Origin: a virus
Reading direction: 5' to 3' (one strand)
Length of the DNA: 28,928 bases
Virus record (IMG/VR): IMGVR_UViG_3300049825_000647
Span: 1 to 28,928 of that record
Shown: in pieces, positions 1 to 28,928 of the stretch
Layout: every line of letters starts with the position of its first letter
Numbering within the stretch: position 1 is the first letter of the stretch
Notes under the pieces: model-generated
Told to the model about the DNA's origin: nothing
Database searches by the model: none
Seen by the model: the letters and a program-made list of their open reading frames with translations, nothing else
Made by a program: the position numbers and the translations under genes

Positions 1-1121
1 TCCACAGCAATCCGGGCCTGCTCAGCCGGAGCGGCCATTCGACGAGCCTCAGCCCGCTGATCGGCATCTCGAACAAGACGCTCCGAGAAAGCCTGTGCCC
101 GCGGAACCTCGATCTCTGCCCGCGCCGTAGCCTCTGCTCTCTTCGCTTCAATCGCAGCAGCCCGCGCTTCCGACGGAGCTCCCGGTTTCTCGATCACCTT
201 CGCAAGGTCCGGGGTCTTCGGCAGAGTTGCTTCGAAATTCTCGATCAACCCTAGAACTTCCGCATTCACTCCGGCCTTCCGCAGGTCTTCCACCCGCGCA
301 CTCGGCTTCGCCGCCTCCGCCACACGCAGTTGCGCCGCTTTCGTCAGACTCGTTCGGACGCCTGCGGCACCTGTCAGGTTCATCGCAAAGTTAGCGCCCA
401 GTCGAAAATGTTCCGGCGGAATCCCCGTCGCGTTTCCTGCCTGTTCGCTCCCGGACTGAATCCCCGAGCTCAGCTTCCCCATAATCCATTCAACCGGATT
501 GTCCTTGAATTCGTCCTCCTTCCCGAGGCTTTTCGCGATTGTCTCGAATGGCTTCAATGCAGCCTGCGGCATTCGCTCGAGGATTGCATGCACATCCTTC
601 TCTGCCGCTGCCGCAGCATCTGGCCCTGACATCCCGTCTCGCTTAAGCTTGCCTTCTCGCAGCAGTTGGTAGGGAGTTAGTAGTAACCCCGAGACCATTC
701 CGACCATCATATCTTCAGCAGAACCAAATGCGGCTACTCCGCGCTGGATTACTTTCTGCTCATCGACAGGGGCAACTCCTGGCATTCCGGCGGTAGCTGC
801 CCGCGCTACGCGAGTTCCCTCCGGCACGTAGGGACTTTGTTTCTTTCCGACAGTCTCTGCGGTACTTGAGGATTCCGCCAGCACTCCCTCAAACGAAGGC
901 AATCTTTTTCCGCCCAACGCTCCCAGGCCGATTGCATCCAGCGCAGAACCTGCCGTGCTCTTAGCCCGCTCCAGTATCGACGGACCTTTCGCCTCGCGTG
1001 GCCCGACTACATCTTCCAGCGAGAGAATCCGCGTGGGGGCTTTCTCTGCCCCGGCCTCCGCCTGCGCAGGTTCTGCCACCGCGGGCTTCCCAACAACATC
1101 TTCCAGTGTCAGCATAGCCAT
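1..1121 (-). CDS. N-terminal part of a large virion-associated protein (runs off left edge)
   Basis: An uninterrupted frame of 373 codons opens with ATG at 1121 and continues past base 1, so the C-terminus is missing. The ATG overlaps the TAA of the upstream gene (TAATG) and has GGAGAG about 7 bases ahead of it, which fixes the start. The N-terminus carries the motif LEDVVG twice (residues about 6-11 and 35-40), separated by an Ala/Glu-rich linker. Further in come Ala/Gly-rich stretches and, towards the window edge, a long charged Ala/Arg/Glu helical region. Its place at the far end of the late operon, after two other helical or Gly/Ala-rich proteins, suggests an ejection (internal virion) protein or a large multidomain virion polypeptide that may carry an enzyme domain beyond the edge. 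That role is inferred from position; no catalytic motif is visible in this part. Confidence 0.75.
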   Translation of the reverse strand, partial: MAMLTLEDVVGKPAVAEPAQAEAGAEKAPTRILSLEDVVGPREAKGPSILERAKSTAGSALDAIGLGALGGKRLPSFEGVLAESSSTAETVGKKQSPYVPEGTRVARAATAGMPGVAPVDEQKVIQRGVAAFGSAEDMMVGMVSGLLLTPYQLLREGKLKRDGMSGPDAAAAAEKDVHAILERMPQAALKPFETIAKSLGKEDEFKDNPVEWIMGKLSSGIQSGSEQAGNATGIPPEHFRLGANFAMNLTGAAGVRTSLTKAAQLRVAEAAKPSARVEDLRKAGVNAEVLGLIENFEATLPKTPDLAKVIEKPGAPSEARAAAIEAKRAEATARAEIEVPRAQAFSERLVRDADQRAEARRMAAPAEQARIAV

Positions 1122-2266
1122 TATTGCTCTCCGCTAAAAGGAACCCACGAGAAAGTCTTTCCGTCCCGGTCAATGAACTTTCCGTCAGGATCACTCACAG
1201 CACGAATCTTCTGGCCCTTGGAAGAAGTCCAGTTCGCGTTGGTGCGAGAATCCGCACTGACTGAAGGAAAGACTGTCCGCCCACGCCAATCTGTATCAGG
1301 AAGTCCAATCGGCGGGAAAAGCTTAGCATCAGTCGTTTCCTTCAGCCGCTTCTCCCGATCTTCCAGCACCTTCAATCGACGGTCAGCTTCCTCTGATTTC
1401 CGGCCGGTTTCCTTTGCGATCGCTTCAGCTCGTGCCTGGGACTGCTCTACCGCCGCAGCCGCTCGATCAACTGCAACCTCTGCCTGCGTTTTCGCCGCGT
1501 CAGCTCGGACAGTGTTTGCACTAGCTGTGACAGTTTGCGCAATAATTTTCAAACGCTCCTTCTGCGAAAGCGACGCATTGGCCAAGTTTGCGAGTATCGG
1601 GGAAGCCTGTTGGTAGTTCTCCGGGATCATATCAATGCCCGGCAGTCCCCGCGCAACAGCACCTGCCCTCGCAACCTTCCAAGCCTCTGGGTTTCGCATC
1701 CCGTCAATAGCCACTCCGCTCAGCGCGTCCATGGCTTTCTCATCCGCGGTCAGCTTATGCACAATCTGCTGTGCCTGCGCAGACTCTGTCGCCGCCTCAT
1801 GCTGGCGCATCGTGGCAAACTTTTCTAGTACTGGCAGCATCGCCCGGCTCGGCGCGCCATACTTCTTTGCTGCCTCGATCAGTCCGACCAGATAATCACT
1901 CGCTCGCGTTGGTTGCAGAAAGGACTTCCCCGGCGGAGTATTCTGCACATTCGGCTGAATGCCCTTTGCCTCTAGTTCCGCGATATGACCCGCTCGCGCC
2001 TTCTCTTCCAGGTCCTGAATCGCCCGCGCATCCGCAGCTTCCTGTAACGCTTTCAGCGCCTGCGCTCCATGCCACGTAGCTAGCGCTCGCTGGTTCTCGG
2101 CCCCGGCAATCTTCTCTGCCGTCTGCGCCTTGGTCAGCTCCAGCTCCGCCGGCTGCATCCCGAGTTTTCCAAGCAACTCGGCCGACTGCAACCCGCTCAT
2201 AACATTCTTCCGCGCGTTCTCGTCAGAAGCTAAGAACCCTAATGGAGCGCCGAATAATTCAGCCAT
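1121..2266 (-). CDS. Ala/Glu-rich coiled-coil virion protein, probably internal or ejection protein
   Basis: This is a 381-residue protein without recognisable enzyme motifs. Residues about 25-95 and 230-310 are rich in Ala, Glu, Lys and Gln in long helical, coiled-coil patterns, with short Pro/Gly-containing linkers around residues 100-120 and near the C-terminus. The start at 2266 has GAGAGG seven bases upstream. The stop overlaps the ATG of the next large gene. Three consecutive large proteins of this kind (this one, the 464-aa protein upstream and the truncated protein downstream) at the end of a podovirus-like structural operon recall the trio of DNA-ejection proteins in P22-type phages. 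That is an inference from order and composition, not from clear homology. Confidence 0.75.
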   Translation of the reverse strand: MAELFGAPLGFLASDENARKNVMSGLQSAELLGKLGMQPAELELTKAQTAEKIAGAENQRALATWHGAQALKALQEAADARAIQDLEEKARAGHIAELEAKGIQPNVQNTPPGKSFLQPTRASDYLVGLIEAAKKYGAPSRAMLPVLEKFATMRQHEAATESAQAQQIVHKLTADEKAMDALSGVAIDGMRNPEAWKVARAGAVARGLPGIDMIPENYQQASPILANLANASLSQKERLKIIAQTVTASANTVRADAAKTQAEVAVDRAAAAVEQSQARAEAIAKETGRKSEEADRRLKVLEDREKRLKETTDAKLFPPIGLPDTDWRGRTVFPSVSADSRTNANWTSSKGQKIRAVSDPDGKFIDRDGKTFSWVPFSGEQ

Positions 2267-2294
2267 GATTAACCTCTCAACAATTTAAGGATAT

Positions 2295-3689
2295 TTATTT
2301 CTTTTGTCCGTTAAGAATTTGCTGCAACAAAGCTAAAATGCTCGAGGACATTCCTCCATTAGCATTTCCACCAGTGAGATCATTGACGCCGTAGGCGACT
2401 GAGCCGAGAGATTTACTAAGCAGATCATTCGCATTGGTAATGCCCTGCTGCGCAATCTGAGCACCAGAAGCGGGATTGAAACCAGCCCCGGCAAGATTGC
2501 CTAGTTGAGTCAGCCGATCATTATACCAGCTTGAAGATGCATCTGCTGCTCCAATAGCGAAGGCGCCTGAGTCCACTCCCATTGGAGCATTACGTCGGGC
2601 AGCTGCTTGCAGTCGAAGTTGGTAAGATTTGTCCTTCTTCGCATACTCCATTGGATCAAGTAGCAGTCCCTGCAATTGCGCATCGGCTACAGCCCTTCCA
2701 CCAGAAGTCCCAAACGGATCAGCCCGCGCACCTAAGGCAGCCGATTGTTGCTGCGTTTGATTCGCTCGGCTCATCCCATACAGTCCACTTGCAATGGAAA
2801 AATAAGGTTGAGCTGCCTTAGCATAGTTTAGCAAATCCTGCAGCCCAAACGCAGATGTTCCAGTTCCTCCACCTGTTCCGCCACCGACACTTAAACTTGA
2901 GGAAGGTGTTCCGCCGCTCCCTACAGTATCTCCAGTCATCGGATTAAAAGAGTAGCCTGAAGCGCCTCCATCAACAATCTCTCGACCAACCACGTCGGTT
3001 GTTGCCCCACCCGCGAATGGGCTTGCCGTCCCGACAGTAACATTGTCGCCGCCGCCAGTAGGAACGGGGGATTGTATTGCGCTTCCAAGGTAATCAAATG
3101 CCGCTCCACTAGCGGCGCCCAAAGCAGCCCCTTTCGCTGCGCCCGACAAAGACCATTCATCCCCGGAAAACCCACCTTTTACTGCGCCACCAGCGGCGCC
3201 CCCTACTGCAGCAGCAGTCGTCGAGCTAGCGCCCGCCGCTCCCGCTGCGGCTGCCGCGCCGCCGCCCGTGACGATTGCCGCCAGGATAACCGGCAACATA
3301 TTTCCCAAGGACTCCGACCAATCGCCCTTCGTATTCTGCGCAACGAGACCTTGATACTGCTGTTCCGGAAACAAGTAGCCATACTCGGAATTATAGATAG
3401 ATTGCTTTCCGTAAATATTACTCTCGCCTACCCTCCGCATTGACTGGCCACCTACGTCTACCAGTTCGTTGAAAGAGTCGGGCCGACCCTGACTTCCGAA
3501 TGCTGAAGTCGGATTCGTCTGCCCTATAGACCCGTAGAACATATCACGCAGAGTTGCCTCGTTGTAATTAGCCGCCTGTCCGTTTTCAGAATAGGGATTG
3601 ACTGGTGTATATAATCCATTCCCACCTCCTTCAGGTCGATATCCGACAGAGCTAAGAAACCCTTCCCATGTCATAGCTGGATCAGCCAT
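2295..3689 (-). CDS. Gly/Ala-rich putative internal virion or ejection protein
   Basis: The protein has 464 residues. The N-terminal third is polar and aromatic (many Tyr, Asn and Gly). Residues about 130-205 form a strongly hydrophobic Gly/Ala/Ser-rich segment of the type that can insert into membranes, then a Gly/Ser-rich linker follows, and the C-terminal half is helical with many Gln and Ala. A good Shine-Dalgarno (TAGGAG) stands before the ATG at 3689. Proteins with a glycine-zipper-like hydrophobic patch in this position are often ejected with the genome and help form the DNA conduit across the cell envelope. I do not recognise a named family, so the role is inferred from composition and from its place next to two other candidate ejection proteins. 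Confidence 0.75.
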   Translation of the reverse strand: MADPAMTWEGFLSSVGYRPEGGGNGLYTPVNPYSENGQAANYNEATLRDMFYGSIGQTNPTSAFGSQGRPDSFNELVDVGGQSMRRVGESNIYGKQSIYNSEYGYLFPEQQYQGLVAQNTKGDWSESLGNMLPVILAAIVTGGGAAAAAGAAGASSTTAAAVGGAAGGAVKGGFSGDEWSLSGAAKGAALGAASGAAFDYLGSAIQSPVPTGGGDNVTVGTASPFAGGATTDVVGREIVDGGASGYSFNPMTGDTVGSGGTPSSSLSVGGGTGGGTGTSAFGLQDLLNYAKAAQPYFSIASGLYGMSRANQTQQQSAALGARADPFGTSGGRAVADAQLQGLLLDPMEYAKKDKSYQLRLQAAARRNAPMGVDSGAFAIGAADASSSWYNDRLTQLGNLAGAGFNPASGAQIAQQGITNANDLLSKSLGSVAYGVNDLTGGNANGGMSSSILALLQQILNGQKK

Positions 3690-3709
3690 AGTAAACTCCT
3701 AAGATTAAT

Positions 3710-3826
3710 TTATATTAGAACCAGCGGCGCAGTGCTTGCCCACAGCCATACAGCAGTCGTGGCCACCCACATTACACAGATGGATATAAATATACGGAGT
3801 GCCACGTCATAGCGTTTTTTAATCAT
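3710..3826 (-). CDS. 38-aa single-span membrane protein, candidate lysis factor
   Basis: This very short gene starts with ATG at 3826, overlapping the TGA of the upstream gene as ATGA. A longer frame in the same phase exists, but the ATGA start is the one expected for a coupled gene. The peptide begins with a basic patch (MIKKR), followed by one hydrophobic helix from about residue 8 to the C-terminus that is rich in Ile, Val, Trp and Ala. The upstream partner also ends in a membrane helix, so the pair could be holin and antiholin or a small lysis accessory. No spanin lipobox was seen. The role is inferred from size, topology and position. Confidence 0.5.
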   Translation of the reverse strand: MIKKRYDVALRIFISICVMWVATTAVWLWASTAPLVLI

Positions 3827-4119
3827 CGTAGTGCGTTCATGACTTTCAGCAAATTCGGAATCACGCTGAACACCAGCGGAATACCAGCGGTCAGTGAACC
3901 AATTGTAAGAGCTATTGTTTTCCATCGAATCACATCCTGTTTAAGTGCTTCAAGAATTGCGCGGGTTTCTTTCTGATCCATTGCCGTTTTTTCAAGGTCT
4001 GCTTTAACTCGCCGTAAGTGATGCCGCTCGACTGCACGCACACCTCTGTTCCACTCCCGTCGGGTAAGTGGCGCATCAAGGTCTCCTTCAAATTCAAGGA
4101 TGCAATCTTCATCGCTCAT
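3823..4119 (-). CDS. 98-aa protein with C-terminal membrane helix, candidate holin or lysis accessory
   Basis: The first about 65 residues are highly charged and helical (acidic at the extreme N-terminus, then Arg/Lys/Glu-rich with a coiled-coil look). Residues about 66-92 form a hydrophobic helix that begins after WKT and contains Gly, Pro and Val. This is the layout of a small phage membrane protein with a cytoplasmic coiled-coil head. The start codon lies at the foot of a hairpin (4119-4140) that covers its ribosome-binding site. The end overlaps the following 38-aa membrane peptide. Three membrane proteins in a row suggest a lysis cassette, although no endolysin is visible nearby. I do not recognise a named family. 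Confidence 0.65.
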   Translation of the reverse strand: MSDEDCILEFEGDLDAPLTRREWNRGVRAVERHHLRRVKADLEKTAMDQKETRAILEALKQDVIRWKTIALTIGSLTAGIPLVFSVIPNLLKVMNALR

Positions 4120-4140
4120 TCCGCTTTGCGCTCAGCGGAA
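4119..4140 (-). promoter_or_regulatory. Hairpin over start and Shine-Dalgarno (probable translational coupling)
   Basis: A perfect 7-bp inverted repeat, TTCCGCT and AGCGGAA, with an 8-base loop, lies at the junction of two membrane-protein genes. In the minus-strand RNA the right arm contains the GCGGA that acts as the Shine-Dalgarno just before the ATG at 4119. The left arm ends at the first base of the upstream TGA stop (4134-4132). A ribosome finishing the upstream gene would open the stem and free the next start. The geometry is seen directly; the regulatory effect is inferred. Confidence 0.4.
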
Positions 4141-4398
4141 GGTAAGCAACGGCGTGCCAACTAGCCCGAGCAACAGGTTGATACAGAGCAGCACCGCGAT
4201 TACCGCCAGCGCAACGCGGGCAACCTTGGAGAATGGCTCCGGCAAGCCGGCATAACCGATAAGCCACCATAACAGCCACAGAATCAGACCTACGATTACG
4301 ATGTATACTACGAAGTTCACGAGACTATTAATTCCAATAGTAGCTGCATACGCAGAACTTGTAAGTAACGCTAAAAATACAGCAAATAAATATTTCAT
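4132..4398 (-). CDS. 88-aa small membrane protein with signal peptide or two to three membrane spans
   Basis: The N-terminus (MKYLFAVFLALLTSSAYAA) looks like a cleavable signal peptide with an AYA-A cleavage site. Two hydrophobic segments follow: about residues 24-50 (Val/Ile/Leu with several Trp) and about residues 60-82 (Val/Ala/Leu). The linker between them (GLPEPFSKVARV) is one I have seen in many short phage membrane proteins of unknown role. It is followed by two further membrane proteins, so a holin function is possible. The start has no strong Shine-Dalgarno but directly follows the preceding gene by 9 bases. Confidence 0.7.
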   Translation of the reverse strand: MKYLFAVFLALLTSSAYAATIGINSLVNFVVYIVIVGLILWLLWWLIGYAGLPEPFSKVARVALAVIAVLLCINLLLGLVGTPLLTFR

Positions 4399-4407
4399 AA
4401 TAACTTC

Positions 4408-4707
4408 CTATAAAGTTCCGTTAAGAATCTCAAAAGACCGCCCGACAATCAGGGGAGTCCAAGCTTGCCCAATCCGGCCTTTTATGAAGGCTAATTCCTC
4501 CGGTGTCATCATGCAATCCGGCGTTGCTGTAATCTTCACTGCGAGTTCATAGCAGCGAACTTTTGTATCGACGGAAACTGTATCATCCCCGGTTACCTGC
4601 CCCAGTAGCGCAACCAAAGCAGTATCTTTCAAAGTCAATTTGCCATTCTTATAAACAATTTCATTCCCTTCCAGATCGAGAAGAGATATTGTAAAATTTA
4701 TTTTCAT
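4408..4707 (-). CDS. 99-aa conserved phage protein of unknown function
   Basis: The protein begins with alternating hydrophobic residues (MKINFTISLLDLEG), has a KDTALVALLGQ segment at about 27-37, a helical middle, and ends with MTPEELAFIKGRIGQAW and the conserved-looking motif PLIVGRSFEIL. Small proteins with this pattern (polar head, ELALKI-like centre, ending PLIVGQAW or PLIVGRSF) recur next to tail-fibre genes and small membrane-protein genes in many tailed phages; no function is known to me. It sits nine bases from each neighbour. A tail-fibre assembly or chaperone role is possible from position only. Confidence 0.65.
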   Translation of the reverse strand: MKINFTISLLDLEGNEIVYKNGKLTLKDTALVALLGQVTGDDTVSVDTKVRCYELAVKITATPDCMMTPEELAFIKGRIGQAWTPLIVGRSFEILNGTL

Positions 4708-4716
4708 AAAAATTCC

Positions 4717-5850
4717 TTAAGGGTTAGCAAGACTGGTTACAGTACCACTCGGACCTTTAGCTTTAAGTATATTATCAGCTGAGTCCATGTAGAGAAAAAA
4801 TTGTCCAGCGGGTGGTGATGCTGGTGCGGCCCTCGAATTCGTATTGACAATAGGTGTTGTTATCGCAGTAGAAGTAACTATACCTCCATCTTGCCCGACA
4901 ATAAAACCATTGGATTTAAACGCTCCGCCAGAAAATGTAACTGCACTAAAGTCAATTCCATAGACTGCAGCTTTAGCATCAGACGTAGCATAGGTTCCGA
5001 TAATAGTTCCAGAAACTGGCCACTTATTTCCAGGTTTTCCAAACACAAGGCCATAATCCATTTTCACCGAACTAACCGGGTCTCCACATATAACAATAGC
5101 AGCATCAACAATACTTCCTTTTACTGCATCATTATTTACCATGACTAATTGAAGAATCATTTTTTCTTCAACACCCGTAGTTGCTTCTACTGAAACATCA
5201 AACTCTGCACCGATCGCGCCGTGCACATATAATCCACTGCCTGCAGCAACTGTTACTACTCCGCCAAAACCATAAAAGTCTCCGCGAGTAAAACCAGCTG
5301 TGCCACCATCGCTTGTTGTAACGTAAGTCGTTGCGAAACATGCAGTATGAAAAGCTAAGCCATCACTATAATCGCCGGGGGATGCGCCAGTCGCATGGTT
5401 ATGGCCGAGCACAAAAGAGGCTGCGTTCCGATTTCCTTTGCCGGGAGACGCCCCGGTTGCTTTACTAACATACAGTCCGTTGATTGTGCTTCCTGCGTCA
5501 GTCTCTGTTATTGTTTCCTGGATGACGATGCTAGCAGCGGCCTGCACAAATCCGCCTGTTCCGGTCCCGGACATCGTACCTGAAATATACAGAGCTGAAT
5601 TCCGCGGAGTGAATGCGCCCGTTGAATTAACTACAATATTATTAGGCGCAAGCGCAAGGCTTCCTAGCGAAGGATTTATCGCAACACCACCCGGAGTGAC
5701 AGCTGCCGCAACCCAAGCTGCTTCACTTGCATAAGCTGTGCGAGATTTTATATCATTGTAGACAAAGCTGTTAACATCATTCAGCCAGTTAGCTTTAACT
5801 AAATTATCATCTGCAACACTTCCATCTACAAAGGTGGCGTGTGAAGGCAT
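4717..5850 (-). CDS. Putative tail fibre or tailspike protein
   Basis: The 377-residue protein starts with a pattern typical of phage tail-fibre or tailspike N-termini, VDGSVADDNLVKANWLNDVN (residues about 9-28), which is usually the virion-attachment part. The rest is rich in Gly, Thr, Ser, Val and Ala with alternating beta-strand patterns and no enzyme signature. The C-terminus (AAPASPPAGQFFLYMDS, then a short polar tail) resembles the end modules of phage fibres. The start at 5850 follows the previous gene by nine bases. It probably contributes to receptor binding. Receptor and trimerisation domains cannot be defined from sequence alone. Confidence 0.7.
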   Translation of the reverse strand: MPSHATFVDGSVADDNLVKANWLNDVNSFVYNDIKSRTAYASEAAWVAAAVTPGGVAINPSLGSLALAPNNIVVNSTGAFTPRNSALYISGTMSGTGTGGFVQAAASIVIQETITETDAGSTINGLYVSKATGASPGKGNRNAASFVLGHNHATGASPGDYSDGLAFHTACFATTYVTTSDGGTAGFTRGDFYGFGGVVTVAAGSGLYVHGAIGAEFDVSVEATTGVEEKMILQLVMVNNDAVKGSIVDAAIVICGDPVSSVKMDYGLVFGKPGNKWPVSGTIIGTYATSDAKAAVYGIDFSAVTFSGGAFKSNGFIVGQDGGIVTSTAITTPIVNTNSRAAPASPPAGQFFLYMDSADNILKAKGPSGTVTSLANP

Positions 5851-5859
5851 TTAAATTCC

Positions 5860-6165
5860 TTAGGGTATATAAAAGGGACTCACGTAACCGGGCACCATGC
5901 AGCCGGGTTCAGCTTGACCCGGCACGGCGCTGTTTCCATTTGGGGTACAACGGGCAACGAAGATATCTTCAGGTTCTGGCTGCACCCAAGGTGGTGTAGG
6001 ATTGTCTTCGATAGCGCGGACAAAGTCCTGGGGATGCCGCGGCTCCCAGCATTTAGAACAAACATAGTAACCTTTCCAGTGTTTTTGAAGTTCAGACGCG
6101 AGATAGACCGAACCACACTCGTAGCAGATAACTTTCCAATCGCCGCTTTTAAACGAGTCTACCAT
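5860..6165 (-). CDS. 101-aa putative zinc-ribbon phage protein
   Basis: Two CxxC pairs, CYEC at residues 14-17 and CSKC at 36-39, can bind one zinc ion. They are followed by WEPRHPQDFVRAIEDNPTPP and a Pro-rich, extended C-terminus. I recognise the combination of GDWKVIC at the start and WEPRHPQDF in the middle as a small protein found among virion and tail genes of many phages; its function is unknown. The start overlaps the end of the 242-aa gene by seven bases, so the two are translationally linked. A structural zinc site in a small virion component is likely, though the role is not established. Confidence 0.75.
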   Translation of the reverse strand: MVDSFKSGDWKVICYECGSVYLASELQKHWKGYYVCSKCWEPRHPQDFVRAIEDNPTPPWVQPEPEDIFVARCTPNGNSAVPGQAEPGCMVPGYVSPFYIP

Positions 6166-6887
6166 GCTGGTATATACCTGTTTGTGCCAGCATCATCAAT
6201 CTTAATCCACTTAGTCGGATTGCCCGCAGCAGGGGCGTTAAGGAGCGTTCCAGCTGCTGCGGCTGCACCATCAGTTAATGCTGTATTAGCTTTTAACAAT
6301 GTCGCACCTCCTTGAAGTGTAGCCAAACCTGTTAGTGTGAGAGTTGTTCCGCTCAAAGCAGTCCCTGCGATGGTTGTTGCGGTAATTCCGCCTGAGAGCG
6401 TCAATGTAGTCCCATTAATTGTCGTTGTTGTGGTTCCACCTGACAAAGTCAAGACTGTTCCACCTATTGTCGTCGCCGTAAGTCCGCCTGATAATGTAAG
6501 TGTAGTCCCGGTAAGCGCGGCCCCGGTCAAGGCACCAGATAGGTTCAGTGTTGTTCCTGTAATAGCTGCTGCGGAGATATTACCAGTGAGGGTAAGTGTT
6601 GTCCCCGACATAGTTATGCAACTGAAACCGCCCGACAATGTAAGGGAAGTTCCAGTCGCCACGCCAAGCGCAGGAGTTACAAGCACTGGCGAATCAATTG
6701 TCGGGCCCGTTTGCCGCACAAAATCGCCCGTCCCACTAGAACCCCCGCCCGAAGCGCCTGTGCCAGAAAGAAATTGCGCTACGTCCAAAAACCATTTAAG
6801 CCAGATCGGGTTAAAAGTAGACTGCCCGGTTACCTCGTCCACAATGACAGGCGAAGCGTGCGTAGGCGGCGGTTGGAATTGAGCCAT
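6159..6887 (-). CDS. Repeat-containing tail fibre-like protein
   Basis: The 242-residue protein has three parts. Residues 1-40 (containing TFNPIWLKWFLDVAQF) form a helical attachment segment seen at the head of many short phage fibre-like proteins. Residues 80-175 are six consecutive 16-residue repeats of the type TTLTLSGGxTATTIxG, which should form a slender beta structure. The C-terminal KWIKIDDAGTNRYIPAW motif is a conserved end seen in many phage proteins. The gene starts immediately at the end of the gp10-like gene (both share base 6887) and overlaps the zinc-ribbon gene downstream. A fibre or needle-like part of the short tail is the likely role. The Ser/Thr-rich repeats carry no enzymatic residues. 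Confidence 0.75.
   Translation of the reverse strand: MAQFQPPPTHASPVIVDEVTGQSTFNPIWLKWFLDVAQFLSGTGASGGGSSGTGDFVRQTGPTIDSPVLVTPALGVATGTSLTLSGGFSCITMSGTTLTLTGNISAAAITGTTLNLSGALTGAALTGTTLTLSGGLTATTIGGTVLTLSGGTTTTTINGTTLTLSGGITATTIAGTALSGTTLTLTGLATLQGGATLLKANTALTDGAAAAAGTLLNAPAAGNPTKWIKIDDAGTNRYIPAW
6363..6650 (-). repeat. Six in-frame 48-bp repeats coding 16-residue beta units
   Basis: Within the fibre-like gene, residues 80-175 divide into six units of exactly 16 residues, each starting T(T/S/V)LTLSG or a close variant and ending in G. The DNA copies are diverged, so this is an old protein repeat rather than a recent DNA expansion. Unit number could change by recombination and so alter fibre length. 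Confidence 0.75.
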
Positions 6888-8290
6888 TACAAAGTCCCTA
6901 GGTCAAGTTGCAATTCAGTATCCGTTAGTCGCAAGCGTGTATCGCTGGCGTGCCGGATATGCGTAGCTCGACGAATGAAGGAACCACAATTATCAAGGTG
7001 CGGTTTCTGCATTCCCATATCCACTGTCCGGAAATCTGTCCATTTATCCACAGCATAATCATTATCATTAAAACGAACCTGAAGTATACTTCCAGCTGTC
7101 TGATCCCCAATGAAAGCGAGGTCGCTAAGCGTCTTGCTCCGGTAGACCCCTCCATCAAAGTTAGGTGTGTAAAGATCAACCACAATCGGATTACCTGCAT
7201 CATTAGTGTAGCGAGAATCTACGATATACAAGCGTCCGTTAGTCTCATGCTGGAGCAATAACCCTACGCCCATTTTAAAAGTCGCCGCGACATAGGGCCA
7301 ATAGTTCCCATTATGGTCTGTCCATTGTGCCCAAAGTTTTTCGCTCGAATCGTAAACTAAAGTTATATTGGCATTCTTCAATGTAATAACATAGAAGCGA
7401 TGCCCTTCGTAACGGAATGCAAAAGAGTAAACGTTTGTAGATACATCAACTTCTCCAAATAAACGATCCACTGCCTTAGTCGATACTGTAGTTGCTTTCA
7501 GCGCATCCATTTGCATGACCTGTGGAGCAGCAGAACGATTAGAGGAGACCCAGAACAGCGAACCCTCTAACTCTTGCACTGAATTTGAATTCGCGCAGCC
7601 ATAGCTTATCTTAGCTCCCTGCACTGGAGCAAGAGGACTTCCAGCCGCATTCAATGCGTCGTAGAACACTTCTGTGGACCATTCTTTAAACATGATGAGA
7701 TAGACTAACTGCTTCGCCAAGGCAACCCCTGCGTCAGGTTCTATTTGTGCCGAAACCGTATTAGTTACGTCTGTCCAATCATTTGGATCTTCTAAATTTG
7801 TTGAGCCTCGAATGTTCGCTGCAGAATTCCCGACATACATTGTTCCATCAAGGTAAACTATTCCTTTAACTGTAGGAGAAGGGAAATTAGCTCCTGCAAT
7901 GGCTGCGATTGCTCCAGCTTCCGTAATCGAATAAGTATTCGTTCCGTTGCCCATTACCAGGTAAGCTGGTGATACACGAGTAGAAGAGAAATAATACTGT
8001 CCGGCAGAGACATTACTGATGAACACCCCGTCCTTATAAAAACTAGTTCCCCAGATTGTATAGACAGAACCCTTCCAGTTAAACGCACCGTAGCCATTTC
8101 CACTTAAAGCAGATCCATACGCAAGCAATCCAGGTCGCTTGAACAGTTTATACCCACCGGTCATCTGGTCCTTTTCCAGATACCCATTAATTAATCGAGC
8201 ATCCTTATCAGGAAATTCCGAACGATTATCCGGCTGCAGTGCCAGTGGCAACCGCTTCGGCAGTCCGACGGTATCAGCTTGCTGCGCCAT
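6887..8290 (-). CDS. P22 gp10-like packaged-DNA stabilisation / tail hub protein
   Basis: The 467-residue length is close to that of P22 gp10 (about 470 residues), and the start contains the family signature PDNRSEFPDKDARLINGYLE, followed by a long beta-rich body with many WT, YV and FY pairs, as in a beta-propeller-like hub. In P22 gp10 closes the portal channel after packaging and joins the gp4 ring to the needle and tailspikes. The upstream neighbour is a gp4-like protein and the downstream neighbours are fibre-like, which is the expected order. Start and stop touch both neighbours (shared bases at 8290 and 6887). This is a firm family assignment by pattern, with detailed function by analogy. 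Confidence 0.8.
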   Translation of the reverse strand: MAQQADTVGLPKRLPLALQPDNRSEFPDKDARLINGYLEKDQMTGGYKLFKRPGLLAYGSALSGNGYGAFNWKGSVYTIWGTSFYKDGVFISNVSAGQYYFSSTRVSPAYLVMGNGTNTYSITEAGAIAAIAGANFPSPTVKGIVYLDGTMYVGNSAANIRGSTNLEDPNDWTDVTNTVSAQIEPDAGVALAKQLVYLIMFKEWSTEVFYDALNAAGSPLAPVQGAKISYGCANSNSVQELEGSLFWVSSNRSAAPQVMQMDALKATTVSTKAVDRLFGEVDVSTNVYSFAFRYEGHRFYVITLKNANITLVYDSSEKLWAQWTDHNGNYWPYVAATFKMGVGLLLQHETNGRLYIVDSRYTNDAGNPIVVDLYTPNFDGGVYRSKTLSDLAFIGDQTAGSILQVRFNDNDYAVDKWTDFRTVDMGMQKPHLDNCGSFIRRATHIRHASDTRLRLTDTELQLDLGTL

Positions 8291-9003
8291 TACCGGAAGC
8301 TCCTTTGCATTCCCTGACCTTGCAGGTCGACGCCGAAACGAATGGGCGCGTCTTCGATGTCGGCGTTTTCGAGCGCCTCGCGGAAGGACTGGGCTCGGCT
8401 AGAGCAACGGTCCATGATGGCCTGGGGCTGGCCCATTGCCAGCTCGTCAGCGAGGCCCCACCGCAGGGCGATACGCCATTCAGCGGGGAAGTTTAGGGTT
8501 TCCGTCAATGAGACTGGATTCGTGGCCTGGGTCTGCAGAAGCAAATGGACAGTTCCAGCCGCCTCGAGTGCACTAGGTGCGGGCCAAAGAGATACGTTGA
8601 GGGACGCTTGCTGCTTGTCAACGTAGAATTGACTGACTGCGCCTGAAGGTGTCGGAGAGGAAAGCCGGAAGTAATCATGACGCGACAGTGCGGTTAAAGG
8701 CCGGCGCTGTCCGACGGAGGATAAATAATAGGCCTCTGTGATCCGAAAGGGTTTGGTCATATTAACGCTCCCGCCGGGGGTGACAGTATAGGCGGACTGT
8801 CCTGAGACCAGCGTCATAGGGGCATCTTGCTGGAGCCAGAGCTTCAGTCCCTGCGTCTGCCAGAGATTGATCAAGTCCGTCAGCCTCCGCATCCCCGTAA
8901 CGATCTGTTCGCTGTTGGGGCTCTGGCCAATTTGATTCCGACAAGAGTCCTGATATGCGTCGGAAATGACGGAGATGGGGGTGTTATCAGCAGGTGTGGT
9001 CAT
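8290..9003 (-). CDS. P22 gp4-like head-to-tail adaptor (tail accessory factor)
   Basis: The 237-residue protein has the N-terminal helical hairpin typical of the gp4 family: ISDAYQDSC, then SEQIVTGMRRLTDLINLWQTQGLKLW (residues about 13-61). This is followed by a beta-rich middle (VSGQSAYTV, PFRITEAYYL) and C-terminal helices rich in Arg/Glu. P22 gp4 is shorter (166 residues), and the extra beta domain is common in relatives. In the virion this protein forms a ring under the portal and receives the gp10-like hub, whose gene follows directly. Its start overlaps the methyltransferase stop by four bases (ATGA-type). Confidence in the adaptor role is good; the exact oligomer is unknown. Confidence 0.75.
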   Translation of the reverse strand: MTTPADNTPISVISDAYQDSCRNQIGQSPNSEQIVTGMRRLTDLINLWQTQGLKLWLQQDAPMTLVSGQSAYTVTPGGSVNMTKPFRITEAYYLSSVGQRRPLTALSRHDYFRLSSPTPSGAVSQFYVDKQQASLNVSLWPAPSALEAAGTVHLLLQTQATNPVSLTETLNFPAEWRIALRWGLADELAMGQPQAIMDRCSSRAQSFREALENADIEDAPIRFGVDLQGQGMQRSFR

Positions 9004-9605
9004 AGCTTCACCAGGGTTATGAACAGGTCGGTTGCGGCTTCTTTATACCATTGGTAAGCGAATTGCTGATATTCGGGATTGCGCAAAGTCAGCGCGGCGT
9101 TAAGTGCCGGGCCACCAGTGTGGGAGAAATCACAACTATAACCATTGGGGTTGTAGAGAAGGTCTGCGTGAGGTGCATTGGCGCCTAGGCCTTTTTCTGC
9201 ATTACCCAGTCGCCATTCCCTCGACAGGTAGCAAGGGGCCATTTCGCTGAAAGGTTCCTTATGCGTCGGGTCGCCGTAGTAGCGGGAGCTGCACCAGTGC
9301 GGCAGGATAAGTGTGCACTTCCCGCCAGGCTGCAGGACTCGGTAGAGTTCATTGAAGAAATGGACCCGTTCCCACTTGTCGTTGAGGTTAGTCAGATGCT
9401 CGATGAAATGCGAGCAATGGACCTCGATTACACTATTGTCCACCCAGGGCCAACGGGCTGTCCCGACGTTAAGAGTTACATCAACACCGGGAAAGTTGAG
9501 TATATCCACACCAATCCACACGCCATCCTTGCGCTTGTTAAGGCCACAGCCAATGTCAAGGCGGGGTGGTTCAGTTGCTTCCAGTAGGCTTAATTGTGTG
9601 CTCAT
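9000..9605 (-). CDS. Class I SAM-dependent methyltransferase
   Basis: The 201-residue protein shows the SAM-binding motif I LDIGCGLNKR at residues 16-25 and a second strand ending in an acidic residue (WIGVDIL, 30-36). A conserved SHFIEHL follows at 65-71, and LQPGGKCTLILPH at 91-103 is the typical strand-loop after motif III. The substrate cannot be read from sequence. It lies two genes downstream of a glycosyltransferase in the middle of the tail genes and is tied to both neighbours by ATGA overlaps, so methylation of a sugar or of a virion component is more likely than DNA methylation. No DNA-methylase (N/D)PP(Y/F) motif was seen. It could be decoration or immune-masking chemistry, as an inference. 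Confidence 0.8.
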   Translation of the reverse strand: MSTQLSLLEATEPPRLDIGCGLNKRKDGVWIGVDILNFPGVDVTLNVGTARWPWVDNSVIEVHCSHFIEHLTNLNDKWERVHFFNELYRVLQPGGKCTLILPHWCSSRYYGDPTHKEPFSEMAPCYLSREWRLGNAEKGLGANAPHADLLYNPNGYSCDFSHTGGPALNAALTLRNPEYQQFAYQWYKEAATDLFITLVKL

Positions 9606-9859
9606 TTTTCTTCCGCTAACTTAAGTTGTCTGCAACGCCGAGCAAACTCCATCAATTGCTCCTGTGTGCACTGGAAGCAATGAATTCGAGATTCATCAGC
9701 CTTTTTGAATGCATAGAAACCGCAATCAAGGGCTATTGTAGAAACAAACCTAATTTGCTCCTGCACCCGATCCTGATCTATACCATTCAAAGTATTCCAT
9801 TTCTTTACCCACTCCTGATAACGAGGATCTTCTTTAAGGTAAAATTGTCTATAGTCCAT
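9602..9859 (-). CDS. 85-aa protein of unknown function between glycosyltransferase and methyltransferase
   Basis: The ATG at 9859 is preferred: it starts five bases after the TAA of the glycosyltransferase gene. A longer form from ATG at 9907, overlapping that gene by 44 bases, cannot be excluded. The protein begins DYRQFYLKEDPRYQEW and is helical and charged, with three Cys (in DCGF and the HCFQC cluster) that might bind metal or be structural. It ends in a basic helix. The stop overlaps the methyltransferase start as ATGA. I recognise no family. Its close coupling to both enzymes suggests a shared pathway or an accessory subunit. Confidence 0.6.
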   Translation of the reverse strand: MDYRQFYLKEDPRYQEWVKKWNTLNGIDQDRVQEQIRFVSTIALDCGFYAFKKADESRIHCFQCTQEQLMEFARRCRQLKLAEEK

Positions 9860-9863
9860 AGGC

Positions 9864-10589
9864 TTAATACATCGTATCAGGTTGACCAAACTTGCCTTCG
9901 AAATCATAGTGACCGACCTTCACCGAGCAGTCAATAGCACAGCGATAGCCATACTTGCGAGCATCTGCCCAGAAATACAGGTCTTGCGTCCCAACGCCTT
10001 CGGTCCCGCAAATTGTCTTAAACCAGGGTCGGCGCAGACGTTCGTCACGGAACATTTGAAGACGCCACAGATTGAAACCCATGCCAGTGCCACAGCACTC
10101 TACGAGACCGCCATTCGGATCAGGCGGCAGCGGGCGGAAATTCGTGACAGGATCTCGCGGATCGCCCCAGATTTGAGGGACGCCAGCAAGGCCCTTGGTC
10201 CAGTAGAGCCCACCAATGCAGGACAGTTCTGGGTGCGCCTCCATTCGCTTGATAAGCTGCACTACACCGTCACTGGGCGGGCAATTATCATGCTCGATCG
10301 TGAGGAGATATTCCCATTGCCCCACTTCAGGATGAGCAAGAATTTCAGTAATGGCGTTACTGAAAGCTTCTCCAACTTCCATCCCGACCGCGGCCATACG
10401 ATAGGCAGCTTGATTCGGCGGGAAGGCGAGAGCGCAGTGGGATAGATAAACTTTAGTTGGTATCTGCGCTCCAGCTGGAATCAGCATAACAACCCGCTGC
10501 TTCTTCCATGAACCGCCCTGAAGTATACGGACAGTGGACGCCTGAAGGTCCGTGTTGTGCATCCCGGCTTCGATTAACTGTGGTTTCAT
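9864..10589 (-). CDS. GT-A fold glycosyltransferase-like protein
   Basis: The 241-residue protein starts with ATG at 10589, overlapping the upstream TGA as ATGA; an in-frame ATG 12 bases earlier is possible. The Rossmann-like start RVVMLIPAG (about 32-40), then LLTIEHDNCPP (about 95-105) containing an EHD in the place of the metal-binding DxD, the acceptor-side CCGTGMGFNLW (165-175), and TQDLYFWADARKYGY (201-215) with a later His (about 227) match family 2-like GT-A glycosyltransferases. Phages use such enzymes to decorate capsids, tails or host surface sugars. Its place inside the structural operon, next to a methyltransferase, fits virion or envelope glycan tailoring. Donor and acceptor are unknown. 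Confidence 0.75.
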   Translation of the reverse strand: MKPQLIEAGMHNTDLQASTVRILQGGSWKKQRVVMLIPAGAQIPTKVYLSHCALAFPPNQAAYRMAAVGMEVGEAFSNAITEILAHPEVGQWEYLLTIEHDNCPPSDGVVQLIKRMEAHPELSCIGGLYWTKGLAGVPQIWGDPRDPVTNFRPLPPDPNGGLVECCGTGMGFNLWRLQMFRDERLRRPWFKTICGTEGVGTQDLYFWADARKYGYRCAIDCSVKVGHYDFEGKFGQPDTMY

Positions 10590-11230
10590 GCCTTGATCCA
10601 AGCTAGGTTAAAAAATGCTACCTGCGTCTCCTGAAATATCGCCATGTGCGCTACCCAATCTTCAAGCGCCATCGTCCAATTACCTGAAATGCTTGACGTA
10701 TCCGGCGGCCTTCGCGTCTCGGCAAATATAGCTATTCCGTTTGTGCCTACTTCCGTCCAGCCGGAGCCGGCAGTACAAGCCTGGCTTCCGTATAACTTCC
10801 CGCCCGCCACAGCGAATCCTGCGCCAGCCGGTGAAGCTGATCCTGCGCTTGGCGTAGTGCTTACCCCCTGTGCAGCGACGGATTTATCAAACGTTAGAAT
10901 CTTACCGGAGTCCGGCGTTTCACTTCCAACAACCATTGCTCGAAATGTACGACTTGCCGTATTCAGTGTCGCCGTTATCGTTCCAGTCGTCGTTGCCCTT
11001 GCGTAGAAAATAGTTCCAGACATATCACCATTGGAATAATTCTGAATCGTCAGCGTTCCAGTATTTGTTACCGCCTGATCCCACGTGACGTTGATTGTTG
11101 CGTCTGGCGCTCCCTCGTGACCCGCAACAACCCATAGAAGATCGTTTATGGTAACTGCGATTGCGGAGGCCGCCAAGGATGTGCCAGCCGTCGCATTACT
11201 TGCTGTAGTAACTGCGTGTTGCGCGCTCAC
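10586..11230 (-). CDS. Beta-rich structural protein of unknown function
   Basis: The 214 residues are rich in Thr, Ala, Ser and Gly with alternating strand patterns from about residue 15 onward (for example AVTINDLLWVVAG, TGTLTIQNY, GTITATLN), then a Gly/Ala/Pro-rich loop region and a C-terminal part with many Trp (SGNWTMALEDWVAHMAIFQ). This is the look of a beta-sandwich virion or fibre-associated protein. It lies between the 828-aa repeat protein and the glycosyltransferase, overlapping the latter as ATGA. A decoration domain or a partner of the large fibre is plausible. No named family is recognised. Confidence 0.65.
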   Translation of the reverse strand: MSAQHAVTTASNATAGTSLAASAIAVTINDLLWVVAGHEGAPDATINVTWDQAVTNTGTLTIQNYSNGDMSGTIFYARATTTGTITATLNTASRTFRAMVVGSETPDSGKILTFDKSVAAQGVSTTPSAGSASPAGAGFAVAGGKLYGSQACTAGSGWTEVGTNGIAIFAETRRPPDTSSISGNWTMALEDWVAHMAIFQETQVAFFNLAWIKA

Positions 11231-11232
11231 GC

Positions 11233-13719
11233 TTAATCCAATTGCATGTAAAGTTTTGCCTGCGACACAGCGTTCGTCATGTCGGCATTGGCAATACTTG
11301 AAGGCATTGCGCCAGTCGTTACTGACCCAACAGCTTGATTGAAGTCTCCTACAAAACTTGCATTAGATGCAAGAATTGTAGTGGCGTGCAACTTGCCGAT
11401 GGTCAGGTTATTTATGACGGTCTGATTCAAAAGGGCTATGCGCAACGGGCTAGTACCAACAGTCGTAGCGCTGGATATGTTTATTCCAAAAGCATAATTA
11501 ACTCCTGCGGTAAGCGTCGAAGTGAACGGCAGGTAAAGATGCTTAAATCCAGTTACTAGTGACGCTATTGCAGTTCCGCCTGATGTAGTGGTGTAACTGC
11601 CAGCGCCCTGCGACATGGTAATGCCCATCGCAGTATTGCTGTTGTAGCTCGCGCTGACGACCATCTGTGAGGTGCCAAGTGAACTGTAAGTGTTTCCATT
11701 CAGTGAATACAAGCCATACTTGATTGTATGCACAACAACTTGCGAATTTGTCGATGACGCAAAAGAGCCAGACATTCGCACTTCAAAGTTATTGAAGGAG
11801 TAATTGGCATTCGGCAGAATCTTCTGCATGTACAGCGAGTTCTGACCAAGCGATGAAAACGTAGTGTTTACATTAGCTTGGATAGGTTCCCAATTTCCAT
11901 AAATCTGACCCATCACGGACAATGTGCTGCCTGCACTGCTCAGGGATACGCCGGACACGCCTACAATACTCGACGTAGCAGGAGCGCTTATTACAAGTTG
12001 GCTGTTGTTCGTGCCGGACAGCGTTAGATTCAGACCGCTGAAACCCAGGGTCGAGCCCGTGACTGTCGTATTACCAGCAGTATTTGCGCCGAGAAGATTG
12101 ATTGCATTGTTCTCTGCCGCTGCGCCCGGCGGAGCAACGGAAAGGCTAAGGCTCAATCCAACTGAATTGTGAGTAAAAGTTCCTGAGATGTTAGCGCCTG
12201 TAAATCCAGTCGCGGTTCCAGCGTAGCCAGCAGCGTTTAGACTCAACCCACTTGAATTGACCGTCCAAGTTACGTTGGTTTGCGCGGTATTAAGGCCAAT
12301 GCCGTCATTGCTCGCGCGAGCAGTCGTTAATGCGTTGTGGGAAGCTGTTATAGCGGAACCCGCTGACGTTCCGAAACTGATGCCATTAGCGTTGCTGAGG
12401 GACAGCCCTGTTGTCGTAAAGTTTCCGTTGGAGCCTGTCACTCCAATGGCGGAGATTAGGCCCGCAGTAGAAGGAACGGTGTAGCTCGCACTGATCCCAT
12501 TAGCGCCGGAGGAACCGAAGCTGATCCCATTGGCGTTTTGCCAGGTGACTGTTCCACTGGTATAAGTTGTATTCGAAACCTGAATTCCGCTAATCCCCGT
12601 CTGTGCGCCTCCTGCGGCCGCAACAGAGGCTGTCATAATCGAGCCGTTAACTGCATCTAGTCCAAAGGTAACTCCATTTGCATTACTGAACAATACAACA
12701 GAATTGCTTCCCGCGGTGCGAGTTCCCGCAGCCAATGTATTACCGCCATCCGCGCCACCTCCGCCAGCAACGGCCGACAGGGACAGTGTGAAGCCAGCAC
12801 TGTTGCTGTTAGTCGTTCCGCTGAGGTTAGTAAGGAAGAGCGTCGGATTTCCGTGGCTGTGATTGCTGGCGGCATAGGAAGTCTCCACACTGCCTGTGAT
12901 GGTCGAGGCATTGAAACCGAAAGTTATTCCGTTGGCGTTTCCGAAGCTGATGTTGCCGGTGCTGCCGACAACAGAGACCATGTTTTGGGTCTGCACGGAC
13001 TGGACGGTAAGGGCGTTGTGGCTAGCAGTGACGGCGTTGCCCGCGGAGGTTCCGAAACTGATTCCGTTGGCGTTGCTGAGGCTCAGCGTTGAGAAGGCGA
13101 AGCTGCCGTTCTGCCCACTTACAGCTACCGGCTGCGTGGATTGCTGCGTAAGTCCGTTGTGACTGGCGGTGATGGTGGAGGCATTCCCGCCGAAGGTAAT
13201 CCCATTGCTGTTCTGAAAACTGATGGCTCCGGAGGATCCCTGGACAGAAACCATGTTCTGAGTCTGGACTGACTGAGCCGCAACTGAACCAGTGAGCGTG
13301 GATGCGTTGAGGCCAAAGGAGACTCCATTCACGTTGCTGAAAGTGAAGGCGGAGAGGAGGTTGCTGGTAGTGCCCGCAGAGACCCGGATGTTCGTAAGGC
13401 CACCGCCGGCTGCGGGGGCGCTTGCAGTAACAACACTTCCGGCCAAGCCGAAGCTCACTCCGCCCGCATCGGCGAAAGTGATCTGGGTCATCAGATTGCT
13501 CTGGGTGCCTGCAGAGACCTTCATACTGCCGCCACCGCCTGCGGAGATGGGCGCCCACCCGCCCAGGGTCCACTGCTTGGGAATGGGTGGATCGGTGGAG
13601 ATGTCAATCCACAGATCGCCTACACGAAAGTTACCCTCCGGCGCAGTGTCCTGCCGGTAGATCGCTGGCGCGACGAAGGTTGGAGAGACCCCTTCATGGG
13701 GGGTCAGACCAGCTGACAT
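11233..13719 (-). CDS. 828-aa repeat-rich fibre or adhesin-like virion protein
   Basis: Residues 1-60 form a head containing DLWIDISTDPPIPKQW, a pattern common at the start of phage fibre-like proteins. Residues about 68-465 hold eight imperfect repeats with the core NG(I/V)(S/T)FG, each followed by a TASHN or TGS strand. Residues about 465-600 are Ser/Thr/Gly-rich beta segments, and the last about 220 residues (from IYGNWEPIQ) form a separate beta-rich domain that should be the tip. There are no enzyme motifs. The gene starts directly after the coiled-coil gene (TAAATG) and ends two bases before the next. Length, repeats and domain order suggest a long trimeric fibre contacting the host or mucus glycans; the target is unknown. 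Confidence 0.75.
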   Translation of the reverse strand: MSAGLTPHEGVSPTFVAPAIYRQDTAPEGNFRVGDLWIDISTDPPIPKQWTLGGWAPISAGGGGSMKVSAGTQSNLMTQITFADAGGVSFGLAGSVVTASAPAAGGGLTNIRVSAGTTSNLLSAFTFSNVNGVSFGLNASTLTGSVAAQSVQTQNMVSVQGSSGAISFQNSNGITFGGNASTITASHNGLTQQSTQPVAVSGQNGSFAFSTLSLSNANGISFGTSAGNAVTASHNALTVQSVQTQNMVSVVGSTGNISFGNANGITFGFNASTITGSVETSYAASNHSHGNPTLFLTNLSGTTNSNSAGFTLSLSAVAGGGGADGGNTLAAGTRTAGSNSVVLFSNANGVTFGLDAVNGSIMTASVAAAGGAQTGISGIQVSNTTYTSGTVTWQNANGISFGSSGANGISASYTVPSTAGLISAIGVTGSNGNFTTTGLSLSNANGISFGTSAGSAITASHNALTTARASNDGIGLNTAQTNVTWTVNSSGLSLNAAGYAGTATGFTGANISGTFTHNSVGLSLSLSVAPPGAAAENNAINLLGANTAGNTTVTGSTLGFSGLNLTLSGTNNSQLVISAPATSSIVGVSGVSLSSAGSTLSVMGQIYGNWEPIQANVNTTFSSLGQNSLYMQKILPNANYSFNNFEVRMSGSFASSTNSQVVVHTIKYGLYSLNGNTYSSLGTSQMVVSASYNSNTAMGITMSQGAGSYTTTSGGTAIASLVTGFKHLYLPFTSTLTAGVNYAFGINISSATTVGTSPLRIALLNQTVINNLTIGKLHATTILASNASFVGDFNQAVGSVTTGAMPSSIANADMTNAVSQAKLYMQLD
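12325..13518 (-). repeat. Eight imperfect protein repeats (NGISFG cores) in fibre gene
   Basis: The cores lie at residues about 86, 131, 172, 218, 263, 348, 397 and 445 of the 828-aa protein, mostly 41-49 residues apart, with an 85-residue gap in the middle that holds a HSHGNPTLFL insert. Some copies are close (NANGISFGTSAG occurs twice, at about 217-228 and 444-455), which suggests more recent duplication or gene conversion between them. Confidence 0.75.
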
Positions 13720-14223
13720 TTAGGCAGGTGCTCCGACAAGAGCGGAGATCTTTGAGACCCTTTCGGCGAGGTCGGCTTCGGCCTTGGCGAGGGCCTCTTG
13801 ACGGGCGAGAAGATCCCGCTCCCGCTGCGAAGTCTCGACGAGGAGCTTTTCCAGCGCGGCTTCCCGCTTGATCGCATCTGCTTCACGCGCCAAGACCTTC
13901 CGTTCTGCTGCCGAAGTTGCCTTTGCCCGCTCGGTCAATTGGGTTTCCTGATCAAGTTTGCTCTTAGCGAAGTCTTCTTTTGCCTTGACCAGTGCTGCGT
14001 CCTGTGCTGCGGCGTCCACATTGACTTTCGCAACGTAAGCTTTGGCCTCGGCAAAATAATGGTCGGCTTCCTTTACGGTCGGATAGACCTTCATGATCTT
14101 GTCGTAATACTCAAGATTTTCTTTCAACCCCTCCAAGCGCTTCGCAAACTCTGCAGGATTTTGTAAAAGGTCGATGAGCACTAGAAGCGGGCGCAACGCT
14201 TCGGCATCAGTTTGAAGTGGCAT
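13720..14223 (-). CDS. 167-aa coiled-coil protein
   Basis: After a short hydrophobic start (LRPLLVLIDLLQNPAEFAKRL, residues about 10-30) the protein is almost entirely Ala/Glu/Lys/Gln-rich heptad-like helix from about residue 35 to 155, ending in a short hydrophobic tail. It lies between the protein downstream of the capsid gene and the large fibre gene, ends right before the fibre start (TAAATG), and starts on the last base of the upstream gene. A fibre-assembly chaperone, spacer or head-completion role is conceivable. Composition supports only coiled coil; no family is recognised. Confidence 0.7.
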   Translation of the reverse strand: MPLQTDAEALRPLLVLIDLLQNPAEFAKRLEGLKENLEYYDKIMKVYPTVKEADHYFAEAKAYVAKVNVDAAAQDAALVKAKEDFAKSKLDQETQLTERAKATSAAERKVLAREADAIKREAALEKLLVETSQRERDLLARQEALAKAEADLAERVSKISALVGAPA

Positions 14224-14837
14224 TATCTGTGTCCTTGAAGGAGAGTGTAACTGATCGTGGCGCCGCCAGTGACGGAGTTAATCGCGAGACGGGAGGCCAT
14301 AATTGGAGAGGTTGTTACCCCGTCGAAGTTAGCAGTCTTGTTCACAATGGTCGCATGGTTGAACCAGATGAGAGTTGAAGGCACAAGGGTCCAGATATCC
14401 TGCTCGGTGTATTCCACGTCGTAGTTGATCGTGCCCGTAACTGCGACCATGTGGGTAACGTTGAAACTAGCCTGGATATAATTGACTGGAATGGTCTTGG
14501 AGACCGCATTGGCCGCGATGCCAAAGTCAGCTGTGTTCGCACCAAGGGTCGCAGAAGCAGAGATACTGGTCAAGGTCTTCCAGTATTTGACGCCGGTAAC
14601 TGTAGACGCATTCGGACCGACGATGGCCTCGGTCTGCGGCTTGTCATCCGGATCGGTTCCGGTAAGAGTGAAGGTAATCGCGGACAGGTTAGCCGCTGAA
14701 GTGATCGTGACGAAGTGACCAAGAGTATCCGTCGTCGCCGTGACAGAAGGAGTGAAGGGCCCTGCGCCGGTGGCGCCGGTAAGCCAAAAGGCTGCCGCTG
14801 CAGCGAGCGGGGTGAAGCTGATAGTAATTGGGCGCAT
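14223..14837 (-). CDS. Beta-rich virion protein downstream of major capsid gene
   Basis: The ATG at 14837 (MRPITISFTPL) is chosen because GGAA stands a few bases upstream; an in-frame TTG at 14867 falls inside a hairpin and is less likely. The 204 residues are rich in Thr, Ala, Ser and Val with regular strands and few charges (for example GHFVTITSAANLSAITFTL and NYDVEYTEQDIW). Lying right after the capsid gene, it may be a head decoration or head-closure protein. A hairpin (14859-14888) separates it from the capsid gene, which could lower its expression relative to capsid. The family is not recognised. Confidence 0.7.
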   Translation of the reverse strand: MRPITISFTPLAAAAAFWLTGATGAGPFTPSVTATTDTLGHFVTITSAANLSAITFTLTGTDPDDKPQTEAIVGPNASTVTGVKYWKTLTSISASATLGANTADFGIAANAVSKTIPVNYIQASFNVTHMVAVTGTINYDVEYTEQDIWTLVPSTLIWFNHATIVNKTANFDGVTTSPIMASRLAINSVTGGATISYTLLQGHR

Positions 14838-14858
14838 AATGATTCCAGGTTGGAAAGA

Positions 14859-14888
14859 CCCCGGCAAATTAAATTCAATTCACCGGGG
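14859..14888 (-). terminator. Stem-loop after major capsid gene (attenuator or processing site)
   Basis: In the minus-strand RNA the stem CCCCGG / CCGGGG is extended by an inner AATT / AATT pairing with two mismatches between, and is followed by TCTTTCC. It begins nine bases past the capsid stop codon. The downstream tract is only moderately T-rich, so partial termination or an RNA-stability hairpin that keeps capsid mRNA abundant is more likely than a full stop. Confidence 0.45.
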
Positions 14889-14896
14889 CCATTCAA

Positions 14897-15820
14897 TTAC
14901 ACTCCAGGACTAGCGTAGAGGCCGCGCGGGTCAGTGCAACCCACGCTGAAGCGCATGTAACTTGCGGCCTTGGCGTTCTTCGTATCGAAGTCGTTGTCGG
15001 TCGCAAAGTCCGGGCGTTGCCGCCAGAACATGCGCATCCCGTTCCTGGCGTTGGTTCGAATGAACCAAGCGTCAGTGTCGGTGAAGTAATGGTTCAACTT
15101 CAGGCCCTTGGGGAATACATTGGTAGCCTTCAATACGTTGATCGCGTTCAAGGAGGTGCTAGACTGCAGCACCGAGCCGAGGATGCGGTTGGCGTTATAC
15201 CACTCCTGGACCGGGATGTGCAAGGACTGTGGCATCAGGCTAATCAACAGCCCGGTGTCATTTGACGCTTGCATGATCTGGATGGTTAAGGCCTCGAGGG
15301 AGGCCTCGGCCAAGTCTGCCGCCACGGTGATCAAATTGCTCCAGGTCCCACCCGTTGCATTGACGTGGGAGGCTGAGATCAACGCCGCGCCGTCCGCAGT
15401 GGTAAAGAAGGTCGTGGAGAATGCGTTGTTGTAAAGAAATGCGCAGACGTTTTCAACCGTCTGGCGCATAGAGAACGCATTACCCTCGGCCCGCCGGGTA
15501 GCCACCTCCTGGTAGAGATTGTCATCCAATTCCTCCTTTGTCACGATATACCCGAGGGCATACGCAATGTGGGAGTAAGTGGTGATCATCCCTTGCGTTT
15601 CCGAATCGTAGGAGATCGGAGCGCCTTGAGCCTTCACTGGAGCAAGGCCGAAGGGGGTGACTTGGACTTCTTGCTCTAAAGCCTTCTCCGAGTCGCGCAT
15701 ATCATAGAGGTCAGGATACTCCTCTGTATGCTCGTCGTAGGTTTGACCCCACGTTTCATAGACACCGGGCCAAAGTAACTTGGGATGGGTGCCTGTGTTG
15801 ATAACTCCGCCACCTGGCAT
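14897..15820 (-). CDS. Major capsid protein
   Basis: The 307-residue protein opens with PGGGVINTGTHPKLLWPGV and contains VTPFGLAPVKAQGAPISYDS (about 53-72), GYIVTKEELDDNLY (about 90-103), SMRQTVENV (about 116-124) and LLISLMPQSLHIP (about 190-202), and ends with NHYFTDTDAWFIRTNA and GCTDPRGLYASPG. I recognise this pattern as a major capsid protein common among podovirus-like and uncultured phages, with a presumed HK97-type fold. It follows a scaffold-like gene and two head-associated genes, as expected, and a stem-loop follows its stop. It should be the most abundant virion protein. No protease gene or cleavable leader is evident, so head assembly probably uses the separate scaffold. Confidence 0.9.
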   Translation of the reverse strand: MPGGGVINTGTHPKLLWPGVYETWGQTYDEHTEEYPDLYDMRDSEKALEQEVQVTPFGLAPVKAQGAPISYDSETQGMITTYSHIAYALGYIVTKEELDDNLYQEVATRRAEGNAFSMRQTVENVCAFLYNNAFSTTFFTTADGAALISASHVNATGGTWSNLITVAADLAEASLEALTIQIMQASNDTGLLISLMPQSLHIPVQEWYNANRILGSVLQSSTSLNAINVLKATNVFPKGLKLNHYFTDTDAWFIRTNARNGMRMFWRQRPDFATDNDFDTKNAKAASYMRFSVGCTDPRGLYASPGV

Positions 15821-15835
15821 GTTCGTTCTCCTTGG

Positions 15836-16444
15836 TTATACGCCAGCCGCGCCGGTGCCTGAACCGAGCTCGTGGACGTTGATTTTGACGAGGTGCTTTG
15901 CGAACGCGCCAAAGGCATTGTCGGACTTCCGACTGAGGCCCATGAGACGAAGCTGAAGCGTGGCGGTTGTTGCAGGGGCAGCGTCGGTCGCGGATGCGAG
16001 AAGCCAGCCTGAGACAAAACCGTTATTGTTGCCGGAGACGCCGATGGTGTTTAGGCCAATGTCAGCCGCAGCCAGAGGTGTTCCGTTCGAGTTCTCCTGA
16101 ATTTCGAAGATAACGTTCGGATCATCTACGACCATAGCGTACCAGACTTTCGACTGGGCCGCCGCTGGTCGTACTACTACGTTGAGATTGTCCGGGTTGA
16201 AAATGCCACCTTCGGACGCGCCCAGTCCTACGATAACTCCGCGCAACGCGCCAGTGGCGGCTCCCCGAACAATCCCAGGGATACCATTGGCGTCTGCGGT
16301 TCCGCTACTGATGACCGGGTCGCCCGGTGCCAGGCCTGTAGCATAGGCCGCAGCGATTGAATACAGACGAGCTTGCCCACTCCAGGGGGCACCATTAAGA
16401 TACTGCACAGGAGTGAAGCCAGTCGCTTTGTTTGCGTTTGGCAT
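15836..16444 (-). CDS. Head-associated structural protein (possible decoration protein)
   Basis: The 202 residues begin NANKATGFTPVQYLNGAPW, then run in Gly/Ala-rich beta strands with VIVGLG, VWYAMVVDDPNVIFEIQE (about 100-117) and LQLRLMGLSRKSDNAFG. The combination YLNGAPW, DDPNVLFEIQE and LRILGL(V/S) is one I have seen in proteins encoded immediately before capsid genes of this type. A head decoration or cement role is usual by position but not proved. The gene lies 15 bases upstream of the capsid gene and 11 bases after the preceding one, within the same operon. Confidence 0.7.
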   Translation of the reverse strand: MPNANKATGFTPVQYLNGAPWSGQARLYSIAAAYATGLAPGDPVISSGTADANGIPGIVRGAATGALRGVIVGLGASEGGIFNPDNLNVVVRPAAAQSKVWYAMVVDDPNVIFEIQENSNGTPLAAADIGLNTIGVSGNNNGFVSGWLLASATDAAPATTATLQLRLMGLSRKSDNAFGAFAKHLVKINVHELGSGTGAAGV

Positions 16445-16455
16445 TTAAAGCCTCC

Positions 16456-16977
16456 TTAAGATGCGCCGAGTTGGCGCTTTGGGGTGAAGAGATCAGGTAT
16501 GCTCGTGCGGTCCTTGTCCAGGTAGCGACGTTGGGCGTCAGCACCCTTGTCCTTTTCCTGGCCGAGAAGTCCGCCACGAATTGCTTCTGCTACTTTTTCA
16601 TTCCGCTGTTCCTTGACCTGCTGTTCTTCGAGATACCAGTCCAACTTAATCTTCATGAGGATCAAACGGCCTGCCTGACCTTCAGCTTCCCCGCCATTTC
16701 CGGAGACAATACTTACTCGACTTCCCATGTCGGCGCTGAATTCTCCGCCGAGAGGGTTACCCATGCCTGTTTCGAGCATCTTGACTTCCCGCTGCTCCAC
16801 GAACTCCCACCCGGCCTGTTGCGCCCGAGCGATCCGGTTGGCGTCGCCACGGAACCAGTAGAGACGATAGCCAGGGATCTCGGTTACTCCAAGCTTTGAA
16901 GTGGGACTGTTCCAAGGGATGCGCTTGGCGACTTTCGCTTCAGTGCTGTTGGCGGGATTGAGATTCTGGAGTGCCAT
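16456..16977 (-). CDS. 173-aa head-region protein of unknown function
   Basis: The first about 60 residues contain VTEIPGYRLYWFRGDANRIARAQQAGWEFVE, a compact domain with several Trp and Tyr. The rest is Gly-rich, then strongly charged and helical (DWYLEEQQVKEQRNEKVAEA), ending in a basic tail. Proteins with the GYRLYWFRGD pattern are encoded between scaffold and capsid genes in related phages; the role is unknown. It may bind nucleic acid or scaffold through its charged tail. Start and stop are within about 11 bases of both neighbours. Confidence 0.7.
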   Translation of the reverse strand: MALQNLNPANSTEAKVAKRIPWNSPTSKLGVTEIPGYRLYWFRGDANRIARAQQAGWEFVEQREVKMLETGMGNPLGGEFSADMGSRVSIVSGNGGEAEGQAGRLILMKIKLDWYLEEQQVKEQRNEKVAEAIRGGLLGQEKDKGADAQRRYLDKDRTSIPDLFTPKRQLGAS

Positions 16978-16986
16978 GATTATTCC

Positions 16987-17841
16987 TTATGCTTGGTTGT
17001 AACGTTCGACAAAAACTTTCCGCCAGTCTGCTACAGTCTTGTAGCGTTTACCCTCGCCGACGAAGCGCTTGGCGTCCTTGTCACACTGGACCTTGGCGTC
17101 AGCGGGGAGGGAAGTGTAGCCGCCATCGCGAGCAGGCGGACCACCGTTGCCGGAACCGCCCTCAACCTTGCTTGCAGGACGGCCCGCAGGGGGGAAGACA
17201 GTCTCTAATTCCTCAAGAACCTTGGCATAAAGTTGCTTTTTGTCCATCGGCTCAATCTCGCCCAACTTGATTTTTTCATCCAGCTCCGTAGCGATGCCGA
17301 GAAAAAGAGAGGTCTTCCGCTTATCCACGCCCCACCAGGGATTGTCCTCAATGAAGGCTTTTGCGGCAGGGTCGATCTCAGGAGCTGGCAGAGGGGGCGG
17401 AGGAGCAGCTTTCTTTTCCTCTGCCTTCGTCTCGTTGAGTTGGACGAGCTGTTCGGTGAGGTCGGCCACGCCCTTATGATCGCCAGCTTCACTCGCTGCA
17501 GCAAGTTGGGCCTTGACTTCGGCCTTCGCCTGCTCGATCGCACGCGCGGTAGCGACAGAATGCTCTGCCTGCATATCCTTGATCGCTTCCTGCGCAGCGG
17601 CAAGTGCTGCCTGCGTTGCACGAGTTTGTTCGCTAACGCTGCGGAGTTCTTCCCGTAAACGACGATTAGTCTCGCGGACAATAGGAAGGACCGTCTCAGT
17701 CTTCTTGATGTATTCCTCGGCATCGACGAAAGTGTCGGGCGTGCCTTTGTAGCGCTCAGGCGGTTGCCAACCCATTTCGAGAGCAGCTTTCTGCACCTCA
17801 GGCGAGGCTTGACTTTCGATGATTACGGTTCCTTCGGACAT
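16987..17841 (-). CDS. Scaffold-like assembly protein
   Basis: The 284-residue protein has a short N-terminal domain (WQPPERYKGTPDTFVDAEEY, about 25-44), a long Ala/Glu/Gln/Arg-rich coiled coil (about 50-140), a Pro-rich linker near 145-155, a second domain with FIEDNPWWGVDKRK (about 163-176), and a basic C-terminal helix. Elongated, charged coiled-coil proteins encoded just before the capsid genes usually act as internal scaffolds for procapsid assembly. The N-terminal GWxPxExxxxP motif is seen in phage scaffold-like proteins and in other head proteins. The role is inferred from architecture and gene order. Confidence 0.75.
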   Translation of the reverse strand: MSEGTVIIESQASPEVQKAALEMGWQPPERYKGTPDTFVDAEEYIKKTETVLPIVRETNRRLREELRSVSEQTRATQAALAAAQEAIKDMQAEHSVATARAIEQAKAEVKAQLAAASEAGDHKGVADLTEQLVQLNETKAEEKKAAPPPPLPAPEIDPAAKAFIEDNPWWGVDKRKTSLFLGIATELDEKIKLGEIEPMDKKQLYAKVLEELETVFPPAGRPASKVEGGSGNGGPPARDGGYTSLPADAKVQCDKDAKRFVGEGKRYKTVADWRKVFVERYNQA

Positions 17842-17853
17842 GCGGAGGACTCC

Positions 17854-18099
17854 TTATTTAGTGGTGAAAATAGGAGCAGGCTTAGCCGGAGGCAGCGTGT
17901 CCATCCCGGCGCCAGGCTTCCATTCGTAGCAGGATTGGGCGTCTTCAAGAGTAACTTCACGCGTAAACACGTTCTGCTCGTCGTGGATTATATATTCCTT
18001 CTTTGCTCCGTCTACGAGGAAAGTTACCGCGCCTTCTGCCACAACAATGACCCTCTTATCCGCCACGCAGTGCGCTTCAACCGTTATTTTACTTGTCAT
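17854..18099 (-). CDS. 81-aa protein of unknown function
   Basis: This is a small protein with several predicted beta strands (KITVEAHCV, RVIVVAEGAVTFLVDG, KKEYIIHDEQNVF) and a Pro-rich C-terminus. It lies between the GroES-like gene and the scaffold-like gene with spacers of 9 and 12 bases. No family is recognised. Position suggests a minor assembly factor. Confidence 0.6.
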   Translation of the reverse strand: MTSKITVEAHCVADKRVIVVAEGAVTFLVDGAKKEYIIHDEQNVFTREVTLEDAQSCYEWKPGAGMDTLPPAKPAPIFTTK

Positions 18100-18108
18100 G
18101 TCAGTTCC

Positions 18109-18420
18109 TTAGTCGGTAATTCTGCAGAAAATGTCCCGGTCATTGACCAGGCGGTATTGTTTCCCATCTTTTGGCCCAGTGGCCATGTAGCCAGCAAACT
18201 TGGTCACGAGGACTCGGTCGCCAGGCTGCGCACGCGGTTCTGATTCGTCGGCCCAGGCCGTAGGACCGACTTCAATCACGACAGCGCGATTGTCCACCTG
18301 AGCCATCTGAGTACGGACCTGATCGGGGATGACGATGCTTCCCGCTTTCAGTTCGGGCTCGTAAGGCTCGACCAGCACTGCAACGCCTCGAGGTTCGAGG
18401 CCACTTTTGTTTTCAATCAT
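18109..18420 (-). CDS. GroES-like co-chaperonin
   Basis: The 103-residue length fits the Cpn10 family (E. coli GroES is 97). Family features in order are LEPRGVAVLVEPYEP (strand and loop start), GSIVIPD at about 27-33, RAVVIEVGP at about 45-53, PGDRVLVTKFAG at about 65-76, and DGKQYRLVNDRDIFCRI at about 85-101. Phage GroES homologues (T4 gp31 is the classic case) replace host GroES to help GroEL fold the capsid protein. Here the gene lies among portal, scaffold and capsid genes, which fits that use. It overlaps the previous gene's stop as ATGA. The mobile loop that contacts GroEL (about 33-43) lacks the typical hydrophobic triplet in clear form, so host-GroEL binding is inferred. Confidence 0.75.
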   Translation of the reverse strand: MIENKSGLEPRGVAVLVEPYEPELKAGSIVIPDQVRTQMAQVDNRAVVIEVGPTAWADESEPRAQPGDRVLVTKFAGYMATGPKDGKQYRLVNDRDIFCRITD

Positions 18421-18653
18421 TCTTCCAGCTCCGTTACAAGTTGTTCATAAGTCAGGTCCATCGCAAAGGCGTAGCCCTTGCAGGTGCCCAGGTTTCCTAC
18501 GTTGACGAGGACAGTGGTGTCTTTCTCATAATCTGTGAAAGCGCCGCCTTCCCAGTCTTGCCGCAGTTCTTCGCGCTTCTTACCCAGGCACTGCATGAGC
18601 GCCTTGGTCACAGGATGTATCAGCCATTCCTTGAATTCTTCTTCAGTTACCAT
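18417..18653 (-). CDS. 78-aa conserved phage protein downstream of portal
   Basis: The small acidic protein begins with TEEEFKEWLIHPVTKALMQCL (helical), then has DWEGGAFTDYEKDTTVLVNVGNLGTCKGYAFAMDL and ends in an acidic helix. I have seen this pattern (EWxxHPVT near the start, then LGxCxGY) in small proteins encoded next to portal genes in many phages; the function is unknown. Its start overlaps the portal end by 11 bases, and its stop overlaps the GroES-like start. Confidence 0.7.
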   Translation of the reverse strand: MVTEEEFKEWLIHPVTKALMQCLGKKREELRQDWEGGAFTDYEKDTTVLVNVGNLGTCKGYAFAMDLTYEQLVTELEE

Positions 18654-20715
18654 TTGCAGCCGCCTTTTTTGCCGCGAGCTCTTTCAGACGCAAATCGTGA
18701 TCTGCCTGAATCTCAGCGGCTTTGAGTAAGGTTTGAACGCGAGAGACGATGTGCTCGTTAGCGCCCTTGAGTTGAGAAATCTGTGCGTTGACCAATGCGA
18801 CTTGGGCGTAGGCCTGCTCGCTCTGGGCGTTGGCGGCTGCTTCCTCTGCCTTTGCCATGAGTTCGAGAATTTTGGCGTTGTTGAGCCGACGCTCTTCAAG
18901 GAGGCTGATGGCGAATTCTTGCTGCTTAGCTTGCAGTTCCATAGCAGCGAGTTGCATATCAGCCTGGAGCTGTGCCGCATCGGTCTGTGCCTTGATCTGC
19001 GCAGTTTGCACACGCGGATCGGGCGGAGGCGGCTGGTTGGCCCCGCCCTTGAATAGTTCTTCAGGCTTCTCAACACGGAGCGCCCGAAGGAAACGAAGCT
19101 CCACTGCGTCCTTATCGTAACCGGGGGTAGACATAGCGGCAGACTTCAGCGCTACAGCTTGCTGAATTTTCATGGAGTCGCTGATCATATTCGGGTCAGC
19201 GACCGGGCAGACTTCATCGACCGGAGACTCGTAATCCTTAAGAGTCGCTCCGCCGGGAAAAGTGCGATCCTCGGGAAGGTAGATAGAGTTAAGTGTGTAG
19301 AGACGGCGAAATTCCTCGGCGGACCCGCGCCAAATGCGCTTGAATATGGCCGTGTAGACCTTCTGCCCCATCTCAACCATCGTTTGCATCGTGGAGGCGG
19401 GGGTGTTTTGCCCCGGATTCTCCCCGACTGTCGTGTCAGTAGTGCCCGCGACCCGGCTGGTGTAATTGATGAGAAGGCTGAGGAGCTGGAAGAGCACATC
19501 GGAGGGGGCATTGACCGGGAGCTGCACAATATTCTTGCGCAGATCATCCCCGGCTGCATCAACTCGCTTCCACTCGAAGGGGCTGAAATTCATTGTGCCA
19601 CTGCGGATTTTTGCCCCGCGCCCGAGGAAGCCCCCGGAAGTGGTCTGCAACGTCCCACTGTCGATAAGCATGTTAACGAGGGAGTTAACGGCCTCGTTGA
19701 GCGGACCGAGGAAAAGGCCGAAGCCCATTCCGTAGACCCCGCCGTCGGGGGAAGGGATAAAAATCTTCGGGGAAAAATATTCCGTTGGGGTGATCTTGAT
19801 TATCTTACCCTTGTCCTTGCCCGAGGCAACCCGTTCAATGGAAGAAGTCCGATCAAAGCGCGTGACAATGCGGACGACACGCTTTGAAGAGGCCTCAACA
19901 GTGATAACGTAAGGCTCGTCGTAATTGTCATCGTCCAGATCTAAATTTACATGCTGCTCGTAGAAGAGAATAGAAGTCGCAGCGTCAGGTTGGCTCTGTA
20001 TCATCCCCTTCCGACGGTCTGCCTCGGCTGTGCCAGGAAGGGTCTTCGGACGGGAAGGGTCCTGAAACCAAGGCTCCTCGAGGACATTCTCGTAGATCCC
20101 GCGCATCACTCGCTCGTAGACAGTGTTACGGGAAAGCCAAATCCGGTGGGTCTTCCGTGGGCTGTCGGTGACGGACTTAGACCAGTAATTCATCACAAGG
20201 TCTTTGGAGAGGACTAGCCCGCTGACGTTATGGGTCTTGCTGTCGGAGTAATAGACCTTCTTAAAATTCGAACCGACGATGGGAAGGTTGAGGAGAGCAA
20301 CATCCTCCTGTGCCTCCCATTCCAAGTCCTGGTGCAAAAGCTGCCAACTCATATGACGGGAAATTCGGTCAGCACGAGCCGGATCTTGAGCATAGGCGCA
20401 CTTGACCAAGTTTGGCCCATCGACGATGGCAGGATAGGCACGGGCATGAAACTGCAAAGCAGCGATCGTGACGAGCGGAAAAGCAACGTTGGAACAGTTT
20501 GGCCAGGGAAAGGACTTGTCCTTGGTTAGCTGCAGCGCTAAGTCCATCCCGGCCTCGTTCCGGCGGAGCCAGGATGCGCGGGAGGCCTCGTCGTCTTCAT
20601 AACCCTCTGCGACATGCTCGCCGATAGTGATCAGGTCCTCCTTCGTGAAACGCGAGCAGAGGTTTGGCGAACGGATCGCTGCGTCGGCGAGGGAGAGGGG
20701 AGAGAGGAGTTTCAT
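18643..20715 (-). CDS. Portal protein (P22 gp1-like)
   Basis: The 690-residue length is close to P22 gp1 (725). The start contains helices and the typical motif SFPWPNCSNVAFPLVT (residues about 68-83), then LQFHARAYPAIV. The central body holds portal-like strands and a conserved SPDGGVYGMGFGLFLGPLNEAVNSLVN region. From about residue 560 to the end it becomes a long Gln/Ala/Glu-rich helix, like the C-terminal barrel of P22-type portals. The dodecameric portal forms the DNA entry and exit channel and docks with the terminase and the gp4-like ring. The gene starts one base after the large terminase stop (TGAGATG). Assignment is firm. Confidence 0.88.
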   Translation of the reverse strand: MKLLSPLSLADAAIRSPNLCSRFTKEDLITIGEHVAEGYEDDEASRASWLRRNEAGMDLALQLTKDKSFPWPNCSNVAFPLVTIAALQFHARAYPAIVDGPNLVKCAYAQDPARADRISRHMSWQLLHQDLEWEAQEDVALLNLPIVGSNFKKVYYSDSKTHNVSGLVLSKDLVMNYWSKSVTDSPRKTHRIWLSRNTVYERVMRGIYENVLEEPWFQDPSRPKTLPGTAEADRRKGMIQSQPDAATSILFYEQHVNLDLDDDNYDEPYVITVEASSKRVVRIVTRFDRTSSIERVASGKDKGKIIKITPTEYFSPKIFIPSPDGGVYGMGFGLFLGPLNEAVNSLVNMLIDSGTLQTTSGGFLGRGAKIRSGTMNFSPFEWKRVDAAGDDLRKNIVQLPVNAPSDVLFQLLSLLINYTSRVAGTTDTTVGENPGQNTPASTMQTMVEMGQKVYTAIFKRIWRGSAEEFRRLYTLNSIYLPEDRTFPGGATLKDYESPVDEVCPVADPNMISDSMKIQQAVALKSAAMSTPGYDKDAVELRFLRALRVEKPEELFKGGANQPPPPDPRVQTAQIKAQTDAAQLQADMQLAAMELQAKQQEFAISLLEERRLNNAKILELMAKAEEAAANAQSEQAYAQVALVNAQISQLKGANEHIVSRVQTLLKAAEIQADHDLRLKELAAKKAAANGN

Positions 20716-20716
20716 C

Positions 20717-22282
20717 TCAATACCCGGTCACGGTCGAACGGCCCTGGGCCGACGAGGCCTTCCGCTGATTCCAGAAGCCCTCCTCAAGGTCCCGACGATC
20801 CTGGTCGTAGAAGTCCTCTTCTTCAACCGTGGAATATTGCTCGATTCCGAGGACGAGGGTCGCAGCACTGTCAAACTGATCGTCGAGACGAGCGGCAGCG
20901 AGACCGGTGAAACGGAGCTGCTCTTCTTTCGCGCCCTCATACCCGTCGGCCTTGACGTCCCAGCGAGTATGCCCGGCCCGGTGGCGTTTCTTCAGTGGAA
21001 TGCCGCGGGTCGCTTTGTCCTTGATCGGGTTGAGAACGTGGATGTTGAGCCAGCGGCCCCTGCGCTGCATTTCGACATAGACAGTGTTCTGGACGGCGTT
21101 CCAGATAACTCCACCCTCAACGAAATGGGTCCGCGGGTGCCAGCGTTCCTCCACCTCAAACATCAGGTCCATCCAACCGAACTTACCTTCTTCCTTCTCC
21201 TGCGGGCTAACAGTGGGATTCCAACGGCCAGCGCCAAATGCCAGGAAATGGGTAAGGTTCTGGGCGCAAACCCCGCCGACTGTGTAGGCCGTTCGGTTTG
21301 CTGCGTCGGCCTTGCTGACCGCGAAGTCCCAGCCTACGTCGAGGATCTTATCGGCCTCGTGATCCTCCTCGGACATGGGAAGGTAGTCCTGCCGCCGAAG
21401 GTAGGACTCTGCGTTATCCTGGGGATCGTTGAGAAATTCCTGCGAGTAACCCGCTGCATCTGCGTCTTCGATGAACTCCTGCTGGCGCGCCCGCAGCTGC
21501 TCCTCGGTCCAACGCTCGGGCCAGAGGATGTTCGTGAAATCGTCAAAGCCGGCGTGGGCCTTGAAATAAAGATGCTTCCAGATCTTCTCCTTCCCGCACT
21601 GGGGGCAAGGCCCTTTCGTAATGTCCTGCGTCCGTTTGTGGCAAGTCGGGCAGTTGATCAAGCGGGAAAGGAGACTGTCCTCATGCAGAATCGTTCCGTG
21701 AACGCGGATACGGCCTTGCTTGCTGAGCGCTTGCTTCGCCGCGCGGAAGAACCATCGGCGGAACTTCGCCCGGCGGTCCGCATTTTCAACCTGCTCGTCA
21801 TCTTCCATATCATCTGCAATGATAAGGTTGGGGCGCTTGCCTTTCCAGAGGCGCCCCCGGATGCGTTGCTCAGCGCCCTTCGCGATAATGCGGAAGCGGT
21901 GGCCGTCATTCATCTCTACGATTATATCGACAGCAGAGGATTTGATAAACTTCTTTATCCCGAACTCGCGAATGATGTCGTCATTCTCGGTCAGTTCCTC
22001 TGAGATATTCCCAAGCTGCTCAGAGGCGCCTTCCTCGGTGGAGCTGATGAGGATGATGTAGTCCGAGCGGCGAAAGAGGGACTCCGCGAGGATTACATCG
22101 GTGGTCAGTCCGGTCGACTTCGCATGGTCCCGCGGAGCGACGCAGACGACTGCGGGCGCGTCGCTGGCGTAGAGTGCCCACGCAGTCCGGTGGAAGGGAG
22201 GCGTGGGCTTGGGAGAGTCATACCGCGGGCTGACAAAAGTCCCCGCGAAAGACTCAATGAGATCGGCAGTGAGTTGGATCAT
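20717..22282 (-). CDS. Large terminase subunit (packaging ATPase and nuclease) with zinc-ribbon insert
   Basis: The 521-residue protein has Walker A-like APRDHAKST at 49-57, Walker B NLIIADDMED at 152-161, and a coupling motif HGTIL at 195-199. The C-terminal RNase H-like nuclease is marked by GWDFAVSKAD (317-326, with the first metal-binding Asp), a middle acidic FVEGG, and LDDQFDSA near the end. Unusually, CPTC at 211-214 and CPQC at 226-229 form a zinc ribbon between the ATPase and nuclease domains. The enzyme cuts concatemeric DNA and drives it through the portal. Its start overlaps the 104-aa upstream gene as ATGA. The antisense strand holds a long open frame over much of the gene, which is a codon-bias shadow. 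Confidence 0.92.
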   Translation of the reverse strand: MIQLTADLIESFAGTFVSPRYDSPKPTPPFHRTAWALYASDAPAVVCVAPRDHAKSTGLTTDVILAESLFRRSDYIILISSTEEGASEQLGNISEELTENDDIIREFGIKKFIKSSAVDIIVEMNDGHRFRIIAKGAEQRIRGRLWKGKRPNLIIADDMEDDEQVENADRRAKFRRWFFRAAKQALSKQGRIRVHGTILHEDSLLSRLINCPTCHKRTQDITKGPCPQCGKEKIWKHLYFKAHAGFDDFTNILWPERWTEEQLRARQQEFIEDADAAGYSQEFLNDPQDNAESYLRRQDYLPMSEEDHEADKILDVGWDFAVSKADAANRTAYTVGGVCAQNLTHFLAFGAGRWNPTVSPQEKEEGKFGWMDLMFEVEERWHPRTHFVEGGVIWNAVQNTVYVEMQRRGRWLNIHVLNPIKDKATRGIPLKKRHRAGHTRWDVKADGYEGAKEEQLRFTGLAAARLDDQFDSAATLVLGIEQYSTVEEEDFYDQDRRDLEEGFWNQRKASSAQGRSTVTGY

Positions 22283-22593
22283 GCCGAGGCTGCCGGGGCG
22301 ATGGAGAGGAAACCGGATAGGGCGAGATTCTGCCCCGTGCTTGTCACCGCGGAACAGGTTAGGAGGTAAGTCACTCCAAGGACTCCCCCAGTCACTTTCT
22401 GCTTGACCTCACTGCCGGAGATGGTCGTGCCGCCGCTGAGGATCGCCGAGGGGCTGGCGTCTGTCCCAGAGTAGACAGTAGCGCTAACTGTTGCGCTGGA
22501 GATAGTTTCTCCAACCGCGAGGCGCGAGAGGAATGGGAAGGTGAGAGTAAGGATCTCGCTGGGGGCTTTCGCTGGGAAGACAAGGCGGCTCAC
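22279..22593 (-). CDS. 104-aa beta-rich phage protein, GTG start
   Basis: A GTG at 22593 is chosen, giving MSRLVFPAKAPSEILTLTF; the start lies six bases past the TAG of the Acb2-like gene and has no clear Shine-Dalgarno, so it is probably translated by reinitiation. A longer ATG form from 22680 would overlap that gene by 82 bases. The protein consists of repeated beta strands with Ser, Thr and Val (RLAVGETISSATVSATVYSG, GTTISGSEVKQKVTGG, GVTYLLTCSAVTSTGQ), like an Ig-type or fibronectin-type domain. Similar LxFPAKxPxE...SRLxxGDTIS proteins occur beside phage packaging genes; the function is unknown. Virion decoration is possible. It ends overlapping the large terminase start. Confidence 0.65.
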   Translation of the reverse strand: MSRLVFPAKAPSEILTLTFPFLSRLAVGETISSATVSATVYSGTDASPSAILSGGTTISGSEVKQKVTGGVLGVTYLLTCSAVTSTGQNLALSGFLSIAPAASA

Positions 22594-22598
22594 CGGGG

Positions 22599-22871
22599 CT
22601 AGAAAGTGGTTGGCTGCGCAATGCCGCGAATCACAGCCATGAATCCACGTTGCAGGTCTGTAGCTCCAATGCTTACCCATCGTTGATCCAACGGAACCAG
22701 CGCGTCACTTTCTATCGGAGCTTGGTCAGGCTTTGACTGAGGATGCTTGCGCAGCTTGTCGATGTAGGCGCCGCACTGCTCGGCCAGAGCCTTCCCTTCG
22801 TTCATCAGCGCTACCTCCGCTTGGCTCAATTGGCGATACCCTGTAATCTTCGGTTGTTGAAACGTTTCCAT
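22599..22871 (-). CDS. acb2: Acb2-like cyclic-oligonucleotide sponge (anti-CBASS)
   Basis: The 90-residue helical protein matches the Acb2/Tad1 hairpin family pattern: ITGYRQLSQAEVALMNEGKAL (residues 9-29) at the start and LDQRWVSIGATDLQRGFMAVIRGIAQPTTF at the end. Y12 and K27 have the same spacing as the nucleotide-binding Tyr11 and Lys26 I recall for Acb2 of Pseudomonas phage PaMx33. Acb2 proteins form hexamers that trap cGAMP-type signals and so block CBASS effectors; some relatives bind other cyclic nucleotides. The start has GGAG seven bases upstream. The gene is two genes from a Tad2-like gene and is followed by the large terminase region. The family match is strong by pattern; ligand and activity are not shown. 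Confidence 0.8.
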   Translation of the reverse strand: METFQQPKITGYRQLSQAEVALMNEGKALAEQCGAYIDKLRKHPQSKPDQAPIESDALVPLDQRWVSIGATDLQRGFMAVIRGIAQPTTF

Positions 22872-22894
22872 GCTTAATCTCCGTTAAAGTCCGT

Positions 22895-23044
22895 TCAACC
22901 CTCGTCGCCGCGTACCGCGGGGCCGAAGGAATCGTCATTGCAAAAAGGCTGCTTCTTTCGCGGCTTCCGCAGAGGAGCCATGCGCGCAGGGGGTTTCACC
23001 CGGCCGCGGCGGAAGGGGGCTTTGGACTTAGGTAATCCGGCCAT
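22895..23044 (-). CDS. 49-aa highly basic peptide of unknown function
   Basis: The ATG at 23044 overlaps the TAA of the Tad2-like gene as TAATG, and the frame runs 49 codons to TGA. The first 32 residues hold 12 Arg or Lys plus several Pro (KAPFRRGRVKPPARM, LRKPRKKQPF), then the tail turns acidic (NDDSF, RGDEG). Such a basic Pro-rich segment could bind RNA, DNA or a large acidic partner. It fills what would otherwise be a 172-base gap between the Tad2-like and Acb2-like genes, which supports it being real. No family is recognised; its position makes it a candidate anti-defence or regulatory peptide. Confidence 0.55.
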   Translation of the reverse strand: MAGLPKSKAPFRRGRVKPPARMAPLRKPRKKQPFCNDDSFGPAVRGDEG

Positions 23045-23262
23045 TATGCAAGTTTCCAATCAGCGGTTAAGAGATCCTCGACATGCGGCAGCCAGTTTAA
23101 TTCGAAATCTCCAGCCGTTTCTTTGTAACCTACGACCAGCCGGCGTGTAGGGTCTTCTCCGACCAAACGAATACAGGAAGTCTCATTAGGCCAGCCCGCC
23201 CGTTGAACGGGCTTCCCGGCTAAAAGTTGATTGACCGCCCAACCGATGCTTTTATCAGACAT
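23044..23262 (-). CDS. tad2: Tad2-like (DUF2829) protein, putative anti-Thoeris sponge
   Basis: The 72-residue protein shows the DUF2829/Tad2 pattern: WAVNQLLAGKPVQRAGWPNE at residues 8-27, a central strand region with IRLVG and VVGYKE, and the ending NWLPHVEDLLTADWKLA (56-72). The ATG at 23262 is chosen because AAGGAG lies eight bases upstream and the codon overlaps the preceding TAA (TAATG); an earlier in-frame ATG at 23283 lacks these signals. Known Tad2 proteins are tetramers that bind the signal 1''-3' gcADPR made by Thoeris ThsB and so keep ThsA inactive. The family also contains untested members. Family assignment is good; ligand binding here is inferred. Confidence 0.78.
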   Translation of the reverse strand: MSDKSIGWAVNQLLAGKPVQRAGWPNETSCIRLVGEDPTRRLVVGYKETAGDFELNWLPHVEDLLTADWKLA

Positions 23263-23531
23263 TACGCTCTCCTTACAGGCCACTGCCGCAGCTGGGCCTT
23301 ATGTAAAGGAATAGGCTCAGCAGCTTGTTTACACGCAGCTAAAAAGGCTCTTTCCATATAATTAGGCTTACCCATCTTTAGTACAAAGTCCACGCTACGT
23401 GCCTGGCCGTCCGGCTTAAAGCGGCGGCAGACTGAAACCACCATGTCCTCTGAAACATAAACCGTTGCTTTCTTAGCGTCACTAAGCAGTAAGGTTTCCA
23501 ACGCTTTCTTAACCGCTGCGCCCGGAGTCAT
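23262..23531 (-). CDS. 89-aa protein of unknown function upstream of the Tad2-like gene
   Basis: The ATG at 23531 is preferred (a GTG four codons earlier is possible). The protein has an N-terminal helix (GAAVKKALETLLLSD), beta strands with ATVYVSEDMVVSVCRRF and ARSVDFVLKMGKPNYMERAF (about 48-67), a Cys-containing helix, and a basic end (HKAQLRQWPVRR). The motif (V/I)GKPNYxER followed by GEP or AEP and KxQL is one I have seen in small phage proteins encoded beside small terminases; the function is unknown. Its stop overlaps the Tad2-like start (TAATG), so the two are co-translated, and it may act in the same anti-defence block. Confidence 0.65.
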   Translation of the reverse strand: MTPGAAVKKALETLLLSDAKKATVYVSEDMVVSVCRRFKPDGQARSVDFVLKMGKPNYMERAFLAACKQAAEPIPLHKAQLRQWPVRRA

Positions 23532-23532
23532 T

Positions 23533-23619
23533 TCAGCACCCACCAGCCATCCGATATCTGGCGCGAACGGGCTCAGCCGGCGTCGGGGAGAATTGCTGCT
23601 TCTTCGGATTCACTCCCAT
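23533..23619 (-). CDS. Possible 28-aa micro-ORF between small terminase and next gene
   Basis: An ATG five bases after the small terminase stop opens 28 codons (MGVNPKKQQFSPTPAEPVRARYRMAGGC) that end one base before the ATG of the 89-aa gene. It has no clear Shine-Dalgarno. The tight fit between two genes and the basic, Pro-containing sequence favour a coupled leader peptide, but a chance frame is equally possible. Confidence 0.3.
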   Translation of the reverse strand: MGVNPKKQQFSPTPAEPVRARYRMAGGC

Positions 23620-23623
23620 TGGC

Positions 23624-24253
23624 TTAGGGTCTCGCAGCTTCGCCTTCAAAGATATTCCCTTCGTCGGGACTGATTTGTTTGGGAAGTCCATTCTGCGCTC
23701 CTTGTCGTGCGTTAGACTGCAGATCCAGCAGGCGATTGGCGAGCTTCGCCAACTGGTCCTCTGCGGGTTGGGGCGGCGGAGGAGGGGCCATTCCCCCCAT
23801 ACCCAAGGCTTTCGCCCCGAGCTCCACCGCTTTGAGGACTACATTGGCCGGGCAAGCGGGCCGTTCGAGGATCTCCTGGAGTCTGTTCAGCGACTGCAGG
23901 GTGAGGCCGCGGAAGCGCTGTTCGACCGTAGCGACCAGGGTCGGATCGACTATCTGCTCCCGCCGCGCGGCCATTGCATACTGCCAGGCATCCGAGGCCA
24001 TCACGTTGCTGATCCAGCTCTGCGTGTAGCCATAGCGGGCCGCGAGGGCTCCTTGGGAAATGCCCGGATTCGCAATGATGAAGTCAATCATATCCGTATG
24101 CGAATAATTCACCTTCGCTAGGTTCCCCATTGTCGGGGCGATCTCTCGGATCATCAGGTCTGCTGCACTCATCGCGGGCCTCGCGGGTTGTTGAGGGTAG
24201 GACCGGGCAGGGGGCGGAAAGTTCCGGGGAGGACGGCGGGCGGGGAAAGGCAT
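23624..24253 (-). CDS. Small terminase subunit
   Basis: The 209-residue protein begins with a Pro/Arg-rich flexible leader (residues 1-27). A helix-turn-helix-like region follows at about 55-85 (DMIDFIIANPGISQGALAARYGYTQSWIS). Then come VMASDAWQYAMAARREQIVDP and RLQEILERPACPANVVLKAVELGAKALGMGG, which is the usual small-terminase arrangement of DNA-binding and oligomerisation helices, and a Pro-rich tail. It recognises the packaging site and loads the large subunit. It is the first gene of the leftward operon and lies upstream of the large terminase with seven small genes between them at most. The ATG at 24253 has no obvious Shine-Dalgarno; an internal ATG at 24172 is an alternative that would remove the leader. 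Confidence 0.75.
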   Translation of the reverse strand: MPFPARRPPRNFPPPARSYPQQPARPAMSAADLMIREIAPTMGNLAKVNYSHTDMIDFIIANPGISQGALAARYGYTQSWISNVMASDAWQYAMAARREQIVDPTLVATVEQRFRGLTLQSLNRLQEILERPACPANVVLKAVELGAKALGMGGMAPPPPPQPAEDQLAKLANRLLDLQSNARQGAQNGLPKQISPDEGNIFEGEAARP

Positions 24254-24448
24254 GGGCCGATCAATGTTGAATGGCCCGGGTGTTTATTTCCAGCTAAAAA
24301 TAGCCCAAGGTGGATTCGCCCGCGCGCAGGAAAAGTTTTTTTGCCCCTCCCCCCTCTGTTTAAGGCCGGCTGACGGCGAAGGGGGCGGGATGAAGTCGGG
24401 AGCGACGCCGGCGCAACAGTGTGGCGCGGAAGCGACAATGGGCGGGAT

Positions 24449-24484
24449 GTTGCGGATTTACAACAGCTGTTGTATTTGTGCAAC
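24449..24484. promoter_or_regulatory. Operator-like dyad with perfect 16-bp core
   Basis: The core TACAACAGCTGTTGTA (24459-24474) is a perfect palindrome. Five bases outside it on each side the arms GTTGC and GCAAC (24449-24453, 24480-24484) are again symmetric about the same centre. This is typical of a dimeric or tetrameric repressor site, and it sits ten bases before a TTGACA box. It could also form a hairpin in RNA, but it has no T-tract for termination. Confidence 0.5.
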
Positions 24485-24493
24485 GGCAGGCCA

Positions 24494-24521
24494 TTGACAA
24501 TTCATTCACGCCAGTTACATC
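24494..24521 (+). promoter_or_regulatory. Possible sigma-70 promoter for rightward genes
   Basis: A consensus -35 box TTGACA (24494-24499) is followed after 16 bases by TACATC as a poor -10 match. The dyad just upstream and the TTACAT repeats downstream suggest regulated initiation. The first supported rightward gene starts about 100 bases further on. Confidence 0.3.
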
Positions 24522-24612
24522 TTGTTACATATTCGGGCTGAACCGATTGAACCATTGGCCGGGCCGGGCGTCATATGTATACAACGGAGCAATTACGCAT
24601 CGTTGAATGAAT

Positions 24613-24623
24613 GGAGTCTCAAA
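24613..24623 (+). promoter_or_regulatory. GGAGTCTCA translation leader (copy 1)
   Basis: GGAGTCTCA followed by AA stands immediately before the ATG at 24624. It decides the start of the 50-aa gene over earlier in-frame codons. Identical copies precede three other rightward genes. Confidence 0.7.
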
Positions 24624-24776
24624 ATGAACGCTTGGTACCTGGTGATTGACGGGACAACAGGCAGGCATATCGGCGGGGTGCGGGCACCCTCGGTAAAATC
24701 TGCAACGTATTGGTCGCGCCGGTTTTTTGGCTGGCGTCGTTTCTCTACTGTAATATTTGTCAGCAAGTGTAAATAA
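24624..24776 (+). CDS. 50-aa basic protein of unknown function
   Basis: The start is set by the GGAGTCTCA leader. The peptide (MNAWYLVIDGTTGRHIGGVR at the head) is rich in Trp, Arg, Phe and Val: an N-terminal strand pair, then a basic aromatic stretch (SRRFFGWRRFSTVIF) that could contact nucleic acid or membrane. It is the first gene in the rightward direction. The next tiny frame starts one base after its stop. No family is recognised. Confidence 0.55.
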   Translation: MNAWYLVIDGTTGRHIGGVRAPSVKSATYWSRRFFGWRRFSTVIFVSKCK

Positions 24777-24777
24777 A

Positions 24778-24843
24778 ATGGACACAGACAACGATACGGG
24801 CGATTTACCGTTTGACGTGGCAGGCTGGCTGGATAGACAATAA
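24778..24843 (+). CDS. Possible 21-aa acidic micro-ORF
   Basis: ATG follows the previous TAA by one base (TAAAATG). The peptide MDTDNDTGDLPFDVAGWLDRQ is strongly acidic and ends before a gap with two inverted repeats. It has no Shine-Dalgarno of its own, so it would depend on coupling. It may be a chance frame. Confidence 0.3.
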   Translation: MDTDNDTGDLPFDVAGWLDRQ

Positions 24844-24861
24844 CGCGGGAACTTCACACAA

Positions 24862-24892
24862 TGGACATTGTCCAAACAGTGCCCATGATGGG
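24862..24892. promoter_or_regulatory. Two adjacent short inverted repeats upstream of 124-aa gene
   Basis: TGGACATTGTCCA (24862-24874) is a 13-base inverted repeat with a single central base, and CCCATGATGGG (24882-24892) is a second one eight bases later. Both lie between the micro-ORF and the 124-aa gene. They could be protein-binding sites or weak RNA hairpins. Confidence 0.35.
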
Positions 24893-24919
24893 AATGGTCC
24901 CGAAGGGCTGGATAACATA

Positions 24920-24930
24920 GGAGTCTCAAA
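24920..24930 (+). promoter_or_regulatory. GGAGTCTCA translation leader (copy 2)
   Basis: GGAGTCTCA plus AA precedes the ATG at 24931, identical to copy 1 through the first four coding bases (ATGA). Confidence 0.75.
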
Positions 24931-25305
24931 ATGAAATTATCGATAGAAGGGAAGAAAATTGTATTCACGTTTGAAGGCTGCACGTCACTTGTGTTCGATC
25001 GAGAGCAGGTGACAAATGCCGAGGCAATTGATGCAGCGGTTATGCTCGGATTCTCGAATAAACTGCGCGATTGCGCAGCGCTTGAGCGGAAAGATAAAGC
25101 AGGCAATGTAGTTAATGTCACGGAACAAATGCGCAGGGATGCAGTAGCGCCAATGGTGGAGCATTTTCACTCGGGAGGCGGTTGGACTGTGAAGAGGATA
25201 GCTGCCCAGAATGCGACAATTGTCGCGATTGCAGCCAAGCTTGGGATTACGTATTCAGAGGCAGAGGCCAAGGTCGCGGAGCAGATGTTGGCGGGACTTG
25301 CGTAG
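24931..25305 (+). CDS. 124-aa protein of unknown function
   Basis: The start is fixed by the GGAGTCTCA leader. The first about 30 residues form strands (KLSIEGKKIVFTFEGCTSLVF); the rest is mostly helical, with AEAIDAAVMLGFSNKLRDCAALERK, a TEQMRRDAVAPMVEHFHSGG segment (about 64-83), and a C-terminal helix-turn-helix-like stretch ATIVAIAAKLGITYSEAEAKVAEQML (about 95-120). The tail might bind DNA, but the match to a true helix-turn-helix is weak. Similar short phage early proteins exist without assigned function. A low-complexity gene-free region follows. Confidence 0.65.
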   Translation: MKLSIEGKKIVFTFEGCTSLVFDREQVTNAEAIDAAVMLGFSNKLRDCAALERKDKAGNVVNVTEQMRRDAVAPMVEHFHSGGGWTVKRIAAQNATIVAIAAKLGITYSEAEAKVAEQMLAGLA

Positions 25306-25700
25306 TCAGCGGGAAAGGGGCATCCGGTTGCAGAGATTGGATACCCCGTTTTGGGGTAACTGGGAATGAGGACTACCACCACCACCACCACAACCACATG
25401 GGTTAGGATGTATAAATGGGGCGGGCAGTTATTTTCTCCTGCTCTCTCTCTCTTCTCAGCAGTAGTATCTATCCAATATATTTTTTTTAGACTGTAATGG
25501 ATGAATGGATTAGAGAGAGATGGATGAGCGGAGAGAGAAGGAATGGGATGGACAAGGTAACTGGGAGGGATAGGGAATGGGGTGTGGGCGTGATGTGGTG
25601 GTGGTGGTGGTGGTGGTGCGACGCGGATTACTCCGGGAACCATACAGCGGGCATGGTGTCGAATGGGGGTATGCAGGGATTGTAGACGGATTAACTGACA
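25306..25700. repeat. Gene-free low-complexity region with complementary trinucleotide runs
   Basis: I see no credible gene in these 395 bases. They contain an ACC run (five units, 25375-25389, with decayed ACs to 25398), a CT run (25441-25453), a T8 tract (25481-25488), two ATGGATGA copies (25497 and 25520), GAGAGA tracts, a direct repeat GGTAACTGGGA (near 25354 and 25555), and a TGG run of seven units (25596-25616). The ACC and TGG runs and the CT and GA runs are mutually complementary, so the strand could fold into a long imperfect hairpin centred near 25490. Frames here encode only homopolymer-like peptides. Confidence 0.6.
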
Positions 25701-26120
25701 ATGGAGAGAAACGTGGCGACAATTGAGTTATTCATTGAAGCAACGCGGGGCTGGTGTCTGAAGGCACAACGGATCTGGCCAGCATTTAAACTGCCGAGGA
25801 TTGAGATCGTTGAGGGGCTAGGTTCAACAGCAGGCATGGTGCATTATGATGGAAGGATTAGATTGAATAAGTTTTACTGCCTTGCGAATCCAGAAGGGAT
25901 GCTAGAAAACACGATACCGCACGAAGTATCGCACTTGCTCGCGTATTCGATACATAGCAGGCAGGGGCAGGGGCATGGGAAACTGTGGACGGATACTTTC
26001 CTTCTGCTTAAACCCGGCGCAGATATAACTCCATGTCACAATTACGGTAATGTCGAGGCAGCGAAGCAGAAAATACAGTCTGTCGCAGATCAGATGCTGA
26101 AGGAATTGTTGAGTAAATAG
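25701..26120 (+). CDS. SprT-like zinc metallopeptidase
   Basis: The 139-residue protein has the metal-binding helix HEVSHLLAY with H74, E75 and H78 (HExxH) and a third ligand candidate in GQGHGKLW (H92), the layout of SprT-like proteases, where the third His follows within about 20 residues. The upstream MVHYDGRIRLNKFYC (46-60) matches the conserved strand that precedes the helix in the family. SprT/Spartan proteins cleave DNA-bound proteins; phage copies may remove host proteins from DNA or process phage proteins, which is not known. The ATG at 25701 has only a weak Shine-Dalgarno, while GTG at 25713 has GGAGAG before it and could be the true start. Confidence 0.8.
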   Translation: MERNVATIELFIEATRGWCLKAQRIWPAFKLPRIEIVEGLGSTAGMVHYDGRIRLNKFYCLANPEGMLENTIPHEVSHLLAYSIHSRQGQGHGKLWTDTFLLLKPGADITPCHNYGNVEAAKQKIQSVADQMLKELLSK

Positions 26121-26262
26121 ACCGTTAGATCGTCCACACCCGGCACAGCCCCCCAGTGCGCCGTAGGCGTGAGACCGTTGAGCGGAGTCTGGAACAGCTG
26201 CTGGAGAAAGTGGGATTCCCTCGAGTCCCCTTTCACGGCATAGGGCCGATAAGGAGCAAACG

Positions 26263-26430
26263 ATGGAATCAATTGTAGGGATACTTATGCGCAGAGATAA
26301 GCTTTCACGGGCCGAGGCACAGGAAATGATTGCTGCGGCACGGGAGGAAGTGGCACAAGGTCGTGATCCAGAGGAAGTGCTGCTGGAGGACTTCGGCCTT
26401 GAACCGGACTGGGTGATAGATCTCCTATGA
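26263..26430 (+). CDS. 55-aa helical acidic phage protein
   Basis: An AAGGAG seven bases before the ATG gives a strong start. The peptide has MRRDKLSRAEAQEMIAAAREEV (residues about 9-30), then an acidic helix and the ending FGLEPDWVIDLL. I recognise this pattern (MRRDxxSxxEA ... FGLEPDYxxxLL) as a common small phage protein of unknown function. Its stop overlaps the start of the helix-turn-helix gene as ATGA, so the two are made together and may act together. Confidence 0.75.
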   Translation: MESIVGILMRRDKLSRAEAQEMIAAAREEVAQGRDPEEVLLEDFGLEPDWVIDLL

Positions 26431-26744
26431 GCAAGCCCATCCTCAATCCTGAGATCATTCAGCGCCTCCGAGAGATGGAGCTCTCAGGGACGCTGAATAC
26501 AAAAGAGGCCGCCCGGCTCTACGGAGTCGGGACGGAGACAATCCGGCGGGCAGTCCGGGGAGATACATGGAGAGTCATCCGCGTATCCGCTTCCCCGGCG
26601 CAGCTTGAGGCCGAGGCAGCAGCATCGGTGAGGAAGCTCGAGGAGCTCATCGCGCTTGAACAAAAGCGCAGAGCGATTCCCGAGCAGATTCTCACCGAGC
26701 TCGAAGGCGCCGATGTGGCGAAGAAACGTGGGTATCTTGACTAG
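26427..26744 (+). CDS. 105-aa helix-turn-helix DNA-binding protein
   Basis: Residues about 20-45 (GTLNTKEAARLYGVGTETIRRAVRG) form a classic helix-turn-helix of the kind that reads an operator or origin. The second half is Ala/Glu-rich and helical (dimerisation) with a basic end. It is tied to the 55-aa gene by ATGA overlap. It is a candidate regulator for the dyad at 24449-24484 or for the repeats in 25306-25700, though nothing in the sequence proves the link. Confidence 0.7.
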   Translation: MSKPILNPEIIQRLREMELSGTLNTKEAARLYGVGTETIRRAVRGDTWRVIRVSASPAQLEAEAAASVRKLEELIALEQKRRAIPEQILTELEGADVAKKRGYLD

Positions 26745-26750
26745 GAGAAA

Positions 26751-26954
26751 ATGATGGCAAGGCATAAATACTTTTGTTCCGGGCAAGCGTATGAAAATGG
26801 CGTAGCAAGACGCATTTTCGCGACGGTAGTTATTTCTCAATTTACCGCAGACTCCCCTACGTTTTTGGAAAGTCTCGAAAAAGCTTGTCGAGACAAATTG
26901 ACAGTTCCGCCCGGGCAGGTTATCTGCTTCACTTGTGTCAGTAAATTAACCTAA
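26751..26954 (+). CDS. 67-aa protein of unknown function
   Basis: The start ATGATG has GGAG four bases upstream; either ATG could be used. The peptide is mixed strand and helix with three Cys (YFCSG, ACRDK, ICFTC) and the segment FATVVISQFTADSPTFLESLEKACRDKL. The gene lies six bases after the helix-turn-helix gene and is followed by the next leader. No family is recognised. Confidence 0.6.
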   Translation: MMARHKYFCSGQAYENGVARRIFATVVISQFTADSPTFLESLEKACRDKLTVPPGQVICFTCVSKLT

Positions 26955-26964
26955 GGAGTCCAAA
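26955..26964 (+). promoter_or_regulatory. GGAGTCCA translation leader (variant)
   Basis: GGAGTCCA plus AA precedes the ATG at 26965. It differs from the GGAGTCTCA form by loss of one base, with the same ATGAA coding start as copy 2. Confidence 0.6.
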
Positions 26965-27132
26965 ATGAAAGCAATTCGCGCAGTGTGGCATCTGCTGTGG
27001 CACGGAGTGACTGAAGAGAAATTTCGCAATGAACAGCTTTGGGCCGCTCTCGATCATGCGGAGCAGCAGGTTGCACTCTGGACAGTCCGGGCGGAGCAGC
27101 GAGAATCTGCACTCCGTCGGGCCGGAGAATAA
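26965..27132 (+). CDS. 55-aa helical protein of unknown function
   Basis: The start follows the variant leader. The peptide is helical with a basic and aromatic head (MKAIRAVWHLLWHGVTEEKF) and a Gln/Glu/Arg-rich coil (LWAALDHAEQQVALWTVRAEQ). The frame was checked codon by codon to TAA. It lies one base before the next gene. No family is recognised. Confidence 0.6.
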   Translation: MKAIRAVWHLLWHGVTEEKFRNEQLWAALDHAEQQVALWTVRAEQRESALRRAGE

Positions 27133-27133
27133 C

Positions 27134-27289
27134 ATGACTAAGGACCAATGGCTCAGAAATCGACTCGTGGCGAAGTACTGGTGCGATAGGATGCGGGAGA
27201 TACTCCAGCGCAGCGGTAGCAGCCGTTCACGAATTGAGGAACCGCGGCAGCTTTCGCTCAAACTTGTCATCCCGAGGGAGGAGAAGTAA
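27134..27289 (+). CDS. 51-aa basic protein of unknown function
   Basis: The start is ATG at 27134 with CGGAG nine bases upstream inside the end of the previous gene. The peptide (MTKDQWLRNRLVAKYWCDRM at the head) is helical and basic, with a Ser/Arg linker and a strand-like end (QLSLKLVIPREEK). Close packing with both neighbours supports it as part of a co-translated small-gene string. Confidence 0.55.
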   Translation: MTKDQWLRNRLVAKYWCDRMREILQRSGSSRSRIEEPRQLSLKLVIPREEK

Positions 27290-27290
27290 A

Positions 27291-27401
27291 ATGGACCTCC
27301 TCACCGAAGCTCTCGTCTTCCTCGTTTTCCTCGCTGGTATCTTCACAGTCCTAGGACTCTTCGGCGTAGCTTGGGAATGGTGGAAAGGGCGTAGGAAATA
27401 A
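27291..27401 (+). CDS. 36-aa single-span membrane peptide
   Basis: A strong GGAGG lies before the ATG, and the gene starts one base after the previous stop. The peptide has a short acidic head (MDLLTEA), one hydrophobic helix (about residues 8-29, Leu/Val/Phe/Gly-rich) and a Trp plus basic tail (WEWWKGRRK), typical of an inner-membrane miniprotein with the tail in the cytoplasm. Such phage peptides may block superinfection or alter membrane proteins; no specific role can be read. Confidence 0.6.
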   Translation: MDLLTEALVFLVFLAGIFTVLGLFGVAWEWWKGRRK

Positions 27402-27465
27402 TTTCATTTACTCGGGAACCCATACGCGGCCCGACGGTCAAACATGGGTATTGCCCGACATCACA

Positions 27466-27476
27466 GGAGTCTCACC
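27466..27476 (+). promoter_or_regulatory. GGAGTCTCA translation leader (copy 3)
   Basis: GGAGTCTCA plus CC precedes the ATG at 27477 and selects this start over an in-frame ATG 33 bases earlier. Just upstream, ACCCAT (27418) and ATGGGT (27444) form an inverted pair, and GCCCGAC occurs twice. Confidence 0.75.
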
Positions 27477-27683
27477 ATGCCACAAAAACGCATCTGCAAA
27501 TATCCTCCTCCCTCCCGAGTCTGGGAGCAAACTGAATCCGGCCGATGGGCTTCCCGCGACTGGCGCCCAGGAAAGTCAGCATGGGGAAGGAAATTGGAAC
27601 TATCCGAGAAAGAAATCTACGCCAAGGAAGTCCTTGGGCAGGAACCTATGCATGAAGTGACGATTATTGAGGCGAATAGCTGA
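27477..27683 (+). CDS. 68-aa protein of unknown function
   Basis: The start is set by leader copy 3. The N-terminal half is basic and Trp/Pro/Arg-rich (CKYPPPSRVWEQTESGRWA, then SRDWRPGKSAWGR), which looks like a small nucleic-acid or protein-binding module; the C-terminal half is an acidic helix and strand (ELSEKEIYAKEVLGQEP). It stands alone with 75 and 96 base gaps on either side. No family is recognised. Confidence 0.6.
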   Translation: MPQKRICKYPPPSRVWEQTESGRWASRDWRPGKSAWGRKLELSEKEIYAKEVLGQEPMHEVTIIEANS

Positions 27684-27694
27684 GAGCCTAGCCG

Positions 27695-27731
27695 TAAGGG
27701 ACTCACCTCCCTTATGAGTGGACTCTCCACT
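27695..27731 (+). promoter_or_regulatory. Two tandem perfect hairpins in a leader region
   Basis: TAAGGGA / TCCCTTA (7 bp, 6-base loop, 27695-27714) is followed three bases later by AGTGGA / TCCACT (6 bp, 3-base loop, 27717-27731). There is no T-tract, so they are not clear intrinsic terminators. They lie in the 96-base gap before the 236-aa gene and could be a 5' UTR structure or RNA-processing sites. CCGTAAGGG is echoed by CCGTAAAGGGG further on. Confidence 0.45.
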
Positions 27732-27779
27732 AAACGGAATAAGTACCCGCCGTAAAGGGGCACGCTTAGGAGATTTACA

Positions 27780-28490
27780 ATGGCTGAAGAAGCAACCAAT
27801 GGAGCAGCAGCTCCGACGAAGAAGCAGACGGAGTACACCACCGTCGCTATGACCGATGGGCGCAGTGTCCAATTCGCTGGCAAGCGCAAGATGATGAAAA
27901 CGACCTTGCTGGATGACAGCAAGATTACCGTCGAAGGAGATATTGCCCAGCTCGAAAAGGGCGCGGTCAGTGTACGTTTTGACTTCGTCAACGGCGAAAC
28001 TCGGACAGTCGCGCTGCCCGCCTCCCTCCTGGCTCGTTTCGCGGGCCACGGTGCGGAACAGAAATACGGTGACGAACTAGCCTCCCCCGCCGACAAACCG
28101 ATGTCTGTTGAAGATATGGTTATGGCTATCGAGGAACTTGATGGCCAGATCCAAAAGGGCGAATGGGGCAAGGGCCGTGCTGAAGGTGGCGGCGGAATCG
28201 CCGGAGCATCCCTCGTCGTGCAGGCGCTGATCGAAGTAACCACGCCTGCCCGCGCAGCCGCAGGAAAGCCCCCCATGACCGTGGCCGAAGTGAAAGCCTA
28301 CCTGGACAAGATGCTGGAGGACTCGAAAGTCCGCGATGGCGCAAATGCGCTGACCCGCCGGGCAATCTACGATTCCTTCCGCAATCCCCAGACCAAGACC
28401 GGCGCAGTTATCAAGCGCTTGGAGGATGATAAGCTGGCCAAGACCTCCAAGGTGGATGCAGATGCTGCGGTCAGTGCAATGCTGGCGTAA
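27780..28490 (+). CDS. 236-aa conserved phage protein of unknown function
   Basis: The start has AGGAG eight bases upstream. After a flexible head, residues about 20-80 form strands with KRKMMKTTLLDD, VRFDFVNGETRTVALPASLLARFAGHGAEQKYGDE (about 65-99). A helical region MVMAIEELDGQIQKGEWGKGRAEGGG follows (about 113-138), then a second helical domain and a Lys/Ala/Asp-rich tail. I recognise the pattern (FxNGExRxxxxPxSLLxxFAxHGAEQKxGDE ... LxKGEW) as a widespread phage protein, often near replication or early genes, with no established function; binding to DNA is a common guess. A structured element and a terminator follow, so it may close this transcription unit. Confidence 0.75.
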   Translation: MAEEATNGAAAPTKKQTEYTTVAMTDGRSVQFAGKRKMMKTTLLDDSKITVEGDIAQLEKGAVSVRFDFVNGETRTVALPASLLARFAGHGAEQKYGDELASPADKPMSVEDMVMAIEELDGQIQKGEWGKGRAEGGGGIAGASLVVQALIEVTTPARAAAGKPPMTVAEVKAYLDKMLEDSKVRDGANALTRRAIYDSFRNPQTKTGAVIKRLEDDKLAKTSKVDADAAVSAMLA

Positions 28491-28500
28491 TCCGGCATCC

Positions 28501-28571
28501 GCCTTAACGAGAGAAGAGCATTCGACGCAATTCTTCTTAAACGATCTGCGATAAAGGTGTCTCGTTAAGGC
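28501..28571 (+). ncRNA. Structured element with 12-bp closing stem (candidate RNA)
   Basis: GCCTTAACGAGA (28501-28512) pairs perfectly with TCTCGTTAAGGC (28560-28571). Inside, GAAGA (28513-28517) pairs with TCTTC (28532-28536) and ATT with AAT continue that inner stem after a 2-base bulge, giving a branched fold with a free stretch at 28537-28559. It lies ten bases after the 236-aa gene stop and ten bases before an intrinsic terminator. It might be a small 3' RNA, an RNA-stability element or a DNA site. No known RNA family is recognised. Confidence 0.4.
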
Positions 28572-28580
28572 CCTCCCACC

Positions 28581-28603
28581 AAGCCCGCCGTGTGCGGGCT
28601 TTT
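28581..28603 (+). terminator. Intrinsic (rho-independent) terminator
   Basis: AAGCCCGC and GCGGGCTT form a perfect 8-bp GC-rich stem with the loop CGTGT, followed by further T residues. This is a standard intrinsic terminator for the rightward unit ending with the 236-aa gene; the T-tract is short (four in total) but the stem is strong. Confidence 0.8.
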
Positions 28604-28633
28604 CCGCTGAGGCATCCCGCCTCCCCTTCCAAA

Positions 28634-28644
28634 GGAGTCTCACA
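28634..28644 (+). promoter_or_regulatory. GGAGTCTCA translation leader (copy 4)
   Basis: GGAGTCTCA plus CA precedes a GTG start at 28645. The fixed spacing to the start codon, as in the other copies, is the main argument for the GTG being the true start. Confidence 0.7.
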
Positions 28645-28928
28645 GTGGAATTCGCCGAGTTTGCAGCAGCAGTCCGACAGCGCTTTGATCAGCTCAGTGC
28701 AGCTGGCCCTCTCTTTCGCACAGCAATTAGCGGAGATGAAATATGGGAGACCTACCTCTCCTCCTTCCCTCCAGGGACAAATGCGGTCTACCGCAAACGG
28801 CGGGAGTATGACTGCTCCTGCTGCCGTCAGTTCATTCAGGCAGTGGGGAATGTCGTCTCCCTAGCTGACGGGGAAGTCCGTTCAATTTGGCAGATCGAAG
28901 TGATTGACCGAACCTTTCAGATTGTCGC
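28645..28928 (+). CDS. Partial protein with CxCC motif (runs off right edge)
   Basis: GTG at 28645 opens a frame that stays open to the window end (94 full codons). Residues about 1-30 are helical (MEFAEFAAAVRQRFDQLSAAG). The following WETYLSSFPPGTNAVYRKRREYDCSCCRQFIQAVGNVV (about 38-75) contains a DCSCC cluster that may bind metal. I have seen the pattern SFPxGTNxxYRxRxExDCxxCxxFIRxxGNVV in large phage proteins of unknown function. The C-terminus and possible catalytic parts lie outside the window. A terminator just upstream implies its own promoter or read-through. Confidence 0.7.
   Translation, partial: MEFAEFAAAVRQRFDQLSAAGPLFRTAISGDEIWETYLSSFPPGTNAVYRKRREYDCSCCRQFIQAVGNVVSLADGEVRSIWQIEVIDRTFQIV

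Follow-up and report, generated by a model that had tools for sequence, protein, structure and literature searches.

A leader shared by early phage genes as the probable target site of a phage-encoded antisense RNA

The viral DNA considered here, referred to as the window, is a genome fragment of 28,928 nucleotides (IMG/VR record IMGVR_UViG_3300049825_000647, positions 1 to 28,928). Towards its right end, the sequence GGAGTCTCA occurs four times, always on the + strand, which carries the rightward, early genes, and each copy ends exactly 2 nt before a start codon, as an earlier note made from the letters of this DNA had described. The variant at 26955 listed in the same note is also present, and proves to be one base shorter than GGAGTCTCA. 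These leaders and the features associated with them are as follows:

24613..24621, + strand: leader GGAGTCTCA, 2 nt upstream of ATG 24624 (50-aa ORF, 24624-24773)
24920..24928, + strand: leader GGAGTCTCA, 2 nt upstream of ATG 24931 (124-aa gene, 24931-25305)
26955..26962, + strand: degenerate leader GGAGTCCA, reading GGAGTCCA-AA-ATG, start 26965
27466..27474, + strand: leader GGAGTCTCA, 2 nt upstream of ATG 27477 (68-aa ORF, 27477-27683)
27780..28490, + strand: 236-aa gene, whose orthologs mark the site of an RNA hairpin in relatives
28501..28571, + strand: 12-bp stem predicted by folding (arms 28501-28512 and 28560-28571), where relatives carry the antisense hairpin
28581..28603, + strand: terminator-like stem with a T-run, from sequence and fold, downstream of the preceding stem
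28634..28642, + strand: leader GGAGTCTCA, 2 nt upstream of GTG 28645 (gene continues past the window end)

No exact copy of GGAGTCTCA is found on the - strand of the window, and 100 dinucleotide shuffles gave, for both strands, a mean of 0.23 copies, a maximum of 2 and never 4. The lack of the leader before leftward genes, noted earlier for those that had been checked, holds for all 33 leftward ORFs listed by hand in the window, the closest sequences being GGAGTCCTCCGC before 17841 and GGAGTTTACT before 3689. Other rightward ORFs, namely 26263, 26751, 27291 and 27780, have plain Shine-Dalgarno (SD) sequences and do not share the leader. A small leader-bearing ORF just upstream of the 24931 ortholog is also encoded by the relatives G004 (69 aa) and L161 (72 aa), matched to window ORF 24624 by this position.

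When considered across relatives, the leader stays outside structural genes, immediately upstream of starts and in a single orientation, as it does in the window. GGAG is a normal SD sequence at a normal spacing, and one might thus suppose a plain lineage-specific SD preference with favourable spacing, in which TCTCA is a mere spacer; this reading is very improbable. The 16S tail reads GAUCACCUCCUUA, with which TCTCA is unable to extend the pairing. Furthermore, GGAG[T/G]CTCA is present at 30 of 577 GGAG-bearing early-strand starts of relatives, against 0 of 626 such late-strand starts and 0 of 295 on the strand opposite early genes, counts that cover 54 of 64 related loci plus the window, take as a start any ATG, GTG or TTG with 35 open codons rather than called genes, and include near-copies such as L014 and L015 twice. 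The CTCA part also outlasts the GGAG core in some relatives (e.g., AAAGAGGCTCACC and CCGAGGCTCACTC), and the covariation of leader and hairpin loop set out below speaks against a spacer as well. By this pattern of conservation the leader is more than an SD sequence, in agreement with what the earlier note had suspected. The same note had staked its proposal on TCTCA being enriched at starts and not varying freely in relatives; enrichment is what the counts give, and the variation between lineages largely tracks the hairpin loop. Duplicated expression cassettes, also suggested there, find no support. A BLASTP comparison (E 0.01) took in six ORFs of the window, namely 26965, 27780 and the four that follow exact leaders, together with those ORFs of G007 and L161 that have a leader; only orthologs from different genomes matched, and no two ORFs within one genome were alike.

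The product of gene 27780-28490 has no PHROG family, nor a Pfam family at its cut-off. Its AF2 model reaches a pLDDT of 89.8, and comparison with known structures gave no Foldseek match at E<=0.001, a best VIA-align Z of 3.8 and no clear PDB match; it had been modelled in the hope of finding an RNA chaperone. In relatives, the stretch of up to 400 nt downstream of its ortholog contains TGAG[A/C/T]CTC in 44 of 97 loci, compared with 3 of 97 for the reversed-word control CTC[A/C/T]GAGT, the word being absent from this usual place in just over half of the 97. It mostly lies within a hairpin loop, with complementarity to leaders of its own genome, and in 38 of 44 genomes the stem around it is better than those at 95% of other positions. 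The stems themselves are varied, with 33 different arms among 42, and a simple scan places a terminator-like stem after 22 of these 42 hairpins. TGAGACTCC itself is present in the hairpin loops of both relatives in which GGAGTCTCA leaders occur in sets, and the search for an RNA pairing with the leader, recommended in the earlier note, thereby yields a candidate. Folding energies of five single hairpins were no different from those of shuffles (z +0.35 to -1.48), and RNAalifold returned no base pair for 21 hairpins because MAFFT fails to align their variable stems, so that this model was not used. Scanning eight sources (124,658 bases), six of them containing the hairpin, revealed no Rfam family for it and no match to the C4 covariance model at its gathering score; the sole match was int-alpA RNA (RF02996, 37.4 bits) in relative G001, where it immediately follows the ortholog of 27780; it is distinct from the antisense hairpin, which sits further downstream there.

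In the window, the stem at 28501..28571 has a loop that does not match the leaders. The antisense RNA was not found in this fragment: there is no exact TGAGACTC on the + strand, its nine one-mismatch places on that strand are all found before 19.3 kb, in the region of leftward genes, and no 7-mer of 28491-28633 is complementary to more than 2 early starts. An exact 27-mer from near the window end matched no viral contig, in a search that may omit very near records. This phage presumably carries the RNA outside the window.

A further line of evidence is that loop and leader change together. Six loop/leader pairs occur, namely TGAGACTCC/GGAGTCTCA in the window's lineage, TGAGCCTC/GAGGCTCA, TGAGTCTCC/GGAGACTCA, TGAGCACTCC/GGAGTGCTCA, TGGGTCTCC/GGAGACCCA and GTAGCCTCC/GGAGGCTAC. 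When loops were picked by a stem and CTC in the loop, blind to leaders, those of 74 genomes gave 111 matches to leaders of their own genome against 46.6 +/- 7.1 (maximum 68) in 2000 between-genome permutations, although these permutations and the Fisher tests are too generous, since the 36 TGAGCCTC genomes form only 28 clusters at 90% identity. When loop classes are tabulated against leader motifs, the counts fall near the diagonal, with the reservation that TGAGNCTCA is an odd palindrome, so that leader and loop of the commonest class resemble each other trivially:

TGAGCCTC-loop genomes (36): 76 GAGGCTCA, 7 GAGTCTCA and 11 GAGACTCA leaders
TGAGACTC-loop genomes (2): 0 GAGGCTCA, 6 GAGTCTCA and 0 GAGACTCA leaders
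TGAGTCTC-loop genomes (3): 1 GAGGCTCA, 0 GAGTCTCA and 6 GAGACTCA leaders

Loops were also tried in this way in 21 genomes, 11 of which lack any GGAG leader with a match of at least 4 additional bases. Among the non-palindromic loops, those of L161 and L193 were selected once their leader match was known, and those of L173, L186 and L243 by hairpin. Their matching GGAG leaders number:

L161: 11/41 (expected 0.31)
L193: 5/38 (expected 0.07)
L173: 3/37 (expected 0.07)
L186: 3/26 (expected 0.14)
L243: 3/42 (expected 0.32)

A count of 8-mers after the gene against starts of the same locus (97 loci), which tallies start codons and in which the unrelated word CGGCGGCT of L133 likewise reached 7, gave 7 for TGAGCCTC in L133, 4 and 5 for TGAGACTC and GAGACTCC in L166, 11 for AGCACTCC in L161, 6 for GGGTCTCC in L193 and 5 for GAGTCTCC in L178. 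Individual genes can also be followed. In L161, L166, L178, L193 and L206, the match of the 24931 ortholog's leader extends over 9-10 nt with the loop of the same genome and over 4-6 nt with the loops of other classes; counted without near-copies, the match to the own loop reaches at least 8 nt in only 11 of 24 TGAGCCTC genomes with this ortholog, and just 3 nt in L186 and 5 nt in L243. Leaders orthologous to the one at 28634 track the loop in most genomes examined. As to the host regulator also considered in the earlier note, leaders of orthologous genes shift in parallel with the loop carried by the phage itself. Predicted duplexes of the four exact window leaders with the TGAGACTCC loops of G001 and G004 range from -16.6 to -21.9 kcal/mol; they are weaker for the degenerate 26955 leader (-11.6/-11.7 kcal/mol), and window leaders with a TGAGCCTCC loop give about -10 kcal/mol. 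For the small-RNA binding site that had been considered among other options, loop/leader pairs thus provide support in relatives, whereas the window has not yielded the RNA that would carry TGAGACTCC.

Predicting the hairpin from the leaders in 11 genomes gave a mixed outcome. L151, L167 and L181, with GAGGCTCA leaders and no hairpin at the usual place, have a TGAGCCTC hairpin further on, as predicted; that of L136 agrees with its leaders, the prediction having been made after the hairpin was seen. L134 and L158 contradict the prediction, with a TGAGCCTC hairpin and GAGACTCA (1) and GAGTGCTCA (2) as leaders, and L143 has a TGAGCCCC variant. The sequences of L135 and L157 end 0.76 and 0.67 kb past the gene, and L159 and L163 yielded no prediction.

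Coordinated change would likewise follow if a phage protein recognised the near-palindrome TGAGNCTCA as a DNA operator, binding the leaders as well as a single inverted copy downstream of the 27780 gene, since an altered protein specificity would shift all sites together. GAG-N-CTC being palindromic, the commonest class would look identical under both readings, and the 7 GAGTCTCA and 11 GAGACTCA leaders that mispair at the centre in TGAGCCTC-loop genomes suggest that central mismatches are tolerated. Nevertheless, such an operator is unlikely, because conservation is one-sided: the leader has a free first base (G25, A17, C13, T12) and a conserved last A, and the loop a conserved first T and a variable end (C, G, T or A may come after TGAGCCTC), which is not the pattern of equally conserved half-sites. 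The non-palindromic pairs GGAGACCCA/TGGGTCTCC, GGAGGCTAC/GTAGCCTCC and GGAGTGCTCA/TGAGCACTCC retain the reverse-complement relation, the inverted copy is mostly inside a hairpin loop, and the distances from leader to start fall within a narrow range, being 2-3 nt for 46 of 76 leaders. The inverted copy and its coordinated change would also be left unexplained if the leaders marked gene boundaries and were maintained so that early genes could be exchanged by recombination, a proposal made for the nin genes of lambdoid phages; that the leader is common to unrelated genes would fit, but we consider this extremely improbable.

A further question is whether the hairpin merely pairs with the leader of the next gene in the same transcript and regulates just that gene. 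Several distant genomes have a single matching leader, the match seen in MW202489 belongs to the next gene, and folds of single regions pair the loop with the next leader in some genomes. Such control solely in cis is nonetheless quite unlikely to be the whole account, given that G004, G007, L161 and L193 each have 4-9 start-associated leaders matching the loop, over a span of 5-8 kb and some of them at genes that lie upstream of the hairpin.

Taken together, GGAGTCTCA is probably the target site of a phage-encoded antisense sRNA covering the ribosome-binding site (RBS) of several early genes. What the sequence itself shows is a common leader confined to the early strand, a loop complementary to it, varied stems and the coordinated change of loop and leaders. 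The RNA would consist of the hairpin 3' of the 27780-28490 ortholog, followed by a terminator-like stem in about half of cases; 8-10 nt of its loop (TGAGACTCC in the window's lineage) are complementary to the leaders before several early genes that are not linked. As GGAGTCTCA overlaps the SD sequence, pairing would hide the RBS and lower translation. We infer that the RNA is made, acts in trans and represses, and, as to timing, that its role would most likely be early-gene shut-off or dosage control.

Bacterial trans-encoded sRNAs use an anti-SD loop seed complementary to the SD regions of several mRNAs, and the loop described here resembles them in this respect. Those sRNAs are host regulators of host genes, whereas here the RNA, its targets and its dedicated site would apparently all belong to the phage; several targets away from the RNA gene, as expected of trans-encoded sRNAs, are found as sequence complementarity only. 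According to the review PMC12197685, the C4 antisense RNA of P1/P7 pairs through complementary stretches, probably in loops, around the RBS of ant mRNA and blocks translation. The present candidate is likewise phage-encoded and complementary to the RBS region of phage mRNA, in relatives only, and differs from C4, with its ant mRNA target, in that several unlinked genes have leaders matching a single loop.

Another parallel is the Start-Associated Sequence (SAS) of cluster K mycobacteriophages, described in PMC3203893, PMC12699233 and PMC11373665 as a short asymmetric SD-containing repeat, located few nt before starts of non-structural genes in nearly one orientation and conserved beyond possible 16S pairing; one inverted copy is noted in K1 genomes (PMC3203893). 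The leader shares with it the asymmetry, the SD sequence, the place just before non-structural starts and the single orientation. The SAS differs in sequence (GGGATAGGAGCCC) and host phylum and shows no homology, GGAGTCTCA leaders not lying within 2 mismatches of its consensus when the letters are compared. Of 12 stretches compared, 7 have the inverted SAS inside a hairpin loop, among them those of Anaya and of Adephagia, where the hairpin lies between genes 92 and 93, and similar hairpins occur in Kratio (with a different 14-bp stem) and Fionnbharth, these four being the only ones among 12 scanned genomes with a + strand SAS hairpin. Pixie, Unicorn and Aminay have none on the + strand, Yuna, SirPhilip and Marshawn retain SAS though the loop is gone, and in Ekdilam and Amohnition, whose loop differs, the predicted matching SAS change is absent. 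The scan total of 19 against 4.9 in controls (maximum 14) is not evidence, since the minus-strand sites, except Aminay 37158, are SAS read from the other strand. The SAS as a parallel case of the same device is a lead.

Phage antisense RNAs are best known as single-target switches. The sequence evidence gathered here suggests a single phage RNA whose regulon consists of early genes of the same phage, and its recognition code, evolving in concert at many sites, would amount to a natural series of compensatory mutants. More speculatively, and with considerable doubt on our part, one self-encoded antisense RNA might act as the master translational switch for the early genes of a large group of phages, most of them uncultured, with loop and leaders rewritten together at least five times (six classes) and the cluster K SAS as an independent case. 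The finding would give an RNA-level answer to how early gene expression is limited in such phages, would supply ready loop/leader pairs of different specificity, and offers a concrete hypothesis for the cluster K SAS, the role of which was still called unknown in 2024 (PMC11373665).

Since its relatives reach 43–49 kb, the 28,928-base virus record (IMG/VR) is regarded as part of the genome of a tailed phage. Leftward genes fill the left 24 kb and small rightward genes, labelled early from their position only, the right 4.7 kb:

6887-8290, leftward, head closure
18643-20715, leftward, portal
20717-22282, leftward, terminase
25701-26120, SprT-like gene (PF10263, E 1e-11)

The four exact copies of GGAGTCTCA described in the earlier note were recovered, all 2 nt before a start codon, as was the variant at 26955, which reads GGAGTCCA. 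The copies are confined to the + strand of the rightward 4.7 kb, and shuffled versions of the window held a mean of 0.23 copies and in no case four. A long CCA/TGG-triplet inverted repeat (25372-25399 / 25593-25618; arms of 25 nt, 96% complementary, 193 nt apart) encloses CT-rich and GA-rich tracts. By eye, the proteins encoded at 24931-25305 and 27780-28490 have an HG...GD pattern in common, and BLASTP did not pair them at E 0.01.

Among the 64 viral loci of related phages (L numbers) found by terminase search, the contig of L110 (66% in the terminase) was assigned by binning to Rhodocyclaceae, which hints weakly at betaproteobacterial hosts. GGAGTCTCA is present in 11 of the 50 records searched whole, and as a leader set it was seen only in the genomes G001 (L004; two exact leaders) and G004 (L007, with L008 being the same stretch; four), each copy 2 nt from the start and accompanied by near-variants, while other relatives carry the form GGAGGCTCA. 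That leftward genes lack the leader is borne out by a count over 54 of the 64 loci plus the window: of the GGAG-bearing starts, 30 of 577 on the early strand follow GGAG[T/G]CTCA, versus none of 626 late starts and none of 295 on the strand opposite the early genes. Gene 24931 is among the leader-bearing ORFs, as are a 486-aa and a 302-aa ORF of L193. Before some gene 24931 orthologs CTCA outlives a decayed Shine-Dalgarno (SD) core (for instance AAAGAGGCTCACC and GGGGGCTCACC); before others the motif is lost (AGGAGGTTAGT, AAAGGGAATATC).

In relatives with GAGGCTCA leaders, TGAGCCTC is frequent 3' of the ortholog of gene 27780-28490, and G001 and G004 have TGAGACTCC there; this complement of the leader lies mostly in a hairpin loop, whose stem varies from genome to genome. 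Two more scans, using the 27780-28490 protein, returned 62 loci in one case and 80 of 111 in the other. The analysed set comprised 97 distinct loci, and TGAG[A/C/T]CTC occurs within 400 nt 3' of the gene in 44 of them (central C 39, T 3, A 2), compared with 3 of 97 for the reversed word. The hairpin context scores above 95% of other positions in 38 of the 44 genomes, and below even 90% in L161, L185 and L230. When 8-mers after the gene were compared with starts of the same locus, AGCACTCC recurred at 11 starts (L161), GGGTCTCC at 6 (L193), GAGTCTCC at 5 (L178) and TAGCCTCC at 4 (L173), unrelated words reaching up to 7. Within the collection of phages searched, a relative of this neighbouring protein turned up only in MW202489.1, where GGATTAGTCTCC again lies in a hairpin loop and a GGAGACTAA leader comes after it. 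An int-alpA RNA (RF02996, 37.4 bits) lies directly 3' of the 27780 ortholog in G001 (L071:8808-8873, minus strand).

Loop and leader vary together. For a permutation test, loops were chosen by their stem and an internal CTC, in 74 genomes once 7 near-copies had been removed from 81 loops; leaders matched the loop of their own genome 111 times versus 46.6 +/- 7.1 (maximum 68) in 2000 permutations, and over 9 nt 48 times versus 13.1 (maximum 31). The table of loop class against leader motif is roughly diagonal (Fisher p 3e-6 for C vs A loops and 1e-4 for C vs T, on genomes that are not independent). For loops outside the TGAGNCTC type, tried in 21 genomes with a match defined as a GGAG leader plus at least 4 further bases, matching GGAG leaders numbered 11/41 in L161, 5/38 in L193, 3/37 in L173, 3/26 in L186 and 3/42 in L243, where 0.07–0.32 each were expected, a figure too low for L161 and L193, whose loops had been picked with the leader match already known; five of the remaining genomes had one matching leader and 11 had none. 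Gene 24931 leaders match their own loop over 9-10 nt versus 4-6 nt for other-class loops in L166, L206, L161, L178 and L193, and over just 3 and 5 nt in L186 and L243. In TGAGCCTC genomes, own-loop matches of at least 8 nt were found for 11 of 24 gene 24931 leaders and 19 of 26 gene 28645 leaders, and the latter gene's leaders in L166, L161 and L193 reach 8 nt as well; L206 scored 3 because the script used another start, its ATG having GGAGTCTCGCC. The base before loop TGAG complements that after leader CTCA in 4/5 (C-G), 28/58 (T-A) and 4/13 (A-T) cases. The most serious exceptions to pairing are L134, L158, the 18 leaders in TGAGCCTC genomes with a central mismatch to the loop, and 13 of the 24 gene 24931 orthologs there, whose leaders match over fewer than 8 nt.

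Because TGAGNCTCA is palindromic, the site had to be considered as a DNA operator; however, its conservation is one-sided, non-palindromic loop/leader classes exist and the complement sits in a hairpin context, and on these sequence patterns we favour RNA–RNA pairing. Among the loops tried, the best predicted partner of each motif leader tested was that of its own lineage. On the tree of the neighbouring protein, the A class needs two changes and the T class one, the CA, TGGGTC and GTAGCC classes are single rows, and the window's protein groups with L206 (A class; support 89/91). These class changes indicate that the loop/leader code has been rewritten several times, the exact number being unsure given the long branches.

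The proposed antisense RNA was not found within the window, and at its expected place lies a different structure:

28501-28571, 12-bp stem, other than the antisense hairpin

A terminator-like stem is also found there, and all but one of 200 shuffles fold less well than the stretch with both. Since the hairpin lies about 0.6 kb 3' of the gene in G001 and 0.5-1.4 kb in L151, L167 and L181, that of the window phage may lie beyond the fragment end; equally, it may have been lost.

The hairpin reached the gathering score of no Rfam family (8 sources, 6 of them with the hairpin), and no comparable phage sRNA came up in searches of open-licence PMC articles. The nearest published systems are the Start-Associated Sequences (SAS) of cluster K mycobacteriophages and the C4 antisense RNA of phages P1/P7. 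In the K1 mycobacteriophages Anaya (L257:34871) and Adephagia (L258:33683), a strong hairpin presents the single inverted SAS copy in its loop; a similar hairpin is found at the left end of Kratio, inside an annotated small gene, and in Yuna (L298, record 59831-59843) a 13-bp hairpin exposes one SAS itself in its loop.

Once paired, the loop would mask GGAG together with the next 5 nt, so that 30S binding should be hindered; such control could serve either an early-to-late shut-off or dosage.
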